Of a stretch of 64,000 bases of DNA, positions 1-64,000 are shown piece by piece. Each line of letters starts with the position of its first letter. Positions within the stretch are counted from its first letter, which is position 1. Below the pieces are notes generated by a model. That model was not told where the DNA came from. It did no database searches and saw only the letters and a list, made by a program, of their open reading frames with translations. Both the position numbers and the translations under genes were made by a program. This stretch comes from Cellulosimicrobium cellulans (GTDB lineage: Bacteria; Actinomycetota; Actinomycetes; Actinomycetales; Cellulomonadaceae): the NCBI RefSeq assembly GCF_024124905.1, contig NZ_JAMXST010000004.1, positions 186,001 through 250,000 of the forward strand, written 5' to 3'.

Positions 1-1
1 C

Positions 2-2023
2 CTGGCGGTGTACGCGTCGCTCGCGGCGTTCCTGTTCCTGCGCGCGATGGACGACCTGGGGCCGCTCGGTGCCACCGACATCCTCGTCGTGAGCGGGGAG
101 GCGCCGACGTCGTCGAGCGCCCACGTGGTCGAGACGATCGAGCAGGTCGCCGCGCAGCGGCGCGTGAACGTCGTGCGCTTCGTCGAGGACCTGCACGACC
201 CGGCCCGGTCCCGGCACCTGTATCTCACGGTCGGCAACCCCGGGCTCGCCTCGGGCTCGTGGCTCGAGGACGGGTACCCGGCGTTCAGCCAGGACGTGCG
301 CACGGCCGTGCACCCCCTGGCGGAGCGTGCGGACGTGGACCCGCGCGGGCACTACTTCACGTTCGGCGACCACGCCGCGACGCCGTTCCTCGCGGAGGCT
401 CTGCGCGAGCAGGGGTACGTCGTCGAGACCCGGACCTACTACGCGCCCCCGCAGATCCTCGGGTGGCTCGTGACGCAGCCGCTGGCGCTCAGCGCGCTCG
501 TCGCCGCGCTGCTCGTGGTCGTGGTCGTGGCCACGAGCGTGCTGACGAACGTCCGCGGCTACGCGGTCCAGCGGCTGCACGGCGTGCCGCCGGCCCTGAT
601 CCTCGGCCGCGACCTGAGCCGGTCGTTCCCGGCGCTGGCCGTCACGCTCGTCACCGTCGCGCTCGTGGACGCCGGGCTGCTCGCCCTGTACAACGGCGGG
701 GCGCAGTGGCGTACGTTTGCCGCCGCGGCGGGAGTCCTGACCGCCGCCTTCGTGCTCCTCGCGCTCGTCACGCACGCGCTCGCGCTCGCGCTCGCGGGCG
801 AGCGGCCCGTCCTCGAGGCGCTCAAGGGCAGGCTGCCGGCGCTCGCGACAGGCGTCGCGGTGTACCTCGTCCGCGTCCCCGCCCTCGTCGTCACGATCGC
901 GGCCGTCGTCGCGTCGAGCGTCGCCGCGGTCCAGCTCGCCGGGCAGGTCGAGGCGAGCGAACGCTGGGCGACCGCGGGGGACGGGGTCCACGTCCTCTTC
1001 TCGCCGAACCTCTCCCAGGAGGAGTTCGACGCGCTCGCCGTCCCCGCGGGCGAGTGGTTGCTGGCGGCGGAGGGCGACGGCGACGTCGTCCTCGCGGGTC
1101 AGGGCGAGGTCTCCTGGGGGCGGGGGCTGCCGGGGCGGCACGACTCCCTTCTGGTCAACAACGCCTACCTCGCGCAGCAGGACGTGCGTGACGCCGACGG
1201 CGAACGGGTCGTCGAGCTTCCCGAGGACGTGGTGACGGTCCTGGTCCCGAGCCGCTACGAGGACGCGACCGCCTCGATCGTCGACGACGTGCGGTCCTGG
1301 CTCGACGGGTTCTCGCGGGGCGCCCAGGACGTGGAGGTCCGCACCCGTGTGCTCGCGCCGGGACAGGAGCTGTTCACGTACGGGGCCGCCACCCGTCCGA
1401 ACGAGCCGGCCCTGCTGCGCGACGCCCTCGGGGTCGTCGTGAACGGTGGGTCCGGGGTCTTCGTGCCCGACGACCTCACCTCGCTGGGGACGAGACGGGG
1501 GCTCGTCCTCACCGACGCCGCGACGGCGCGTGACGGGCTGGCCTCGGTGGGTGCGCAGGAGATCGCGATGGCGTACCAGCCGGTCGCGCTCGCCGCGGCG
1601 CAGGAGCACGCGGCGCTCGTGAACGACACCCGCCTCCAGGTGTTCAACGCCGTCGCCGCGCTCGCGGTGCTGCTCGGCACCTCCGTCGCGGTCGCGCAGG
1701 TCTCGACGCGCAAGAACGCCCAGTCGATCTTCGCCCGGCACATCAGCGGGTGGGGCTTCGTCCGCACGCACCGCGGCCTGCTGGGGGCCGAGCTCGCGCT
1801 GGCGCTGGCCGTCGTGACGTGGTCGGTGTGGACCACGGTGGCGGGGCTCACCGCGACCGTCCGCCCCGGGGCGGACCCGACGACCTCGCAGGCGCTCGTC
1901 GTCCTCGGCCACTGGCAGCCGGTGCTCCTCGCCGCCGTCGTCGCGGTGAGCCTGGCCGCGCTCGTCGGCGCGCTCGCGGTCCTCGGCCGCCGTCTCGTCC
2001 GCACCCGATCCTCGGAGGCCTGA
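2..2023 (+). CDS. Bacteriocin-associated ABC membrane protein (5' end outside window)
   Basis: Large polytopic membrane protein whose reading frame is open to the window edge, so the N-terminus is missing; a GTG at base 8 is probably internal to the first membrane helix. After that helix comes an extracytoplasmic segment of about 140 residues, then clusters of helices around residues 160-275, a second external region, and three helices at the C-terminus. This layout (FtsX-like halves around large external domains, about 670 residues) is known for the DUF1430 proteins encoded beside lactococcin-972-type bacteriocins. Its stop lies 2 bases before the ATPase start, so the two form an export pair. 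The bacteriocin itself would be upstream, out of view. Substrate is inferred from family only. Confidence 0.7.
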   Translation: MAVYASLAAFLFLRAMDDLGPLGATDILVVSGEAPTSSSAHVVETIEQVAAQRRVNVVRFVEDLHDPARSRHLYLTVGNPGLASGSWLEDGYPAFSQDVRTAVHPLAERADVDPRGHYFTFGDHAATPFLAEALREQGYVVETRTYYAPPQILGWLVTQPLALSALVAALLVVVVVATSVLTNVRGYAVQRLHGVPPALILGRDLSRSFPALAVTLVTVALVDAGLLALYNGGAQWRTFAAAAGVLTAAFVLLALVTHALALALAGERPVLEALKGRLPALATGVAVYLVRVPALVVTIAAVVASSVAAVQLAGQVEASERWATAGDGVHVLFSPNLSQEEFDALAVPAGEWLLAAEGDGDVVLAGQGEVSWGRGLPGRHDSLLVNNAYLAQQDVRDADGERVVELPEDVVTVLVPSRYEDATASIVDDVRSWLDGFSRGAQDVEVRTRVLAPGQELFTYGAATRPNEPALLRDALGVVVNGGSGVFVPDDLTSLGTRRGLVLTDAATARDGLASVGAQEIAMAYQPVALAAAQEHAALVNDTRLQVFNAVAALAVLLGTSVAVAQVSTRKNAQSIFARHISGWGFVRTHRGLLGAELALALAVVTWSVWTTVAGLTATVRPGADPTTSQALVVLGHWQPVLLAAVVAVSLAALVGALAVLGRRLVRTRSSEA

Positions 2024-2025
2024 CC

Positions 2026-2703
2026 ATGACCGGACCGACGACCCTCGTGGTCGACGAGCTCAGCAAGGCCTTCGGCCGCCGCACCCTGTGGGAGGGCCTC
2101 TCGTTCACCGTGGAGCCCGGGAGCATGGTGGCGCTCACGGGCCGCAGCGGGTCGGGCAAGTCGACGCTCCTCAACTGCATCGGTCTGCTCGAGCCCGTGA
2201 CCGCGGGACGGATCGTCGTGGACGGCACCGACCTGACCAGGCTCGGGCGCCGTCGTACCCGGCACTTCCGCCGGGACGCGCTGGGGTACCTCTTCCAGAA
2301 CTACGCACTGGTCGACAACGCGTCCGTCGACGAGAACCTCGCCATCGCCGCCCGCGGACGCAGGGCGAGCCGGCGGGCGACGTTCGAGGCTGCGCTCGAG
2401 CAGGTCGGGCTGGCCGGCCGCGGCGGGGAGCCGGTGTACCAGCTCAGCGGCGGGGAGCAGCAGCGGGTCGCGCTCGCACGGCTGGTCGTCAAGGACCCGT
2501 CCGTCGTGCTCGCCGACGAGCCCACCGGCGCCCTCGACCACGACAACGCCGAGATGGTCGTGTCGTCGCTCCGGTCGTTCGCCGAGGGCGGCGCGACCGT
2601 CGTCATCGCGACCCACTCCGAGCAGGTGGCCTCGGCGTGCGACCGTCGCATCGACCTCGACGGGATCCGCGCGGGCGGGTTGACGACCTCGATCGGCGCG
2701 TGA
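2026..2703 (+). CDS. ABC transporter ATPase, lactococcin-972 export type
   Basis: Cytoplasmic ATPase of 225 residues, the usual size for this MacB/LolD-like class. Walker A is GRSGSGKST near residue 43, the Q-loop region reads YLFQNYALV, the signature is LSGGEQQ near residue 144, and Walker B is VVLADEPTGALD. The FQNYALV segment is typical of the bacteriocin-export group. The ATG is 2 bases after the stop of the permease, with GGAGG just upstream inside that gene, so translation is coupled. It should energise the upstream membrane protein to move a small peptide, or to protect the cell from it. Confidence 0.85.
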   Translation: MTGPTTLVVDELSKAFGRRTLWEGLSFTVEPGSMVALTGRSGSGKSTLLNCIGLLEPVTAGRIVVDGTDLTRLGRRRTRHFRRDALGYLFQNYALVDNASVDENLAIAARGRRASRRATFEAALEQVGLAGRGGEPVYQLSGGEQQRVALARLVVKDPSVVLADEPTGALDHDNAEMVVSSLRSFAEGGATVVIATHSEQVASACDRRIDLDGIRAGGLTTSIGA

Positions 2704-2771
2704 CGCGCGCGGCCACGTCATCTCGTACCCTGACGCAGGGGGAGCGATCCAGGACGACGTGAAGAGGTGCC

Positions 2772-3398
2772 GTGCCCCCGACGACCCGCAGCGAGCAGAA
2801 GGCGGCGACCCGCCGGAGGATCCTCGAGGTCGCCGCGGCGCACTTCGCCGCGAAGGGCTACGCCGCGACGTCGTTGAACGACCTCTCCGCGGCGCTCGGC
2901 CTCACCAAGGGCACGATCTTCTTCCACTTCAGCTCCAAGGCGGAGCTCGCCCGCGCGATCTCCGAGGACGTCGTCGAGCAGTGGGTCCCGCTGCGCGCGG
3001 CGCACGAGGAACGAGGGACCCGGGGCCTGGCCGCGCTCGTCGACGCGTCGCGCCAGGTAGCGACCGTCTACCGGGAGAGCGCCGTGTTCCGCGCGGCCTC
3101 CCGGCTGCGGCTCGAGGCCGAGAACATCGACGCGGACCTCCCCGTCCCGTTCGTCGGCTGGATCGACCTGGCGCGGACGTACCTCGCCCAGGCGGCCGCC
3201 GACGGCGAGCTCGTCGAGGGCGTCGACGTCGACGAGGCCGCGTGGCACGTCGTCGCCTGGTTCGACGGGGTGCAGACGGTGTCGACCCACCTCACGCACC
3301 TGGACGACCTCACGGACCGGGTCGACGGCATGTGGCGGATCCTCCTGCGCGCCGTCGCACGCGACCCGGAGGGTGTGCTCGGCGCGCGGGAGGACTGA
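2772..3398 (+). CDS. TetR-family regulator, ScbR (gamma-butyrolactone receptor)-like
   Basis: A 208-residue one-component regulator starting at GTG. Residues 10-55 form a TetR helix-turn-helix (RRRILEVAAAHFAAKGY, then LTKGTIFFHFSSK). The ligand-binding half contains FRAASRLRLEAENID, which resembles the autoregulator-receptor class (ScbR/ArpA) of actinobacteria. That class senses diffusible butyrolactones and represses specialised-metabolite genes; here the natural candidate target is the upstream bacteriocin-export pair. The receptor assignment rests on resemblance only, and no butyrolactone synthase is visible in the window. It could equally be a general TetR repressor. Confidence 0.75.
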   Translation: MPPTTRSEQKAATRRRILEVAAAHFAAKGYAATSLNDLSAALGLTKGTIFFHFSSKAELARAISEDVVEQWVPLRAAHEERGTRGLAALVDASRQVATVYRESAVFRAASRLRLEAENIDADLPVPFVGWIDLARTYLAQAAADGELVEGVDVDEAAWHVVAWFDGVQTVSTHLTHLDDLTDRVDGMWRILLRAVARDPEGVLGARED

Positions 3399-3476
3399 GC
3401 GTCGCGTGACGTGGCGGGTGGGAGGTCGCGGTGCGACAGTGGACGGACCCGCCGACGACGAGCACGGAGGTCTCCC

Positions 3477-3941
3477 GTGAGCGACCAGGAGTCGACACCG
3501 TCCGGTCTGCCGGAGCGCCCGATCGGGTACTGGCTCAAGCTCGTCGACCGGCTCATCGACGAGAGCTTCGACGACGTGTTCCAGCACTCGGGGCTCACGC
3601 GCCGGCACTGGCAGGTGCTCAACACCATCCGGGACGGCGTGAGCGAGGAGACGAGCGTCGACGGCGTCCTCTCGCCCTTCACGGGGGCGGCGCCCGGGCC
3701 CGGGCACGGGGCGAGCGCCGTGACGGCGGAGATCGACGACCTCGTCCGCCGCGGCTGGGTCGCGCGCGACGGCTCGGGCAGCCTGTCCGTGACCGTCGCG
3801 GGCAACCACGCGTACCACGACCTGCTCGACGCGGTGTCGGTCTCGCGCGAGCGGGTCGCTGACGGCATCAGCCGCGCGGAGTACGCGCAGACGGTCGCGA
3901 CGCTCGAGCGCATGGCGCGCAACCTCGGCTGGGACGGCTGA
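3477..3941 (+). CDS. MarR-like winged-helix protein
   Basis: A small protein of 154 residues. I chose the GTG at 3477 because GGAGG lies 6 bases upstream and the residues before it (arginine-rich) look non-coding. The core (GLTRRHWQVLNTIRDG, then a helix ending IDDLVRRGWVARDGSG and a beta wing SLSVTVAG) matches a MarR-type winged helix. It has an insertion after the first recognition helix rich in Gly and Pro (GAAPGPGHG). A C-terminal helix carries ERMARNLGW. The target is unknown. It lies between a TetR gene and the aminotransferase, without tight coupling to either. Confidence 0.7.
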   Translation: MSDQESTPSGLPERPIGYWLKLVDRLIDESFDDVFQHSGLTRRHWQVLNTIRDGVSEETSVDGVLSPFTGAAPGPGHGASAVTAEIDDLVRRGWVARDGSGSLSVTVAGNHAYHDLLDAVSVSRERVADGISRAEYAQTVATLERMARNLGWDG

Positions 3942-4079
3942 GCCGCTCCCCCGAGGAGCCGGCGCGCGCCGTCGCGACGAGACGGGACGCGCGGCGTCCG
4001 GGAGCAGGCGTACCCTGCGAGACCCGCGACCCGCGCGCACCCCGCGCCCGGGAGCGCCGCACAGAGCTGGAGCACTGCG

Positions 4080-5264
4080 ATGGAGTTCCGCCGGATCCCC
4101 GGTCTGCCGCCCTACGTCTTCACCATCATCGACGGGCTCAAGATCGAGGCACGCCGAGCGGGCCGCGACGTCGTCGACCTCGGCTTCGGCAACCCGGACC
4201 TGCCCAGCCCGCAGGTCGCCGTCGACAAGCTCGCCGAGGCCGCGCAGAACTCGCGCAACCACCGCTACTCCGCGTCGCGCGGCATCCCCAAGCTCCGCGA
4301 GGCCGTCGCGGGCCTGTACCAGCGCCGGTTCGGCGTGAGCCTCGACCCGGACACCGAGATCATCTCGACCATCGGTGCCAAGGAGGGCTTCAGCCACCTC
4401 ATGTGGGTGCTGCTGCAGCCGGGCGACGTCGCGCTCGTCCCCACCCCGAGCTATCCCATCCACATCTGGGGCCCCTACTTCGCGGGCGCCGACGCGCGCC
4501 AGGTCCCCATCGGCGACGGGACCGACGCCGCGGGCTACATCGACCGCATCATCGAGGCGTGGGAGCTCGGCTGGCCCAAGCCGCGCGTCGTCGTGCTGTC
4601 GTTCCCGCACAACCCGACGACGACGGTGGCGACCAAGGAGGACCTCCAGCGCCTCGTCGACTGGGCGCGGGACAAGGACGTCGTGCTCGTGCACGACCTC
4701 GCGTACGCCGACATGACGTTCGACGGGTTCGAGCCGCCGTCGATCATGGAGTGCGAGGGCGCGCGCGAGGTCGCGGTCGAGCTGTACTCCATGACGAAGT
4801 CGTTCTCCATGGCGGGCTGGCGCGTCGCGTTCCTCGTGGGCCGCCGCGACGTCGTCGGGGCGCTCGCGAAGCTCAAGAGCTACCTCGACTACGGCACGTT
4901 CCAGCCCATCCAGATCGCCGCGACCGTCACGCTCAACGAGGCGACGGAGTTCCCGCAGGAGATCTCGTCCGTCTACGCGTCGCGGCGCGACGCGCTCTAC
5001 GACGGCCTGCAGCGCATCGGCTGGGACATCCACAAGCCCGGCGGGACGATGTTCGCGTGGGCCCGCATCCCCGAGCCGTACCGCGACATGGGCTCGATCG
5101 AGTTCGCGACGCACCTCGTCGAGGAGTGCGACGTCGCGGTGTCCCCGGGCGTCGGGTTCGGCCCCGGCGGCGACGAGTTCGTGCGGTTCGCGCTCATCGA
5201 GAACGAGCACCGCATCGGTCAGGCGATCCGGGGCCTCAAGCGCGGGCTCACCCGGCTGGCGTAG
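4080..5264 (+). CDS. alaC: AlaC-type pyridoxal-phosphate aminotransferase
   Basis: Cytoplasmic fold-type I PLP aminotransferase of 394 residues. The N-terminus (RIPGLPPYVFTIIDGLK), the segment HRYSASRGIPKLREAV, the substrate-site PTPSYPIHIWGPYFAG and the PLP-lysine region YSMTKSFSMAGWRVAF follow E. coli AlaC and LL-diaminopimelate aminotransferase-like enzymes along the whole length. The expected reaction is glutamate plus pyruvate to 2-oxoglutarate plus alanine. Arg in FVRFALIENEHRI is the usual carboxylate anchor. A TACCCT hexamer at 4011-4016 is a plausible -10. The 3' end overlaps the convergent SDR gene by 17 bases. Substrate preference among aminotransferases of this group cannot be fixed by reading alone. 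Confidence 0.85.
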   Translation: MEFRRIPGLPPYVFTIIDGLKIEARRAGRDVVDLGFGNPDLPSPQVAVDKLAEAAQNSRNHRYSASRGIPKLREAVAGLYQRRFGVSLDPDTEIISTIGAKEGFSHLMWVLLQPGDVALVPTPSYPIHIWGPYFAGADARQVPIGDGTDAAGYIDRIIEAWELGWPKPRVVVLSFPHNPTTTVATKEDLQRLVDWARDKDVVLVHDLAYADMTFDGFEPPSIMECEGAREVAVELYSMTKSFSMAGWRVAFLVGRRDVVGALAKLKSYLDYGTFQPIQIAATVTLNEATEFPQEISSVYASRRDALYDGLQRIGWDIHKPGGTMFAWARIPEPYRDMGSIEFATHLVEECDVAVSPGVGFGPGGDEFVRFALIENEHRIGQAIRGLKRGLTRLA

Positions 5265-6057
5265 GCGTCGTCCCCGTCCACACGTCGTCCCCGCGCAGGA
5301 CGGCGTCGGCGCCGCCGTCGTCGTAGATCGTCTGCCCGGTGACGTGGGTGTTCACCGGGTCGGTGAGCCACAGCAGCAGGCTCGCGACCGACTCGGGGGA
5401 CTGGTGCCCGTGCAGGGGCATCGGGACGGCGGCGTCGACCATCGCGGCGGACTCCGGGGTCGCGAGCAGCGCGGTCGTCATGGGCGTGAGCACCGTCCCC
5501 GGGGCGACGGCGTTGAGCGGGATCCCGCGGCCCGCCCACGCGGGGGTGACGCTCTCGCGCCGCACCCACCGCGAGAGCGCCCGCTTGGACGACGGGTAGC
5601 TGAGGTAGCCGACCTCGGGCCCCTCGTCCGCGAGCGCCGCGGCGACGCGCAGCGCCGTGTCCTCGTCGTCCGCGAGGCACGCCGCGACGAGCTCGTCGGA
5701 CACCGGCTGCAGGGTCGCCATCGACGACACGACGGCGGCGCGCGGCGCGTCCGACCGTTCGAGCGCCGGGAGCAGCGCGGTGAGGAGCCGTGCGACGCCG
5801 AAGAAGTTCACCGCGACGGTCTTCGGCACCGGGGCGGCGATGCCCGCGCACGCGATCACGGCGTCGACGCGCCCGTCGGCGAGCGTCATGACGCGGTCGG
5901 CGGCCTGCGCCCGGCCGTCGGGGACGCTCAGGTCGGCCTCGACCTCGGCGTCGCGCAGGTCGACACCGATCACCCGGTCTCCCCGGTCGCGCAGCAGCGC
6001 GGCGGTGGACGCCCCGACCCCCGACGCCGAACCCGTGACCACGTACGTCCGCGACAT
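5248..6057 (-). CDS. Short-chain dehydrogenase/reductase (SDR)
   Basis: A 269-residue NAD(P)-dependent oxidoreductase. The cofactor motif is VTGSASGVGASTAALL (residues 6-21; TGxxxGxG), the strand motif is IACAGIA in place of NNAG, and the catalytic pair is YLSYPSSKRAL (YxxxK) following a Ser in AAVVSSMATLQ. The C-terminus has PGTVLTPM and DDGGADAVLRG, as in 3-alpha-hydroxysteroid or coniferyl-alcohol dehydrogenase-like SDRs that have a shortened middle and a long insert before the YxxxK. The actual alcohol/ketone substrate is unknown. It is transcribed towards alaC, with a tail overlap of 17 bases, and divergently from the sugar dehydrogenase. Confidence 0.8.
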   Translation of the reverse strand: MSRTYVVTGSASGVGASTAALLRDRGDRVIGVDLRDAEVEADLSVPDGRAQAADRVMTLADGRVDAVIACAGIAAPVPKTVAVNFFGVARLLTALLPALERSDAPRAAVVSSMATLQPVSDELVAACLADDEDTALRVAAALADEGPEVGYLSYPSSKRALSRWVRRESVTPAWAGRGIPLNAVAPGTVLTPMTTALLATPESAAMVDAAVPMPLHGHQSPESVASLLLWLTDPVNTHVTGQTIYDDGGADAVLRGDDVWTGTTPTPAG

Positions 6058-6333
6058 GCGTACCGACCTCCTCGCCGGCTCCTCCGGGCCTCGGGGGAGC
6101 TCCCGGTACCAGCGTGCCTCGCCGCGGGCGGGCGTGCGGCCGCCGAAGGGCCGCGCAGGCGGGCCGGAGGTCCCGAGCCCGGGCACGCTGACGATGCCCC
6201 CGTCCAGGCGCGGAGGTGCTTGCCGAGCAGGCGCACCACGAGCAGGTGCAGGAGAGTGGTCGGCACGGTGGGGAGCGCGACCGCGCCGAGCCCGGCTCGT
6301 GCGGCGGCGCGCGCGGCGCGCGACGATGGGCGC

Positions 6334-7602
6334 ATGCCTGCCGACCGGTCGTCCGTGCCCCGGGCGTGGCCCGCGGTCGTGGTGGGGGCCGCCGTCGTGC
6401 TGTTGGCGGCGTGCACGCCCGACGACGGTCCGGAACCCGCACCGGGTCCGTCGGTCACGACGGCCGCACCGGGTCCGTCGGTCACGACCGCCCCCGAGAC
6501 CGGCGGCGTCGAGACGACCGCGCCGGTGCCCGCGCCCGCCCTCGTCGTCGTGCCCGAGGTGCGCGTGGACGTGACCGAGGTGGCGGCCGGGCTCTCCGCG
6601 CCGTGGGGGCTCGCGGCGCTCGCGGACGGGACGCTGCTCGTCTCCCTGCGCGACGAGCGCGGCCTGGTCGTCGTCGACCCGGCGACGGGCGCCGTCGAGC
6701 CCGTCACGGGCCCGGGGGCGGACGACCTGCGCGACGGCACGGTCGCGACGGGCGAGGCGGGCGTGCTCGGGGTCGCGGTCGGGCCCGAGGGCGGTGCGGC
6801 CCCGGGTGAGGTGTTCGTCTACCGGACCGCCGACGGCGGCAACGAGGTGCTGCGGGGGACGCTCGCCGGTCGCGAGCTGTCGAGCCTCACCCCGGTCCTG
6901 CAGGGTGTCCCGGCGGCGTCGACGCACGACGGCGGCCGGCTCGCGTTCGGGCCGGACGGCTTCCTGTACGTGACGACGGGGGACGCGCAGCAGCGCGGCG
7001 CGGCGCAGGTCGCGGGTGCGCTCAACGGCAAGATCCTGCGCCTGACGGTGGACGGCGCGCCCGCGCCGGGGAACCCGGACCCGGCCTCGCCGGTGTGGAG
7101 CCTGGGGCACCGCAACGTCCAGGGGATCGCGTGGGACGTGACGGGCCGCATGCTCGCGTCGGAGTTCGGCCAGGACACGTTCGACGAGCTCAACGTCGTC
7201 GTGCCGGGCGGGAACTACGGCTGGCCGGAGGTCGAGGGAGTGGGCGGCGCGGCGTCGGGGTTCGTGGACCCGGTGGCGACGTGGTCGACGGCGGAGGCCT
7301 CGCCGAGCGGGCTGGCCGTGACCCGTGAGGGCGCGTACCTGGCGGGGCTGCGGGGGCAGACGTTGTGGCGCGTGCCGTTCGCGACGCCCGACGGCGGAGG
7401 GTCGGCCGACGCGTTCGGCCCGCCCCAGGCCGTGCTCACGGACCGGGGTCGGCTGCGCGCCGTCCTGGTGGACCCCGCGACGCCGCCCGGCGACGACGGG
7501 AGCGCCGTGCTGTACGTGCTGACCAACAACACCGACGGACGCGGGGACCCGCGCGACGGCGACGACCGGCTGCTGCGGGTCACGGTGACGCCCGCCGGGT
7601 GA
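6334..7602 (+). CDS. PQQ-type glucose/sorbosone dehydrogenase lipoprotein
   Basis: Exported lipoprotein of 422 residues. The start is the ATG giving a signal peptide with a lipobox LAAC near residue 28. A Pro/Thr-rich linker follows that holds a short in-frame repeat (APGPSVTT twice). The body is a six-bladed beta-propeller of the soluble aldose sugar dehydrogenase family: GLSAPWGLAALADGTLLVS, THDGGRLAFGPDGFLYVTTGD, GKILRLTVDG, GHRNVQGIAWD, EFGQDTFDELNVV and GGNYGWPEVEG are all family landmarks, including the His and Arg that contact PQQ and calcium. It would oxidise a periplasm-side sugar and pass electrons to a quinone or external acceptor. No PQQ biosynthesis genes are in the window, so the cofactor is inferred. 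Confidence 0.85.
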   Translation: MPADRSSVPRAWPAVVVGAAVVLLAACTPDDGPEPAPGPSVTTAAPGPSVTTAPETGGVETTAPVPAPALVVVPEVRVDVTEVAAGLSAPWGLAALADGTLLVSLRDERGLVVVDPATGAVEPVTGPGADDLRDGTVATGEAGVLGVAVGPEGGAAPGEVFVYRTADGGNEVLRGTLAGRELSSLTPVLQGVPAASTHDGGRLAFGPDGFLYVTTGDAQQRGAAQVAGALNGKILRLTVDGAPAPGNPDPASPVWSLGHRNVQGIAWDVTGRMLASEFGQDTFDELNVVVPGGNYGWPEVEGVGGAASGFVDPVATWSTAEASPSGLAVTREGAYLAGLRGQTLWRVPFATPDGGGSADAFGPPQAVLTDRGRLRAVLVDPATPPGDDGSAVLYVLTNNTDGRGDPRDGDDRLLRVTVTPAG

Positions 7603-7633
7603 GGCCGCCGCGCGTCCGCGGGTTGTCGGGGAT

Positions 7634-7709
7634 CGCCGTCGCGAGATCGGCCCGAGCGTCCGAGATCGACCCTCGGGAGGCCGACCTCGCGACGGCGGGG
7701 TCGATCTCG
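7634..7709. repeat. Composite overlapping inverted repeats after the sugar dehydrogenase gene
   Basis: Two interleaved inverted repeats. The 19-base arms at 7634-7652 and 7679-7697 match at 18 positions, and the 11-base arms at 7661-7671 and 7699-7709 match fully (CGAGATCGACC and its complement). The two stems are mutually exclusive. It lies 31 bases after a stop codon and before the promoter of the next gene, so it may end transcription, but there is no T tract. Confidence 0.6.
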
Positions 7710-7744
7710 GCGGACGTGCGGGCTGAGCAGGTGGTTTGGAGCGT

Positions 7745-7764
7745 GATAACGAATCGGTTACGGT
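7745..7764 (+). promoter_or_regulatory. Direct-repeat box with -10, shared by wall hydrolase genes (copy 1)
   Basis: GATAACG at 7745-7751 and GGTTACG at 7756-7762 are direct repeats 11 bases apart. The second overlaps TACGGT (7759-7764), a good actinobacterial -10. The same arrangement occurs before the two other DUF348-G5 genes in this window. Direct repeats of a GTTACG/GTAACG type are known for the response regulator MtrA, which controls resuscitation-factor genes in other actinobacteria. Assignment to MtrA is inference. Confidence 0.6.
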
Positions 7765-7974
7765 CGAGTGTCTCGCGTTGCCGCTCACCGGGGACAGGTG
7801 TAAGGGCCGGCCGTGGGACGCGGTCTCCGTCGAGCACCCAGGGTGCCGGGGGTCCGCAGGACGGCCGGATCGGCTGGTCGAACCGGGTGTCGCCCGCGCA
7901 GCGGTGCGGAGCGCCCCGGGGCGCGCGTGCGCCGTCGACCCCCGTGCCCGGGACCCCCGACGACTTGGACCAGA
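7765..7974 (+). promoter_or_regulatory. Long structured 5' leader of the G5 hydrolase gene (copy 1)
   Basis: About 210 bases between the -10 and the GTG contain no supported gene. Two blocks recur in the leader at 16096-16356: GCCGGATCGGC (7864-7874), and the last 50 or so bases (7921-7974), which are nearly the same in both. There is no clear Shine-Dalgarno before the GTG. Conservation in a non-coding leader suggests an RNA control element of a class I cannot name. I looked for the c-di-AMP (ydaO) core often found before rpf genes and did not find it convincingly. Confidence 0.5.
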
Positions 7975-9246
7975 GTGCACAACCCCTTCCGCTTCCGCGC
8001 GCCCCGCCACCGTGACGTCGAGACCGACGCCCCGGACGTCGCCCCCACCGAGACCGCCCAGACGCCCAGCCGTCGCGCCGCCCGCTCCGCGCGGACCCTG
8101 CGCGCGACACGTCGGCGCCGCTGGTCCGTCGTCGGCGCGGCGACCGCCGTCGTGCTCGTCGGCTCGGGCGCCGTCGCCTACGGCGAGGCCAGCAAGACCG
8201 TGACGATCGACGTCGACGGCGAGCTGACGACCGTGAGCACGCTCGCCGGCTCGGTCTCGGGCGCGCTCGACGCCGCCGGCGTCGAGGTCGGCGCGCGCGA
8301 CCAGGTCGCGCCCGACCCCGGGTCGGCCCTCGACGACGGCGACGAGGTCGTGGTGCGCCTCGGCAAGAAGGTCACCGTCCAGACCGACGGTGAGCAGTCC
8401 GACGTCTGGCTCACCGCGCTCGACGCGGACGAGGCGCTGCAGACCCTCGCCGAGCGCGGCGGCGACGTGCGCCTCGTCGCGTCCCGGTCCGGCGAGCGCG
8501 CGTCGCTCGACCTGCGCCTCGACACCGACGGCCCGGTGAACGTCGTCGCCGACGGCACGACGACGGTCGCCCCGGACGGCAGCATCGGCATCCCCGCCAT
8601 CCTCGACCAGCAGGGCATCGAGCTCGGTGAGCTCGACCGCGTGAGCGTGCAGCGCGTCGACGCGCCCGAGCCCGGCGCGCCCACGGTCTCGCTCGTCGTC
8701 CAGCGCGTCGTCGTCGAGCAGCAGCAGACGACGACGCCCGTCCCGCACGGGACCGTCCAGCAGCCCGACGACTCGAAGTACACCGACGAGTCCGCCGTCG
8801 CCCAGGCCGGGGCCGACGGCGTGACCACGACGACGTTCGAGGTCACGCTCGTGGACGGCGTCGAGGAGTCGCGCGAGCAGCTCTCGCAGGAGGTCACGAC
8901 CGCGCCCGTGGACGAGGTCGTCGTCACCGGCACGCAGGAGCGCCCGAAGGACCCGCGCGCGATCGGGCAGGCGATGGCCGCCGCGCGCGGCTGGACCGGT
9001 GCGCAGTGGACGTGCCTGGAGAAGCTCTGGACCAAGGAGTCCAACTGGAACCCGACGGCGGACAACCCGACGTCGAGCGCCTACGGCATCCCGCAGTCCC
9101 TGCCCGGCTCGAAGATGGCGAGCAAGGGCGCCGACTGGGCGACCAACCCCGCGACGCAGATCGCGTGGGGCCTGGACTACATCGCCGGCTCGTACGGCTC
9201 GCCGTGCGGCGCGTGGTCCCACTCGCAGGCGGTCAACTGGTACTGA
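7975..9246 (+). CDS. Cell-wall hydrolase: DUF348 + G5 + lytic-transglycosylase-like C-terminus
   Basis: Secreted or membrane-anchored protein of 423 residues; the GTG start matches the paralogue at 16357 (both begin with NPF after one or two residues). An Arg-rich patch precedes one membrane segment (about 42-62). DUF348 ubiquitin-like modules follow (from KTVTIDVDGELTTVS onward), then a G5 domain (about 235-320) and a C-terminal domain from residue 325. The latter has WTCLEKLWTKESNW and AYGIPQSLPGSKM, the signature of the Apf-C/SLT-like lysozyme fold, with Glu355 the likely catalytic acid. It is therefore RpfB-like in scaffold but not in catalytic domain. Role: muralytic remodelling of peptidoglycan. 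A strong hairpin follows the stop. Confidence 0.85.
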   Translation: MHNPFRFRAPRHRDVETDAPDVAPTETAQTPSRRAARSARTLRATRRRRWSVVGAATAVVLVGSGAVAYGEASKTVTIDVDGELTTVSTLAGSVSGALDAAGVEVGARDQVAPDPGSALDDGDEVVVRLGKKVTVQTDGEQSDVWLTALDADEALQTLAERGGDVRLVASRSGERASLDLRLDTDGPVNVVADGTTTVAPDGSIGIPAILDQQGIELGELDRVSVQRVDAPEPGAPTVSLVVQRVVVEQQQTTTPVPHGTVQQPDDSKYTDESAVAQAGADGVTTTTFEVTLVDGVEESREQLSQEVTTAPVDEVVVTGTQERPKDPRAIGQAMAAARGWTGAQWTCLEKLWTKESNWNPTADNPTSSAYGIPQSLPGSKMASKGADWATNPATQIAWGLDYIAGSYGSPCGAWSHSQAVNWY

Positions 9247-9274
9247 CGGACGTGCCGAGCCGACCCGGCTCCGC

Positions 9275-9306
9275 ACGGGCCCGCGACCCCCAGGTCGCGG
9301 GCCCGT
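9275..9306 (+). terminator. Hairpin terminator
   Basis: Perfect 14-bp stem (9275-9288 with 9293-9306) and a CCCA loop, 28 bases after the stop of the hydrolase. There is no U tract, as is usual for such G+C-rich terminators. Confidence 0.75.
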
Positions 9307-9382
9307 CGTCGTCCCCGGTTCCTCGGCAGGTTCTGCACGTCGCCGCCACCGGGGCGAGCGCCTGGCCCGATACCGTCCGGGC

Positions 9383-10102
9383 GTGGGGCGACGAGGACGG
9401 CGCGCGAGCGACCGGCGGGCGCGCGCGGTGCTCGTGCCCGCGACGGCGCTCCTCCTTCTCGTCGTGTCGGTGGCGGCGATCGGCGGCGTGCTGCTGGGAC
9501 GCGTGCTCGACCGCTCCGTGCCGGCTGTCGAGGACGGGTGGCGCGCGTGGCGCGGGGTGGACGAGGACGACGAGCGGTACGTCGCCGACCTGGTCGCCGA
9601 CGCCGGGACGTGGCCCGGGACCGGCGACGTGACCGGTCCGGACCGGATCGGTCGAGGGTTCCTCGAGCCGACGGTCCGGGTCGCCCTGAGCGTGACCGTC
9701 GACGAGCAGCCGAGCCGTCCCGACCTCGACGCGCTGAGCGAGCGGATCTGCGGGTCGACGCGCGCGGGGGAGGCGCAGGGGTTCGAGGTCTCCGTCCTGC
9801 TGGTGCGCGACGACGCCCTCGTGGACGTCCGTTGCCTCGACCCGGCGGGGGCGCCGCTGGTCGCGGCCGTGCTCGCCGGCGCCTTCGCCACCGCGTCGGG
9901 CGACCTCGACCTCCTCGGGGCGAGCGTCTTCGTCCCCGAGCCGCCGGCCGAGCCACGACCCGACCAGCCCGGAGGAGCGAGCGTCCGGATGACGCTCACG
10001 CCGACGGGCCACGAGGTCGCGGGTCCCGCGGTGCAACGGTGGGTGCTGCTCGCCCGGGAGGTGGGGTTCTCCACGGTCGACGTCCGGGTGGGCGACGCGT
10101 GA
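9383..10102 (+). CDS. Single-pass membrane protein of unknown function
   Basis: 239 residues; I do not recognise the family. An Arg-rich start is followed by one hydrophobic helix (about residues 16-38, [20 protein letters not shown]), so the rest is probably outside the cell with the N-terminus inside. The external part is acidic, with two alpha/beta-like stretches ([19 protein letters not shown], and [18 protein letters not shown]) and Pro-rich [13 protein letters not shown]. The GTG start is chosen because TACCGT at 9371-9376 sits 6 bases before it, the pattern of a leaderless mRNA. It lies between a wall hydrolase and metG but is transcribed on its own. Confidence 0.6.
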
Positions 10103-10164
10103 CCTCGCGCCGACCACGCGTGGTCACGACCCGGACCGCGCCGCGACCGGACGTCCGTCCCGAC

Positions 10165-10170
10165 TAGGAT
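10165..10170 (+). promoter_or_regulatory. -10 hexamer of a leaderless metG transcript
   Basis: TAGGAT ends 8 bases before the metG ATG, leaving no room for a ribosome binding site. This spacing fits transcription beginning at the start codon. Confidence 0.65.
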
Positions 10171-10178
10171 CGGGCACC

Positions 10179-11972
10179 ATGACCCACATCCTCTCGGCCG
10201 TGGCGTGGCCGTATGCCAACGGGCCGCGCCACATCGGCCACGTCGCAGGTTTCGGTGTCCCGTCGGACGTCTTCAGCCGGCACATGCGCATGGCGGGTCA
10301 CGACGTCCTCATGGTCTCGGGCACCGACGAGCACGGCACGCCGATCCTCGTGCAGGCGGACAAGGAGGGCGTGAGCCCGCAGGAGCTCGCGGACCGGTAC
10401 AACCGCGTCATCGTCGAGGACCTGCACCAGCTCGGGCTGTCGTACGACCTCTTCACGCGCACCACGACGCGCAACCACTACGCCGTCGTGCAGGAGATGT
10501 TCCGCACGGTCCACAAGAACGGGTACATGGTCGAGCAGACGACCCTGGGCGCGATCTCGCCGTCCACGGGCCGTACGCTGCCCGACCGCTACATCGAGGG
10601 CACGTGCCCCATCTGCGGCTACGACGGCGCGCGCGGCGACCAGTGCGACAACTGCGGCAACCAGCTCGACGCGATCGACCTCATCAACCCGCACAGCCGC
10701 ATCAACGGCGAGACGCCCAAGTTCGTCGAGTCGAACCACTTCTTCCTGGACCTGCCCGCGTTCGTCGACGCGCTGGGGGACTGGCTGCGCACGCGCACCG
10801 CGTGGCGCCCGAACGTCCTGAAGTTCTCGCTCAACCTGCTCGACGACGTGCGCCCGCGCGCCATGACGCGCGACATCGACTGGGGCATCCCGGTCCCGCT
10901 GCCCGGGTGGGAGGAGAACTCGAGCAAGCGCCTGTACGTGTGGTTCGACGCGGTGATCGGGTACCTCTCGGCATCGATCGAGTGGGCGCGGCGCAGCGGC
11001 GACCCGGACGCGTGGCGCGCGTTCTGGAACGACCCCGAGGCGCGGTCGTACTACTTCATGGGCAAGGACAACATCACGTTCCACTCCCAGATCTGGCCGG
11101 CCGAGCTGCTCGGCTACGACGGCCGGGGGAGCAAGGGCGGGGCGCCGGGCCCGTACGGGAACCTCCAGCTCCCGACGGAGGTCGTGTCGAGCGAGTTCCT
11201 CAACGTCGAGGGCCAGAAGTTCTCCTCCTCGCGCGGCGTCGTCATCTACGTGCGCGACATGCTCGCCCGCTACCAGCCGGACGCGTTCCGGTACTACGTG
11301 GCGTCGGCCGGTCCGGAGACGCAGGACGTCGACTTCACGTGGGCGGACTTCCAGCGCCGCACGAACGACGAGCTCGTGGCCGGCTGGGGCAACCTCGTCA
11401 ACCGCACGGCGAACCTCGTGCACAAGAACTTCGGCGCGATCCCGGAGCCGGGGCAGCGCCAGCCGATCGACGAGGGCGTCCTCGCGACGACGACGACCGC
11501 GTTCGGCCGCGTGGGCGAGCTCATCGCGACGCACCGCCAGCGCGCCGCCGTCGCCGAGGCCATGAAGACGGTCGGCGAGGTGAACAAGTACGTGTCGGAC
11601 ACCGAGCCGTGGAAGCTCAAGACCGACCCGGACCGGCTCGCGACCGTGCTGCACACCGTGACCCAGGCCGTGAGCGACCTCAACACGATCCTGTCGCCGT
11701 TCCTGCCCCACTCGGCGCAGCAGGTGCACGAGGCGTTCGGCGGCACGGGCACGTTCGCCGCCCAGCCGCGCATCGACGAGGTGACCGACCTCGACGACGA
11801 CTCGCGCCACTACCCGGTCATCACGGGCGACTACCGCGCCGAGGGCCTGGCGACGTGGGAGCCGAAGGCCGTCGTGCCGGGCACGCCGGTCGGCAAGCCG
11901 ACGCCGGTGTTCACCAAGCTCGACGACTCGATCGTCGAGGAGGAGCTCGACCGCCTGCGCGAGACCGCCTGA
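10179..11972 (+). CDS. metG: Methionyl-tRNA synthetase
   Basis: Class I aminoacyl-tRNA synthetase of 597 residues that charges initiator and elongator tRNA-Met. The HIGH-type motif is [11 protein letters not shown] (about residues 11-21). A zinc knuckle reads [20 protein letters not shown]. The KMSKS loop is the KFSSSRGV variant, which is usual in actinobacterial MetG1. The anticodon-binding helical domain follows (from [16 protein letters not shown]). There is no C-terminal Arc1p-like extension. The gene is followed after 2 bases by tatD, and the order metG-tatD-rpf-rsmA-ispE is the conserved actinobacterial neighbourhood. Confidence 0.95.
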
Positions 11973-11974
11973 CG

Positions 11975-13036
11975 GTGGCCAAGCAGCGCGAGCGCGGGTG
12001 GCCGCCGGACCCGGAGCCGCTTCCGGTCCCGGTGGTGGACAACCACACCCACCTCGACTCGATCCCTCACGTCCTCCCCGATCCCCGGGGCCCCCGCGAG
12101 TCCCCGCAGCGGAGCGAGGACGACTCGTGGGGGTGGGGCGACGTCCCCGCCCCGACCGTCACGGACCACCTGGCCCGGGCGGCGGCCGCGGGGGTGGACC
12201 GCGTGGTGCAGGTCGGCTGCGACCTACCGTCGGCCCGCTGGACCGACGCCCTGCTGCGCGGCGACCAGACGGTCTGGGGGGTCGAGCAGGCGGATCCGGC
12301 GCGTCCCGGCGCCGGGACGAGCCACGATCACCTGGTCGGCCGTGGGGGGACGGGGGTGGGGCGGGTGCTCGGGGCCGTGGCCATCCATCCGAACGAGGCC
12401 GTGCTGCACGGTGGGGTGCGGGAGGTCGGGCCGGACGGGCTCGCGCCCGACCCGCGGCCGCACCACGACGTCCCGCTCGACGACGCCGTCGCCGAGATCG
12501 CGGCGATCGCGCGCGCGAACGACCGCGTGCGGGCGATCGGCGAGACGGGGATGGACCTGTTCCGTACCGGACCGCAGGGCGAGGCTGTACAGCGGGAGGC
12601 GTTCCGGGCGCACGTCGCGCTCGCGAAGGAGCTCGGCCTCGCGCTCCAGATCCACGACCGCGACGCCCACGCGCAGGTGCTCGACGTCCTCGCGCGCGAC
12701 GGCGCGCCGGAGCGGACGGTCTTCCACTGCTACTCGGGCGACGCGGCCATGGCCCGGTTCTGCGCGGAGCAGGGCTGGTACCTGTCCTTCGCGGGCCCGG
12801 TGACGTTCCGCGCGAACGACGAGCTGCGGGCCGCCCTGCGGGAGGTGCCGCTCGGGCAGGTCCTCGTCGAGACGGACGCGCCCTACCTCACGCCGCACCC
12901 GTACCGGGGCCGTCCCAACGCCCCGTACGTGCTGCCGACGACGGTCCGTACCGTCGCCGAGGTGGTGGGGCTCCCGCTCGCGGACGTCTGCGCGCGGCTC
13001 GCCGCGACGTCGGTCGCGGTCTACGGGCCCTGGTGA
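11975..13036 (+). CDS. tatD: TatD-family metal-dependent hydrolase (deoxyribonuclease)
   Basis: TIM-barrel amidohydrolase-superfamily protein of 353 residues. Metal ligands are visible as VVDNHTHLDS near residue 20, GETGMDLFR, LQIHDRD, FHCYSGD and LVETDAPYLTPHPYRG, the standard TatD series. It is longer than E. coli TatD (about 260) because of inserts near residues 32-55 and 95-130, which are Gly/Pro-rich. The likely role is a cytoplasmic 3'-5' exonuclease in DNA repair or turnover. The start GTG is 2 bases after the metG stop, so the genes are probably co-transcribed. Confidence 0.88.
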   Translation: MAKQRERGWPPDPEPLPVPVVDNHTHLDSIPHVLPDPRGPRESPQRSEDDSWGWGDVPAPTVTDHLARAAAAGVDRVVQVGCDLPSARWTDALLRGDQTVWGVEQADPARPGAGTSHDHLVGRGGTGVGRVLGAVAIHPNEAVLHGGVREVGPDGLAPDPRPHHDVPLDDAVAEIAAIARANDRVRAIGETGMDLFRTGPQGEAVQREAFRAHVALAKELGLALQIHDRDAHAQVLDVLARDGAPERTVFHCYSGDAAMARFCAEQGWYLSFAGPVTFRANDELRAALREVPLGQVLVETDAPYLTPHPYRGRPNAPYVLPTTVRTVAEVVGLPLADVCARLAATSVAVYGPW

Positions 13037-13110
13037 GGCGGGCACGACGGAGGGGGACCCGTCGCCGCGCGGCACCGCCCGTTCCGGGGCGAACCGGAGG
13101 TTTCGTCCTG

Positions 13111-13130
13111 GGTCACGTTTCGGCTACGGT
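13111..13130 (+). promoter_or_regulatory. Direct-repeat box with -10, shared by wall hydrolase genes (copy 2)
   Basis: GGTCACG (13111-13117) and GGCTACG (13122-13128) repeat at 11-base spacing, and TACGGT (13125-13130) is the presumed -10. The pattern matches the boxes at 7745 and 16076. Here the leader to the hydrolase start is only about 90 bases. Confidence 0.55.
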
Positions 13131-13222
13131 CAGGTCCGTGCGTCGCGCGCCGTGCGCCGACGACGTGCCCCACCTCGCTCTCGGCGCTCGCCGAGGGCCG
13201 CTCCCCAGAAGGGACCGCGCGC

Positions 13223-14389
13223 GTGCTCGCACCTGACGGAACCGGTCGCCGGCGCCTGCAGCGGCTGGCGGCCCGGGGCGTCGTCGTCGCGAGCCTGGTG
13301 GTCGTCACCGGTGCGTTCGCCTCGCTCCAGAAGAGCGTCACGCTCGACGTGGACGGCGAGCTGTACGACGTCTCCGCGTACGGGCGGACGGTCGCCGAGG
13401 TGCTCGACTACCAGGACGTCACGGTCGGCGCCGAGGACCTCGTCGAGCCGGGCCTGACGGACTCCGCGCACGACGGCGGCACGATCGTCGTCCGGACGAG
13501 CCACGACGTGACGATCGAGATCGACGGCCAGGTCCAGACGATCTCCACGACGGCGCGCACCGTCGGGGAGCTCCTCACGTACCTCGGGCCGCGCGCCGAG
13601 GGCGCCGTCACCGAGGTCTCGCGCACCCACGCGCTCGGTCGCGACCCGATCCGGGTCTCCACGCTCAAGACCGTCCACGTCGCCGTCGACGGCGCGGTCA
13701 TGCCCATCACGACGGCGGAGCCCACGGTGCGCGGCGTCCTCGCGACGGCGGGCATCGTGCTGGCCGAGGGCGACAGCACGTCCGCGCCGCTCGACGCGGC
13801 CGCGGTCGACGGCATGCTCGTCCTCGTGAGCCGCGCCGCAGCGTCGGCCACGACCGTCACCGAGGTGCTGCCCTTCACCACGGAGGAGGTCGAGGACCCG
13901 AACCTGCCGAAGGGGCACCGGGTCGTCGTCCAGTCCGGCCGCGTGGGCGAGGCGACCACGACGTACGCCGTCCAGACCCTCGGCGGTGCCGAGGTGTCGC
14001 GCACGGTCCTCACGCGCACGGTCACGACGGAGCCGCGCAACGAGATCATCAAGGTCGGGACGATGGACGTCTCGGTCTCGGTGGACCCCGGCTCGGCGCG
14101 GGCGATCGGCCGCTCGCTCGCGGCCCAGCGCGGGTGGGGCGACGACGAGTTCACGTGCCTCGACAAGCTGTGGACCAAGGAGAGCAACTGGCGGGTCGAC
14201 GCCGACAACCCGAGCTCGAGCGCGTACGGGATCCCGCAGGCGCTGCCCGGGTCCAAGATGTCGAGCGCGGGCGCCGACTGGCGGACCAACCCGGCGACGC
14301 AGATCACGTGGGGCCTCGGCTACATCGAGGGCCGCTACGGCACGCCGTGCGCGGCCTGGTCGCACTCGGTGGCCAAGGGCTGGTACTGA
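13223..14389 (+). CDS. Cell-wall hydrolase: three DUF348 + G5 + lytic-transglycosylase-like C-terminus
   Basis: 388-residue exported protein; GTG start with AGAAGGGA 7 bases upstream. A hydrophobic helix at about 19-38 anchors or exports it. Three DUF348-like modules follow (SVTLDVDGELYDVSAYGRTV, DVTIEIDGQVQTISTTARTV and TVHVAVDGAVMPITTAEPTV), then a G5 domain (about 198-280) and an Apf-C/SLT-like catalytic domain from about residue 287 (FTCLDKLWTKESNW, AYGIPQALPGSKM; Glu320 the likely acid). The classical rpfB position after tatD is thus filled by this variant, and the true Rpf-domain gene is displaced 2 kb downstream. It shares its C-terminus closely with the protein at 7975. Confidence 0.85.
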   Translation: MLAPDGTGRRRLQRLAARGVVVASLVVVTGAFASLQKSVTLDVDGELYDVSAYGRTVAEVLDYQDVTVGAEDLVEPGLTDSAHDGGTIVVRTSHDVTIEIDGQVQTISTTARTVGELLTYLGPRAEGAVTEVSRTHALGRDPIRVSTLKTVHVAVDGAVMPITTAEPTVRGVLATAGIVLAEGDSTSAPLDAAAVDGMLVLVSRAAASATTVTEVLPFTTEEVEDPNLPKGHRVVVQSGRVGEATTTYAVQTLGGAEVSRTVLTRTVTTEPRNEIIKVGTMDVSVSVDPGSARAIGRSLAAQRGWGDDEFTCLDKLWTKESNWRVDADNPSSSAYGIPQALPGSKMSSAGADWRTNPATQITWGLGYIEGRYGTPCAAWSHSVAKGWY

Positions 14390-14427
14390 GGCCCGTCGCG
14401 GCGCCGGTGCGGTGCCGGCGCCGGTAA

Positions 14428-14449
14428 GGCGCCCGCGGTCCGCGGCGCC
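14428..14449. terminator. Bidirectional hairpin between convergent genes
   Basis: GGCGCC(C)GCGG pairs with CCGCGGCGCC across a short loop, lying between the stop of the hydrolase at 14389 and the stop of the VOC gene at 14454. Confidence 0.5.
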
Positions 14450-14453
14450 CGGG

Positions 14454-14852
14454 CTAGCGCTCGAGCATCTCGAGGTAGTGCGGGTTCTGCATGATCCCCA
14501 GCACGTTGCCGAACGGGTCGACCACCGACGCCGTCACGAAGCCGGTGCCCTCGCCGCGCTCGACGACCCCCTCGTACTCGGTCGCGCCGAGCGCGAGGAG
14601 CCGGGCGAACGCGTCGCGCACGTCGTCGACGTGCCAGTTCACGATCGCGCCCCCGGGGGTCTCCGGCTGGGGCCGCGGGGACCAGGACCGAGCGATGATG
14701 CCGAGCTCGTCCTGGCGGTCGCCGATGCGGAACTCCACGTACCCGCCGGGCACGACGTAGTACGGGTCCGTCCCCAGGACCTCCGAGTACCACGCGGACG
14801 CGGCCTCCAGGTCGTCGGCCCACAGGTTCAGCGTCGCCATCCCACGCAGCAT
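14454..14852 (-). CDS. VOC (glyoxalase/bleomycin-resistance fold) protein
   Basis: 132 residues, one vicinal-oxygen-chelate domain made of two beta-alpha-beta-beta-beta halves: LNLWADDLEAASAWYSEVLG, VEFRIGDRQDELGI, VNWHVDDVRDAFARLLALGA and SVVDPFGNVLGIMQNPHY. The start ATG has GGGAG 8 bases upstream; a longer reading frame upstream is unlikely to be used. Substrate is unknown: members include isomerases, dioxygenases and drug-binding proteins. It is divergent from the WYL regulator, with a perfect palindrome between them, so the regulator probably controls it. Confidence 0.8.
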   Translation of the reverse strand: MLRGMATLNLWADDLEAASAWYSEVLGTDPYYVVPGGYVEFRIGDRQDELGIIARSWSPRPQPETPGGAIVNWHVDDVRDAFARLLALGATEYEGVVERGEGTGFVTASVVDPFGNVLGIMQNPHYLEMLER

Positions 14853-14940
14853 GCTCGTCTCCCTCGTCGTCGTCCCCGGGATCCGTCCCGGGGACCGCGG
14901 TCGTCGACCCAGCGGGACCGACACCACGACAGTAGGACCC

Positions 14941-14965
14941 CATGCGGAACGTGCGGTTCCGCATG
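14941..14965. promoter_or_regulatory. Perfect 10-bp inverted repeat, likely operator of the WYL regulator
   Basis: CATGCGGAAC and GTTCCGCATG are exact reverse complements separated by GTGCG. It sits between the divergent VOC and WYL genes, overlapping the point where the regulator's transcript should begin. Confidence 0.7.
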
Positions 14966-14983
14966 GTGCGAGAGGATGGATCC

Positions 14984-15994
14984 GTGCTCGACACCTCGGT
15001 ACGACTCCTGCGCCTGCTCGCGCTCCTCCCGACGCGCCCGACGTGGTCGGGGCCCGAGCTGGCGGAGCGGCTCGGCGTCACGACCCGCACGGTCCGCAAC
15101 GACGTGGAGCGGCTGCGGCTCCTCGGGTACGAGGTGCGGTCGGCGCCGGGGACGGCGGGCGGCTACCGGCTCGGGTCCGGGACCGCGCTGCCCCCGCTCC
15201 TGCTCGACGACGAGGAGGCCGCGGTCGTGGCGGTGTCGCTGCGAGCCGCTGCGACGGGGTCGATCACGGGGGTCGAGGACGCCGCGCGGCGCGCGCTCGT
15301 CAAGCTCGACACGGTGCTGCCCGCGCGGCTGCGCGCCCGGGCCGACGCGCTGCGCGCCGCGGTCGCGAGCGCGCCGGTGGGCGGGCCGGCGGTCGACGCC
15401 CGCGTGCTCGCCGACATCGCGGCGGCCGTCGCCGCCCGCACGGGCCTCCGGATCGAGTACCGGGCCCACGACGGGACGACGACGTCCCGGGCGGTCGAGC
15501 CGTACCGGCTCGTGCACGTCGGGCGGCGGTGGTACCTCCTGGCGTTCGACCTGGGCCGCGACGACTGGCGCACCTTCCGCGTCGACCGGCTGCGCCTGCG
15601 CTCGCCCGGCGGGCCTCGCTTCACGTCCCGCCCCGTGCCGGGCGGCGACGCGGTCGCCCACGTCGTCCGCGGCGTCGGCTCGGTGGCGTGGGCGCACCCC
15701 GCGCGCGTGCGCCTGCACGCGCCGGCGAGCACGGTGGCCGACCGGATGGAGCCGGGCGCCGGCGTGCTCGTCGACGACGGGCCGGACGCGTGCGTGCTCG
15801 AGACCGGGGGCACGTCGCTCGCCCGGCTCGCCGGGTTCCTGCTGGGCCTCGACGTCGACCTGACGGTGCTCGACCCGCCCGAGCTGGCGGCGACGCTGGC
15901 TCGGGTCGGGGAGCGGGCCGCGCGATCAGGGCGTGCGACGTCGGGCGCGGTGGACGACGTCCTCGCGCGTGGCGGCGTCGGTGACGCCGGGTGA
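14984..15994 (+). CDS. WYL-domain transcriptional regulator (YafY/DeoR-like HTH)
   Basis: 336 residues. The N-terminal winged helix (residues 1-55: SVRLLRLLALLPTRPTWSG, then LAERLGVTTRTVRNDVERLR) precedes a WYL domain (about 140-215, EYRAHDG, then VEPYRLVHVGRRWYLLAFDL) and a C-terminal WCX-like extension. The WYL domain binds nucleic acids or small ligands and regulates the HTH in many one-component regulators. I chose GTG 14984 rather than the ATG at 14942 because the latter would place the palindrome at 14941-14965 inside the gene, and because proteins of this family start right before LDTSxRLLRLL. It probably represses itself and the divergent VOC gene. Confidence 0.8.
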   Translation: MLDTSVRLLRLLALLPTRPTWSGPELAERLGVTTRTVRNDVERLRLLGYEVRSAPGTAGGYRLGSGTALPPLLLDDEEAAVVAVSLRAAATGSITGVEDAARRALVKLDTVLPARLRARADALRAAVASAPVGGPAVDARVLADIAAAVAARTGLRIEYRAHDGTTTSRAVEPYRLVHVGRRWYLLAFDLGRDDWRTFRVDRLRLRSPGGPRFTSRPVPGGDAVAHVVRGVGSVAWAHPARVRLHAPASTVADRMEPGAGVLVDDGPDACVLETGGTSLARLAGFLLGLDVDLTVLDPPELAATLARVGERAARSGRATSGAVDDVLARGGVGDAG

Positions 15995-16075
15995 GAAGCG
16001 CGTGGAGGTGGCCATGACATACATGATGAAAACCGGACAGAACCTCCCAGTCTAGCGGCGCAGGGGTTGGACTTG

Positions 16076-16095
16076 GATAACGGATCGGTTACGGT
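16076..16095 (+). promoter_or_regulatory. Direct-repeat box with -10, shared by wall hydrolase genes (copy 3)
   Basis: GATAACG (16076-16082) and GGTTACG (16087-16093) recur 11 bases apart, overlapping TACGGT (16090-16095). It differs from copy 1 at only one base within the 21 bases of the box. Confidence 0.6.
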
Positions 16096-16356
16096 CGAAC
16101 GTCGCTCGCGTGCGAACGGCATGCCCCACGGTCCGTCCGGACCGCGGGAGACGTGCCCGGACCTCGCGGGCGGTGCGCCGTCGTCGGGCCCTGGGGAAGG
16201 GGCGCCGGGGTTGGCGCCGGCAGCCGGATCGGCCGCTCGAGACCCGCGGACGCACGTGTGCGCCCGCCGCGGAGGACGCACGTCCCCCGCGGGCCGCGGG
16301 TGGCGCGCACGCGCCGTCGAGCCGCCGTGCCCGGGACCCCCGACGACTGGACCCGA
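16096..16356 (+). promoter_or_regulatory. Long structured 5' leader of rpfB
   Basis: About 260 untranslated bases. GCCGGATCGGC at 16223-16233 and the block 16302-16356 are also present in the leader at 7765-7974, although the coding sequences downstream have diverged more. Several G+C-rich stems can form, and no Shine-Dalgarno is evident before the GTG. This suggests post-transcriptional control common to the two genes. Upstream, 15995-16075 holds only a comparatively A+T-rich stretch with no gene. Confidence 0.5.
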
Positions 16357-17736
16357 GTGAAGAACCCCTTCCACCGGACCGCTGACGCGGCCGGCGCCCC
16401 CGAGAGCGCCGACACGACCCTCCAGAACCCCCCGACCCTCACCGACGGCCCCGCGGAGAGCCCCCAGAGCCCCGCGACCACGGCCCGCCGTCGCCGCCGC
16501 TGGCCCCTCGTGGCCGGCGCCACCGCCGTCGTCCTGCTCGCGACCGGCGCCGTCGCCTACGGCAACGCGCGCAAGACCGTCCAGCTCGACGTCGACGGCC
16601 AGATCACCACCGTCACGACCTTCGCCGGGTCCGTCGAGGGCCTGCTCGCCGAGCAGGACGTCGCCGTGGGCGACCGCGACCTCGTCGTGCCCGACGTCGA
16701 CTCCGCCCTGCGCGGCGGCGGCGACGTCGTCGTGCGCTACGGGCGCGAGGTGCCCGTCCAGGTCGACGGCTCCCAGTCCTCCGTCTGGCTGACCGCGCTC
16801 GACGCGGACGAGGCCCTGACGACCCTCGCCTCGCGCGGCAGCGACGTGCGCCTCGTGGCCTCCCGCTCCGGCGAGCGCGTGTCGCTCCCGATCCGCCTCG
16901 ACGCGGACGGCCCCGTGAACGTCGTCGCGGACGGCGAGACCAAGGTCGCGCCCGACGGCAGCATCGGCATCGACGCGATCCTCGACCAGCAGGGCATCCA
17001 GCTCGGCGAGCTCGACCGCGTCCACGTGGAGAAGTCCGAGCAGATCGCCGCGGCTCAGGCCGACGCCGCTGCCGAGGCGGCACCCGCCGAGGCCACCGCC
17101 GCCGCGACCGAGGACGCCGAGGCGGCGGCCGACGCCGCGCCGGTCTCGCTCGTCGTGCAGCGCGTGAAGGTCGAGGAGGTGCCCACCACGGCGGCCGTCC
17201 CGTTCGAGACGGTCACCGAGGAGGACGCGAACCGCTTCAAGGACCTCGACCCGGTCGTCAAGCAGGAGGGCGTCGAGGGCGTCCACACGACCGTGCACCG
17301 TGTCACCACGGTCGACGGCGTCGAGGAGTCGCGCGAGCTCGTCTCCGAGGGCGTCACCACGCCGCCGGTGAACAAGATCCTCGTGCAGGGCACCAAGGAG
17401 CGCCCCAAGCCCGAGCCGAAGGCCACGACGCAGCAGCGCTCGTCGACCCCGTCGTCGGGCGGCTCGTCCGCGCCGGCCGCCGACCTCGGCTCCGCCCCCG
17501 GCGGCGTCTGGGGTGCGCTCGCGCAGTGCGAGTCCGGCGGCAACCCCGCGACGAACACGGGCAACGGCTACTACGGCCTCTACCAGTTCTCGCTCTCGAC
17601 GTGGCAGGCGATGGGCGGCTCCGGCCTCCCGTCGGAGGCCTCGGCCGCCGAGCAGACGCAGCGCGCCCAGGCGCTCCAGGCCCGCTCGGGCTGGGGCCAG
17701 TGGCCCGCGTGCGCCCGCAAGCTGGGTCTTCTCTGA
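16357..17736 (+). CDS. rpfB: Resuscitation-promoting factor, RpfB type
   Basis: 459 residues. Arg-rich cytoplasmic start, a membrane helix at about 48-66, DUF348 modules (about 68-225), an Ala/Glu-rich linker (about 227-258, low complexity), a G5 domain (about 260-348), a Ser/Pro/Lys linker and the catalytic Rpf domain (about 382-459). The Rpf domain shows [14 protein letters not shown] with Glu392 as the lysozyme-like catalytic acid, [19 protein letters not shown], and the second cysteine in [12 protein letters not shown]. Rpf proteins cleave peptidoglycan and promote regrowth from dormancy. The first 350 residues are close to the protein at 7975, but the catalytic domain is unrelated. It is followed by a strong terminator and rsmA. 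Confidence 0.92.
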
Positions 17737-17766
17737 CCCGGTAGCACGACACACGGCCGCACCAGG

Positions 17767-17795
17767 GAGGGCGGGGCGCACGGCGCCCCGCCCTC
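17767..17795 (+). terminator. Hairpin terminator after rpfB
   Basis: Perfect 12-bp stem (GAGGGCGGGGCG with CGCCCCGCCCTC) around a 5-base loop, followed by TCGTCGTC, 31 bases after the rpfB stop. Confidence 0.85.
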
Positions 17796-17837
17796 TCGTC
17801 GTCCCCGCGACGTCCGGACCGTCCCCGCCCCGGTCGG

Positions 17838-17843
17838 TAGGCT
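17838..17843 (+). promoter_or_regulatory. -10 hexamer of a leaderless rsmA-ispE transcript
   Basis: TAGGCT lies 8 bases before the rsmA ATG, with no Shine-Dalgarno between. Confidence 0.6.
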
Positions 17844-17851
17844 TGCCTGTC

Positions 17852-18790
17852 ATGAGCGACACCCGCGGTGCCCTGCTGGGTCCGGCCGAGATCCGTGACC
17901 TGGCGGGTCGCCTCGGCGTCCGCCCCACCAAGACCCTCGGCCAGAACTTCGTGCACGACGGCGGCACCGTCCGCAAGATCGTGCGGGCCGCGGACGTGCG
18001 CCCGGGGGAGCGCGTCGTCGAGGTCGGGCCCGGGCTGGGCTCGCTGACCCTGGGGCTGCTCGAGGCGGGCGCGAGCGTCGTCGCGGTCGAGATCGACCCG
18101 GTCCTCGCGCAGCAGCTCCCGACGACGGTCGCCGCGCACGTGCCCGACCTCGGCGACCGCCTCGAGGTGGTCGGCGCGGACGCCCTGGAGGTGACGACGC
18201 TGCCCGGGGAGCCCCCGACGGCGCTGGTCGCCAACCTGCCGTACAACGTGGCGGTGCCCGTGCTGCTCACGTTCCTCGAACGGTTCGACTCGCTCGAGCG
18301 CGTGCTCGTCATGGTGCAGGCCGAGGTCGCGGACCGGCTCGCCGCCCCGCCCGGGTCGCGCACGTACGGCGTCCCCTCGGTCAAGGCCGCCTGGTACGCC
18401 GACGCCCGCCGCGCCGGGACGATCGGCCGCAGCGTGTTCTGGCCGGTGCCGAACGTCGACTCCGCGCTCGTCGCCCTCGACCGCCGCGAGCCGCCGACCA
18501 CGACCGCGACCCGGGAGCAGGTGTTCGCCGTCGTCGACGCGGCCTTCGCGCAGCGGCGCAAGATGCTGCGCTCCGCGCTGTCCGGCCTCGCGGGCTCGGC
18601 GAGCGTGGCCGCCGAGGTGCTCGAGGCCGCCGACGTCGACCCGCAGGCGCGCGGCGAGGTGCTGGACGTCGCGGCCTTCGCGCGCGTCGCCGAGCAGCTC
18701 GTCCTGCGCGGCGGCCTCGGCGAGCGCCCCGCCCGTGGCGCCGCACCCGCGGAGCGTCGCACCGGACGACCTGGCACAGTGGACGCGTGA
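17852..18790 (+). CDS. rsmA: 16S rRNA dimethyltransferase A (KsgA)
   Basis: 312-residue SAM-dependent methyltransferase that converts the two adjacent adenines near the 3' end of 16S rRNA to N6,N6-dimethyladenine late in 30S assembly. [12 protein letters not shown] (about residues 26-37) is the family signature, [16 protein letters not shown] is SAM motif I, VAVEIDP motif II, and [11 protein letters not shown] the catalytic NLPY motif IV. The C-terminal helical domain has [10 protein letters not shown]. It overlaps ispE by 4 bases (GTGA), so the two are translationally coupled, the usual actinobacterial arrangement. Confidence 0.95.
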
Positions 18791-19737
18791 CACCCCCGCG
18801 ACCGCCGCGCATCGCCCTCGCGCCACCCCCGTCCGTCCGCGTGCGCGCACCCGGCAAGGTCAACCTCTCGCTCCGGGTCGGGGCGCTGCAGGACGACGGC
18901 TACCACCCGCTCGTGACGATCTTCCAGGCCGTCGGGCTGAGCGAGGACGTCGTCGCCCACCACGTGTCGCCGGGCTCGGGCGTCTCGCTCGGCGTGACCG
19001 GGCTCCAGGCCGACGTGGTGCCGACCGACGAGACGAACCTCGCGTGGCGGGCCGCCGTCGCGCTCGCCGAGCACGTGGGCGTCGACCCCGACGTTCGGCT
19101 CGAGATCCACAAGGAGGTCCCCGTCGCGGGCGGCATGGCGGGCGGCTCCGCCGACGCGGCGGCCGCCCTCGTCGCGTGCGACGCGCTCTGGGAGACGGGC
19201 GTGCCCCGCGCCGACCTCGTCCGCCTCGCCGCGGGGCTCGGTGCGGACGTCGCGTTCGGTCTGGTCGGGCACACCGCCGTCGGGACGGGGCGCGGCGACG
19301 TGCTCACGCCCGCGATGACGCGCGGCGAGTTCCACTGGGTCTTCGCCGTCCAGGCCGACGGACTCTCCACGCCGGAGGTGTACCGCACGTTCGACGAGAC
19401 CGTCGGCGGCCCGGCCGAGCTCGACCTCGCCGAGGACACCGCGCTCATGCAGGCCCTGCGCGCCGGGGACGCGGTCGGGCTCGGGCAGGTGCTGCGCAAC
19501 GACCTCCAGGGCCCCGCGCTCGCCCTGCGCCCCGAGCTGCAGCGGACCCTCGACGTCGCGACCGAGGCCGGCGCGCTCGGCGCGATCGTCTCCGGCTCCG
19601 GCCCGACGGTCGCCGCTCTCGCGCGCAGCCGCCAGCACGCGCTCGCGATCGCCGCGTCGTGGACCGCGAACGACGCGTGCGACACCGTCTGGTGCACCAC
19701 CGCGCCCGCCGCCGGCGCCCGCGTCGTCGCCCACTGA
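18787..19737 (+). CDS. ispE: 4-diphosphocytidyl-2-C-methyl-D-erythritol kinase
   Basis: 316-residue GHMP kinase of the non-mevalonate isoprenoid pathway; it phosphorylates CDP-methylerythritol at the 2-hydroxyl. [14 protein letters not shown] (about residues 18-31) carries the substrate Lys, [19 protein letters not shown] (about 113-131) is the glycine-rich ATP loop, [10 protein letters not shown] follows, and [13 protein letters not shown] is motif 3. Because it starts within the rsmA stop, no separate promoter is expected. The predicted product length is normal for actinobacteria. Confidence 0.95.
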
Positions 19738-19784
19738 CCGCCCGCCGACGCGAGGCCCGCCACGCGCCGGACGGGGCGTTCGCG

Positions 19785-19790
19785 TAGTGT
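19785..19790 (+). promoter_or_regulatory. -10 hexamer of a leaderless small membrane-protein gene
   Basis: TAGTGT is followed by 7 bases and then ATG 19798. Confidence 0.55.
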
Positions 19791-19797
19791 CGCCGTC

Positions 19798-20211
19798 ATG
19801 TCAGGGGACAGGTTCGGACTGCTCAGCCTGCGGCTCGACGCCGCGTACTGCCTCGTGCTCGGCGGCGCGGTCGCCGCACTCTCTCCGTCGTGGGCGCCGG
19901 CGCTGGGAGTGCCGGTGCCGGTCGTCGCGGGGATCGGGGTCGCGGTGGTGGTCTGGGCGGCCGCCGTCGCCTGGATGGCTGCACGGCTGCGGCTGCGCGT
20001 CGCCCTCCGCACGGTCATGGTCGCGAACGTCGTCGCCGCCGCTGCCGTCGCCGCGTTCTCGGCGACGACGGCGGGCGTCCTCGTGCTGCTCGCGGTCCTC
20101 GCGGTCGCGGCGGACGTCGGGCTGTTCGCGGGCTCCCAGGCCGTCGCGCTGCGCCGGTTGGGCGCCGCCCCGGGCGGCGCGTCCGCGCAGTCGCCCGGCC
20201 CGGCGGTCTAG
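19798..20211 (+). CDS. Small four-helix membrane protein of unknown function
   Basis: 137 residues with four predicted membrane helices: about 13-33 (DAAYCLVLGGAVAALSP), 36-60 (VPVVAGIGVAVVVWAAAVAW), 68-88 and 91-113. The short loops have positive residues on alternate sides and the C-terminal tail is Ala/Gly/Pro-rich. I do not recognise the family; the layout resembles small SPW/DUF-type integral proteins. Its last 4 bases overlap the last 4 bases of the convergent esterase gene. Confidence 0.6.
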   Translation: MSGDRFGLLSLRLDAAYCLVLGGAVAALSPSWAPALGVPVPVVAGIGVAVVVWAAAVAWMAARLRLRVALRTVMVANVVAAAAVAAFSATTAGVLVLLAVLAVAADVGLFAGSQAVALRRLGAAPGGASAQSPGPAV

Positions 20212-21230
20212 CGGTCGCGCAGCCAGGCGAGCTGACGGGCGAAGCGGTAGCCCTGGCCGCCCTCGTGCTCGTTGTAGCGGTAGACGTCGATCGCGCGCTC
20301 GGCCTCGGGCGCCGCCCCGGCGGCCGCGCCCCAGCCGTTGTACGCCGCGTAGACGGTGGACGGCGGGCAGACCTGGTCCATGAGCGCGACGGAGAACAGC
20401 GCCGGTGCGGTGGCGCGGCGGCCGAGCACCGCCCCGTCGAGGTAGGACAGCGTGCGGAACACGGTCTCCTCCGCGTCGCGGTGGACGGCGAGGTAGCGCG
20501 TCAGCTCGCGGTACGGGTCGCGGTCGGTGATCTCGACGGCGCGGCGGTAGTGGCACAGGAACGGGACGTCCGGGAGGGCCGCGACGAGCCCGTCGGCGAG
20601 GCCCGCGACGGCGATGGCGATGCCGCCGCCCTGGCTCACACCGTGCACGGCGACGCGCTCGGGGTCGACGCCGGGCACCGAGCGCACGGCGTCGACCGCC
20701 CGCACGCCGTCGGTGAAGACGCGGCGGTAGTAGTGGTCGTGCGGGTCCTCGATGCCGCGCGTGAGGACGCCCGGGACGGCGGGCCCCGACCCGACCGGGT
20801 CGGGCGTGCCGCCGCCGCTGCCCCACTGGCTGCCCTGCCCGCGCGTGTCGACGACGAGGTGCGCGTACCCGGCGTTCGCCCACGCGAGGTGCTCGTGGGG
20901 CAGCCCGCGACCGCCGCCGTACCCGAGGAACTCGACGACCGCGGGCAGCGGGGCGTCGTCGCCGGCCGCGGCGGCGCGGGCGGCCTCGGCGGGCCGCACG
21001 AGCCACGCCTTGACGGGCTGACCGGCGAACCCGGGGAACGTCACGTCGTCGACGACGACCAGGTCGAGGCCGGTCTCCACGCGCTCCAGCCGCACCGTCC
21101 CGGCCGGGTCCCTGCCTGCCTCGCGCGACTCCGCGAGGGTCCGCGCCCAGAAGGCGTCGAGGTCGGCGGGCTCGTCGAGCACGGGGGCGTAGGTCTCGAG
21201 CTCGGCGAGGGGCAGGTCGAAGAGCGGCAC
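20208..21230 (-). CDS. Acetylxylan esterase / cephalosporin-C deacetylase (CE7)
   Basis: 340-residue alpha/beta hydrolase of family CE7. Landmarks are DDVTFPGFAGQPVKAWLV, VEFLGYGGGRGLPHEHLAWANAGY read in short parts, DTRGQGSQWG, the nucleophile elbow GVSQGGG (Ser about 190), MDQVCPPSTVYAAYN with the acid Asp, and the His in YNEHEGGQGYR. CE7 enzymes remove acetyl groups from short acetylated xylo-oligosaccharides and antibiotics and usually act inside the cell, which fits the absence of a signal peptide. It is divergent from the GH43-like gene, and the shared 216-base gap holds two kinds of operator. Confidence 0.92.
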   Translation of the reverse strand: MPLFDLPLAELETYAPVLDEPADLDAFWARTLAESREAGRDPAGTVRLERVETGLDLVVVDDVTFPGFAGQPVKAWLVRPAEAARAAAAGDDAPLPAVVEFLGYGGGRGLPHEHLAWANAGYAHLVVDTRGQGSQWGSGGGTPDPVGSGPAVPGVLTRGIEDPHDHYYRRVFTDGVRAVDAVRSVPGVDPERVAVHGVSQGGGIAIAVAGLADGLVAALPDVPFLCHYRRAVEITDRDPYRELTRYLAVHRDAEETVFRTLSYLDGAVLGRRATAPALFSVALMDQVCPPSTVYAAYNGWGAAAGAAPEAERAIDVYRYNEHEGGQGYRFARQLAWLRDR

Positions 21231-21250
21231 GGGGCGATCCTCCGGTCAAT

Positions 21251-21268
21251 ACGTCTGATGTCCGACAT
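21251..21268. promoter_or_regulatory. Two overlapping palindromes upstream of the CE7 esterase
   Basis: ACGTCTGATGT (21251-21261, imperfect inverted repeat) overlaps ATGTCCGACAT (21258-21268, perfect ATGTC-C-GACAT). Lying 21-38 bases before the esterase start, they look like adjacent sites for a GntR/FadR-type regulator. Confidence 0.5.
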
Positions 21269-21322
21269 TCAGGTGCGGTCGGGACGACTCTAGCGTCGAG
21301 GCCCGGCGCACCGTGAGGACGC

Positions 21323-21340
21323 TAATAATGCGCATCATCC
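21323..21340. promoter_or_regulatory. LacI-type operator, copy 1 (GH43-like gene)
   Basis: TAATAATGCGCATCATCC shares the core ATGCGNATYAYY with two sites before the lacI gene. TTGACC, a fair -35, begins 3 bases later at 21343. Confidence 0.6.
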
Positions 21341-21446
21341 CTTTGACCTGCGCCGTGCCCGTCCGGCGACACTGCCAGCAGCCCACGTCTCCACGTGGCG
21401 CCCGGCGGCGACGACGCCGCCGGCGAGGAACCGACGGAGGTCCCCT

Positions 21447-23486
21447 GTGAGAACCCGAGCAGCAGCACCACGCCGCAGACCGCGCGCCGTGGCGACGGCG
21501 GTCGCCACCCTGACGGCGGTCCTCGCCGCCGGGGCGGTCGTCCCCGCGGCGGCCCTCGCCGCGGGACCGCCGCCCGCGGTCACGGCCGTCACCACGACCG
21601 GGGCGACGACCGGGGTGACGGTGACGGCCGACGGCCCGTCCGCGTCCGACCTGCCCGTGTTCGAGTACCGCGGCGTGGTCACCGACAAGGAGTCGATGAT
21701 CTACAACCCGACGGACGAGTTCATCTTCCCGAGCGTCTTCCACGCGGGCGCGTACCTCGACGACCCGCTGGGGGAGTGGTACCTCTACTACGCCCCGCAC
21801 GACTCCCCGGGCGGGATCTCGCTCATGTACGCCGACTCGCTCGAGGGCCCGTGGACGGAGTACGCGCACAACCCGATCGTCGCGAACGAGTGGCTGCCCT
21901 TCTACGAGCGGGTCTCGCACGTCTCGTCGCCCGACGTCCTGTGGGACGACGCGGCCGACGAGGTGCTGCTGTACTTCCACGGCGAGAACTCGACGACGCG
22001 GTGGGCGACGTCGCCCGACGGCGTGACGTTCGACGACTCCGGGGTCGCGGTCACCAACGCCGACGGCGGTGCCGGGACCACCGAGACGTCGTACGCGCGC
22101 GTCGTCGAGCACCCGGACCCGTCGTCCGGCTACCGGTTCGCCATGACGTACATGCAGAACCGGACCGACAACATCCGGCGCATCAAGGTGGCCGAGTCGG
22201 TCGACGGCAAGACCTGGGTCGTGCGGCCCGACCCGCTCGTCGTGCCCGACGCTGCGACCGGCACGAACGTGTCCGGCGGCAACCTGTGGGAGTGGGAGGG
22301 CCAGCTCTACGTGGTCTACCACGGGTCCACGGGCATCACGTTCGCCCGCACGCTCGACCCGACGATGACCGAGGTCGGGCCGCGCTGGGAGCTGCACCGG
22401 GCCAGCGGCGTCGGTGACGACACCGGGCGGGTGGCTGCGCCCGAGATCGTGACCGACGGCGACGAGACCTACCTCTTCTACGAGTCCGGCGACCGGCTGG
22501 GCGCGACGATCGCGTGGGCGCAGCGCGACCCCGACGCCGTCCGCCCGCCCGAGCCAGGCCAGGACCCCGACCCGCTGCGCGAGCAGTGCAGCGGCGCCGC
22601 GTCCGACGAGTTCGACGGCGAGTCCCTCGACCCGGCGCTCTGGTCGGTCGTCCGCGCGGGCAGCGCCCGGCACGAGCTCGTGGACGGCGCGCTGCGCGTC
22701 CCGACCTACCCGACCGGCGTGGCTGGCGCCGCGCTGCCGCTCCAGGCGGTCCCGGACGGGCCGTGGGAGGTCACGGCGGCCGTCTCCGTCTCCCCGACCG
22801 AGCGCTTCCAGCAGGGCGGGCTGCTCCTGTACCGCGACGACGCGAACTACGCGAAGCTCGACCTCGTGCACGGCTCGCTCGGCCCGCGCCTCGAGTTCAT
22901 CTGGCGCCAGAACGGCACCGACCGCAACACGGGGTTCGACTCGGTCGTCCCGCCGGCAGGGCTCGGCGAGACGTTCTGGTTGCGCCTCACGAGCGACGGG
23001 AGCGCCGTGCAGGCGTCGGTGTCGGTCGACGGCGTCGAGTTCGCGCCCTGGGGCCGCACCGTGGACGTCGCGCCGCTCGGCGCGACGGGCGTCGGGCCGT
23101 TCGCGATGCGCGGCTCCGCGACGCCGCCGGAGATCGTCGCGTCGTTCGACTGGTTCCGGTGGACCCCGACCGCCGAGGAGGCGGCCGCGTGCGACGACGA
23201 CGCGCCCGCCGTCGAGGTGCAGGCCGTGACGCGCTGCCTCGCGGGCCGCGCGTACGTCGCGGTGACCGCGCGCAACGAGGGGGACGCCGCGGCGACGGTC
23301 CGGCTCGTGACGCCGTTCGGCGAGCGCACCGTGGCCGACGTCGCGCCCGGGCGCAGCGCCTACCAGTCCTTCGCGACGCGCTCGACGTCGGTCGCGGCCG
23401 GGGAGGCGAGGGTCGACGTCGCCGGGCCGGACGGCGTCGGGCGTGGCTCGACCTCGGCGACCTACGACGCGCTGACCTGCGGGTAG
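21447..23486 (+). CDS. Secreted GH43/GH117-like beta-propeller protein with C-terminal beta-sandwich
   Basis: 679 residues. GTG start with GACGGAGG 6 bases upstream. A Sec or Tat-like signal (Arg-rich start, hydrophobic stretch to ALAAG near residue 40) exports it. Residues about 70-365 form a five-bladed-propeller glycosidase-like domain (NPTDEFIFPSVFH, GEWYLYYAPHDSPGG, SSPDVLWDDAADEVLLYFHG, TETSYARVVEHP, GNLWEWEGQLYVVYHG). Residues about 380-570 resemble the DUF1349/GH43 C2 concanavalin-like domain (FDGESLDPALWSVVR, QQGGLLLYRDDANYAKLDL, FDWFRWTP). A last Ig-like domain follows with paired cysteines (CDDD, RCLAGRAY, LTCG). It likely cleaves or binds a plant or algal glycan side chain. The exact family and catalytic triad need alignment. 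Confidence 0.75.
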   Translation: MRTRAAAPRRRPRAVATAVATLTAVLAAGAVVPAAALAAGPPPAVTAVTTTGATTGVTVTADGPSASDLPVFEYRGVVTDKESMIYNPTDEFIFPSVFHAGAYLDDPLGEWYLYYAPHDSPGGISLMYADSLEGPWTEYAHNPIVANEWLPFYERVSHVSSPDVLWDDAADEVLLYFHGENSTTRWATSPDGVTFDDSGVAVTNADGGAGTTETSYARVVEHPDPSSGYRFAMTYMQNRTDNIRRIKVAESVDGKTWVVRPDPLVVPDAATGTNVSGGNLWEWEGQLYVVYHGSTGITFARTLDPTMTEVGPRWELHRASGVGDDTGRVAAPEIVTDGDETYLFYESGDRLGATIAWAQRDPDAVRPPEPGQDPDPLREQCSGAASDEFDGESLDPALWSVVRAGSARHELVDGALRVPTYPTGVAGAALPLQAVPDGPWEVTAAVSVSPTERFQQGGLLLYRDDANYAKLDLVHGSLGPRLEFIWRQNGTDRNTGFDSVVPPAGLGETFWLRLTSDGSAVQASVSVDGVEFAPWGRTVDVAPLGATGVGPFAMRGSATPPEIVASFDWFRWTPTAEEAAACDDDAPAVEVQAVTRCLAGRAYVAVTARNEGDAAATVRLVTPFGERTVADVAPGRSAYQSFATRSTSVAAGEARVDVAGPDGVGRGSTSATYDALTCG

Positions 23487-23510
23487 CGCGGCCGACGAGC
23501 ACCGCACAGC

Positions 23511-23549
23511 GGGCCCAGGGATGCACCTCGGAGGTGCGTCCCTGGGCCC
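23511..23549 (+). terminator. Strong hairpin terminator after the GH43-like gene
   Basis: 18-base arms (23511-23528 and 23532-23549; 17 pairs and one G-U) around a 3-base loop, 25 bases after the stop. Confidence 0.85.
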
Positions 23550-23602
23550 GTCGTGCATCCTCCGGCGGACGCCCACCGGGGCGGCGGCGACCGTCACGCC
23601 GC

Positions 23603-23620
23603 CGATTATGCGAATCACCG
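23603..23620. promoter_or_regulatory. LacI-type operator, copy 2
   Basis: CGATTATGCGAATCACCG contains GATT-ATGCG-AATC, an inverted repeat with the same centre as copies 1 and 3. It lies 57 bases upstream of copy 3, suggesting looping or cooperative binding. Confidence 0.55.
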
Positions 23621-23659
23621 GCGACGGACCGAGGCACCGGAGTGCCAGCGTTCGCGACG

Positions 23660-23677
23660 TAATAATGCGTATTACTG
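23660..23677. promoter_or_regulatory. LacI-type operator, copy 3, at the lacI promoter
   Basis: TAATAATGCGTATTACTG contains GTAATA-ATGCG-TATTAC (counting one base upstream), the most symmetrical copy. TTGACC at 23680-23685 follows, then GAGACT 18 bases on, giving a promoter laid out like that of the GH43-like gene. Confidence 0.65.
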
Positions 23678-23746
23678 CGTTGACCCGCACGCGCCGCTCT
23701 GGCGAGACTCCTCGCACGTCATCGACGACGTGATCGAGGAGGATCC

Positions 23747-24889
23747 ATGCCGAGGCACCGCATCACCCAGGCCGACGTCGCCGCCATGGCCGGCGTCAGC
23801 CAGGCGACGGTCTCGTTCGTGCTGAACGACAGCACGCCCGCCGGGGTGCGGATCAGCGAGGAGACCCGTCAGCGCGTGCTCGACGCGATCCGCATCACCG
23901 GCTACTCGGCGAACCCCGTGGCCCAGCGCCTCGCGGGCGGGCACAACCAGATCCTGGGCGTCTTCACCTACGAGGCGACGTTCCCGCGCGCCGGCCGTGA
24001 CTTCTACGGCCCGTTCCTGGTCGGCATCGAGCACGCGGCCGAGAAGCTGGGCATCGACATCCTGCTGTTCACGAGCGCGCGCGTCGTCGACGGCCGGCGC
24101 CGGCTCACGCGCGACGGCTGGCAGCGCCTCGGGATCGCCGACGGCTGTCTGCTGCTCGGCCAGCACGAGGACCGGGGCGAGCTCCAGCACCTGCTCGACA
24201 CCAACTACCCGTTCGTCTTCATCGGCAAGCGCGGGAGCGACGGCGGGCGCCTGCCCTACGTGGGCGCCGACTACGTCGCGGCGACGGCGCGCCAGGTCGA
24301 GCGCCTCGTCACGCTCGGCCACGAGCGCATCGGCTACGTCGGGCCGCGCGGCACCGACCAGCCGACGCTCGACCGCGTCGACGCCTACCGCGCCACGATG
24401 AAGGCGCACGGGCTCACCGTGCGCTTCGTCGAGCTCGACGACGTCCCGGCCACGGCCGCGGAGATCGTCGACCAGCGCCTCACGGCCGTCGTCGTCGCCC
24501 CCGAGAACTACCCCGAGGAGCTCGTCGACGAGCTCGAGGGGCGCGGGGTCCGCGTGCCCGACGACGTCTCCTTCCTCCTCCTGGGCCAGCCCCACCACGG
24601 GCGTCCGGGCGGTCGCCGGTGGTCCGGGTTCTCGATCCCGCGCGAGGAGATGGGGGCACGCGCCCTCGTCCTGCTCTCGCGTCTCGTCGCCGAGTCCGGC
24701 TCGGGCCGTTCCGACCGCAGGTCCGCGCGCGCCGCCCGGGTCCCCGAGGACGAGCTGCACCAGCTCCTCGAGTGCGTCGACGTCGACGGCGAGACCGTCG
24801 CCGCGCCACCGCCCGCGCCGCCCCCCGGGGCCAGATCGTCCTTGCCGACCTCAGAGCACCCGAGCACCAGAGAAACGGAACCAGCGTGA
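23747..24889 (+). CDS. LacI-family sugar-responsive regulator
   Basis: 380 residues; ATG with AGGAGG 5 bases upstream. The HTH is at residues 5-26 (ITQADVAAMAGVSQATVSFVLN) with a hinge helix (NPVAQRLAGG). The periplasmic-binding-protein-like effector domain follows, with VERLVTLGHERIGYVG and VVVAPENYPEEL, and a basic, Pro-rich tail. It heads an operon with the FAD oxidoreductase and ABC importer (4-base GTGA overlap), and operator-like sites lie before it and before the GH43-like gene. It is therefore likely to be autoregulated and to release DNA on binding the imported sugar or a product of it. Confidence 0.9.
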   Translation: MPRHRITQADVAAMAGVSQATVSFVLNDSTPAGVRISEETRQRVLDAIRITGYSANPVAQRLAGGHNQILGVFTYEATFPRAGRDFYGPFLVGIEHAAEKLGIDILLFTSARVVDGRRRLTRDGWQRLGIADGCLLLGQHEDRGELQHLLDTNYPFVFIGKRGSDGGRLPYVGADYVAATARQVERLVTLGHERIGYVGPRGTDQPTLDRVDAYRATMKAHGLTVRFVELDDVPATAAEIVDQRLTAVVVAPENYPEELVDELEGRGVRVPDDVSFLLLGQPHHGRPGGRRWSGFSIPREEMGARALVLLSRLVAESGSGRSDRRSARAARVPEDELHQLLECVDVDGETVAAPPPAPPPGARSSLPTSEHPSTRETEPA

Positions 24890-26517
24890 CCCATCCAGAC
24901 CTCCAGGCAGACGTCCTCGTCGTCGGCGGCGGGCTCGGCGGCGTCGCCGCCGCGCTCGCGGCCGCGGAGCGGGGCGCCCGCGTCGTCCTCACCGAGGAGC
25001 ACCCGTGGATCGGCGGGCAGCTCACGTCCCAGGCGGTGCCGCCGGACGAGAGCGCGTGGGTCGAGCGCTTCGGCGTGACCGCGCGCTACCGCGCGCTGCG
25101 CGACGGCATCCGCGACGTGTACCGCCGCTCGTACCCGCTCACGGACGCCGCGCGCTCGTGGGACGCCCTCAACCCCGGCGCGGGCTGGGTCTCCAAGCTG
25201 TGCCACGAGCCGCGCGTCGCGGTCGGGGTGCTCGAGGAGATGCTCGCCCCGTGGCGGTCCGCGGGCCGTATCCGTCTCCTGGAGCGCGTGCGCCCGACGG
25301 CGGCGACCACCGACGGCGACCGCGTCACCTCCGTGACGCTCGCCCCGGTCACCGCCGACGCCGCGGGCGCAGCCGTGACGGTGCACGCGGCGTTCGTCGT
25401 CGACGCGACCGAGACGGGCGAGCTCCTGCCGCTCACGGGCACGGAGTACGTCACGGGGTTCGAGTCGAACCGCGAGACCGGGGAGCCGAGCGCGCCGGAC
25501 GAGGCGCAGCCCGACAACGTGCAGGCGCTGAGCGTGTGCTTCGCCGTCGAGCACGTGGACGGCGACCACACGATCGACCGCCCCGAGCGCTACGACTTCT
25601 GGAGCACGTACACCCCGGGCCCGTGGAACGGGCGGCGCATGCTGTCGTGGGAGGCGCCGAACCCGCGCACGCTCGCGATGGACGTGCGGTCCTTCACGCC
25701 GAACCCGGGCGACGACGCACGGGCCGTCGACGCCGACCAGTCGAAGAACCCGGGCGACGGCAACCTGTGGACCTTCCGGCGCATCGCGGCGCGCGACCTG
25801 TTCGCGCCCGGCCACTACGCGAGCGACCTGTGCCTCGTGAACTGGCCGAGCATCGACTACTTCCTCGCGCCGGTGCTCGACGTGCCGCGCGACGTCGAGG
25901 AGGCGCGGATCGCCGACGCCCGTCAGCTCAGTCTGTCGATGCTGTACTGGATGCAGACCGAGGCACCCCGCCCCGACGGCGGGACGGGGTTCCCCGGACT
26001 GCGCCTGCGGCCCGACGTCATGGGCTCGGCCGACGGCCTCGCGCAGGCGGCCTACCACCGCGAGTCCCGCCGCCTGCGCGCGGTGACGACGGTGACCGAG
26101 AACGACGTCTCCTACGCCGTGCGCGGCGACCGGGGTGCGACGCGCTACGACGACTCGGTCGGCGTCGGCATGTACCGGATCGACCTGCACCCCTCGACGG
26201 GCGGCGACACGTACATCGACGTCGCGTCGACGCCGTTCGAGATCCCGCTCGGCGCGCTGCTCCCGCAGCGCGTGACCAACCTGCTCGCGGCCAACAAGAA
26301 CATCGGCACGACGCACATCACCAACGGCTGCTACCGCCTGCACCCGGTCGAGTGGAACATCGGCGAGGCCGCCGGCCACCTCGCGGCCCACTGCCTCGCG
26401 ACCGGGCGCACGCCGCACGCCGTCCAGTCCAAGGCCGACCTGCTCGCCGACTACCAGGACGAGCTCGTCCGGGCCGGCGTCGAGCTGCGCTGGCCCGCCG
26501 AGGCGCACCCCTACTGA
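24886..26517 (+). CDS. FAD-dependent oxidoreductase (FAD_oxidored family)
   Basis: 543 residues, GTG start inside the lacI stop. The FAD-binding Rossmann motif is VVGGGLGGVAAALAAAERG near residues 11-29, followed by WIGGQLTSQAVPPDE, which is the substrate-side signature of the glucose-inhibited-division-like/FAD_oxidored group. Other landmarks are FVVDATETGELLPLTG, ALSVCFAVEHVDGDHTI, and the C-terminal NLLAANKNIGTTHITNG with RLHPVEWNIGEAAGHLAA. No signal peptide, so cytoplasmic. Members in sugar operons have been linked to oxidation of unusual carbohydrates, but no reaction is firmly known to me. Its place between the regulator and the importer indicates that it acts on the imported compound. 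Confidence 0.8.
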   Translation: MTHPDLQADVLVVGGGLGGVAAALAAAERGARVVLTEEHPWIGGQLTSQAVPPDESAWVERFGVTARYRALRDGIRDVYRRSYPLTDAARSWDALNPGAGWVSKLCHEPRVAVGVLEEMLAPWRSAGRIRLLERVRPTAATTDGDRVTSVTLAPVTADAAGAAVTVHAAFVVDATETGELLPLTGTEYVTGFESNRETGEPSAPDEAQPDNVQALSVCFAVEHVDGDHTIDRPERYDFWSTYTPGPWNGRRMLSWEAPNPRTLAMDVRSFTPNPGDDARAVDADQSKNPGDGNLWTFRRIAARDLFAPGHYASDLCLVNWPSIDYFLAPVLDVPRDVEEARIADARQLSLSMLYWMQTEAPRPDGGTGFPGLRLRPDVMGSADGLAQAAYHRESRRLRAVTTVTENDVSYAVRGDRGATRYDDSVGVGMYRIDLHPSTGGDTYIDVASTPFEIPLGALLPQRVTNLLAANKNIGTTHITNGCYRLHPVEWNIGEAAGHLAAHCLATGRTPHAVQSKADLLADYQDELVRAGVELRWPAEAHPY

Positions 26518-26568
26518 CGCGGGCCCCCGCCCGCACCGACACGCCCACCTCAGTCCGAAGGAGAACTG

Positions 26569-27915
26569 ATGACCCCCCTGACCCCGCGCCGTGCACCCCG
26601 CCCGGCCCGCCCCCGACACCGCCTCGTGAGCGCACCCCTGGCCGCCGGCGGCGTCGCGCTCGCCCTCGTCCTCACCGCGTGCTCCGGCGGCGGCGACGAC
26701 GTCGCGGGCGAGCCGAGCACGCCGAGCGAGCCCGTCGAGCTGCGCATGACGGTCTGGACGGCCGACGAGACACAGCTCGCGCAGTTCCAGGAGATCGCCG
26801 ACGCGTACGTCGCCGAGAACCCCGACCTCGTCTCGGGCGTGACGTTCGAGACGATCCCGTTCGAGGACTACACGACGTCCCTCACGACGCAGCTCGCGGG
26901 CGGCAACGCCCCCGACCTCGCATGGATCCTCGAGAGCTACGCGCCCGAGTTCGTCGCGAGCGGCGCCCTCGTGGACGTCGCCCCGAAGCTCCAGGAGACC
27001 GAGGGGTACGAGTTCGACGACCTCCTGGACTCCTCGCTCGCGCTGTGGGAGAAGGACGGCGGCCTCTACGCCTATCCGTTCTCCAACTCGCCGTTCGCGA
27101 TGTTCGTCAACACCGACCAGGTCGCCGCCGCGGGCCAGCCGAACCCGGCCGACCTCGTCGCGTCGGGCGAGTGGACCTACGACCAGGCCCGCGACATCTC
27201 CGCGGCCGCCGCCGCGACGTCGGGCAAGCAGGGGCTCGTCGTGCGCGACTTCGACTTCAAGGTGTGGGAGAACCTGTCGACGATCTGGGACGGCTGGGAC
27301 GCGGCGCCGTGGAGCGAGGACGGCACGCAGTGCACGTTCACCGACCCCGAGATGGTCGACGCGCTCACGTGGGTCCACGACGCGACGTTCGTCGACAAGG
27401 CGATGCCCGGTCCGGGCACGACGGCCGACTTCTTCGCGGGCGACTCCGCGATGACGATCACGCAGATCAGCCGCGCGTCCGCGCTCGACGACTCGTTCGC
27501 GTGGGACGTCGTGCCGCTCCCGGCCGGTCCCGCGGGTCAGCAGAACGTCATCGGCCAGGCGGGCATCGGCGTCTTCGCGGCGGGCGAGCACCCGGACGTC
27601 GCCGCCGACTTCCTGGCGTGGTTCACCAACCCCGAGAACGCCGAGACGCTCGCCGCGTACTTCCCGCCCCCGCGCGAGTCGCTCCTGAACGCGGAGACGC
27701 TCGGCGCGGCGAACCCGAAGCTCAGCGAGACCCAGCTCCAGGCGGTCGTCGTCGACGGCATCCAGGGCGCCGTGACCAAGCCGTCGCACCAGAACTTCGC
27801 CAAGCTGCAGGACACGGTGCGGGCCCAGCTCGACGCGCTGTGGACCGCGGACGCCGACGTCGAGGGCGTGCTCGCCGACACGTGCGCGGCGATCCAGCCC
27901 CTGCTCGAGGACTGA
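26569..27915 (+). CDS. ABC sugar importer, solute-binding lipoprotein
   Basis: 448 residues; ATG with AAGGAGA upstream. Signal peptide with lipobox LTAC (Cys about residue 38) followed by a Gly/Asp/Ser linker, so it is tethered outside the membrane. The body is a family 1 (cluster B/D) extracellular binding protein: ELRMTVWTADETQLAQFQEI, TTQLAGGNAPDLAWI, YAYPFSNSPFAMFVNTDQ, AGIGVFAAGEHPDVAADFL. Aromatic residues that stack on sugars are plentiful (for example TIWDGWDAAPW). The ligand is unknown; oligosaccharide is most likely given its neighbours. Confidence 0.9.
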   Translation: MTPLTPRRAPRPARPRHRLVSAPLAAGGVALALVLTACSGGGDDVAGEPSTPSEPVELRMTVWTADETQLAQFQEIADAYVAENPDLVSGVTFETIPFEDYTTSLTTQLAGGNAPDLAWILESYAPEFVASGALVDVAPKLQETEGYEFDDLLDSSLALWEKDGGLYAYPFSNSPFAMFVNTDQVAAAGQPNPADLVASGEWTYDQARDISAAAAATSGKQGLVVRDFDFKVWENLSTIWDGWDAAPWSEDGTQCTFTDPEMVDALTWVHDATFVDKAMPGPGTTADFFAGDSAMTITQISRASALDDSFAWDVVPLPAGPAGQQNVIGQAGIGVFAAGEHPDVAADFLAWFTNPENAETLAAYFPPPRESLLNAETLGAANPKLSETQLQAVVVDGIQGAVTKPSHQNFAKLQDTVRAQLDALWTADADVEGVLADTCAAIQPLLED

Positions 27916-27917
27916 GC

Positions 27918-28805
27918 GTGGCGTCCTCCGCACTCGCACGACGGGACGCGGCCGTGGGGTACACCATGGTCGCGCCCGCCGTGCTCGGCGCGCTCGCGTT
28001 CGTCGTCGCGCCGCTGGTCGCCGTCGTCTGGTACTCGCTGCACGAGTGGAACGTCCTCGCGAACACGTTCACGTTCGCGGGCGCCGACAACTACGAGCGC
28101 ATGCTCTCCGACCCCGGCCTGCGCGACTCGCTCCTCGCGAGCCTGTGGTTCTCGGTCGGGCTCGTGGTCCTCAACATCTCGCTCGCGCTGCTCCTCGCGG
28201 TGCTGCTCAACCAGAAGCTCCCGGGCACGACGACGTTCCGCACGTTCTTCTTCTCGCCCGTGGTCGTGTCGCTCGTCGCGTGGACGATCGTGTGGAGCTT
28301 CCTGCTCCAGGCGGACGGCGGGATCAACGGGTTCCTGTCGCTGCTCGGCATCGAAGGACCGAACTGGCTGCGCGGCGAGACGACGGCCATGATCTCGGTG
28401 ATCGTCGTCCAGGTGTTCAAGAACGTCGGCCTCAACATGATCCTGTTCCTCGCGGCGCTGCAGGGGGTGCCGGAGGAGGTCCAGGAGGCCGCGCGCCTCG
28501 ACGGCGCGGGCGCGTGGCGGCGCTTCCGGTCGATCACGCTCCCGCTCATCAGCCCGACCGTGCTGCTCGTCTCGATCCTCACGATCGTCGGCTCGCTCGA
28601 GGTGTTCGCCCAGATCGCCGTGCTCACGGGCGGCGGCCCAGGGAACTCGACCACGGTGCTCGTCTACTACCTGTACCAGCAGGCGTTCCGCTTCAACGAC
28701 TTCGGCTACGCGAGCGCGATCTCCGTCCTGCTGTTCGTCATCGTCCTCGTCCTGACACTCGTGCAGTGGCAGACGCGCAAGAGGTGGGTCTTCCATGAAG
28801 TCTGA
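27918..28805 (+). CDS. ABC sugar importer permease (MalF-like)
   Basis: 295 residues with six membrane helices. GTG start 2 bases after the stop of the binding protein. The EAA loop, which docks to the ATPase, is visible as EEVQEAARLDGAGAWRRFRSITLPLISP. The first cytoplasmic residues are short, as in UgpA/LacF-type permeases. No ATPase gene is in the operon, so a shared MsiK-type ATPase elsewhere is expected, which is common in actinobacteria. The 3' end overlaps the next permease by 11 bases. Confidence 0.92.
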   Translation: MASSALARRDAAVGYTMVAPAVLGALAFVVAPLVAVVWYSLHEWNVLANTFTFAGADNYERMLSDPGLRDSLLASLWFSVGLVVLNISLALLLAVLLNQKLPGTTTFRTFFFSPVVVSLVAWTIVWSFLLQADGGINGFLSLLGIEGPNWLRGETTAMISVIVVQVFKNVGLNMILFLAALQGVPEEVQEAARLDGAGAWRRFRSITLPLISPTVLLVSILTIVGSLEVFAQIAVLTGGGPGNSTTVLVYYLYQQAFRFNDFGYASAISVLLFVIVLVLTLVQWQTRKRWVFHEV

Positions 28806-29766
28806 CGTGATGCCCGGCCCGGCCACGCTCCCGGGCGCGGACGCCGACGCTGCCCGGCCCGCGGCGTCGGGCCGGGGCGGCGAGGGCCCGGACGGGGGGC
28901 GGCACGCCCCCGCGCGCCGCGACCGCGCCGCGCGCTCGCGGCGCCGGTGGGGACGCTGGGCGCTCGTGGCGCTGCTGGTCGTGCTGAGCATCCCCTTCGT
29001 GTTCCCCACGTGGTGGATGGCGACGTCGAGCCTCAAGCCGATGAGCGAGATCCTGCGGGCCGTGCCGACGCTGTGGCCGCAGGACCCGTCGTTCGCGGCG
29101 TACGGGGACGTCTTCCGGCTGCAGCCGTTCGCGCAGCAGTACTGGAACAGCCTCTACATCGCGGCGCTCGTCACGGTCGGGACCATCCTCGTGTCCTCGA
29201 TGGCCGGGTACGCGTTCGCGCGGATCCGGTTCCCCGGGGCGAACGCGCTGTTCCTGCTCGTGCTCGTCGGGCTGCTCGTGCCCTCCGAGGTGACGATCGT
29301 CCCGCTGTTCCGGATGGTCAACTCGCTCGGGCTCATCGACACGCACTGGCCGCTCGTGGTCATCCCGATCCTCGGGGCACCCAGCGTCCTCGCGACGTTC
29401 ATCATGCGCCAGTTCTTCCTCGGGCTCCCCGGCGAGCTCGAGGAGGCGGGGCGCATGGACGGCCTCGGGCGGTGGGGGATCTTCTGGCGCATCGCGTTCC
29501 CGCTGTCGCGCTCGGCGATCTCGGCCGTCGCGATCTTCACGTTCCTCAAGTCGTGGAACCTGTACCTCGAGCCGATCGTGTACCTGTCCAGCAAGGACCG
29601 GTTCACGCTCCCGCAGGCGCTCACGCAGTACGTCGACGCCTACGGCGGCCCGATGTGGAACGTCCAGCTCGCCGCGACGACGCTCACGGTCCTGCCGGTC
29701 CTCGCGGTGTTCCTCGTCGCGCAGAAGCAGTTCGTCCAGGGCCTGGCACACACGGGACTGAAGTAG
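28795..29766 (+). CDS. ABC sugar importer permease (MalG-like)
   Basis: 323 residues. A charged, Gly/Ala/Arg-rich cytoplasmic N-terminus of about 55 residues precedes six helices. The EAA loop is LPGELEEAGRMDGLGRWGIFWRIAFPLSRSA read across residues about 210-240. The start overlaps the previous gene, so translation is coupled. It pairs with the MalF-like protein to form the channel. The gene ends 10 bases from the convergent WXG100-like gene and no clear terminator lies between them. Confidence 0.92.
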   Translation: MKSDVMPGPATLPGADADAARPAASGRGGEGPDGGRHAPARRDRAARSRRRWGRWALVALLVVLSIPFVFPTWWMATSSLKPMSEILRAVPTLWPQDPSFAAYGDVFRLQPFAQQYWNSLYIAALVTVGTILVSSMAGYAFARIRFPGANALFLLVLVGLLVPSEVTIVPLFRMVNSLGLIDTHWPLVVIPILGAPSVLATFIMRQFFLGLPGELEEAGRMDGLGRWGIFWRIAFPLSRSAISAVAIFTFLKSWNLYLEPIVYLSSKDRFTLPQALTQYVDAYGGPMWNVQLAATTLTVLPVLAVFLVAQKQFVQGLAHTGLK

Positions 29767-29776
29767 GGGCCGCCGA

Positions 29777-30949
29777 TCAGCCCTGGCCGGGGTACTCGGT
29801 GCGGGTGCGCGTCCCGCCCGCCGTGACGCTCCCGCCGCCGACGACGGGCAGGGGCGTGCCGGCGGAGAACCCGAGTCGCTCCTCCTTCACGACCGTCCCG
29901 CCGGGGGGCGTCGTGACGAGGGAGCTCGGCGGGTTGGGCACGACGTTCCCCTGCGCGTCGTACGTGACCGCGTAGACCCCGGGCCCTCCGACGTCCTGGC
30001 TGCCCGGGATCATCCCGGTCCCCTCGATGCTCGCGCCCGCCTCGCCGCGGACGTAGACGGTCGTGAGACCCGTGCCGTGCTCGACGCGCGTCCCGACGAG
30101 GCCCTCGACGGGTACCTCGGCGCTGCCACCGGCCATGGGCACGATCGCCGCCCCGCCCGAGCCGGTCGCGTAGGCGCCGCCCTCGACGATCGTGGCGTCG
30201 GGGGCGGGGGGCTCGTACGACCCGAGCTGCGGGCCCATGTAGTGCATCGTCTGACGCCGCTGGTAGGCGAGGAACTCGTCGACCTCGTCCTGGGACTGGA
30301 AGGTGTACTCGGTCCCCACGTTGAGCACGGCGCCCCCGGACGCGCTCGCCTGGCCGCCCAGGTTCACGTCGTGCTCGTTCGCGTGGGCCTCGACGTACGG
30401 GGTCGGCGTGCCCGCGCCGACGCCGCCGGTCATGCCGGCGAGCTGCGTGACCCGGAACGTCCCGTCGGAGAGCTCGTCGATGCGGTACTCGACGCCCGCG
30501 GTCCCCTCGAACGGACCGACGCCCCCGCCCTGCTCGTACACGACGTGCTCCGTCGCCACGATCGTGGGCGGCGGCTCCTGCAGCGTCGGCGGTCGAGGGA
30601 TGCCGGGAAGGCTGGGGATCCACGGCGGGTCGGTGCGGCCGCCGCCGGCGCCCCCGGAGCCGCCACCGCCGGAGAACCCGCCGTCCGCGGCGCTCGCGCC
30701 CTCCTGCTGCTCGGCCTGGGTGCGCAGCCGCTGCGCGCCGTCGTCGAGCAGGCCGGACGCCGAGCGCAGGGCCGCCTCCATCTCGCCGTGCCAGCGTGCG
30801 CGCAGGGCGTCCGCGTCCGGACCGGCCCACGGGGTCGCGGTCACGGCGGCACGCAGCGACGCCGTCAGGGCGTCCAGCGCCGCCGCGCGGTCCTGGAAGG
30901 TGTTCGCGAGACCGCGGAGCGCGGCGACGTCGGCGCCGTAGAACGACAT
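29777..30949 (-). CDS. WXG100-like protein with long C-terminal region
   Basis: 390 residues; ATG chosen with AAGGGA 5 bases upstream. Residues 1-85 are a helical hairpin (ADVAALRGLANTFQDRAAAL, TPWAGPDADALRARWHGEM, LLDDGAQRLRTQAEQQ) typical of the WXG100/ESAT-6 superfamily recognised by type VII secretion, although the turn reads W-A-G. A Gly/Ser linker follows (about 100-120), then a Pro-rich stretch, and a region of about 240 residues rich in Gly, Thr and Val with beta-strand repeats (VEYRIDELSDGTFRVTQLAG, VGTEYTFQSQDEVDEF). I do not recognise the last region as a toxin. No type VII secretion genes or immunity gene are nearby. The alternative is a surface or chaperone-like protein. Confidence 0.65.
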   Translation of the reverse strand: MSFYGADVAALRGLANTFQDRAAALDALTASLRAAVTATPWAGPDADALRARWHGEMEAALRSASGLLDDGAQRLRTQAEQQEGASAADGGFSGGGGSGGAGGGRTDPPWIPSLPGIPRPPTLQEPPPTIVATEHVVYEQGGGVGPFEGTAGVEYRIDELSDGTFRVTQLAGMTGGVGAGTPTPYVEAHANEHDVNLGGQASASGGAVLNVGTEYTFQSQDEVDEFLAYQRRQTMHYMGPQLGSYEPPAPDATIVEGGAYATGSGGAAIVPMAGGSAEVPVEGLVGTRVEHGTGLTTVYVRGEAGASIEGTGMIPGSQDVGGPGVYAVTYDAQGNVVPNPPSSLVTTPPGGTVVKEERLGFSAGTPLPVVGGGSVTAGGTRTRTEYPGQG

Positions 30950-31065
30950 GGGATCCCTTGGTCGGACGAGACGGATGCTCCAGCCACCCTCGGACACCTC
31001 GACCGCCGCGGCAAGGGGGAGGGGTCCCCATCGCCGGCGCGGGCACGACGCGGTCGCCCGTCCGA

Positions 31066-31071
31066 CTACCC
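31066..31071 (+). promoter_or_regulatory. -10 hexamer of a leaderless ABC-F transcript
   Basis: TACCCT is followed by 8 bases and then the GTG at 31080. Confidence 0.55.
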
Positions 31072-31079
31072 TCGACGGC

Positions 31080-32954
31080 GTGGCTCACCTTCTCGGCGCC
31101 GACGGCATCTCGCTGACCGTCGGCACCCGCACCCTGCTCGACGACGTCTCGCTCGGCCTCGACGACGGCGACCGCGTCGGCATCGTCGGCCCCAACGGCG
31201 CCGGCAAGTCCACGCTCCTGCGCCTGCTCGCGGGCACGCAGCAGCCCGACGGCGGCCGGGTCACCCGGGTGGGCGGGCTGCGGGTGGGCCTGCTCGACCA
31301 GCGCGACGACGTCGGCACCGGCGCGACGATCCGCGACCTCGTGCACGGCGACGCCGCGACGCACGCCTGGGCGTCGGACGCGAGCGTCCGCACCGTCCAC
31401 GCGGGGCTGCTGGCCGACCTCGACCTCGACGCTCCCGCGGACACGCTGTCGGGCGGGCAGCGGCGCCGCGTCGCGCTCGCGGCCCTCCTCGTCGCCGACC
31501 ACGACGTGCTGTTCCTCGACGAGCCCACGAACCACCTCGACGTCGAGGGCGTCGCGTGGCTCGCCGCGCACCTGGGCGACCGGTTCGCGCGCCCGGGCGC
31601 GAAGGGCGCGCTCGTCGTGGTGACCCACGACCGCTGGTTCCTCGACGCCGTCTGCTCGCGCATGTGGGAGGTGCGTGGCGACGGCTCCGGCGCGGTGGAG
31701 GGCTACGAGGGCGGGTACGCCGCCTACGTGCTCGCGCGCGCCGAGCGCCAGCGCACCGCCGCCGTCGCGGCGGAGAAGCGCGACAACCTGCTGCGCAAGG
31801 AGCTCGCGTGGCTGCGTCGCGGTGCGCCCGCGCGCACGTCGAAGCCCAAGTTCCGCCTCGACGCGGCCGCGGCGCTCATCGCCGACGTGCCGCCCCCGCG
31901 CGACACGCTCGAGCTCACGCGCACCGCGACCAAGCGGCTCGGCAAGGACGTGCTCGACCTGGAGGACGTCACCGTCGCGGTCCCGCGGCGAGGGGCGGCT
32001 GGTGAGGACGCGGGCGAGCGCGTGCTGCTCGACGACGTCACGTGGCGCCTCGGGCCCGGCGACCGGTACGGCGTCGTCGGGGTCAACGGCGCGGGCAAGA
32101 CGACGCTCCTCGCCCTGCTCGCCGGACGGCGCGAGCCCGACGCGGGACGCGTCAAGCGCGGCAAGACGGTCCACGTCGCCGAGCTGTCCCAGGACGTCGG
32201 CGAGCTCGACGACATCGCCGGGTCCCGCGTGATCCAGGTGATCGAGGACGAGAAGCGGTCGGTCGTCGTGGACGGCAAGGAGCTCACGGCGTCCCAGCTC
32301 GTCGAGCGGCTCGGGTTCACGCGCGAGCGGTCGCAGACCCTCGTGCGCGACCTCTCGGGCGGCGAGCGCCGCCGCCTCCAGCTCCTGCGACTGCTCGTCG
32401 CCGAGCCCAACGTGCTCCTGCTCGACGAGCCGACGAACGACCTCGACACCGACACGCTCGCCGCGCTCGAGGACCTGCTCGACGGCTGGCCCGGCACGCT
32501 GATCGTCGTCTCGCACGACCGCTACCTGCTGGAGCGCGTCGCGGACCGCCAGGTCGCGCTGCTCGGGGACGGCAAGGTGCGGGACCTGCCGGGCGGCGTC
32601 GAGCAGTACCTCGAGCTGCGGCGCGCGGCGCTCGCGGGGGCGGGAGCGTCGTCGAGCGGCTTCGCGCCCGCGGCGGGCGCCGGGGCCGACGGCGGCGCGG
32701 ACGGCGCGCAGGACGCGCCCGACCTGGCCGGTCCGAGCGCCGCCGAGGTCCGGGCCGCGAAGAAGGAGATCAACCGCATCGAGCGGAGGCTGTCGAAGAT
32801 CGCCGAGGCCGAGGGCCGCCTGCACGAGAAGATCGCCGCGAACGCGACGGACTTCACCGCGGTCGCGGAGCTCGACGCCGAGCTGCGCGCGCTCGCGGCC
32901 GAGAAGGACGAGCTGGAGGCGGCCTGGCTCGAGGCGGCGGAGGTCGCGGGCTGA
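31080..32954 (+). CDS. ABC-F family ATPase (ribosome-associated)
   Basis: 624 residues with two ABC domains and no membrane segment. First domain: Walker A GPNGAGKST near residue 39, signature LSGGQRRR, Walker B DVLFLDEPTNHLD. Second: VNGAGKTT, signature LSGGERRR, LLLDEPTNDLD, with the conserved switch His in VVSHDRY. The linker between them (about 215-300) is basic and helical, as in Uup. The C-terminus (about 560-620) is a coiled coil beginning at EVRAAKKEINRIERRLSKI, also Uup-like. ABC-F proteins act at the ribosome E site and rescue stalled or antibiotic-bound ribosomes. Uup type is more likely than antibiotic-resistance type because of the C-terminal coil. Confidence 0.88.
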   Translation: MAHLLGADGISLTVGTRTLLDDVSLGLDDGDRVGIVGPNGAGKSTLLRLLAGTQQPDGGRVTRVGGLRVGLLDQRDDVGTGATIRDLVHGDAATHAWASDASVRTVHAGLLADLDLDAPADTLSGGQRRRVALAALLVADHDVLFLDEPTNHLDVEGVAWLAAHLGDRFARPGAKGALVVVTHDRWFLDAVCSRMWEVRGDGSGAVEGYEGGYAAYVLARAERQRTAAVAAEKRDNLLRKELAWLRRGAPARTSKPKFRLDAAAALIADVPPPRDTLELTRTATKRLGKDVLDLEDVTVAVPRRGAAGEDAGERVLLDDVTWRLGPGDRYGVVGVNGAGKTTLLALLAGRREPDAGRVKRGKTVHVAELSQDVGELDDIAGSRVIQVIEDEKRSVVVDGKELTASQLVERLGFTRERSQTLVRDLSGGERRRLQLLRLLVAEPNVLLLDEPTNDLDTDTLAALEDLLDGWPGTLIVVSHDRYLLERVADRQVALLGDGKVRDLPGGVEQYLELRRAALAGAGASSSGFAPAAGAGADGGADGAQDAPDLAGPSAAEVRAAKKEINRIERRLSKIAEAEGRLHEKIAANATDFTAVAELDAELRALAAEKDELEAAWLEAAEVAG

Positions 32955-32973
32955 CGAGTCCGGGCGCCCGCGG

Positions 32974-33459
32974 TCAGCGGCGCAGGAAGCCCATGCGGTC
33001 GTCGGGGTCCACGCGCTGGAGGATCGCGCCCGCGATGGCGTCGAGCTGCTCGACCTGGTCGGGTGTGAGCGCGTCGATCACGTGGTCGCGGACGGTCGCG
33101 ACGTGGCCCGGCGCCGTCGCGACGAGCTTGGTCCACCCGGCGTCGGTGAGGTGCGCGTTGGTGGCGCGCCGGTCCTCGGGGCACGGGACGCGCTCGACGA
33201 GCCCGCGCTTCTCGAGCCGGGCCACGACGTGGGAGAGCCGGGGGAGGGTCGCGTTGGTGGCCCCCGCGAGGTCGGTCATGCGCAGGGTGCGGTCGCGTGC
33301 CTCGGAGAGCATGGCGAGCACGTAGTACTCGAAGTGGCTCAGGTCGGCGTCGCGCCGGAGCTGGGAGTCCAGGACGCCCGGGAGCAGCTCGACCACGGCC
33401 ACGAGCCGCTTCCACGCGTCGAGCTGCCGGTCGTCGAGCCAGCGGGGTTCTGTCGTCAT
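32974..33459 (-). CDS. MarR-family regulator
   Basis: 161 residues; ATG with GGAGGCACC just upstream. The winged helix spans about residues 45-115: FEYYVLAMLSEARDRTLRMTDLA, GATNATLPRLSHVVARLEKRGLVERV, and the wing PCPEDRRATNAHLTDAG with its conserved Asp-Arg. Helices at both ends form the dimer interface. It is divergent from a reductase-like gene, and two copies of one operator-like sequence lie in the gap, so it should repress both itself and that gene until a phenolic or oxidant ligand is bound. Confidence 0.9.
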   Translation of the reverse strand: MTTEPRWLDDRQLDAWKRLVAVVELLPGVLDSQLRRDADLSHFEYYVLAMLSEARDRTLRMTDLAGATNATLPRLSHVVARLEKRGLVERVPCPEDRRATNAHLTDAGWTKLVATAPGHVATVRDHVIDALTPDQVEQLDAIAGAILQRVDPDDRMGFLRR

Positions 33460-33487
33460 GGTGCCTCCTCCGGTGTGACCATCGTAA

Positions 33488-33539
33488 TAGTTGACGCTAC
33501 AAGTTTAGCCCCGTACGGTGATGGTTGTAGCAACAACTA
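33488..33539. promoter_or_regulatory. Paired MarR operators, inverted with respect to each other
   Basis: TAGTTGACGCTACAAG at 33488-33503 and, on the other strand, TAGTTGTTGCTACAAC at 33524-33539 agree at 13 of 16 positions. The second is a clean inverted repeat, GTTGT-AGCA-ACAAC. Their centres are 36 bases apart. They sit in an A+T-rich island between two divergent genes. Confidence 0.7.
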
Positions 33540-33577
33540 AGAGCCGACCGGGCGGCCGGCAGAGGAAGGAAGCCACC

Positions 33578-34180
33578 ATGAGCAGCATCACCATCATCGG
33601 AGCCGGCACCATGGGCTCGGCGATCGCCGGTCTCGCGCTCGCCGCGGGCAGCGCGGTGCAGGTCCTCACGCGCGAGGCGACCGACCTCGACCCCCGGGTC
33701 GCGGCCGGCACGATCGGCGACGAGCTCACCGGCGACGTCGTCGTCCTCGCCCTCCCGTACGGGGCCGTGGCGGAGGTCGTCGACCTCTACGCCGACCGCC
33801 TCGACGGCAAGGTCGTCGTCGACATCACCAACCCGCTCGACTTCGCCACCTTCGACTCCCTCGTCGTGCCCGACGGCTCGTCGGCCGCGGCGCAGCTCCA
33901 GCAGCGCGTTCCCGGCGCGCGCGTGCTCAAGGCGTTCAACACGAACTTCGCCGCGACCCTCGCCTCCGGGCAGGTCGGCCCGCTCCCGACGACGGTCCTG
34001 GTCGCGGGCGACGACGCGGAGGCCAAGGCGGCGCTCGCCGGCGCCGTCTCCGGCGTCCGGGTGGTCGACGCCGGGTCGCTGAAGCGCGCTCACGAGCTCG
34101 AGGCCCTCGGCTTCCTCCAGCTCACGCTCGCCGCGGCGGAGAAGACGTCCTGGACGACGGGCTTCGCGCTCGCCGAGTGA
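33578..34180 (+). CDS. NADPH-dependent F420 reductase-like protein
   Basis: 200 residues, ATG with AGGAAGGA upstream. Rossmann fold with IIGAGTMGSAIAGLALAAGSA at residues 5-25, a pattern of F420H2:NADP oxidoreductase and related FNO-like proteins. It continues VVVLALPYGAVAEVVDLY, DITNPLDFATF, ARVLKAFNTNFA and TVLVAGDD. In the family the protein transfers hydride between NADPH and F420 or acts on other small substrates; the exact partner is not visible. The segment LGFLQLTLAAAEKTSWTTG is usual in the short actinobacterial subgroup. Control by the divergent MarR suggests a stress or detoxification role. Confidence 0.8.
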   Translation: MSSITIIGAGTMGSAIAGLALAAGSAVQVLTREATDLDPRVAAGTIGDELTGDVVVLALPYGAVAEVVDLYADRLDGKVVVDITNPLDFATFDSLVVPDGSSAAAQLQQRVPGARVLKAFNTNFAATLASGQVGPLPTTVLVAGDDAEAKAALAGAVSGVRVVDAGSLKRAHELEALGFLQLTLAAAEKTSWTTGFALAE

Positions 34181-34190
34181 GCTCGTCGCC

Positions 34191-34264
34191 GAGAGAGCGA
34201 CGCACCGCCGCGAGAACGACCCCTGGTTCCCAGGGGCGCGATCTCGGCGGTGCGTCGCTCTCTC
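34191..34264. terminator. Long nested hairpin between convergent genes
   Basis: Arms 34191-34215 and 34242-34264 pair over 23 bases with a 2-base bulge, and an inner hairpin (CCCCTGG at 34220 with CCAGGGG at 34230) fills the loop. It lies between the stop codons at 34180 and 34289 and can act on both strands. The right arm shares GATCTCGGCGG with the composite repeat at 7634-7713. Confidence 0.7.
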
Positions 34265-34288
34265 GCGGTGGCGGTGCCGCCCCCTGGG

Positions 34289-35308
34289 TCAGCCGCGTGC
34301 CTTCTCCACCGCAGCCCGCGCCGTCTCGCGCTCGGCATTCTCCGCCTCGCGCAGCGCCTTCTCGAGCTCGCGCACCTTCTTCTGCGCCTCGCGGACGCGG
34401 CGCTCGGCGTCGCGCCGCTTGAGCGTCGCCTTCTTCACCTTCGGGTCCTTGACGTGCACGGCCATCTCGACCGGGGCGACGGCGTCGCGCGGGTCGGTCC
34501 CCGCGGCCTCCGCCGGGGCCGGCGGGTCGTCGGACGCCGGGGCGCGGCGCCCCGCGCCCGGGGCTCCGGCCGCGCGGGCGTCCACGTAGACCGCGATCCC
34601 GTCGAGCACGCGCTCGAGGCCCCACGCGGTGTCGTCGATCGCGCCCTCCTCGGCGTACGTCCCCGCCTCCACGAGGGGGCGCAGGTAGGGGAAGCGCACC
34701 TCGTCGACGAGGTCGCGCAACGCGCCGCCCCAGCCGCCACCCAGGACGGTCTCGTCGGCCCCGGCCTCGGTGACCGCGCGGGCCAGGTCCGACTGCAGTC
34801 GGGCGGCGTTCCGCGCGTAGCCGCTCACGAGCAGGATGACCGACATCTTCTCCTCGTCGTCGAGCGGCGTGGAGCGCAGGGCGCGCAGGGCGCTGTCGGC
34901 CCCGCGCAGGTTGTTCGGCGTGAGCGGCGCGCCGGTCACCGGGATGTCGAGGAACCACGGGTGGGACGCGAACACCGCCATGGTGAACTGCGCCCACTCG
35001 CGCAGCTCCGCGCGCCAGTCCGCGGGCTCGTGCGCGGGCGGGTACTCGACGTCGAGCGCCGCCTCCTGCATGAGCAGCAGCAGGTCGTCCTTGCTCGTCA
35101 CGTACCGGTAGAGCGACATCGTCGTGAAGCCGAGGCTCTGCGCGACCTTCGCCATGGAGACCGCGCCGAGCCCGTCGGCGTCCGCGATCTCGATGGCGGT
35201 GTCGACGATCCGCTCGATGCTCAGCTCGCGCTTGGGCGTGCGCTCGGGCCGTTCGGCGACGCCCCACGCGAGCGCGAGCCGGGGCGGGAGGTCGGGTGCG
35301 TCCGTCAT
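34289..35308 (-). CDS. TetR-family regulator with C-terminal coiled-coil tail
   Basis: 339 residues, long for TetR (about 200). HTH at about residues 28-75 (ELSIERIVDTAIEIADADGLG, MAKVAQSLGFTTMSLYRYV). The ligand domain is of the TetR_C1 class (YLRPLVEAGTYAEEGAIDDTAW, FERVLDGIAVYV-like end). From about residue 250 a Pro/Ala linker leads to a strongly charged helix (about 285-339) with heptads such as RVREAQKKVRELEKAL, predicted to form a coiled coil. The tail may dimerise further or bind a partner. It lies downstream of the DrrAB-type exporter on the same strand and probably regulates it. A hairpin separates them. Confidence 0.85.
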   Translation of the reverse strand: MTDAPDLPPRLALAWGVAERPERTPKRELSIERIVDTAIEIADADGLGAVSMAKVAQSLGFTTMSLYRYVTSKDDLLLLMQEAALDVEYPPAHEPADWRAELREWAQFTMAVFASHPWFLDIPVTGAPLTPNNLRGADSALRALRSTPLDDEEKMSVILLVSGYARNAARLQSDLARAVTEAGADETVLGGGWGGALRDLVDEVRFPYLRPLVEAGTYAEEGAIDDTAWGLERVLDGIAVYVDARAAGAPGAGRRAPASDDPPAPAEAAGTDPRDAVAPVEMAVHVKDPKVKKATLKRRDAERRVREAQKKVRELEKALREAENAERETARAAVEKARG

Positions 35309-35326
35309 GGGTTCATCCTCCCCCGA

Positions 35327-35389
35327 CCGGTGCCGAACCAGTGCGTACCGGTGGCCGACCAGGCCGTCCCGGTGCCGCGAGCAGGTGGT
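35327..35389. repeat. 21-bp-period repeat array D (three units)
   Basis: Units at 35327-35347, 35348-35368 and 35369-35389 each begin CCGGTG, and the last runs into the hairpin at 35378-35434. On the minus strand the units carry CTGGTCGGC-like text that resembles part of the repeats at 37.4 and 39.5-39.8 kb. No gene is supported here. Confidence 0.5.
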
Positions 35390-35434
35390 CCTGGCTCGTC
35401 CGGGTCGGCTGGACGTGCCAGGACCACCTGCTCG
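35378..35434 (-). terminator. Hairpin terminator after the DrrAB-type operon
   Basis: Perfect 18-bp stem, CGAGCAGGTGGTCCTGGC with its complement at 35417-35434. The 21-base loop can form a further CGTCC/GGACG stem. It lies 10 bases beyond the permease stop. Confidence 0.8.
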
Positions 35435-35444
35435 GCGGAGGGGG

Positions 35445-36272
35445 TCAGCGGGCCGTTCGGCGGCGGTAGAGGACGGAGCCGGCGGCGCAGCTCACGACCA
35501 GGAAGCCCACGAGCCACGCTACGGCCGTGAGGACCGTCGTCGCGTCGGGCGACCCCGCGAGGAGGCCGCGGAAGGTCTCGATGATCGGCGTGAACGGCTG
35601 GTTCTCGGCGAAGCCGTGCAGCCACGAGGGCATCGTGTCGATCTCGACGAAGCCCGAGCTGAGGTAGGGCACGAACAGGAACAGGAAGTTCACCGACTGC
35701 GACGCCTCGACGCTCAGCACCAGCCCGAGCGCGACGCTCAGCCACGTGAACGTGAGCACCGCGAGCACGGCGAACGCGACGAGGCCCAGCCAGTCGCCGA
35801 GCCCGGCGTCGGGCCGGAAGCCCAGCGCGAGCGCGACGGCCACGACGACGACCGCGGACGCGAGGTTGCGCGCCACGCTCGCCACGACGTGCCCCCACAG
35901 CGCGGACGGTCCGAAGATCGGCAGCGTCTTGAACCGGTCGATCGTGCCCGAGGTCATGTCCTGCGCGACCCCCACGGCGGCCGTCGCCGAGCCGAACCCG
36001 AGGCACATGACGAGCACGCCCGGGACGACGTAGTCGATGTAGTCGTCCCCACCGATCGCGCCGCCGAAGATGACGACGAAGACCAGCATGATCATCACGG
36101 GCAGCACGAACGCGGTGATGAGGCCGTCGACGCTGCGGAGCTGGCGGCGCGTCTCGCGCGCGACCATCGTCCGCACGTCGCGCGCGGCGGTCGCGGGTGT
36201 CTGCCGGGCGCGTGCGGCGGTGCGCGGCGGGCGCGCGGGCGACGTCGCGAGCGTGGGCGTGGTGGCGCTCAT
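35445..36272 (-). CDS. ABC-2 type exporter permease (DrrB-like)
   Basis: 275 residues with six membrane helices. A basic, Ala-rich N-terminus of about 40 residues is followed by helices from LITAFVLPVMIMLVFVVIFGG on. The ABC-2 signature region reads VPGVLVMCLGFGSATAAVGVAQDMTSGTIDRFKTLPI. FLFLFVPYLSSGFVEIDTMP and ENQPFTPIIETFRGLL are typical of the daunorubicin-resistance DrrB group. Its ATG overlaps the ATPase stop by 4 bases. It should export a hydrophobic drug or lipid-like molecule. Confidence 0.88.
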   Translation of the reverse strand: MSATTPTLATSPARPPRTAARARQTPATAARDVRTMVARETRRQLRSVDGLITAFVLPVMIMLVFVVIFGGAIGGDDYIDYVVPGVLVMCLGFGSATAAVGVAQDMTSGTIDRFKTLPIFGPSALWGHVVASVARNLASAVVVVAVALALGFRPDAGLGDWLGLVAFAVLAVLTFTWLSVALGLVLSVEASQSVNFLFLFVPYLSSGFVEIDTMPSWLHGFAENQPFTPIIETFRGLLAGSPDATTVLTAVAWLVGFLVVSCAAGSVLYRRRTAR

Positions 36273-37216
36273 CGGGCGCCCTCCTTCCGGGTCAGAGCGA
36301 GGAAGACGTCGTCGAGCGTGGGCTTGACGACGCTGACCCCGACGACGGCGAGGTCGTGGGAGTCGGCTGCGGCGAGGACGTCGCGGATCGTGCGGACGGG
36401 CTCGTCGCTCGGCGCGGTGAGCGACAGGTCCTTGTCGTCCGTGGTCGGGCGGGCGAGCCCCAGCGTCGGCGCGAGCCCGACGGCGGCCGCGAGGCTCGCG
36501 GGGTCGTCGAACGCGACCCGGACGTGGTCGCCGGCGACGAGGGCCTTGAGCTCGGCGGCCGTGCCGCGCGCGGCGACGCGGCCGTCGTGCAGGACGGCGA
36601 TCGTGTCGGCGAGGCGGTCGGCCTCCTCCAGGTACTGGGTCGTGAGCAGGACCGTCGTGCCGTCGGCCGCCAGGCCGCGCACCACGTCCCAGAGCTGGGC
36701 GCGCGAGGCGGGGTCGAGCCCCGTCGTCGGCTCGTCCAGGACGAGGACGGCCGGGTCGGCGACGAGGCTGATCGCGAGGTCGAGGCGGCGCCGCATGCCG
36801 CCCGAGTACGTCCCGACGCGGCGGTCGGCGGCGTCGGCGAGGTCGAAGCGGGCGAGGAGCTCGTCCGCGCGTCGACGCACCGAGCGCCGGGGCAGGTGGG
36901 CGAGCTCGCCCATCATCACGAGGTTCTCGCGGCCCGTCTGGAACTCGTCCACCGACGCGTACTGGCCCGTGAGCGCGATGGTCTCGCGCACGCGCGCCGC
37001 GTCGTGCACGACGTCGGCCCCCGCGACGCGGGCCGTGCCGCCGTCGGGGCGGACGAGGGTCGTGAGGATGTTGACGGTCGTGGTCTTGCCGGCGCCGTTG
37101 GGCCCGAGCAGCGCGAAGATCTCGCCGCGGCGCACGGTCAGGTCGACGCCGCGCAGCACGGCGTGGTCGCCGTAGGACTTCTCGAGCCCCTGCACGGCGA
37201 TCATCGGTTCGGTCAT
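36269..37216 (-). CDS. ABC exporter ATPase (DrrA-like)
   Basis: 315 residues; ATG chosen with AGAAGGAGAAGG immediately upstream, where a longer frame exists. Walker A GPNGAGKTT near residue 40, Q-loop LTGQYASVDE, signature YSGGMRRRLD, Walker B VLVLDEPTTGLD, and a C-terminal domain with VVKPTLDDVFLALT, all DrrA family landmarks. It powers the adjacent DrrB-like permease. A pair of direct repeats at 37269-37301, 53 bases upstream, is the probable operator. Confidence 0.9.
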   Translation of the reverse strand: MTEPMIAVQGLEKSYGDHAVLRGVDLTVRRGEIFALLGPNGAGKTTTVNILTTLVRPDGGTARVAGADVVHDAARVRETIALTGQYASVDEFQTGRENLVMMGELAHLPRRSVRRRADELLARFDLADAADRRVGTYSGGMRRRLDLAISLVADPAVLVLDEPTTGLDPASRAQLWDVVRGLAADGTTVLLTTQYLEEADRLADTIAVLHDGRVAARGTAAELKALVAGDHVRVAFDDPASLAAAVGLAPTLGLARPTTDDKDLSLTAPSDEPVRTIRDVLAAADSHDLAVVGVSVVKPTLDDVFLALTRKEGAR

Positions 37217-37268
37217 CGCCTTCTCCTTCTCGGTCGGACGTGCTGGCCGGTGTGCGGCGCACACGGGC

Positions 37269-37301
37269 GTGTATGGCATAAACGATGTGTACACCATAAA
37301 C
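37269..37301. promoter_or_regulatory. Two direct-repeat operators of the DrrAB-type exporter
   Basis: GTGTATGGCATAAAC (37269-37283) and GTGTACACCATAAAC (37287-37301) agree at 12 of 15 bases, with starts 18 bases apart. Each is a loose palindrome GTnTAnnnnnTAnAC, a TetR-type site. The A+T content is far above the surroundings. The regulator at 34289 is the best candidate to bind here. Confidence 0.65.
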
Positions 37302-37348
37302 ACGCCTCGACGCGCGGGTCAAGGGCGGGGTGCCCGCCGAGGGGGCGG

Positions 37349-37432
37349 GGCACGAGGGAGAACCCTGGTCGCGCGAGGTAGACCCGTGGTAGCGCGAGGT
37401 GGAGCCGTGGTCTCCCGAGGTAGAGCGGTGGC
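37349..37432. repeat. 21-bp-period repeat array C (four units)
   Basis: Units at 37349, 37370, 37391 and 37412 have the consensus cGCGAGGTAGAGCCGTGGt; the first is degenerate. The array ends 2 bases from the MFS stop codon. It has the same orientation as array A, 2.1 kb away. Confidence 0.75.
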
Positions 37433-37434
37433 GG

Positions 37435-38808
37435 CTACCTCGCGTGAGAGCGGGGGGATCCCGTGAGGGCGAGTCCGATCCCCGTCATGAGCACGAGCGC
37501 GCCGAGCACGACGGCGACCGGCGTCGTCCACGTTCCGGTCGCCGTGTGCAGGGCCCCGGCCAGGGTCGGGGCGACCGCCGCGAGGCAGTAGCCCACCGAC
37601 TGCACCGTCGCCGAGGCCTGACGTCCCCGGCGGACGGTCGGGAAGCGTTGCGCGACGAGCGTGAAGATGACCACGAAGTTCGCCGCCTGTGCGATCCCGG
37701 CCATCGACGCCCACACCGCCCACAGGTCCGGCGCGACGAGCAGACCGACCGGCAGCGTCAGCCACAGCACCGCGATCACGGCGAAGCTCTGACGCAGCGA
37801 CCATCGCCGCACCGCGAGCGGCACGGCGAGCCCGCCGACGATCGCGAACCCCTGGAACAGCGACGCCGCCCCGCCCGACGCCGCGCGGGGGATCCCCGCC
37901 AGGTCCTCCAGGATGAGCGGCAGCCACGCCGTGAGCGCGTAGAAGCTCGACGACTGGAGCGCGAACATCGCGCACAGCCACCACGTGAACGGCGTCGCGA
38001 GGACGTGGCGCTCGCGGGCGGCGGCGGGGTCGGTGCCCGTGACGCCCTCCGCGGCCGCGGAGGCGAGCCTGCCCGGGTCGGGGGAGGCGCCGTCGTCCCC
38101 ACCACCCGCGTCGTGCGGTGCGGGCCGCTCTCCGGGGTCGGGTGCCGTCGTGCCCGACGCCGGCCGGCTCGCCGGGGTGGTCGTCGCCCGCCCGGGCCTG
38201 CTCGGTTCGCGCGGGACCGCGCGCAGCCACCACGCGAGCGCGACGACCGCGAGGACGGACCAGGACGCGAGCGCCCAGCGCCACCCGACGGCGTCGGCCA
38301 GGGGCGCGGTGAGCGCGGTCGTCGCGACGGTCCCCACGTTGATCACCGCCGTGTACAGGCCCGTCACCGTCGCGACGTGCCCGGGGAAGTCGCGCTGCGC
38401 GATCATCGGGACGGCGAGGTTCGCCGTCGTGATGCCGAGCCCCAGGAGCACCGTCCCGGCGAACGTCCCGGCGGTGCCGAGGCCAGCCGTGCCGAGGGCG
38501 GAGAGGTCCGCCGAGCGCAGGAGCGTCCCGGCGAGGATCAGCCCGAGCGCGACCGCGATCGCGGTGCGCAGCGACGACCGCCCCAGCAGCCCCGCGACCG
38601 CTGGCGTCGCCACGGCGAAGCAGAGCACGGGGATGCCCGTGAGCAGTCCCGCGGCCGCCGCGGTGAGGTGCAGGTCCGCCGCGACGTCCGCGACGACCGG
38701 CGGCAGCGCCGTGAGCGGCGCGCGCAGGTTGACCGCGACCAGCAGCACCGCGACGAGCAGCACGCCGTCGATCCCGCCGCGGAACGTGATCGGGCGGGGC
38801 GGCGGCAT
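37435..38808 (-). CDS. CynX/NimT-type MFS transporter
   Basis: 457 residues with twelve predicted membrane helices. The start MPPPRPITFRGG has GGAGG 10 bases upstream. VNLRAPLTALPPVVADVAADL at about residues 25-45 is the hallmark of the cyanate/nitroimidazole (CynX/NimT) MFS family, followed by ALGLGITTANLAVP-like text and TGLYTAVINVGT. The central cytoplasmic loop between helices 6 and 7 is unusually long and rich in Pro, Gly and Asp (about residues 205-260). Substrate is unknown; members export or import small anions and drugs. It lies 62 bases downstream of a MarR gene on the same strand and is probably regulated by it. Confidence 0.85.
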   Translation of the reverse strand: MPPPRPITFRGGIDGVLLVAVLLVAVNLRAPLTALPPVVADVAADLHLTAAAAGLLTGIPVLCFAVATPAVAGLLGRSSLRTAIAVALGLILAGTLLRSADLSALGTAGLGTAGTFAGTVLLGLGITTANLAVPMIAQRDFPGHVATVTGLYTAVINVGTVATTALTAPLADAVGWRWALASWSVLAVVALAWWLRAVPREPSRPGRATTTPASRPASGTTAPDPGERPAPHDAGGGDDGASPDPGRLASAAAEGVTGTDPAAARERHVLATPFTWWLCAMFALQSSSFYALTAWLPLILEDLAGIPRAASGGAASLFQGFAIVGGLAVPLAVRRWSLRQSFAVIAVLWLTLPVGLLVAPDLWAVWASMAGIAQAANFVVIFTLVAQRFPTVRRGRQASATVQSVGYCLAAVAPTLAGALHTATGTWTTPVAVVLGALVLMTGIGLALTGSPRSHAR

Positions 38809-38870
38809 CGGGCGGTGACCTCCGGGTGCGGGCGCGTCGACGCCGCCCGCCCGATCAGCCGGGCCGTCGG

Positions 38871-39371
38871 TCAGTCGTCGAACTGTCCTACGACTGTACG
38901 CAGGAGCGCCGCGAGCGCAGGGCGGCCCCCGGGCTCCAGCGCGTCGAGGATGCGGGCCTCCACCGCGAGCAGGTCGGTCATCGCCGTGTCGACGCGCTCC
39001 AGCCCCTCGGGCGTGAGCTCCACGAGCACGCCGCGCCGGTCGTCGGGGGACCGGCGGCGCACGACGAGCCCGCGCTCCTCGAGCCGGTCGATGCGGTTCG
39101 TCATGGTCCCGCTCGTCACGAGCGTCTGCGTGACCAGCGCCCCGGGCGACAGGCGGTACGGCTCGCCGGCCCGACGCAGCGCCGACAGCACGTCGAACTC
39201 CCACGTCTCCAGGTGCCCCCGCGCGAACGCCGTACGCCGCGCGCGGTCGAGGTGCCGGGCGAGCCGGTCGACGCGCGAGAACACCGTGAGCGGCTCGACG
39301 TCGAGGTCGGGGCGCTCGCGCTGCCACGCCGCGACGATGCGGTCGACCTCGTCCTCGTGCTGCTGCTCCAT
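38871..39371 (-). CDS. MarR-family regulator (autoregulated)
   Basis: 166 residues. I start at ATG 39371: TACCCT lies 6 bases upstream (39378-39383 on the minus strand), the leaderless pattern, and the extra residues of the longer frame would cover the operator. Winged helix at about residues 50-120 (TWEFDVLSALRRAG, GTMTNRIDRLEERGLVVRRR, then the wing SPDDRRGVLVELTPEG). The N-terminal helix reads DRIVAAWQRERPDLD, common in the group that controls MFS exporters. Its likely operator is the palindrome at 39393-39406. Confidence 0.88.
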   Translation of the reverse strand: MEQQHEDEVDRIVAAWQRERPDLDVEPLTVFSRVDRLARHLDRARRTAFARGHLETWEFDVLSALRRAGEPYRLSPGALVTQTLVTSGTMTNRIDRLEERGLVVRRRSPDDRRGVLVELTPEGLERVDTAMTDLLAVEARILDALEPGGRPALAALLRTVVGQFDD

Positions 39372-39392
39372 GACGCGAGGGTACTCGATGTG

Positions 39393-39406
39393 TCTCGACA
39401 TCAAGA
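39393..39406. promoter_or_regulatory. MarR operator at the MFS operon promoter
   Basis: TCTCGACATCAAGA is a palindrome of TCTYGA halves around CA. It overlaps the expected -35 region (TTGATG on the minus strand), so binding would block RNA polymerase. TCTTGA-type sites are common for actinobacterial MarR proteins. Confidence 0.7.
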
Positions 39407-39450
39407 CTCTTGACGGCCCGCCTGTCGTTACCGCACGCCGTCGGAGAACC

Positions 39451-39534
39451 GGCGTCGCGAGGTAGAGCCCTGGTCGCGCGAGGTAGAGCCGTGGTCGCGC
39501 GAGGTAGAGCCCTGGTCGACCGAAGCAGAACCGC
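39451..39534. repeat. 21-bp-period repeat array A (four units)
   Basis: Units at 39451, 39472, 39493 and 39514. The second and third differ at one base (ggtcgcgcgaggtagagcc followed by gt or ct), and the fourth is degenerate. The same motif in reverse orientation forms array B at 39753-39837. No promoter or gene is supported inside it. Confidence 0.8.
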
Positions 39535-39625
39535 GGTTGCCGGCCGCGTCGCGGACCGTCGTCGCGAACCTGTCACCGCGGGCAGCTGCCCGGGTGAGCG
39601 ACGACCAGGGTGAGACGACGTCGGG

Positions 39626-39719
39626 CGGGGTGGGTGGTGGTGCCGCGTCGTGGTCGGGCCTGGCGGGAGCCGCGAGGAACGAGCGGCGGATGGTAGACGC
39701 GGCACCACCACCCACCCCG
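39626..39719. repeat. Perfect 24-bp inverted repeat between arrays A and B
   Basis: Bases 39626-39649 are the exact reverse complement of 39696-39719 (the arm begins CGGGGTGGGTGGTGG), with a 46-base loop. It lies at the centre of the gap 39407-39844, with the two 21-bp arrays outside it in mirror orientation. The 438-base gap otherwise holds no gene that I can support. Confidence 0.85.
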
Positions 39720-39752
39720 ACCACCCAACGCGACCACACGCCGTCGGGCATG

Positions 39753-39837
39753 GCCACGGCTCTACCCCGCGCGACCACGGCTCTACCTCGGCCGACCAGG
39801 GCTCTACCTCGGCCGACCACGGTTCTACCTCGCGTGG
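39753..39837. repeat. 21-bp-period repeat array B (four units, inverted)
   Basis: Read on the minus strand, the units are cgcgaggtagaaccgtggt, then two copies starting cggccgaggtagagcc, then a cgcgcggggtagagcc unit. The array stops 7 bases short of the ABC-2 permease stop codon. Confidence 0.8.
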
Positions 39838-39844
39838 CCCCGGG

Positions 39845-41053
39845 TCAGGTGGTGCGGAGGGCGTCCTTGAGCCGGACGCGGGCGCCGGTGCGCAGCACCG
39901 CGTTGGAGTAGATCTTCGCGGCGAGCCACACGAGCACGGGGACGACGGCGAGCGAGAGGCCGAGCGCGAGGAGCGCCTCCCAGGTCTCGGCGCTGCCGAG
40001 CGCGATGCGCACGGGCATGAGGAGCGGCGAGCACAGCGGGACGAACGACAGCCACACGACGAGCGGGTTGTCCGGGGCCCAGGGCGCGACGGAGATGCCC
40101 ACGACGTACGGCACGATCATGAGGAACGTGACGGGGGTCGTGACGGCGCCGACGTCCTCCTGGCGCGAGACGAGCGCGCCGAGGCCGGCCATGAGGAGCG
40201 CGTAGCTCACGAACCCGACGACGAACCACACGAGCGCCCAGACGGCCGCGGTGCCGAGGTCGATCGTCGACGTGTCGACGAGGCCGAGGCCGAGCGCGGT
40301 CCCGACGCCCGCGAGCACGACGAGCGCGACCTGCCCCAGCCCCACCAGGCCGATCCCGAGCACCTTGCCCGCCATGAGCTGCCAGGGCCGGACGGTCGAG
40401 AGCAGGAGCTCGACGACGCGGCTCGTCTTCTCCTCGACGACGCCCTGCGCGATGAGCTGGCCGCTGATCATGATGGCCATGAAGAGCAGGATCCCGGTGA
40501 CGAGGCCGGTGACGTAGCGGGTCGGGTCGAACTCGCTGGGTTCGCCGATCGTGCGGACGGTCGGCTCGGCGGTCGCGATGTCGCCCGCGACCTGGGCGGG
40601 GTCGCCGCCGAGGCTCGCGACGGCGTCGGACAGCGCGGTCTGCTGGGCGAGGGTCGTGAAGACGGCCGTGAGGCCGGGGGAGAGCTCGGTGTCCACGACG
40701 ACGGTGGGCGCGTCGGCGGAGCCGGTGACGAGGGCGTCGAGGTCGCCGTCGCGCACCTGGGCCTCGCCCGCGGCGTCGTCGGCGACGTCGACGGTCTCGA
40801 CCTCGGTGCCGAGCGTGCCGCCCGTGGCCTCGATCGACTCCGCGAGCGCGGCGGTCTGCGGCGTGACGCCGACGCGCTCGGCGGTCGGGCCGGACGAGCT
40901 CGCGGCGTTGAGCACGAGCCCGCCGAGCACGACCGCGCCGACGAGGATCACGGTGAGCCAGACGAACGACTTCGAGCGGAGCCGCGTCATGATCTCGCGG
41001 CTCGCGACGAGGCGGATCGCGCCCCAGGACGTCAACGAGGTCCCCGTGCTCAT
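39845..41053 (-). CDS. ABC-2 type exporter permease (NatB-like)
   Basis: 402 residues. One N-terminal helix (SFVWLTVILVGAVVLGGLVL, about 30-50), an external domain of about 150 residues, then five further helices from YVTGLVTGILLFMAIMISGQ on. The segment IAQGVVEEKTSRVVELLLSTVRPWQLMAGKVLGIG is the ABC-2/NatB signature. The family includes sodium exporters and antibiotic exporters; sodium is not demonstrated here. ATGA overlap with the ATPase stop. Confidence 0.87.
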   Translation of the reverse strand: MSTGTSLTSWGAIRLVASREIMTRLRSKSFVWLTVILVGAVVLGGLVLNAASSSGPTAERVGVTPQTAALAESIEATGGTLGTEVETVDVADDAAGEAQVRDGDLDALVTGSADAPTVVVDTELSPGLTAVFTTLAQQTALSDAVASLGGDPAQVAGDIATAEPTVRTIGEPSEFDPTRYVTGLVTGILLFMAIMISGQLIAQGVVEEKTSRVVELLLSTVRPWQLMAGKVLGIGLVGLGQVALVVLAGVGTALGLGLVDTSTIDLGTAAVWALVWFVVGFVSYALLMAGLGALVSRQEDVGAVTTPVTFLMIVPYVVGISVAPWAPDNPLVVWLSFVPLCSPLLMPVRIALGSAETWEALLALGLSLAVVPVLVWLAAKIYSNAVLRTGARVRLKDALRTT

Positions 41054-42030
41054 GCCCCCACCTCCACGGTCTCGGCGGCCGCGGCGGCCGGCTTCTCCTC
41101 GGCGCTCACGACGTCGCGGTACAGCTCGGTGAGCGACGGCCGGACGAGCGAGAACTCGTGCACCGGTCCGGCGGCGAGCGCCGCGCGCAGCACGGCCTGC
41201 TCGCGCCCGCTCGCCCCGTCGACGGCGGCGCCGTCGCCCGCGGTCCGGTCGTCCTGCGCGAGCTCGACGACGGTGCGGGAACCCTCCAGGCTGACGGCCC
41301 GTGCGTCGGGCACGGCGCCGATCCACGTCGCCCCGGGCGGCCCGTCCACGACCCACCTCTCGGTCTCGGTCCGGCGGAGCTCGTCGATCGTGCCGACCTC
41401 GACCATCGCGCCGTCCTTGATGATCCCGACCCGGTCGCACAGGCGCTCCACGAGGTCGAGCTGGTGCGAGGAGAAGACGACGGGGACGCCCGCCTCGGCG
41501 CGGTCGCGGAGCACGTTGCTCATGACGTCGACGGCGACGGGGTCGAGCCCGCTGAACGGCTCGTCGAGCACGAGCAGCTCGGGATCGTGGGTGAGCGCGG
41601 CGGCGAGCTGGACGCGCTGCTGGTTGCCGAGCGAGAGCTTCTGCACCTCGTCGCCGCGGCGGGCCTCGACGCCGAGGGTCGTGGTCCAGCGTTCCATCGC
41701 GTCCTTCGCCTCGGCGGCGGACAGCCCGTGCAGCCGCGCGAGGTAGACGAGCTGCTCGCCGACCTTCATGCGCGGGTAGAGCCCGCGTTCCTCGGGCATG
41801 TAGCCGATGCGCCGCCGCGCGGCGAGGTCGATCGGCCGCCCGTCCCAGCGCACCTCGCCGCCGTCGGCGGCGAGCACGCCGAGGACGATGCGCATGGTCG
41901 TGGTCTTGCCGGCGCCGTTGGAGCCGACGAAGCCGAAGATCTCCCCGGCGCGCACGTCGAACGACGTCCCGCGCAGGGCGCGCACGTCGCCGTAGGTCTT
42001 GGTCAGCGAGTCGATCTCGAGTGTCGCCAT
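41050..42030 (-). CDS. ABC exporter ATPase (NatA-like)
   Basis: 326 residues; ATG 42030 taken because the family begins LEIDSLTKTYG. Walker A GSNGAGKTT, Q-loop YMPEERGLYPRM, signature LSLGNQQRVQ, Walker B LLVLDEPFSGLDP and switch His in VFSSHQ. YMPEERGLY is characteristic of the NatA/EcsA-like class. The C-terminal tail of about 110 residues carries an Asp/Glu- and Ala-rich stretch. It forms the transporter with the downstream permease. The gap 42031-42135 before the next gene shows no recognisable operator. Confidence 0.9.
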   Translation of the reverse strand: MATLEIDSLTKTYGDVRALRGTSFDVRAGEIFGFVGSNGAGKTTTMRIVLGVLAADGGEVRWDGRPIDLAARRRIGYMPEERGLYPRMKVGEQLVYLARLHGLSAAEAKDAMERWTTTLGVEARRGDEVQKLSLGNQQRVQLAAALTHDPELLVLDEPFSGLDPVAVDVMSNVLRDRAEAGVPVVFSSHQLDLVERLCDRVGIIKDGAMVEVGTIDELRRTETERWVVDGPPGATWIGAVPDARAVSLEGSRTVVELAQDDRTAGDGAAVDGASGREQAVLRAALAAGPVHEFSLVRPSLTELYRDVVSAEEKPAAAAAETVEVGA

Positions 42031-42135
42031 GCGCCCCAGACAACCACGGGGTCGCGCGTCCGGCACGGGACAGATGTCACGTCCTGCACCCACCCGACGG
42101 CCCGGGCGGGCCGTCCCCGGGACCGGGGCGGGCGC

Positions 42136-42822
42136 TCAGCCCCGGTGCTCGTCGCGCACGGGCGGCAGGGGGGAGCGCGCGGCCCGCACGGTGAGGCGGA
42201 GCATCGCGCCGGTCGCGTGGTCGACGTCGGCGACGTCGTCGCGCCGGACGGCGTCGAGCGCGGCCCAGAGGAGCTCGCGCGCGATCGCGGCCTCCCGCTC
42301 GTCGAGACGCGCGGAGACCGACTCGACGGCGCTCATCGCGACGAGGACGCGCATGCCCGCGGACGTCGGGGGCGCGATGCGCACGCGTCGGATCTCGACG
42401 GCGTCGCGCAGGGCCCGGCGCTCGACGCGCGAGAGCCGGGGGCCGGCGACGTGCAGGAGGACGCGCGTGAGGAGCGCGGCCGAGACGCCGAGGACCGCGG
42501 CGACGAGGACGAGGGCGACGGGCTCCAGGGCGTGCCCGACGAGGACCGCGGCGATCGCGGTCGCCGCGCCCGCGACGAGCCCCAGGCGCACGCCGTCGAC
42601 CGACGCGTGCCACTCGGCGTGCCGCCGCACCCGGTCGAGCTCGCGGGGGGTCAGGCCGGGGACCAGCACGTCGGTGCGCTGGACGATGCGGTCCGGCGCC
42701 CCGGCGACGGCCCCGTGGAGGCAGCGCGCCGTCGTCCAGGTCGAGTACCCCCAGACCGTGGGACGGATCTCGTCCCGACGGTCCTCGTGCGTGCGGTCGG
42801 TGGACCGGTCGTGCCCGTGCAT
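42136..42822 (-). CDS. Two-helix membrane protein of unknown function
   Basis: 228 residues; not a family I recognise. Hydrophilic N-terminus rich in His, Asp and Arg, a possible amphipathic region around TPRELDRVRRHAEWHASVDG, and two adjacent membrane helices (about 78-98, VRLGLVAGAATAIAAVLVGH, and 100-122). A cytoplasmic C-terminal helical region follows that contains ERRALRDAVEIRRVRI and LDEREAAIARELLWAALDAV, which resembles a dimerising domain. It lies between the NatAB-type operon and a TetR gene without coupling to either. Confidence 0.6.
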   Translation of the reverse strand: MHGHDRSTDRTHEDRRDEIRPTVWGYSTWTTARCLHGAVAGAPDRIVQRTDVLVPGLTPRELDRVRRHAEWHASVDGVRLGLVAGAATAIAAVLVGHALEPVALVLVAAVLGVSAALLTRVLLHVAGPRLSRVERRALRDAVEIRRVRIAPPTSAGMRVLVAMSAVESVSARLDEREAAIARELLWAALDAVRRDDVADVDHATGAMLRLTVRAARSPLPPVRDEHRG

Positions 42823-42933
42823 GAAGTGCCCCCGCTTCGTCGGTCTCGTGCTTCCGCAAGGAGAGACGGGTGCGCCCGGGCGCCATGACGCGGGTTCGGA
42901 GAAGTTTCCCCGGGCGCCCCGTGGACGGACGCG

Positions 42934-43581
42934 TCAGGACTTGGTCGTGATGAGGTGCGGGCGCTTCTCCATGTCCGCGAGGCCGTTCCACGCGAGGTTG
43001 ACGAGGTGCGCCGCGACCTCGGTCTTCTTGGGCGAGCGCACGTCGAGCCAGTACTGCCCGGTGAGCGCGACCATGCCGACGAGCATCTGCGCGTAGATGG
43101 GCGCGACCTTCGGGTCGAGACCGCGCGTGCGGAACTGGTGGGCGAGCAGGTGCTCGACCTGGGTCGCGACGTCGCCGATGAGGCTGGAGAACGTCCCCGT
43201 GGCCTGGGCGACGGGGGAGTCGCGCACGAGGATGCGGAACCCGTCCTCGGACGCCTCGATGTAGGACAGGAGCGCGAGCGCGGTGCGCTCGAGCAGGACC
43301 TTGGGGTGGCCGCCCTCGTCGAGCGCGCCGGAGAGCGCCGCCGTGAGCGCCTGGACCTCGCGGTCCACGACGACGGCGTAGATGCCCTCCTTGCCGCCGA
43401 AGTGCTCGTACACGACGGGCTTGGACACCTCGGCGCGCGCGGCGATCTCCTCGACGCTCGTCCCCTCGAACCCCTTCTCGGCGAAGAGCCCGCGGCTCAC
43501 GGCGAGCAGCTGCTCGCGCCGCTGGCTCGCGGTCATGCGGGATCGGGGGGTGCGTCTGGACTCGGCCACGGGGTCCATCAT
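42934..43581 (-). CDS. TetR-family regulator
   Basis: About 215 residues. HTH at about residues 18-62 (RREQLLAVSRGLFAEKGFEG, VEEIAARAEVSKPVVYEHFGGKEGIYA). The ligand domain is entirely helical (LLSYIEASEDGFRILVRDSP). Its likely ligand and operator are not visible. The start is uncertain: ATG 43581, ATG 43578 and GTG 43569 are in frame, and CATGAT 7 bases before the GTG would suit a leaderless mRNA. A G+C-rich stem (about 42868-42922) separates it from the next gene downstream. Confidence 0.85.
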   Translation of the reverse strand: MMDPVAESRRTPRSRMTASQRREQLLAVSRGLFAEKGFEGTSVEEIAARAEVSKPVVYEHFGGKEGIYAVVVDREVQALTAALSGALDEGGHPKVLLERTALALLSYIEASEDGFRILVRDSPVAQATGTFSSLIGDVATQVEHLLAHQFRTRGLDPKVAPIYAQMLVGMVALTGQYWLDVRSPKKTEVAAHLVNLAWNGLADMEKRPHLITTKS

Positions 43582-43788
43582 GCCGTGCACCCGCCGCCGC
43601 GCCCCGCGTGCGCACGCGCACGGGTGTGGCGCAGGCAACTACCACGGTGAGCGGGGACCGGGGTGCGGACCGGACGAGACGGGCACGACCGGCGTCGGGC
43701 ACGGGGAGCGACCTGGCAGACTGTTCCCGGACCCACCCCGCCCGTCGTGGCCCGGGAACGCACCGGGCGCGAGCGTCGCCGGGTCCGA

Positions 43789-43860
43789 TCCGCCTTGGTG
43801 TAATCGGCAGCACAAGGGTTTTTGGTGCCCTTGGTCCAGGTTCGAGTCCTGGGGGCGGAG
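43789..43860 (+). tRNA. tRNA-Gln (anticodon TTG)
   Basis: 72 bases fold as a cloverleaf. Acceptor TCCGCCT pairs with GGGCGGA (one T-G pair), the anticodon stem AGGGT pairs with GCCCT around loop TTTTGGT (anticodon TTG, reading CAA and probably CAG), and the T arm is CAGGT-TCGAGTC-CTGGG. The discriminator is G43860, and CCA is not encoded. It lies 30 bases before glmU. The 207 bases upstream (43582-43788) hold no gene. Confidence 0.93.
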
Positions 43861-43890
43861 CTCGTGCCACCGATCCCGAGGGGAACACCC

Positions 43891-45567
43891 ATGGAAGCTC
43901 AGCAGGGAACCGACCCCGCCGTCGCCCCCGCTGCCGTGATCGTCCTCGCCGCCGGCGAGGGCACGCGGATGAAGTCGTCCACCCCGAAGATGCTCCACAC
44001 GCTCGCGGGGCGCAGCCTGCTCGGGCACGTGCTCGTCGCGGCGCGCTCGCTCGACCCGGCGCGGCTCGCCGTCGTCGTGCGGCACGAGCGCGACCGCGTC
44101 GCCGAGCACGCCCTCTCGGTCGACCCGGACGCGGTGGTCGTGGACCAGGACGAGATCCCCGGCACCGGGCGCGCGGTGCAGTGCGCGCTCGCCGCGCTCG
44201 ACGCCAAGGCCCACGCGCAGGCGCTGCTGCACGGCGTGCCCGACGGCGAGGAGGGGCGCGGCCTCGGCGACGGGCTCGAGGGCCCCGTGGTCGTGACCGC
44301 GGGCGACACCCCCCTGCTCGACGGCGGCACGCTCGCCCAGCTCCTCGCCGCGCACGTCGTGGACGGCAACGCGGTGACGATGCTGACGACCGAGCTCGAG
44401 GACGCGACCGGCTACGGGCGCGTCGTGCGCGACGGGTCGGGCGACGTGCAGCGGATCGTCGAGCACAAGGACGCGTCGGCCGACGAGCGCGCGATCCGCG
44501 AGGTCAACGCGTCGATCTACGTGTTCGACGCCGCGGTCCTGCGGCGCGGCCTGGGCACGCTCGGCCGCGACAACGCGCAGGGCGAGGTCTACCTGACGGA
44601 CGTCGTCGCGGCGGCGCGCGCCGAGGGCGGCACGGTCCGGGCGCTCGTCTCGGCGGACCCGACGATCGTCGAGGGCGTCAACGACCGCGTGCAGCTCGCG
44701 ACGCTGCGCGCGGAGCTCAACCGCCGGATCCTCGAGGACTGGATGCGCGAGGGCGTGACCGTCGTCGACCCGGCGACGACGTGGGTCGACGTCGACGTCG
44801 AGCTCGCGCGCGACGTGACCCTGCTCCCCGGCACGCAGCTCCACGGGGCGACGGTCGTCGCCGAGGGCGCGACGATCGGTCCGGACACGACGCTCACCGA
44901 CACCGAGGTCGGCGCGGGCGCGACGGTGACCCGGACGCACGGCAGCCTCGCGGTCCTGGGGGCGGGCACGTCCGTCGGCCCGTTCGCCTACCTGCGGCCC
45001 GGCACCGTCCTCGGCGCCCAGGGCAAGATCGGCACGTTCGTCGAGACGAAGAACGCGGAGATCGGCGAGGGTTCCAAGATCCCGCACCTGTCCTACGTGG
45101 GGGACGCGACGATCGGCGAGCACACGAACATCGGCGCCGCGTCGGTCACCGTCAACTACGACGGCGTCCACAAGCACCGCACGGTGATCGGCTCGCACGC
45201 GCGCACGGGCGCGGACAACATGTTCGTCGCGCCGGTGTCCGTGGGCGACGGCGCCTACACCGCCGCCGGCTCGGTCATCCGCCGCGACGTGCCCGCGGGT
45301 GCGCTCGGGGTGAGCGGCGGGCAGCAGCGCAACATCGAGGGCTGGGTCGAGCGCCGCCGCCCCGGCACCCCGGCGGCCGACGCCGCGGCCGCCGCGCGCG
45401 CGAGCGACCCCGAGGCGCCGCCGCTCGGTGCGCAGGCCCAGGCGCAGCTCGCGGACCAGAGCGCCGCCGCGACCGCCGAGCGCCCGACCCCGCCGCCGCC
45501 CGGGCCCGAGCTGGAGCACACGCTCGAGGCGCTGCGTGGCGGTCGCCCCGCGACCACGGCAGACTGA
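43891..45567 (+). CDS. glmU: Bifunctional GlcNAc-1-P uridyltransferase / GlcN-1-P acetyltransferase
   Basis: 558-residue cytoplasmic enzyme for the last two steps to UDP-GlcNAc. The N-terminal pyrophosphorylase has [21 protein letters not shown] (about residues 16-36) and [11 protein letters not shown]. The C-terminal half is a left-handed beta-helix of hexapeptide repeats ([40 protein letters not shown] with the catalytic His, and AAGSVI). About 80 extra residues at the C-terminus are Ala/Pro/Glu-rich, as in other actinobacteria. The ATG has GAGGGG upstream. UDP-GlcNAc feeds peptidoglycan and possibly the exopolysaccharide genes downstream. Confidence 0.95.
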
Positions 45568-45635
45568 CCGCGACCGGCCGAGACCTCCTCAGACCTACCC
45601 CGCACCCGGAAACACCACCGAAGGAACCCACTGGT

Positions 45636-46619
45636 ATGAGCAGCACGATCGCCGGCAACGGGGAGAAGTCCCTCGTCCTCGCCTCGGGGCGCGCGCACCC
45701 CGAGCTGGCCAACGACGTCGCGCGGGAGCTGGGCATCGACCTGCTGCCCACCACCGCGTACGACTTCGCGAACGGCGAGATCTACGTCCGGTTCGGCGAG
45801 TCGGTGCGCGGCGCCGACGTCTTCATCCTCCAGAGCCACACCGCGCCGATCAACCAGTGGATCATGGAGCAGCTGCTCATGGTCGACGCGGCCAAGCGCG
45901 CCTCGGCCCGGACCATCACGGTCGTCCAGCCGTTCTACGGCTACGCCCGCCAGGACAAGAAGCACCGCGGCCGCGAGCCGATCTCGGCCCGCCTCATGTC
46001 CGACCTGTTCACCGCCGCGGGCGCGGACCGCCTCATGAGCGTCGACCTGCACGCCGCCCAGACGCAGGGCTTCTTCGACGGCCCGGTCGACCACCTGTGG
46101 GCGATGCCGATCCTCACCGACTACGTGCGCACGCGCGTCGACACGTCGAACGTCACGGTCGTCTCTCCGGACGCCGGCCGCATCCGCGTCGCCGAGCAGT
46201 GGGCCGCGAAGCTCGGCGGCGGGCCCCTCGCGTTCGTGCACAAGACGCGCGACGTGACGCGCCCGAACCAGGCGGTCGCCAACCGCGTCGTGGGCGACGT
46301 CGAGGGCCGCGACTGCGTGCTGGTCGACGACCTCATCGACACCGGCGGCACCATCGCCGAGGCGGTGCGCGTCATCCTCGCCGCGGGGGCGCGGTCGGTC
46401 ATCGTGGCGGCGACGCACGGCGTGCTGTCCGACCCGGCGGCGCAGCGCCTCTCCGAGTGCGGGGCGAGCGAGGTCGTCATCACCGACACGCTGCCCATCG
46501 CCGCGGACAAGCAGTTCCCGCAGCTCACCGTGCTCTCCATCGCGCCGCTCGTCGCGCGCGCCATCCGCGAGGTGTTCGACGACGGGTCGGTCACCTCGCT
46601 CTTCGACGGCAACAGCTGA
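45636..46619 (+). CDS. prs: Ribose-phosphate pyrophosphokinase
   Basis: 327 residues; makes PRPP from ribose-5-phosphate and ATP for nucleotide, His and Trp synthesis. Landmarks are NGEIYVRFGESVRG, QPFYGYARQDKKHRGREPISARL (the flexible ATP loop), DLHAAQTQGFFDGPVDHL (divalent metal site), and the PRPP loop CVLVDDLIDTGGTIAEA. ATG has AAGGAA 9 bases upstream. The glmU-prs order is widely conserved in Gram-positive bacteria and indicates co-transcription. Confidence 0.96.
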   Translation: MSSTIAGNGEKSLVLASGRAHPELANDVARELGIDLLPTTAYDFANGEIYVRFGESVRGADVFILQSHTAPINQWIMEQLLMVDAAKRASARTITVVQPFYGYARQDKKHRGREPISARLMSDLFTAAGADRLMSVDLHAAQTQGFFDGPVDHLWAMPILTDYVRTRVDTSNVTVVSPDAGRIRVAEQWAAKLGGGPLAFVHKTRDVTRPNQAVANRVVGDVEGRDCVLVDDLIDTGGTIAEAVRVILAAGARSVIVAATHGVLSDPAAQRLSECGASEVVITDTLPIAADKQFPQLTVLSIAPLVARAIREVFDDGSVTSLFDGNS

Positions 46620-46630
46620 CGGGAGGGGTC

Positions 46631-47242
46631 GTGGGCGGCTCGGGAGTGACGACCACCGGTCAGGGGGCGGTGACCGCGGCACCGGACGTCGCGGTCGTCG
46701 AGCTGGGCGCGGAGTCGAGCGCGCCCGGCGTCCAGGAGGCCCTCGACCGGGCGAACGCGGGGCTCGCCGCGGCGCGTGACGCGCTCGTCGCGGCGGGCGT
46801 CGACGCCGCGGACGTGCGCACGTCCCAGACGTCGACGTGGACGGAGCAGCGCGACGACGGCCCGCGCACGACGGCACGGCTCACCCTGCGCGCGACCGTG
46901 CGCGACGTCGCGGCGTGCGGCGAGATCGTCCGCGCCGCGCTCGACGCGGCGGGTCCCGTCGCGCGCCTCGACTCGACGAGCCTCGCCGTCGGCGACCCCG
47001 GCCCGCTCGCCGTCGCGGCGCGTGACGCCGCGTTCGCCGACGCCCGTGCGCGCGCGGAGCAGTACGCCCGGCTCGCGGGCCGCTCGCTCGGCCCGGTCGT
47101 GGAGGTCCGCGAGGACGTCGGCGGGCCCGGCCCGGTGCCGCGCCTGATGGCTGCCAAGGCCGCGAGCGACGCGCTCGTCGTCGAGCCGGGCACGCAGGAG
47201 GTCCGTGCGAGCGTCACCGTCCGCTGGGAGCTCGCGGACTGA
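46631..47242 (+). CDS. SIMPL-domain protein (DUF541)
   Basis: 203 residues, GTG start with GGAGGGG 3-9 bases upstream and only 11 bases after prs. The SIMPL fold shows VTTTGQGAVTAAPDVAVVELG at the start, then helix-strand units (VQEALDRANAGLAAARDALV, DVRTSQTSTWTEQ, ADARARAEQYARLAGRSLG, and VRASVTVRWEL at the end). No signal peptide is present, which differs from the periplasmic members of Gram-negative bacteria. Function is not established; some members are linked to oxidative stress. Confidence 0.8.
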   Translation: MGGSGVTTTGQGAVTAAPDVAVVELGAESSAPGVQEALDRANAGLAAARDALVAAGVDAADVRTSQTSTWTEQRDDGPRTTARLTLRATVRDVAACGEIVRAALDAAGPVARLDSTSLAVGDPGPLAVAARDAAFADARARAEQYARLAGRSLGPVVEVREDVGGPGPVPRLMAAKAASDALVVEPGTQEVRASVTVRWELAD

Positions 47243-47333
47243 CGTCGCGCGGCGGGCGACCGTGCGCCTCGCACGCCTCGGCCATGACAAAAGGCAGGTG
47301 TCCCCGGCCGGTGCGCGCCGTAGCGTGAGGACC

Positions 47334-48062
47334 ATGCTCATCCTCGAGGACTACCTGCTGCTCACGCTCGACGACGTGACCGGGAAGGCCGTCGTCGACG
47401 CCTCGTACCGCGAGCAGGTCGCCGCGGGGGCGCTCCTCGTCGAGCTGGCGCTCCTGGGGCGCGCGGACCTCGCGGGCGACGGCGACGGCGGGCGGATCGG
47501 CCGCATCGTCGTGCGGGACGCGTCCTCGACCGGCAACGCGCTGCTCGACGAGGCGCTGACCGTCGTGCGGTCGCGCGAGGGGTCGAAGCCCAAGGCGCTC
47601 GTGGCGCCCCTCGCGAAGCTCAGGCCGGCGTCCCGCGCGATCGCCTCGCTCGCCGAGCGCGGCGTCCTGCGACGTGAGGAGGGCCGCGTGCTCGGGATCT
47701 TCCCGACCACGCGCTGGCCCGCGGCGGACACGCGCCACGAGGAGGGCGTGCGGGCCGACCTGTGGCGCGTCCTGGTCGACGGCGGTGCGCCGGACCTGCG
47801 GACGGCCGCGCTGGTCGCGATCCTCGCGGCGACCGGGCAGGCGGGCCGGGTGCTCGCGGCGGGCGGGGCGCCCGGCGCACCGGCCGTGGCCGACGCCGGG
47901 CACGAGGCGACGGGGCCGCGGCGCCGCGCCGTCGACGCCCGTGCGCGGGAGATCGCGCGGCAGAGCTGGGCGAGCGAGGCGGTGCGCGCCTACGTCGAGG
48001 AGGTCACCGCGGCGATCCTCGTGGGCGCCACGGTCGCCGCGACCGCGGCAGCGACGAGCTGA
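47334..48062 (+). CDS. GOLPH3/VPS74-family (GPP34) protein
   Basis: 242 residues; ATG with TAGCGT at 47321-47326 and 7 bases between, the leaderless layout. The N-terminus LILEDYLLLTLDDVTGKAV is the family signature, followed by AAGALLVELALLGRADL, a helical hairpin region with SLAERGVLRREEGRVLGIFPTTRWP, and C-terminal helices ending in AILVGATVAATAA. The eukaryotic relatives bind phosphatidylinositol-4-phosphate at the Golgi. Actinobacteria carry many copies with no settled role; membrane binding through the hydrophobic hairpin is likely. Confidence 0.88.
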   Translation: MLILEDYLLLTLDDVTGKAVVDASYREQVAAGALLVELALLGRADLAGDGDGGRIGRIVVRDASSTGNALLDEALTVVRSREGSKPKALVAPLAKLRPASRAIASLAERGVLRREEGRVLGIFPTTRWPAADTRHEEGVRADLWRVLVDGGAPDLRTAALVAILAATGQAGRVLAAGGAPGAPAVADAGHEATGPRRRAVDARAREIARQSWASEAVRAYVEEVTAAILVGATVAATAAATS

Positions 48063-48117
48063 CCCCCGGTCCTCGGCGGGGAGCGGGCGCGGGTTTCGTC
48101 CGGCCGTCCCGCCCGGG

Positions 48118-48377
48118 TACAGTAGTCAGGTTGCCTCGGCGAGGGACGTCTGACGGCCGGCAGCGCTGGACCGGTGAGCACACCGGCGGCGCGGGACCGC
48201 GAGTGTCAGCCAGACCTGTTGGATCTCCGTTATCGACTGGGCGGTCGTCCTCCTGCGCGCCCGTCATTCGTCCCGCGCCGACGCAGCCGCCCGTCCGGGT
48301 GGCCCTCTCAACCGTCCGGACAGCCGACCGCTCCCCACTGGCGGCCGGCCCGCAACGTTCTTCCAGGAGTGATCCAC
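48118..48377 (+). promoter_or_regulatory. Promoter and long untranslated leader of rplY
   Basis: TACAGT at 48118-48123 is a good -10, leaving about 250 bases of leader before the GTG of rplY. The leader has hairpin potential, for example CCGGTG-AGCA-CACCGG around 48170-48186, and a less G+C-rich stretch, GGATCTCCGTTATCGAC. No gene is supported. An autoregulatory site for L25 is possible, but I cannot match it to a named leader class. Confidence 0.45.
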
Positions 48378-48974
48378 GTGTCTGAGATCAAGCTCGCCGC
48401 CGAGGCCCGCACCGAGTTCGGCAAGGGTGCCGCCCGCCGCGTCCGCCGCGCCGGCAAGATCCCCGCGGTCCTCTACGGCCACGGCACCGACCCGCTGCAC
48501 GTGACCCTGCCGGGTCACGAGACGATGATGGCGCTCAAGCACTCGAACGCGCTGTTCTCGATCGAGCTCGACGGCAAGGCCCAGCTCGCGATCGCCAAGG
48601 ACGTCCAGCGCGAGCCGGTCCGCAACGTCATCGAGCACGTCGACCTCCTCATCGTGAAGAAGGGCGAGAAGGTCGAGGTCGAGGTGCCGGTGCACGTCGT
48701 CGGCGAGCCCGTCCCCGGCACGATCCACCTGCTCGAGCAGCTCACCCTCGTGGTCGAGGCGGACGCGACGCGCCTGCCCGACGCGATCGAGGTCTCCGTC
48801 GACGGCCTCGAGGCCGGCTCGGTCGTGTACGCGGGCGACGTCACGCTGCCGGAGGGCGTCACGCTCGTGACGGACGCCTCGGCCGACGTCCTCATCGTCA
48901 GCGAGCCCAAGGTCGAGGCTGCCGAGGACGAGGCCGCCGAGGACGCCGCCCCGGCCGAGGCCGCCGCGGAGTGA
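48378..48974 (+). CDS. rplY: 50S ribosomal protein L25/CTC type
   Basis: 198 residues, the long TL5/CTC form that binds 5S rRNA. GTG with CAGGAGTG 7 bases upstream. The N-terminal L25 domain has RTEFGKGAARRVRRAGKIPAVLYGHG (residues about 11-36) and LGHETMM-like text. The C-terminal TL5 domain (about 95-180) reads EVEVPVHVVGEPVPGTIH and VSVDGLEAGSVVYAGDV, and an acidic Ala/Glu tail ends the protein. It is followed by pth, the usual order. Confidence 0.94.
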   Translation: MSEIKLAAEARTEFGKGAARRVRRAGKIPAVLYGHGTDPLHVTLPGHETMMALKHSNALFSIELDGKAQLAIAKDVQREPVRNVIEHVDLLIVKKGEKVEVEVPVHVVGEPVPGTIHLLEQLTLVVEADATRLPDAIEVSVDGLEAGSVVYAGDVTLPEGVTLVTDASADVLIVSEPKVEAAEDEAAEDAAPAEAAAE

Positions 48975-49013
48975 CCCTCCCCGTCGTCGGCTGACGCCAC
49001 GACGACCCGCGTC

Positions 49014-49046
49014 GGACGCCCGGTACCGTGACGGTGCCGGGCGTCC
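49014..49046 (+). terminator. Hairpin terminator between rplY and pth
   Basis: A 15-base stem (49014-49028 with 49032-49046; 14 Watson-Crick pairs and one T-G) around a TGA loop, 40 bases after the rplY stop. Confidence 0.75.
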
Positions 49047-49126
49047 GTGCGCCCGCACCACCACCTGCACCACCTCCCGCCGGCGTGCCGCCCGGGGCGG
49101 GACCCGGACGAAGGACGAGGGACGAC

Positions 49127-49729
49127 ATGACCGACCAGCCGTGGCTCGTCGTCGGGCTCGGCAACCCCGGGCCGACGTACGCGGGCAACCGCCACAACCT
49201 GGGCCACATGGTCCTCGACGTCCTCGCGGGGCGCGCCGCCGCGCGGTTCGCGCGCCACCCGCGGGCGCAGGCCGCCGTCGCCGAGGCCCGCATCGGCATG
49301 CTGCCGGGCGGACGGCCCGGGCCGCGCGTCGTCCTCGCCAAGCCCACGACGTACATGAACGTCTCCGGGGGCCCCGTGTCCGGGCTCGCGAAGTACTACG
49401 GGATCGACCCGGACCACGTCGTCGTGGTCCACGACGAGGTCGACATCCCGTTCGGCGCCGTGAAGCTGAAGATCGGCGGCGGCGAGGGTGGGCACAACGG
49501 CCTGCGCGACATCAGCAAGGCCCTGGGCACCAAGGACTACGTGCGCGTGCGCGGGGGCGTCGGGCGCCCCCCGGGCCGCCAGGACACCGCGGACTTCGTG
49601 CTCAAGGACTTCAAGGGGCCCGAGGCCAAGGAGCTCCCGTTCCTGCTCGACGACGCCGCGGACGCCGTCGAGATGCTGCTCACCGAGGGCCTGCTCGCAG
49701 CCCAGGGGAAGTTCCACACGAGGGCGTAG
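49127..49729 (+). CDS. pth: Peptidyl-tRNA hydrolase
   Basis: 200 residues; releases tRNA from peptides dropped by ribosomes. VVGLGNPGPTYAGNRHNLGHM (residues about 7-27) includes the catalytic His, and KPTTYMNVSGGPV, VVVHDEVDIPFGAVKLK with the catalytic Asp, and GGGEGGHNGLRDISKALG follow. The ATG at 49127 is preferred to the upstream GTG at 49028 because GACGAGGGA lies upstream and the extra residues would be Pro-rich and unconserved. Confidence 0.95.
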   Translation: MTDQPWLVVGLGNPGPTYAGNRHNLGHMVLDVLAGRAAARFARHPRAQAAVAEARIGMLPGGRPGPRVVLAKPTTYMNVSGGPVSGLAKYYGIDPDHVVVVHDEVDIPFGAVKLKIGGGEGGHNGLRDISKALGTKDYVRVRGGVGRPPGRQDTADFVLKDFKGPEAKELPFLLDDAADAVEMLLTEGLLAAQGKFHTRA

Positions 49730-49759
49730 GCCGCGTCGAGTGCGTCGTGACGCCCCTTT

Positions 49760-49815
49760 TCACCCGGGTGAGGTCCCTTCGTCCCCCTCTCCGGCCCGCC
49801 CCTCCGACCTAGGCT
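49760..49815 (+). promoter_or_regulatory. Promoter region of the first polysaccharide gene
   Basis: TAGGCT at 49810-49815 is a plausible -10. A perfect 12-bp palindrome TCACCCGGGTGA lies at 49760-49771, about 40 bases upstream of the -10, and could be an activator site. Confidence 0.4.
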
Positions 49816-49843
49816 GGTTGCCTGCGTTCGCGAGGGAGGACCG

Positions 49844-51010
49844 ATGACCCACGGTGTCGCGCTCGCGCACGACTACGCGACCCAGCGTGGCGGCGCGGAG
49901 CGGGTCGCGCTGCTGCTCGCCGACGCGTTCCCCGGCGCGCCGATGTACACGACGCTGTACGACCCGGCCGGGACGTTCCCCGAGTTCGGCTCGCTCGACC
50001 TGCGCACGTCCGCCCTCGACCGGGCCGCGCTGCTGCGGCGGCACCACCGGGTCGCGCTCCCGTTCCTCGCGCCCGCGGTCGACCGCCAGCGCGTCGAGGC
50101 CGACGTCCTGCTCGCGTCCTCCACCGGGTGGGCGCACGGCTACCGCGGGGCGCGGCGCACGGTCGTCTATTGCCACGCCCCGGCGCGGTGGCTGTACCAG
50201 CGCGACCGGTACCTCGGCCCGTCCGAGGGCTCCGCGACGCACCGGGCCCGACGGCGCGCCGCGGCGACCGCGCTCGGTCTCCTCTCCCCGGGGCTGCGCC
50301 GGTGGGACGGTGCCGCCGCGCGGCGCGCGGACGTCTACCTCGCCAACTCGACCGTCACGCAGCGCGCGATCCGTGACGCCTACGGGATCGAGGCGGAGGT
50401 GCTCGCGCCGCCGCCGGCGATGCTGCCCGACGGCGAGGAGCGTGCCGTCCCCGGCGTGGAGCCCGGCTTCCTCCTGTGCGTGGCACGCCTGCTGCCGTAC
50501 AAGAACGTCGACGTCGTCGTCGAGGCGGCGCTCTCGACGGGGCGTGAGCTCGTCGTCGTCGGGGACGGCCCCGACCGCGCCCGGCTGGAGGCGCAGGCGG
50601 CGCGCGGGGGCGGCCGGGTGCACCTGCTCGGCCGTGTCGACGACGCGACGCTGCGCTGGGTCTACCGGAACGCGTCGGCGCTCGTCGCGGCGTCGTACGA
50701 GGACTACGGGCTCTCGCCGCTGGAGGCCGGGGCGTTCGGTCGGCCGAGCGTGGTGCTGCGCGACGGGGGCTACCTCGACACGGTCGTGGACGGCGTCAAC
50801 GGGGTCTTCTTCGACGCGCCGCGGCCCGACCTCGTCGCCGAGGCCGTCGAGGTGGCGGCGGGGCGCACGTGGGATGATGACGCGGTCACGGCGCACGTCG
50901 CGACGTTCGGCCGTGAACGGTTCGTCGCGCGGCTGCGTGGCGTGGTGGCCCAGCAGCAGGGCCACACCGTCGGTACGGGTCGGCCCGGTGGGGGGAGAGC
51001 GCAGCGATGA
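49844..51010 (+). CDS. Glycosyltransferase family 4 (GT-B)
   Basis: 388 residues; ATG with AGGGAGGA upstream. Cytoplasmic GT-B fold. The N-terminal half begins VALAHDYATQRGGAERV, and YCHAPARWLYQRDRY matches the acceptor-side motif of actinobacterial WbaZ-like transferases. The C-terminal half binds the nucleotide-sugar (FLLCVARLLPYKNVDVVVEA, LVVVGDGPDRARLE, and the E-x7-E region ASYEDYGLSPLEAGAFGRP). It opens the exopolysaccharide cluster and overlaps the Wzz-like gene by 4 bases. The sugar is unknown. Confidence 0.88.
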   Translation: MTHGVALAHDYATQRGGAERVALLLADAFPGAPMYTTLYDPAGTFPEFGSLDLRTSALDRAALLRRHHRVALPFLAPAVDRQRVEADVLLASSTGWAHGYRGARRTVVYCHAPARWLYQRDRYLGPSEGSATHRARRRAAATALGLLSPGLRRWDGAAARRADVYLANSTVTQRAIRDAYGIEAEVLAPPPAMLPDGEERAVPGVEPGFLLCVARLLPYKNVDVVVEAALSTGRELVVVGDGPDRARLEAQAARGGGRVHLLGRVDDATLRWVYRNASALVAASYEDYGLSPLEAGAFGRPSVVLRDGGYLDTVVDGVNGVFFDAPRPDLVAEAVEVAAGRTWDDDAVTAHVATFGRERFVARLRGVVAQQQGHTVGTGRPGGGRAQR

Positions 51011-52908
51011 CCATCAGGGAGTTCCTCCGCACCGTCTGGGCGGGCAAGTACTACGTGCTCGCCGCGATCCTCGTCGTGGTCGGCGCCGCGCTGTTCTACG
51101 TCGACCGGCAGGAGACGATGTACCGCGCGACCGCGACGGTCCAGCTCTACGGCGTGCAGAGCGCGCAGGGCGGGGAGTCGCTCGTCGAGGTCACGGTCGT
51201 GACCGACGCCGAGGACGTGACGTCGCCCGAGGTCGCGGCCGCCGCGGCCGCCGCGCTCGGCGAGCCCGAGGCGGCGGACGAGCTGGCGGACCAGGTGTCG
51301 GCCGACGTCGACGGCGAGACCAAGACGGTGGCGATCCACGCCACGACGACCGAGGAGGCGCGGTCCGTCGAGGTGGCGAACGCGTTCGCGGACGCCTACG
51401 CGGCGCAGCTCGTCACGATCCAGGCCGACCAGGTCGCCGAGCTCGAGGCCCGTCGCCAGGCGCTCGCCGACCAGCTCGCGGGCGTCCGCCAGCGGCTGGG
51501 GGCGGACCCGGAGGACCCGCTGGCGCTCGCCGAGCAGGACATCATCGTCGGCGACTACTCCGCGCTCACCGTGCAGATCAACTCGCTGCGCGGCATCGCC
51601 GTGCCGGGCGAGGTCGCGGCACCGGCGACGGGGGCCGAGCCCCTCGGGCTCTCGCGGCTCACGGTGCTGGCGCTGGCCCTGCTCGTGGGCCTCGTGGCGG
51701 GCATCGGGCTGGCGTTCGCCCGGCGGGGGCTCGACGTCCGGGTCCGGAGCGCGGCCGAGTCCACACGGCTCACGGACACGCCGGTCCTCGCGGAGCTCTA
51801 CGGCACGCGGCCTGCGGAGAAGGAGTTCACGCACACCCAGGCCCTGCCCGTCGCGAGCAAGGTCGCGACGCCGTTCACGGAGTCGATCCGCGAGCTCCGC
51901 ACCGCGGTGCAGGTGTCCACGGCCGGCATGAAGCACACGGTCGTCGTCGTCACGGCGGCCGACCCGTCGGCACCGCGCTCGTTCATCACGGCGAACCTCG
52001 CGGCCTCGTTCGCGCTGAGCGGGCGCCGCACGGTGGCGCTGTCCGGCGACCTGCGGCGCCCGCAGCTCGACCGCATGCTCCCGGCCCCCGACGACTGGGA
52101 CGGGAAGGGCCAGGATCAGGAGCTGCGCCCGACCGCGGTGCCGAACCTGCGGGTCATGCCGGTGCCGGAGGAGGAGATGGACCCGGCGGACTTCCTCGCC
52201 ACGGAGCGTGCGCGGGCGCTCGTCCGGAGCCTGCGCGACCATGCGGAGGTCGTCGTGGTGGACGCGCCCCCGGTCCTGGCCGCGGCCGACGCGACGATCC
52301 TCGGCGGCTACGCGAACGGGGTCGTGCTCATCGCGTCGGCCGGACGTACCGACCGTGCGGTGCTCGCCGAGGCGACGGAGCGGCTGCGCGTCAGCAACGT
52401 CCCGCTGCTCGGCATCGCGCTCACCGGGGTCACGGGCGACCGGCGGATGCTCTACGCGTCCACGTACGGCGACGACACGGAGCAGGAGACCGGCGCCGGC
52501 GAGGCACGGGCCGCAGCGCCGGCGCCGTCCGACCCGTCCCGGGCGACCGGGCGCCCCGCGGCGCAGGCGCCCGCCCCCGCCGAGCCGTCCGGGCCGGCGC
52601 GGTCCGGCCTGCCGGAGGAGGAGCCCGCCCGGGACGAGGCCGCGCGCACGGTCGGCACGCGACGTGCGTCGGTCGCCGCGGCGGCGGTCGCGGTCGACGA
52701 GGCCGCGGGGCGCGCCGCGCCGCCCGCCGGGGCCGTCGGCAGCGCGTCCACGACGCCCGACGGTCCCGTCGCGCCCGGCGCCTCGCAGGGTCCGGGCAAG
52801 CGGAACGCCGTGCTCTCGCCGGCGTGGAGCAAGGTCGAGCCGGCCACACCGGACGACACCGGTGACGAGCCCGCGCCCGACGAGCGCAAGCGCCCGTTCC
52901 GGTGGTGA
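51007..52908 (+). CDS. Wzz/BY-kinase-like polysaccharide co-polymerase with degenerate kinase domain
   Basis: 633 residues. A first membrane helix (about 16-32), an external coiled region of about 180 residues (FADAYAAQLVTIQADQVAELEARR), and a second helix (about 219-240) give the chain-length-regulator topology. The cytoplasmic part (about 275-480) aligns with bacterial tyrosine kinases (ESIRELRTAVQVSTAG, VVVDAPPVLAAADA as Walker B). However, the Walker A site reads VVVTAADPSAPRSFITANLA where xxGEGKS/T is expected, and the A-prime motif reads VALSGDLRRP, lacking the first Asp. A Pro/Ala/Asp-rich tail of about 140 residues has no Tyr cluster. It may regulate chain length without kinase activity. 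Confidence 0.8.
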   Translation: MTIREFLRTVWAGKYYVLAAILVVVGAALFYVDRQETMYRATATVQLYGVQSAQGGESLVEVTVVTDAEDVTSPEVAAAAAAALGEPEAADELADQVSADVDGETKTVAIHATTTEEARSVEVANAFADAYAAQLVTIQADQVAELEARRQALADQLAGVRQRLGADPEDPLALAEQDIIVGDYSALTVQINSLRGIAVPGEVAAPATGAEPLGLSRLTVLALALLVGLVAGIGLAFARRGLDVRVRSAAESTRLTDTPVLAELYGTRPAEKEFTHTQALPVASKVATPFTESIRELRTAVQVSTAGMKHTVVVVTAADPSAPRSFITANLAASFALSGRRTVALSGDLRRPQLDRMLPAPDDWDGKGQDQELRPTAVPNLRVMPVPEEEMDPADFLATERARALVRSLRDHAEVVVVDAPPVLAAADATILGGYANGVVLIASAGRTDRAVLAEATERLRVSNVPLLGIALTGVTGDRRMLYASTYGDDTEQETGAGEARAAAPAPSDPSRATGRPAAQAPAPAEPSGPARSGLPEEEPARDEAARTVGTRRASVAAAAVAVDEAAGRAAPPAGAVGSASTTPDGPVAPGASQGPGKRNAVLSPAWSKVEPATPDDTGDEPAPDERKRPFRW

Positions 52909-54107
52909 CCGCCCCGGGCGGTCCGCCGCTCCGGGTCCTCGTCCTCGACCACACCGCGGAGCTCGGCGGGGCGGAGCTCGCGCTCCTGCGCACGTGCGCG
53001 GCGCTCGGGCCCGAGGTGGACGTGCGGGTCCTGCTCTTCGCCGACGGCCCCCTGCGCGCGCGCCTCGAGGAGATCGGCGTGCGGGTCGACGTCGTCGCGC
53101 TCGCGCCGTCGGTGGCGACCGCCGACCGGGAGCGCGCCGGGCGGTTGTCGCCGTCGACGCTCACGGGCGCCCTGCGGACGCTCCCGTTCCTCTGGCGGCT
53201 CGTGCGTCGGGTGCGCGCCCTGCGGCCCGACGTCGTGCACACGACGTCGCTCAAGGCCGACCTCCTGGGGATCGTGCCCGCGGCGCTCGCGCGGCGGCCG
53301 CTGGTGTGGCACGTCCACGACCGCATCGCCCCCGACTACCTGCCCGGACCGCTCGTCCGGGTCGTGCGCGGCCTGGCGCGCCGGGTCCCCGCGGCGGTGG
53401 TCGCGAACTCGCGCGCGACGGCAGAGACGCTGCCCGTGGTGACGGCCGTCGCGTACCCGGGATTCGCGCCGGAGCAGGTGGCGGGCGCCGAGCGCGCGCA
53501 CGCGGCCCGCTCCGGGGCCCCGGAGCCCGTGGTCGTCATGGTCGGACGGCTCAGCCCGACCAAGGGCCAGCTCGAGGTCGTGCGCGCGCTGCGCACGGTC
53601 GTGGACGCGGTGCCGACGGCGCGGCTGCGGGTCGTCGGAGAGCCGGCGTTCGGGGCCGAGGACTACGCGGCGCTGGTCCGGGCCGAGGTGACCCGGCTCG
53701 GGCTCGACGACCACGTCGAGCTCGTCGGCTTCGTGCCGGACCCGCGGGCGGAGCTCGACCGGGCGGCGGTGTGCGTGCACGCGTCGCCCGTGCCCGAGCC
53801 GTTCGGCCAGGTCGTCGTCGAGGCGATGGTCCGGGGCGTCCCGGTCGTCGCGACGCGGGCGGGCGGCGTCGAGGAGATCCTCGACGACCCCGAGGAAGGA
53901 CGTGACCCGCTCGGGCTCCTCGTCCCGCCCGGCGACGCCGAGGCGATCGCGGCGGCGCTGCTCGACGTGCTGCACGGCCCGGCCGCGGCCCGCGAGCGCG
54001 CGCTCCGGGCGCGGGCGTCGGCGCTCCGCAGGTTCCCCGTGGGGCGCACGGCGGGGGTGCTCACGGACGTCTGGACGTCCGTGTCCGGGCCAGCGCCGCG
54101 CGCATGA
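52902..54107 (+). CDS. Glycosyltransferase family 4 (GT-B)
   Basis: 401 residues; GTG start at 52902 or 52905, overlapping the end of the Wzz-like gene. N-terminal half LVLDHTAELGGAELALLRT, ALRPDVVHTTSLKADLLG, VWHVHDRIAPDYL; C-terminal half VVVMVGRLSPTKGQLEVVRAL, LRVVGEPAFGAEDYAAL, and HASPVPEPFGQVVVEAMVRGVP with the E-x7-E pattern. Sequence type is like capsule and lipoglycan transferases. The last 47 bases overlap the convergent transferase gene, so the plus-strand operon ends inside it. Confidence 0.88.
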   Translation: MVTAPGGPPLRVLVLDHTAELGGAELALLRTCAALGPEVDVRVLLFADGPLRARLEEIGVRVDVVALAPSVATADRERAGRLSPSTLTGALRTLPFLWRLVRRVRALRPDVVHTTSLKADLLGIVPAALARRPLVWHVHDRIAPDYLPGPLVRVVRGLARRVPAAVVANSRATAETLPVVTAVAYPGFAPEQVAGAERAHAARSGAPEPVVVMVGRLSPTKGQLEVVRALRTVVDAVPTARLRVVGEPAFGAEDYAALVRAEVTRLGLDDHVELVGFVPDPRAELDRAAVCVHASPVPEPFGQVVVEAMVRGVPVVATRAGGVEEILDDPEEGRDPLGLLVPPGDAEAIAAALLDVLHGPAAARERALRARASALRRFPVGRTAGVLTDVWTSVSGPAPRA

Positions 54108-55245
54108 GCGCGGCCTGGCCGCGCCAGGTCGGGACGTCGGGCGGGTCGGTGGCGAGCCGGTCGGCGCGCGGGGGCGCCGCGTCGCCGAGCGCGGCGAGCA
54201 CCGCCGTCGGGAAGCCCTCGCCGGCGGCGACCCGCACCCCGGGCTCGTCCCGGAACCCGGCCACGGGCGTCGACACCACGGGCCGCTCGACGGCCCGGTA
54301 CTCGTAGAGCTTGATGGGGTCCAGGCTGTCCGTGAACGCGTCGACGACGTGCGGGACGAGCAGGACGTCGGCGTGGCGCAGGTAGGCGGGAACGTCGGTC
54401 CAGGGACGGGGACCGAGGAGCACGACCTCGGCGCGCGCGAGGTCGGCGTGCTCGGCGGCGGAGAGGTCCACCACCGGGCCGACGAGCACCACGCGGGCGT
54501 GCCCGTCGAGCGCGCGGGCCGTGGCGAGCAGCAGCGGGACGTCGAACCGGTCGGGGTGCACGGTCCCGACGTAGAGCGCGACGGGGCCGGCGGGGAGGTC
54601 GGACGGACGGTCGTACGCGCCGCGGTAGCGGTCGAGGTCGACGCCGTTCGTCAGGAGCGTCACGTCGCGGATCGCCCCCTTGCGCGCGACCAGGCCCGAG
54701 GAGCACACCGTGACCTCGGCGCACCGCTCCAGCAGCGTCGCCTCGTCCTCGACCAGCCGAGCGTGCTCGGCGGGGGAGCGGTCGGCGGCGAGCCAGTCGT
54801 CGGTGACGTCGTAGAGCGCGGGCCAGCCCGTGCGCCGCACGACCGCGGCGCCGGAGGGGTCGTTGACCCAGAGCACCGGGCGGCGCAGGCCGGCGCGGGC
54901 CACGGCGCGCTCGACCGACCGTGCGAGCCGTGCGTCCGCGCGCGGGTCGACCCTGCGAGGGAGCCACTTGGTCGGCTCGTGGAGGAGCACGCGCCCCGGG
55001 GCGATCCCGTCCACGTCGGGCGCGGCGCGCAGACCGCGGCCGGGGCGGGGGACGCCGCGCCGGCTGAGCCGGTGGAGCGGATCGGCCGCCGGCTCGACGA
55101 ACAGCACGCGGGCCGTCGGGTCGGCGCGGCACAGCTCCGCGACGAGGTACTGGTTGCGGCGCCACACGTCGTCCCAGCGCTCGAGCGACAGGACGACGAC
55201 GTCGCCCGCACCCACATCGCCCACGGCGCCCGCGGCGGCCGTCAC
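54061..55245 (-). CDS. Glycosyltransferase (TuaH-like, GT-B)
   Basis: 394 residues; GTG start overlapping the stop of the upstream gene by 4 bases. The N-terminus VVVLSLERWDDVWRRNQYLV matches TuaH-like transferases of teichuronic-acid and exopolysaccharide loci. Other landmarks are RVLFVEPAADPLHRLS, LLHEPTKWLP, DVTDDWLAA, TNGVDLDRYRG, ALYVGTVHPDRFDV, and DPIKLYEYRAVERPVVST for nucleotide-sugar binding. It is the last of five genes coupled by ATGA/GTGA overlaps from 60848 downwards. Confidence 0.87.
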   Translation of the reverse strand: MTAAAGAVGDVGAGDVVVLSLERWDDVWRRNQYLVAELCRADPTARVLFVEPAADPLHRLSRRGVPRPGRGLRAAPDVDGIAPGRVLLHEPTKWLPRRVDPRADARLARSVERAVARAGLRRPVLWVNDPSGAAVVRRTGWPALYDVTDDWLAADRSPAEHARLVEDEATLLERCAEVTVCSSGLVARKGAIRDVTLLTNGVDLDRYRGAYDRPSDLPAGPVALYVGTVHPDRFDVPLLLATARALDGHARVVLVGPVVDLSAAEHADLARAEVVLLGPRPWTDVPAYLRHADVLLVPHVVDAFTDSLDPIKLYEYRAVERPVVSTPVAGFRDEPGVRVAAGEGFPTAVLAALGDAAPPRADRLATDPPDVPTWRGQAALMRAALARTRTSRRP

Positions 55246-56273
55246 GCGAGCACCGCGCGGTAGACCGCGTCCGTCCCGGCGACCTGCGCCGCGGGCGTGA
55301 AGCGCGCGCGCTGCGCGGCGCGGCCGGCGGCGGCGCACGCGTCGCGGCGTCCGGGGTCGGCTGCGAGCGCGGCCAGGGAGCGGCCCGCGGCGACCGGGTC
55401 GAGCGCGGGGTAGAGCGTGAGCGGGTCGATCCCGCCGAGCGTCTCGCGGTGCCCGCCCGCCGCGGACGCGACGACCGGCAGGCCGCTCGCCATCGCCTCG
55501 AGCACGCTCAGCCCCAGCCCCTCCACGGGGCACGGCGCGACGAGCAGGCCCGCGCGGCCCAGGAGGGCGTCGACGTCGTCGCGCGCCCCGAGGAACGACG
55601 TGGCGCCCTCGATGCCGAGCGACCGGGAGAGGCCTTCGAGCGCCGTCCGCTGCGCGCCGTCGCCCGCGACCTCGAGCCGCCATCCGCGGTCCGCGAGCCC
55701 GGAGGCCGCGAACGCCTCGAGCGCGAGGTCGGTGCGCTTCTCGGCCTCGAGCCGCTGCACGACCAGCACGACGTCGTCGCGCGCGGCGGCGTCGCGCCCG
55801 TCGGGACGGTCCGCCACGCCGGGGTGCACCACCACGCTGTCCCCCTCCACGTGGTCCGCGACGTACCGGCTGATGGCGATCTGGGCCCGTACCGACGACG
55901 CGGCGACGACCGCGACGAGCCGTCCCCGCGCCCCGGTGCCGCGCCGCCGGGCGAAGTGGCGCGTCGACACGACCGGCGGGAACCCGCGCGTCGTGCGGGC
56001 CGCGACGGCCGCGGCGACCTCGGCCGCCGTCATGTGCACGTGGACGACGTCCGCCGTCGCCGCGTGCCGGCGCAGCGCCCGCACGACGTCGCCGGTCGAG
56101 GCCGCCGGGAGGAGGGGGACGGTGGGGTCGTCCACCGTCGCGCGCATGCCGTCGGGCGCTCCGCCGACGACCGCGACGTCGTGGCCAGCGGCCGACTGCG
56201 CGCGCGCGAGCCGCGCCACGTGCCGCTCGACGCCGGCGAAGCCGTCGGACCGGACGGCGTGGAGGATCCTCAC
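55242..56273 (-). CDS. Glycosyltransferase family 4 (GT-B)
   Basis: 343 residues; GTG start overlapping the previous stop. HAVRSDGFAGVERHVARLARAQ at the start, VHVHMTAAEVAAAVAAR, STRHFARRR, and the donor half VVLVVQRLEAEKRTDLALEAF, LEVAGDGAQRTALE, and CPVEGLGLSVLEAMASGLPVV (E-x7-E). No membrane helix. Short loops suggest a lipid-linked-sugar transferase acting at the inner face of the membrane. Confidence 0.88.
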   Translation of the reverse strand: MRILHAVRSDGFAGVERHVARLARAQSAAGHDVAVVGGAPDGMRATVDDPTVPLLPAASTGDVVRALRRHAATADVVHVHMTAAEVAAAVAARTTRGFPPVVSTRHFARRRGTGARGRLVAVVAASSVRAQIAISRYVADHVEGDSVVVHPGVADRPDGRDAAARDDVVLVVQRLEAEKRTDLALEAFAASGLADRGWRLEVAGDGAQRTALEGLSRSLGIEGATSFLGARDDVDALLGRAGLLVAPCPVEGLGLSVLEAMASGLPVVASAAGGHRETLGGIDPLTLYPALDPVAAGRSLAALAADPGRRDACAAAGRAAQRARFTPAAQVAGTDAVYRAVLA

Positions 56274-57442
56274 GGGCGGGGCTCCGATCGTGCGGTGGCG
56301 AGCGCCGCCGCGAGCTCGAGGTAGCGACGTGCGACGGCGTCCCAGTCGTGCCGCACGGCGGCGGCACGCGCGCGCGCCGAGACCTCGGCACGCTCGTCGT
56401 CGTCCAGGGCGGCGACGGCCGCGAGCCCGGTCCGGACGCCCTCGACCGTCCGGTCCACCAGCCACCCGGTGACCCCGTCCTCGACCACGTCGGGCGCATA
56501 GCCCACGGGGGTCGCGACGACCGGGACCCCGCACGCGAGCGCCTCGAGGACGACGAGCGCGTTCGCCTCGTACGCGCTGGGCAGGGCGAGGGCGTCGGCG
56601 GCGTGCAGCCAGGGCCGGGGGTCGGGCACGCGGCCCGCGAGGTGCACGCGGCCGGCCGTCCCGAGGCGGGCGACCCGCGCCCGGACGTCGGCGAGCATGT
56701 CCGGCGTCCCCCCGACGACGCTCACGTGGACGTCCGGCAGGTCCAGGGCCGCGGCGAGCACGAGGTCGAGGCCCTTGCGGTCGAACTCGTGCCCGACGAA
56801 CACGACGTGGACGGCGCCCGCGGGCACGCCCGCCGCGGTCCGGGCGGCGGCACGCTCGGCGGGCGTGGGCGGCGCGAAGCGTGCGACGTCCACCCCGTTG
56901 CCGATGACGACCGCCCGGGCGCGCAGCCGCGGGTACGTGCTGCGCAGCGCGTCGCGCTCGGACCGCGTGAGGTTGACGACGACGCGGTGGGCGCGGCCGC
57001 GGTACCGGAGCGCGTCGCGGGCCGCCGTGAAGAGGTGCAGCGGGTTGCGCGCCATGCGCCACGCGTACCCGCCGCGCGCCCGCATGGCGACCCGGAGGAT
57101 GCCGTGGTTGACGTAGACGTCGCCGGCGAGGACGTCGTTGTGGCAGATCGAGACCACTGCGTCCCCGGCGCCCCGGCTCGCGCGGCGCTCGCGGGCGACC
57201 CGGCGACGGGCGAGGACCGTCCCGACCGTGGAGAACCACACGACCCGCGCGAGGAGCACGAGCCGGCCCCGGACGCCCGGTCCGGGCTCGGGGAGCCACG
57301 TGCCGCGCGCGTCGGCGAGCGTGAAGCGCGCGGTCGGTACCCCGGCGCGCTCGAACGCCTCCTCCAGGTGGTGCGCGACGCCGCCGACGCCGCTGCCCGG
57401 GGCGATCTCCGGGGCGATCTGCAGGATCCGCAGGTCGGTCAT
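56270..57442 (-). CDS. Glycosyltransferase family 4 (GT-B)
   Basis: 390 residues; ATG overlapping the Wzy-like stop. LRILQIAPEIAPGSGVGGVAH starts the acceptor half, with ICHNDVLAGDVYVNHGILR and VNLTRSERDALRSTYPRLR. The donor half has VHVVFVGHEFDRKGLDLVLAA, VSVVGGTPDMLADVRAR, and LPSAYEANALVVLEALACGVP. The GHEFDRKG motif is seen in GT4 enzymes of the GtfA/RfaG type. Substrate unknown. Confidence 0.88.
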   Translation of the reverse strand: MTDLRILQIAPEIAPGSGVGGVAHHLEEAFERAGVPTARFTLADARGTWLPEPGPGVRGRLVLLARVVWFSTVGTVLARRRVARERRASRGAGDAVVSICHNDVLAGDVYVNHGILRVAMRARGGYAWRMARNPLHLFTAARDALRYRGRAHRVVVNLTRSERDALRSTYPRLRARAVVIGNGVDVARFAPPTPAERAAARTAAGVPAGAVHVVFVGHEFDRKGLDLVLAAALDLPDVHVSVVGGTPDMLADVRARVARLGTAGRVHLAGRVPDPRPWLHAADALALPSAYEANALVVLEALACGVPVVATPVGYAPDVVEDGVTGWLVDRTVEGVRTGLAAVAALDDDERAEVSARARAAAVRHDWDAVARRYLELAAALATARSEPRP

Positions 57443-58848
57443 CGTTCGGCCATCTCCCGCACGGATCGCAGCTCGTCGAGAGGGAGCTCTCGACCGGTCA
57501 CGTCGCGGGCGCGCTGCCGCGACTCGGCGTACGCCTCGGCGCCCAGGCACACACCCACGATGACGAAGGGCACCGTCACCTGGACGGACACCCAGAAGAG
57601 GTCGAACTGGCCCTGGACGAAGCGCATCATGAGCATCGAGAACGCGAGGGTCCCGAAGCGGGGGTTGATCCGCCACAGCACGATCATCCCGCCGAGGAAC
57701 AGCACGAGGAACCCGACGAGCCCGACGATCCCGGCGGACGTCAGCACCTCGAGCTCGACGTTGGGCGGCTGGAAGACGAACTCCGTGACGCCCGCGGTCC
57801 ACCACCGCAGCCCCATGCCGACCCAGGGACTGCGCTGCCACACGTCGATCGAGTCGGCGTACCAGGTGAGCCGCTGGTTCGCGGAGTTGAACTCGTTCCC
57901 CGACTCGAGCTGCTCCTGCACGGCGAGCACGACGAAGTAGATGGCCGGGACCGCGGCGAGCAGGATGAGCTTCGAGCGCTTGCGGTCGGGGTCGCCCCGC
58001 AGCGTGATGAGCATGATGCCGATCGCGAGCCCGATGAGCGCCTGCCGCGCTTGGGCGGCGAGCACGCCGAGGGAGCAGAGCCAGAACGCCCCGAGCGAGA
58101 ACCAGCGCGGCCAGCCGACCCACCACGGTCGCGCGTAGGCCGTGAGGGCGGCGAACGCGAGCACGCACCCGATGAAGTTCTTGTGCATCGCGATCGGCCA
58201 GTCGACGTACACCGGGCCGGTGTTCCCCACGGCGAGCTGCTGGAGCGCGACGAGGCACGTCTGGGCCGCGATCGCGAGACAGGGCAGGAGGAACAGGGTC
58301 AGGCCGAGCCGGGCACGCCCCGAGCGGCCGACGGCCCAGCCCAGGACGAGGGCGCCCGCGACCGAGACCCAGGCGTGGAACCACTCGACGACGTTCGCGC
58401 TGAAGGGGTTGACGATCACCGTGAAGAGCGTCGCGACCTGGTAGACGAACGACAGCCAGAGCATCGCCCGCATGGGCCGCGAGAACGGCCGGGGCGAGAA
58501 GAAGAGCGCGAACCAGAACGCGCCGAACAGCGCGAAGTCGCTGAGCGAGAGGTCGACCCCGCCGCCGCCGACGCGCTGGACGACCACGAGCGCGGGCATG
58601 GCGAGGATCGGCAGGGCGACCGGCTCGTACGCGGTGAGCCCTACGATCAGGACGATCACCGCACCCCCGACCGCGGCCGTCTGGAGCTCGGGGACGACGA
58701 AGCCGAGGAGCGCGAGGAGCGCGACGACGACGGCTCCCCCGAGGAGCCAGGCGGCGACGGTCCGGCTGCGCGCGGCGAGCGCGCCGGGGACGCGCGGCGC
58801 ACGGTAGAGGACGGGCCGACGCCGGAGGAGCGGGACGCGCTGCGTCAC
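57439..58848 (-). CDS. O-antigen-ligase/Wzy-like polysaccharide polymerase
   Basis: 469 residues with about ten to twelve membrane helices. GTG start overlapping the upstream gene's stop. Helices run from TVAAWLLGGAVVVALLALLG through VAGALVLGWAVG and WFSLGAFWLCSLGVLAAQARQALIGL. The long external loop between the late helices (about 310-370, NEFNSANQRLTWYADSIDVWQRSPWVGMGLRWW) has the R-x-x-x-W...W-x-G pattern of the Wzy_C/O-antigen ligase superfamily. It would join repeat units at the outer face. No Wzx flippase gene is visible in the window. Confidence 0.85.
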   Translation of the reverse strand: MTQRVPLLRRRPVLYRAPRVPGALAARSRTVAAWLLGGAVVVALLALLGFVVPELQTAAVGGAVIVLIVGLTAYEPVALPILAMPALVVVQRVGGGGVDLSLSDFALFGAFWFALFFSPRPFSRPMRAMLWLSFVYQVATLFTVIVNPFSANVVEWFHAWVSVAGALVLGWAVGRSGRARLGLTLFLLPCLAIAAQTCLVALQQLAVGNTGPVYVDWPIAMHKNFIGCVLAFAALTAYARPWWVGWPRWFSLGAFWLCSLGVLAAQARQALIGLAIGIMLITLRGDPDRKRSKLILLAAVPAIYFVVLAVQEQLESGNEFNSANQRLTWYADSIDVWQRSPWVGMGLRWWTAGVTEFVFQPPNVELEVLTSAGIVGLVGFLVLFLGGMIVLWRINPRFGTLAFSMLMMRFVQGQFDLFWVSVQVTVPFVIVGVCLGAEAYAESRQRARDVTGRELPLDELRSVREMAER

Positions 58849-60848
58849 AGCGCCGACTCCGCGCGGACGGGCCCCGCGAGGTAGAGCCGCAGCCGCCGCC
58901 GCGCGGACGCGCGACCGTTCCCGCGCAGCGCGACGGAGCGGGCCGCCGCCCCGACGACGGCCCCGGCACGCGCGAGCGCCCAGCCCGCGCGACCGTGGTG
59001 CTTGCGCAGGTAGCGCTCCTGCGACGCGTGGAAGTGCGTCTCCCTGCGGCTCGGGTCGCTGCTCGTCGCGCCGCCGAGGTGCAGCGCGTGCGCCTCGGGC
59101 ACGACGGCGTGCCGCCACCCGGCCCGCACCGCGCGGTACGCCCAGTCGGTCTCCTCCGCGTAGAGGAAGAACCGCTCGTCGAAGCCGCCCACGTCGTCGA
59201 GCGCCGCCGCGCGGAGCAGCAGCACCGAGCCGATGACGAACGAGCGCTCCGCCGGGGTCCGGCGCAGCCGCGCGAGCCCGACGGCCTCCGTCCACGTGGC
59301 CGCCGGGGACGGGAACGGCCAGACCACGCGCGCCCGGGTGCCGTCGTCGTCCACCTGCTCCGGCCCCACGCTCGCGATCCCCGGGTCGGCGTGGAGCGCG
59401 CGGTGGAGGGCCTGGACGTCCTCGGAGGTCACGACGGCGTCCGGGTTGAGGAGGAGGACGTCGGCGCCGGGCACCTGGCGGTGGGCGAGCGCGTGGTTCA
59501 CCCCCGCGGCGAACCCGCCGTTGCGGCCGGGGTCGAGGTAGCGCCCGCCCGCGAGCTCGGTGATCTCCCGGATCTCGGGCAGGGACGAGTTGTCGACGAC
59601 CGTGATCGGGTACTTCCCGGCGAGCGGGGCGAGCGCGTCGCGCACCATCGCGGGGGAGCCGTAGGCGACGACGACGACCTCGGGCGGCACGCCCGCGGAC
59701 GGGTCGCGCTCGTCGGTCGGCCGCGCACGCGCGGAGCCCGGCCCGCCGTCGACCGCCGTCCGGTAGAGCCCGGCGTAGCGGCGGGCGACCTCGGCCCACG
59801 AGCACGCCGCCGCGCGCTCCGCCCCCGCTGCGCGCAGGCGGTGGGCCAGGCCGTCCTCGTCGCGGACGCGCACGAGCGCGGCGCGCAGGGCGGCCGGGTC
59901 CTCGGAGGCGACGAGCAGGCCCGCGCCGCCCACGACGTCGGGCAGCGCTCCCGTGCGGGTCGCCACGACCGGCACGCCGCACGCCATCGCCTCGACCGCG
60001 ACCCGCCCGAACTGCTCGACCCAGCCGGGCGTCTCGCGCGACGGGACGGCGAGCGCGTCGAGCGAGCGGTAGAACGCGACGAGGTCGGCGTCCGCGAGCG
60101 CGCCGACGAACCGGACCCGGTCGCCGAGCGGTCGCGCCGCCTCCTCGAGCGCCGCGCGGTCCGGGCCGTCGCCCGCGACGACGAGGTCGAGCCGGTCGTC
60201 GCCCGCGACCGCGGCGAGGAGCACGTCGACGCCCTTGTGGTGCGCGAGCCGTCCGGCGTACCCCACGCGGAGGCGATCCGGGGCGCGGTCGTCCCGACCG
60301 GCGTCGGGCGCGAAGACCGCCGGGTCGACGCCCAGCGGGACCGTCTCGACGCGCCCTCGGGCGCCCTTGGCGCGCACGATCCGGCCGGCCTCGTCGTTGC
60401 AGACCGACACGGCCGCAGCACCGCGCAGCGCGCGCGCCTCGAACCACCGGAACGGCCACGGGTAGCGCTTGTCGAGGTTCTGCGCGGAGTAGAGGAGGTA
60501 CGGCGGGGCGGGGCGGCGCGAGACGACCGCGCGCAACCGGCGCAGCAGGAGGACCTGCGCCGTCGCGAGCGCGAAGGGCTCCTCGTGCACGTCGAGCACG
60601 TCCCACTCCTGCCCGAGCGCGCGCCACAGGGGGAGCGGGTCGTACACGAAGAGGGCGGGGTGCGACCCGATCGTCCGCACCCCCCGCACCGGCTCGCCCG
60701 GGCGGGGCACGAGGCGGACGGTCGTGCCGCCCTCGTCCCACGCGCGCGCCGACAGCAGCCGGACGTCGACCCCCCGCGCGCGCAGCTCGCGCTCGCGCTC
60801 GCGCCAGGCGTCGACCACGGCGCTGTGCGAGACGCGGAGGACCCTCAT
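58845..60848 (-). CDS. Bifunctional glycosyltransferase: GT4 fused to GT2
   Basis: 667 residues. Residues 1-375 form a GT-B GT4 domain (LRVSHSAVVDAWRERERELRA, DVLDVHEEPFALATAQ, VGYAGRLAHHKGVDVLLAAV, VVAGDGPDRAALE, EQFGRVAVEAMACGVP). After a charged linker (about 375-395), residues 397-667 form a GT-A GT2 domain: PEVVVVAYGSPAMVRDALAPL, ITVVDNSS, DPGRNGGFAAGVNHALAH, LLLNPDAVV (DxD-like), and FVIGSVLLLRAAALDDVGGFDERFFLYAEETDWAYR as in rhamnosyltransferases. The fusion implies two consecutive sugar additions. It is the promoter-proximal gene of the minus-strand operon. Confidence 0.9.
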   Translation of the reverse strand: MRVLRVSHSAVVDAWRERERELRARGVDVRLLSARAWDEGGTTVRLVPRPGEPVRGVRTIGSHPALFVYDPLPLWRALGQEWDVLDVHEEPFALATAQVLLLRRLRAVVSRRPAPPYLLYSAQNLDKRYPWPFRWFEARALRGAAAVSVCNDEAGRIVRAKGARGRVETVPLGVDPAVFAPDAGRDDRAPDRLRVGYAGRLAHHKGVDVLLAAVAGDDRLDLVVAGDGPDRAALEEAARPLGDRVRFVGALADADLVAFYRSLDALAVPSRETPGWVEQFGRVAVEAMACGVPVVATRTGALPDVVGGAGLLVASEDPAALRAALVRVRDEDGLAHRLRAAGAERAAACSWAEVARRYAGLYRTAVDGGPGSARARPTDERDPSAGVPPEVVVVAYGSPAMVRDALAPLAGKYPITVVDNSSLPEIREITELAGGRYLDPGRNGGFAAGVNHALAHRQVPGADVLLLNPDAVVTSEDVQALHRALHADPGIASVGPEQVDDDGTRARVVWPFPSPAATWTEAVGLARLRRTPAERSFVIGSVLLLRAAALDDVGGFDERFFLYAEETDWAYRAVRAGWRHAVVPEAHALHLGGATSSDPSRRETHFHASQERYLRKHHGRAGWALARAGAVVGAAARSVALRGNGRASARRRLRLYLAGPVRAESAL

Positions 60849-60959
60849 GTGGGAGATTGTCCCCCAGCAGGCCACGGATCCCGCGGGAATCCGCCGATTT
60901 CACCCCATCCGTCCGCGGGTCGGGTACGGAGCGGCCGCACAGGACGGGACACGGCCGAG

Positions 60960-61006
60960 ACATGGCGGTGACATGCGGTGACATGCGGAGACATGCGGAG
61001 ACACGG
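60960..61006. repeat. 10-bp tandem repeat before a GT2 gene
   Basis: Units ACATGCGGTG (60971), ACATGCGGAG (60981) and ACATGCGGAG (60991), preceded by an 11-base variant at 60960 and followed by ACACGGAG, which contains the Shine-Dalgarno. Period 10 equals about one DNA turn. The rest of the gap 60849-60959 holds no gene. Confidence 0.75.
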
Positions 61007-61015
61007 AGGAGCGAC

Positions 61016-61972
61016 GTGGGCGAGGTCCGGCAGACGGACGGGGACGGCACCGCCCTCCCGAGCGTGAGCGTCGTCGTGGCGACGAACCGCGGCGGGCCGT
61101 TCCTCGCGGAGGCGCTCGCGGCCGTCCTCGCGCAGTCGTACCCCGCCGTCGAGCTCGTCGTCGTCGACGACGGCTCGCCCGACCCTGACGCCCTGCTCCG
61201 GATCGTCGAGGGGGCGGCGGCGCGGGGCGCCGCGCCGCGTCCTCGCGTGGTGCGACGGGCGCCCGCGGGCGTCTCGGCCGCACGCAACGCGGGCGTCGCG
61301 CTGACGTCCGGCGACCTCGTCGCCTTCCTCGACGACGACGACCGCTGGCACCCCGACCGGCTGCGGCGGCACGCCGAGGTCATGGCCGCCCGTCCGGACG
61401 CCGTGGTGAGCTACTGCGGGATGCGGACGATCGACGTCGACGGCGCGGAGCTCGTCGCCGCGGACCAGCGCGCCGCGGTGGACCGGCGCGCCGTGATCCG
61501 CGGACCGGGCGTCATGCTCCCGAACCTCGTGATCCGTCGGGAGGTCTTCGACGCCGTCGGCGGCTTCGACCCGGGGTACCGGCAGGGAGAGGACCTCGAC
61601 CTCGTGCTCAAGGCGGCGGCGCTCGGCCCCTTCGCGTTCGTCGACGACGTCCTCGTGGACTACCGCCACCACGCGACCAACACCACGCGGTCCCACCGCG
61701 ACCTCGCGACGAGCCTGCGGACGATCCTGCGGCGGCACCGGGCCGACGCGCTCGCGGCGGGCCGTCGCGACCTCGTCGACGCGTACGACGACCGGCTCCG
61801 CGCCAACGACCGGTTCGCGTGGTGGAGCGCGGCGCGCGCGGCGTCCGCCGCGACCGCACGCGGCCACGTCCCGGCGGCGCTCGGGGACGCGGCGTGGGCA
61901 GCCCGCTTCGCGCCCGCGACGCCGCTCCGCGTCCTCGTCGACCGCCTAGGCGGTCGCGCCGGGAAGCGCTAG
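61016..61972 (+). CDS. Glycosyltransferase family 2 (GT-A)
   Basis: 318 residues; GTG with CGGAGGAG 5 bases upstream. The GT-A core reads VSVVVATNRGGPFLAEALAA, LVVVDDGSPDPDAL, GVSAARNAGVALTSGDLVAFLDDDDRWHPDRL (DxD metal site in LDDDD, about residue 105), and RREVFDAVGGFDPGYRQGEDLDLVLKAA. The C-terminal helices include WAARFAPATPLRVLVDRLGG. It runs opposite to its neighbours on both sides. Its last 27 bases overlap the convergent gene at 61946. Confidence 0.9.
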   Translation: MGEVRQTDGDGTALPSVSVVVATNRGGPFLAEALAAVLAQSYPAVELVVVDDGSPDPDALLRIVEGAAARGAAPRPRVVRRAPAGVSAARNAGVALTSGDLVAFLDDDDRWHPDRLRRHAEVMAARPDAVVSYCGMRTIDVDGAELVAADQRAAVDRRAVIRGPGVMLPNLVIRREVFDAVGGFDPGYRQGEDLDLVLKAAALGPFAFVDDVLVDYRHHATNTTRSHRDLATSLRTILRRHRADALAAGRRDLVDAYDDRLRANDRFAWWSAARAASAATARGHVPAALGDAAWAARFAPATPLRVLVDRLGGRAGKR

Positions 61973-63046
61973 CTCGAGCTCGTCCCACTGCTCGGCGAGC
62001 AGGGAACCGACCCGGTCGACGTCGTCCACGGCCGCGAGCCGCCTCGCCTCGTACCAGCACGTCACGGCCGCCCACAGCGCGAGCACGAGGACGCGGTCGC
62101 GCGGCGTCGCGTCGAACGCCGCCCGACCGGACGCGAACAGGTCGCCGACGGCCGCGTCCAGGTCGCCGTCCAGGTAGGCCGCGAGGACGGCCCCGTGGGC
62201 GGACGCGATCATCCCGACGGGGAACACGAAGAACGGCGCGAGGACCATGACGCCGAGGTCGATCGGGACCGGCGTGCCGTCGGGTGCGACGACGAGGTTG
62301 TTCACCTGGGGGTCGGCGCCCGACGGGACGGTGCCCCACTCGGGGGTCCGTGCGACGAACGCGGCGAGCTCGGCGGGCGACGGGAAGCCGTCCGGCAGCG
62401 GGCCGCGGAGGACGAGGTCCACGGCGCTCTCGACGATGCGTCGGGGATCGGGCTCCCACTCGCCGCGGGCGAGGTGCGCGTAGTCGAGCACGAGCCTGCG
62501 CACCAGGGCGACGCGCTCGTCCTCGCCGAGCTCGAGCGGGTGCCGGCCGGCGACGAACTCCTCGACGAGCAGGTCGTCGAGCACGCGGTACGACGGGCAC
62601 CGGACGTGCTCGGCGAAGCGTCGGCGCAGCACCGCGTAGCGCTCGGTCGCGCTCGCCGCCTCGATGGTCCTGGCGACGGAGCGCCCCGGCTCGAGGAACA
62701 GCAGCCCGCCCTCGAACGTGGTGGTGACCACGGTGTAGGGGCCGGACGGACCGTGGCTGACGAAGAGCCAGGGCGGGGGGAGCCGCCGTGCGACCTGGAG
62801 CAGGGCGTCCCGGACCGGGTGCCGGGACGGTTCGGCGCCGACGACGTCGACGTGCTGGCGCGACCGGCGCAGGTGGCCGGGCAGCGGCGTGCCGAACCGG
62901 TGCCAGACACCGTCCGACGTGCTCACGAAGACGCCGCGAGCGAGCAGGTCGACGTGCCCGAGCGCACCAGCACGCGTCGCGCGACGCCGCGCTCCCACGG
63001 CGTCCCAGCGGGCGATCGCCGCGCGTGCCCGGGCCGCGACCGTCAT
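61946..63046 (-). CDS. Kinase-fold (phosphotransferase-like) protein of unknown function
   Basis: 366 residues; ATG overlapping the upstream GT2 stop by 4 bases, so co-expressed. No membrane segment and no closely known family that I can name. The C-terminal half shows SGADPQVNNLVVAPDGTPVP and then IDLG, which resembles the catalytic loop (HxDxxxxN) and DFG-like metal motif of aminoglycoside-phosphotransferase-type kinases with the His and first Asp shifted. The N-terminal half has a strand-rich region (YTVVTTTFEGGLLFLEPG) that could be the nucleotide-binding lobe. Such a protein in a polysaccharide operon may phosphorylate a sugar or a lipid-linked unit. Function is inference. Confidence 0.6.
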   Translation of the reverse strand: MTVAARARAAIARWDAVGARRRATRAGALGHVDLLARGVFVSTSDGVWHRFGTPLPGHLRRSRQHVDVVGAEPSRHPVRDALLQVARRLPPPWLFVSHGPSGPYTVVTTTFEGGLLFLEPGRSVARTIEAASATERYAVLRRRFAEHVRCPSYRVLDDLLVEEFVAGRHPLELGEDERVALVRRLVLDYAHLARGEWEPDPRRIVESAVDLVLRGPLPDGFPSPAELAAFVARTPEWGTVPSGADPQVNNLVVAPDGTPVPIDLGVMVLAPFFVFPVGMIASAHGAVLAAYLDGDLDAAVGDLFASGRAAFDATPRDRVLVLALWAAVTCWYEARRLAAVDDVDRVGSLLAEQWDELELALPGATA

Positions 63047-64000
63047 CGCCGCAGGTCGCCCTGCAAGGACGCGGGGTGGGCCCGGCTCACCTGGGGCGTC
63101 GCGGGGTCGACCCGGGTCAGGCTCCAGCCGAGGGACCAGCACACGCGCCATGCGACGTCCGACAGGTCGCCCGGGTGGCGCACCGTCGAGGCCTTGCGGA
63201 GCGCGCGACCCGCGACGCGCCCGACCCGACGGACGAGGGCGAACCCCTTCGCCGTGACACGACGGAGGGCGCTCGGGCCGCCCGCGGCGGTCGGGCCTCC
63301 TGCCGACGGAGGCTCGGGCGCCTCGGGCGGCGCCGCCTGCGCCTCCGCGACGAACTCGGCGTAGCGGTGCAGCAGCCGCCGCTCACCGCCCCCGTAGGCG
63401 TACGCCTGCTTGCAGACGTCCCAGAGCCCGTCCCGACGACGGACGTGCAGCACGATCGCGGGGTCGAAGGCGAGCGCGTGCCCGTGCAGCTGGACGCGCA
63501 GGCAGAAGTCGTCGTCCTCTGCGGTGCGCGCGCCCTCGTCGAACCCGCCGACCTCCTCGAAGACCTCCCTGCGGACGCCCATGTTCCCCGAGCCGGCGGT
63601 GACGAACTGCGGCAGGAACGGCTTCACGGTCAAGCCGTGCGCCTGCGCGGTCCACGTGACGGCCGAGCGCATCCCGGCGTTGAGCAGCGCCCCCTCGAAC
63701 GGGCCGGCGACGAACTCGTGGACGTCGAGCGCCCGGCGCACGGCCGCGACCCAGCCCTCGCCCACGCGGTCGTCGGCGTCGCAGAACGCGATCCGCGGGG
63801 CGCGCGCGGCCGCCACGCCGATGTTGCGCGCCGCGCTCGGCCCGCGGCGCGCGGAGGCGTCGACGAGGCGCAGCTCGGGCATCCGGGTCGCCGCCCACGA
63901 CCGCACGAGGTCCGCGGTCCCGTCGCGCGACCCGTTGTCGGCGACGAGCACCTCCCAGGGCCACTCCGGGCGCTGGGCGAGCAGCGCCTCGAGCTGGGTC
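63043..64000 (-). CDS. Glycosyltransferase family 2 (5' end outside window)
   Basis: At least 319 residues; the frame remains open to the window edge, so the N-terminal strand is missing. LVADNGSRDGTADLV, GPSAARNIGVAAARAPRIAFCDADDRVG (DxD-like), GNMGVRREVFEEVGGFDEG and TAEDDDFCLRVQLHG are GT2 landmarks. The C-terminal half has a Pro/Ala/Gly linker and a basic helical region (RRVTAKGFALVRRVGRVAGRALRKA) that may lie against the membrane. It overlaps the kinase-like gene by 4 bases. Confidence 0.85.
   Translation of the reverse strand, partial: TQLEALLAQRPEWPWEVLVADNGSRDGTADLVRSWAATRMPELRLVDASARRGPSAARNIGVAAARAPRIAFCDADDRVGEGWVAAVRRALDVHEFVAGPFEGALLNAGMRSAVTWTAQAHGLTVKPFLPQFVTAGSGNMGVRREVFEEVGGFDEGARTAEDDDFCLRVQLHGHALAFDPAIVLHVRRRDGLWDVCKQAYAYGGGERRLLHRYAEFVAEAQAAPPEAPEPPSAGGPTAAGGPSALRRVTAKGFALVRRVGRVAGRALRKASTVRHPGDLSDVAWRVCWSLGWSLTRVDPATPQVSRAHPASLQGDLRR

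What the first reader, a model, noticed from the sequence alone, without database searches (positions are those of the whole stretch)
35327..39837. Family of 21-bp-period intergenic repeat arrays at operon boundaries
Three arrays (37349-37432, 39451-39534, 39753-39837) are built of four 21-bp units of the consensus cGCGAGGTAGAGCCnTGGT, and a fourth looser array (35327-35389) has the same period and shares CTGGTCGGC. Three of them abut the 3' ends of minus-strand exporter genes, within 2 to 60 bases of the stop. The period of 21 is two DNA turns. It is also seven codons, but the units lie outside genes. I know no named element of this form. They could be protein-binding arrays, terminators, or traces of a mobile REP-like element that uses operon ends.
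Basis: seen in the sequence. Interest (0 to 1): 0.7.

Follow-up and report, generated by a model that had tools for sequence, protein, structure and literature searches.

The report
Gene-end repeat arrays with hairpin core
The 21-base repeats are a family, nearly confined to Cellulosimicrobium, that sits as facing pairs just after the ends of genes; many pairs enclose a folded hairpin element that is more widespread than the repeats themselves.

Summary
Three of the four reported arrays belong to one family; the fourth (35327-35389) does not. The window's genome has 277 sites with at most one mismatch, 0 for the reversed control. The unit is nearly confined to Cellulosimicrobium.

Arrays face each other: 27 '+ then -' neighbours, 1 '- then +' and 2 '++' within 1 kb in the own-genome loci. 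They lie just after stop codons and read with the gene at 119 of 137 gene ends; at 30 of those 119 the unit's TAG is the gene's own stop codon. Convergent gene pairs are enriched (18 of 38 regions, odds ratio 5.6).

Most wide pairs examined (21 of 28), including window 39459-39831, enclose a ~98-nt hairpin core at 39623-39721. Its loops are nearly invariant; its stem varies but stays paired (97.2% of cells). The core occurs outside the genus and in frame inside some genes. The window copy has no Rfam match, and no RAYT transposase was found in the genus.

Best reading: a REP/BIME-like 3'-end element of a new variety, probably a two-way 3'-end hairpin. The function is inferred.

The parts
37354..37432 (+). 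array of four 21-bp units
37435..37444 (-). partial facing unit (CGCGAGGTAG on the minus strand), seen by eye; its TAG is the stop codon of the MFS gene 37435-38808
   Evidence: sequence, gene call
39459..39537 (+). left arm: three good units and one degenerate unit
39623..39721 (+). conserved hairpin core: 25-bp stem P1, inner hairpin P2, nearly invariant loops; antisense to the ABC permease gene whose 3' end it faces
   Evidence: the stem was also found mechanically (39626-39719)
39722..39752. short spacer between core and near array; in the loci that have a near array it is 33-37 bp measured from the 92-base core
39753..39831 (-). right arm: array of four units, 14 bp from the stop of the ABC permease gene (39845-41053, minus)
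35378..35434 (.). NOT a member: separate hairpin with 18-bp arms at the 3' end of ABC permease 35445-36272; hairpins of other sequence lie at the same place in some relatives (by eye)
35327..35389 (.).

Best explanation
This is a composite repetitive 3'-end element of Cellulosimicrobium. Tandem arrays of a 21-bp unit sit as two facing arms just downstream of stop codons. The arms are either nearly joined as a palindrome (often a 4-bp centre) or separated by an interior that usually carries a structurally conserved hairpin core, which is more widespread than the unit. Read on either strand, the arms and the core can fold into long hairpins, so the element most likely acts as a two-way transcript end: a terminator without a U-tract, a 3' exonuclease block, or both. 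The arrays grew by local duplication on each arm. The core spread as a palindromic mobile element of unknown enzyme and was then mostly inherited in place. Shown: the family, its facing arrangement, its place and orientation at gene ends, the core and its compensatory changes, presence/absence between species, and in-frame copies in genes. Inferred: the terminator or end-protection role, local duplication as the growth mode, and past mobility.
For: 277 sites in the genome, 0 in the control. Facing arms: 53 '+-', 7 '++', 6 '--', 5 '-+' neighbours in 76 loci; 27 '+-', 2 '++', 1 '-+', 0 '--' within 1 kb in 39 own-genome loci. Enriched between convergent genes: 18 of 38 own-genome regions, odds ratio 5.6, p 3e-5. 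At 119 of 137 gene ends the nearest array reads in the gene's direction (own genome 43 of 50, named loci 76 of 87), mostly within 60 nt of the stop; 30 of the 119 use the unit's TAG as stop. One tight palindrome folds into a nearly continuous hairpin (-89.7 kcal/mol). Core: 97.2% of stem cells paired in 53 different cores, 24 of 25 P1 pairs changed on both sides. Core orientation is biased relative to the gene it follows (34 of 37 intergenic cases). At the MarR-ABC locus the same gene end carries arrays with core, arrays alone, or (by eye) a quite different hairpin in different species, as expected if the shared job is a 3'-end hairpin.
Against: The two arms of one element are no more alike than arms of different elements (tight p 0.33, wide p 0.95), so selection for arm-to-arm pairing is not shown. 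No run of T follows the window's arms. The terminator scan found 3 U-tract-like sites in 37200-39900 (shuffled mean 0.2): two at 37301-37324, outside the arrays, and one at 39532-39548 that overlaps the inner edge of the left arm with a 5-bp stem; none uses an arm-to-arm stem, and the scan cannot see long-loop hairpins. The region 37350-37447 folds only modestly (z -1.9; 8 of 200 shuffles fold as well). Lone arrays exist and cannot form an arm-to-arm hairpin. 18 of 137 gene ends have the nearest array in the opposite direction. 3 of 38 own-genome regions are divergent, and 3 of 72 own-genome arrays fall inside called genes. A terminator does not need invariant loops. No transcript data were available.
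Confidence: 0.6

Rival explanations
1. The 21-bp unit is a DNA site for a protein that binds in phase on one face (two helical turns per unit) between converging genes, for example to handle supercoils, as gyrase is recalled to do on BIME arrays. The hairpins are by-products.
For: Well conserved unit with a looser spacer over 542 units (loci partly chosen by a tandem pattern); spacing 21 in 135 of 140 own-genome steps. Preference for convergent regions. Arms do not co-vary. Lone arrays exist.
Against: The orientation bias relative to the gene and the use of TAG as stop codon are not needed for a DNA site. A constant period also follows from tandem duplication alone. The unit sequence differs in some species at the same places (GAGGTAGTACC type in G120, G124, G125; by eye).
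Confidence: 0.2
2. Purely selfish repeats that survive at gene ends because insertion elsewhere is harmful; they have no function.
For: Exact units per genome range from 0 to 249 in one genus. Elements are present or absent between species. In-frame copies of the core lie in linkers of genes.
Against: Core stems differ by compensatory changes at orthologous sites of different genera (L101/L145, L138/L140/L143; by eye), and the loops stay nearly invariant. Species without the element can carry another hairpin at the same gene end (by eye).
Confidence: 0.3
3. The core is a small RNA gene transcribed towards the 3' end of its neighbour.
For: G-U pairs outnumber A-C mismatches on that strand, 17 to 3 in 46 unique P1 arms.
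Against: The excess is 14 to 0 in the own genus but 3 to 3 outside it (my count from the list). I saw no promoter-like sequence in the flanks by eye. Some cores are coding sequence.
Confidence: 0.1

Closest known systems
REP elements and BIMEs (GTAG- and CGTC-tagged palindromes; PMC3733652, passages seen)
   Same: High-copy, intergenic, at 3' ends (recalled for REPs), paired in opposite orientation, some copies inside genes, target of specific insertion sequences (PMC1525189, abstract seen)
   Different: The single unit is not a palindrome; period-21 tandem arrays; ~98-nt core with nearly invariant loops; no RAYT in 17 of 17 genus genomes. The term search of PMC3733652 found 'Actinobacteria' 0 times in its main text
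Rickettsia palindromic elements (named in PMC3733652, passage seen; in-gene details recalled; listing only)
   Same: Palindromic element found between genes and in frame inside genes
   Different: Different phylum and sequence; the core keeps long conserved loops on a 25-bp stem
Intrinsic two-way terminators (recalled)
   Same: Hairpin-forming sequence soon after stop codons, enriched between convergent genes
   Different: No T-run after the window's arms; conserved unit and conserved loops; a repeated family
MITEs (recalled)
   Same: Small, inverted ends, no coding capacity of their own
   Different: No parent transposase or target duplication was identified here

Membership tests
REP (RAYT-associated) | RAYT / Y1 transposase in genomes that carry the repeat | tested here: not met
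   PF01797: 0 of 17 genus genomes at E 0.001; control found it in 5 of 14 named genomes
REP (RAYT-associated) | single 20-40 bp unit that is itself an imperfect palindrome with a GTAG or CGTC tag at one end | tested here: not met
   GTAG occurs inside the unit, but one unit is not a palindrome; palindromes arise from two facing units. The base of the core stem varies between loci and shows no constant tag (by eye)
REP (RAYT-associated) | high copy number, intergenic, mainly at gene 3' ends | tested here: met
BIME | units in alternating orientation forming mosaics with other motifs | tested here: inconclusive
   Two facing arms and a distinct core make a mosaic, but orientation within each arm is constant
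Rickettsia palindromic element-like | same palindromic element in frame inside unrelated genes, absent from orthologues | tested here: met
   Core only: NHL-repeat gene with it in 3 of 8 genomes read; ABC-F gene with it in 3 of 18 by motif and 2 more degenerate by eye; other genes by eye
MITE | target-site duplication and parent transposon | tested here: inconclusive
   No clean recent empty site was available; G166/G167 seem to keep part of one stem arm and may be deletions (by eye). No search for a parent transposon other than PF01797 was made
Intrinsic terminator | hairpin followed by U-tract | tested here: inconclusive
   No T-run after the window's arms. Scan: 3 sites, one overlapping the inner edge of the left arm, none on an arm-to-arm stem; the scan cannot see long-loop hairpins such as the core
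Intrinsic terminator | transcripts end there | not testable with these tools
   no transcript data
Known structured RNA (Rfam 15) | match to a curated family | tested here: not met
   Window 35200-40000 only: two sub-threshold MIR3454 rows at 35375-35438, nothing on the core; cores of other genomes were not scanned

The most novel reading that the evidence does not exclude
The core is a previously undescribed, old palindromic element of Actinobacteria. It is defined by nearly invariant loops (CUGGCGGGAG, GAGGAACGAG, GGAUGGU) on stems that are free to change but must pair. It lives downstream of stop codons and in frame inside genes, and is maintained by a folded-strand recognition that does not involve RAYT transposases. 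In Cellulosimicrobium it was captured between facing 21-bp arrays that carry stop codons, making a modular 'stop plus two-way end' cassette.
Probability: 0.4. Interest if true: 0.78.

Novelty: new variant of a known kind. Interest (0 to 1): 0.62.

Why it matters
How transcripts end in high-GC Actinobacteria is less clear than in textbook species (recalled). Here is a large repeat family placed exactly at gene ends, with an orientation rule and, at 30 of 119 of the gene ends it faces, a donated stop codon. The core adds a sharply defined folded element with nearly invariant loops that is found in genomes of nine families and whose window copy matches no Rfam 15 family. Both make direct tests possible: do transcripts end there, and what recognises the loops.

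Tried and rejected
Rejected: strand polarity along the chromosome (an early impression, whose listing shows only the first matches of each genome; not pursued, not claimed). RAYT mobilisation. Known RNA family for the window copy. Arm-to-arm co-variation as proof of a selected hairpin (negative). The core as an RNA gene (mixed). Stem P1 made by inverted copying of the target was considered from G172 against G166/G167 and dropped, because a core at the same place is present in G125 of another genus, so deletion in G166/G167 is as likely. A repeat-targeting insertion sequence as the cause of the family: the end pattern searched was found in one of 17 genomes only, so it looks like a user, not the maker.

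Led nowhere: text searches for the unit and the loop as printed letters gave only papers that look unrelated by title. Searches for Actinobacteria REP, for Cellulosimicrobium or Cellulomonas repeats and for structured 3' RNAs (listings and abstract starts only) showed no description of either element. PMC3610266: passages by term search, unrelated. PMC1525189: abstract and outline seen. PMC3733652: passages seen. That nothing is in print rests only on these searches.

Limits. Genome surveys with the RNA model score only the best 10 to 150 candidates per genome and use rough E-values, so copy numbers are lower bounds and absences are not proof. The DNA search counts matches, which include stem arms matching each other, so its 14 to 96 matches per genome overstate copies; its capped list holds 22 full-length copies of at least 96% identity for G000. 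Gene calls come from my own codon-usage script, not an annotation. Background gene pairs come from the same loci. The 61 named loci were fetched with a pattern that itself demands one 21-bp step, so the 380 of 402 is biased; the 135 of 140 is not. The own-genome loci came from the 100 listed of 136 exact sites, so the later contigs and the end of C6 are not covered. Dropped before counting: 15 arrays at locus edges and 4 inside called genes, 3 arrays inside called genes and those without a gene on both sides. Orthologous loci of different species were counted as separate, so the p-values are too small.

Full report
WHAT WAS CHECKED. The window is G000:C5:186001-250000 of a 4.67-Mb genome in 10 contigs. 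Named relatives with the repeat are Cellulosimicrobium: a tandem-unit pattern scanned over the one-genome-per-species collection gave 61 stretches, 60 titled Cellulosimicrobium and one titled Sphaerisporangium cinnabarinum ATCC 31213.

A GENOME-WIDE FAMILY NEARLY CONFINED TO ONE GENUS. With one mismatch allowed the unit has 136 forward and 141 reverse sites in the own genome and none for the reversed control. Of 221 genomes of the family, 21 have an exact match: 15 of the 17 genomes of the own genus (1 to 249 sites each) and 6 others, of which only G173 has more than two (17). The reversed control matches once in each of two genomes, so single matches elsewhere are at chance level. In G120, G124 and G125 arrays of a shifted unit (GAGGTAGTACC type) are seen by eye, so the unit changes between species.

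FACING ARMS. In 76 loci, neighbouring arrays were 53 '+ then -', 7 '++', 6 '--' and 5 '- then +'. The '+-' gap was exactly 4 bp in 17 cases, 5 to 25 bp in 8 and 66 to 785 bp in 28. In 39 own-genome loci, within 1 kb, there were 27 '+-', 2 '++', 1 '-+' and no '--'. Spacing within arrays is 21 in 135 of 140 steps there, and in 380 of 402 steps in the 76 loci, most of which were fetched with a pattern that favours it. Neighbouring units on one arm are more alike (about 1.5 differences) than units of different loci (about 2.05), which fits local duplication. The two arms of one element are not more alike than chance, which speaks against proven arm-to-arm selection.

GENE ENDS. With a codon-usage gene caller written here, 37 of 79 array-bearing intergenic regions in the 76 loci are convergent (Fisher p 4e-10). 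In the own-genome set, 18 of 38 are convergent, 17 tandem and 3 divergent (odds ratio 5.6, p 3e-5). Where an array lies within 150 bp of a stop codon, the nearest one reads in the gene's direction at 43 of 50 own-genome ends and 76 of 87 ends in named loci. At 12 of those 43 and 18 of those 76 the TAG inside the first unit is the gene's stop codon. The MFS gene of the window is counted there among the exceptions, because its nearest full array faces the other way; by eye, its TAG at 37435-37437 belongs to a partial unit that faces properly (gene). Orthologous loci of several species are counted separately, so these p-values are too small.

THE CORE. Of 28 interiors of wide pairs, 21 hold the core loop. 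The 92-base query matches in 17 of 17 genus genomes. The counts (14 to 96) include stem arms matching each other, so they overstate copies; the capped list shows 22 full-length copies of at least 96% identity for G000, and fully identical copies in five genomes. Where a near array exists it lies 33-37 bp from the core. Divergent copies show the plan: stem P1, a long conserved loop strand, inner hairpin P2 with a conserved loop, stem closed. A covariance model finds it in 48 of 221 family genomes, 30 of 396 order genomes and 10 of 394 class genomes, 7 of them in other orders with weak scores (sequences). The last are the least certain. Only the best candidates of each genome were scored.

PLACE AND ORIENTATION OF THE CORE. 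Of 50 loci from other genera and families, 49 had genes called on both sides. The gene on the core's 3' side points at it in 42 of 49, and none of the 49 is divergent. Twelve of the 49 have a reading frame running into the core and may be inside genes. Without them it is 34 of 37 (22 of 25 in tandem pairs, 12 convergent; p 1e-7), typically 10 to 60 nt after the stop. On the antisense strand G-U pairs exceed A-C mismatches 17 to 3 in unique P1 arms, but outside the own genus the count is 3 to 3, so the strand that acts is not settled.

INSIDE GENES. Some cores are coding. An NHL-repeat gene carries one in frame in G125, G169 and G172, with compensatory stem differences by eye, while G166 and G167 lack most of it and G168, G170 and G171 have another linker. 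The ABC-F gene, whose orthologue in the window (31080-32954) has none, carries it in the C-terminal linker of G135, G141 and G147 by motif, and in degenerate form in G137 and G150 by eye, out of 18 genomes of that genus. Further in-frame cases, named from sequence motifs by eye only, are an ATPase with DKTGT (L216), a helicase (L219) and an iron-sulphur oxidoreductase (L218). Frames and orientations differ, so the peptide is unlikely to be what is kept.

VERTICAL HISTORY. At the MarR-ABC locus of the window, 17 genomes were compared. Arrays with core occur in G000, G116, G111, G121 and G123, and core with one arm at a contig end in G115. G119 has arrays without a core. G113, G114 and G117 have short or degenerate arrays. 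G120, G124 and G125 have arrays of shifted unit. G118, G110 and G122 have a different hairpin, and G112 almost nothing (the last three groups by eye). A core lies at the same site in two genera after a dihydroxy-acid dehydratase-like gene (L101/L145) and after a glycogen-branching-like gene (L119/L146; here the stems differ wholly) (gene names by eye). So many elements appear to be inherited in place, with losses.

HOW IT PROBABLY WORKS. A facing pair read on either strand can form a long hairpin (one example, -89.7 kcal/mol), and the core is another. Both lie where a transcript should end, often where two transcripts converge, and different species can put unrelated hairpins at the same gene end. 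I therefore infer a two-way transcript end or end protection. Against it stand the lack of a T-run after the window's arms and of a U-tract site on an arm-to-arm stem (a scan that cannot see long loops), the lack of arm co-variation, the modest fold of 37350-37447, the lone arrays, and the nearly invariant loops, which ask for a recognising factor. A phased DNA-binding array remains a live rival, and so does a selfish repeat without function.

COMPARISON. REP and BIME elements are the nearest kind, but two defining features of RAYT-associated REPs were tested and not met: RAYT association and a palindromic single unit. The in-gene copies recall Rickettsia palindromic elements. I file it as a new variant of a known kind, not as a REP.

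Noticed in passing
L190 2118-3185 (G116) and L301-L305: An insertion sequence, by eye an IS110-like transposase of about 355 aa, sits inside array units at the same point (between GAGGTAGAGC and CCGTGGT) in all five places found in G116; the pattern was not found in the other 16 genomes. The pattern included 7 bases of the unit, so copies elsewhere would be missed.
   Followed up: partly
window 35378-35434: Hairpin with CGAGCAGGTGGTC arms at the 3' end of the ABC permease gene; in relatives the same place has, by eye, hairpins of like or other sequence.
   Followed up: partly
L017, L020, L030, L059 interiors: Interiors of about 600-785 bp carry by eye a further inverted repeat (GCGGTGGGGGTGGGCTCGG and its complement) besides the core, so there may be more hairpin modules in these mosaics.
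   Followed up: no
G111, G115, G248 contig ends: Several contigs begin or end at or inside a core, so the repeats may break assemblies.
   Followed up: no
G173 (genus g16): One genome outside the genus has 17 exact units; not examined for arrangement.
   Followed up: no
L086 7456-7532: A single outward-facing pair (- then +, 3-bp gap), against the rule.
   Followed up: no
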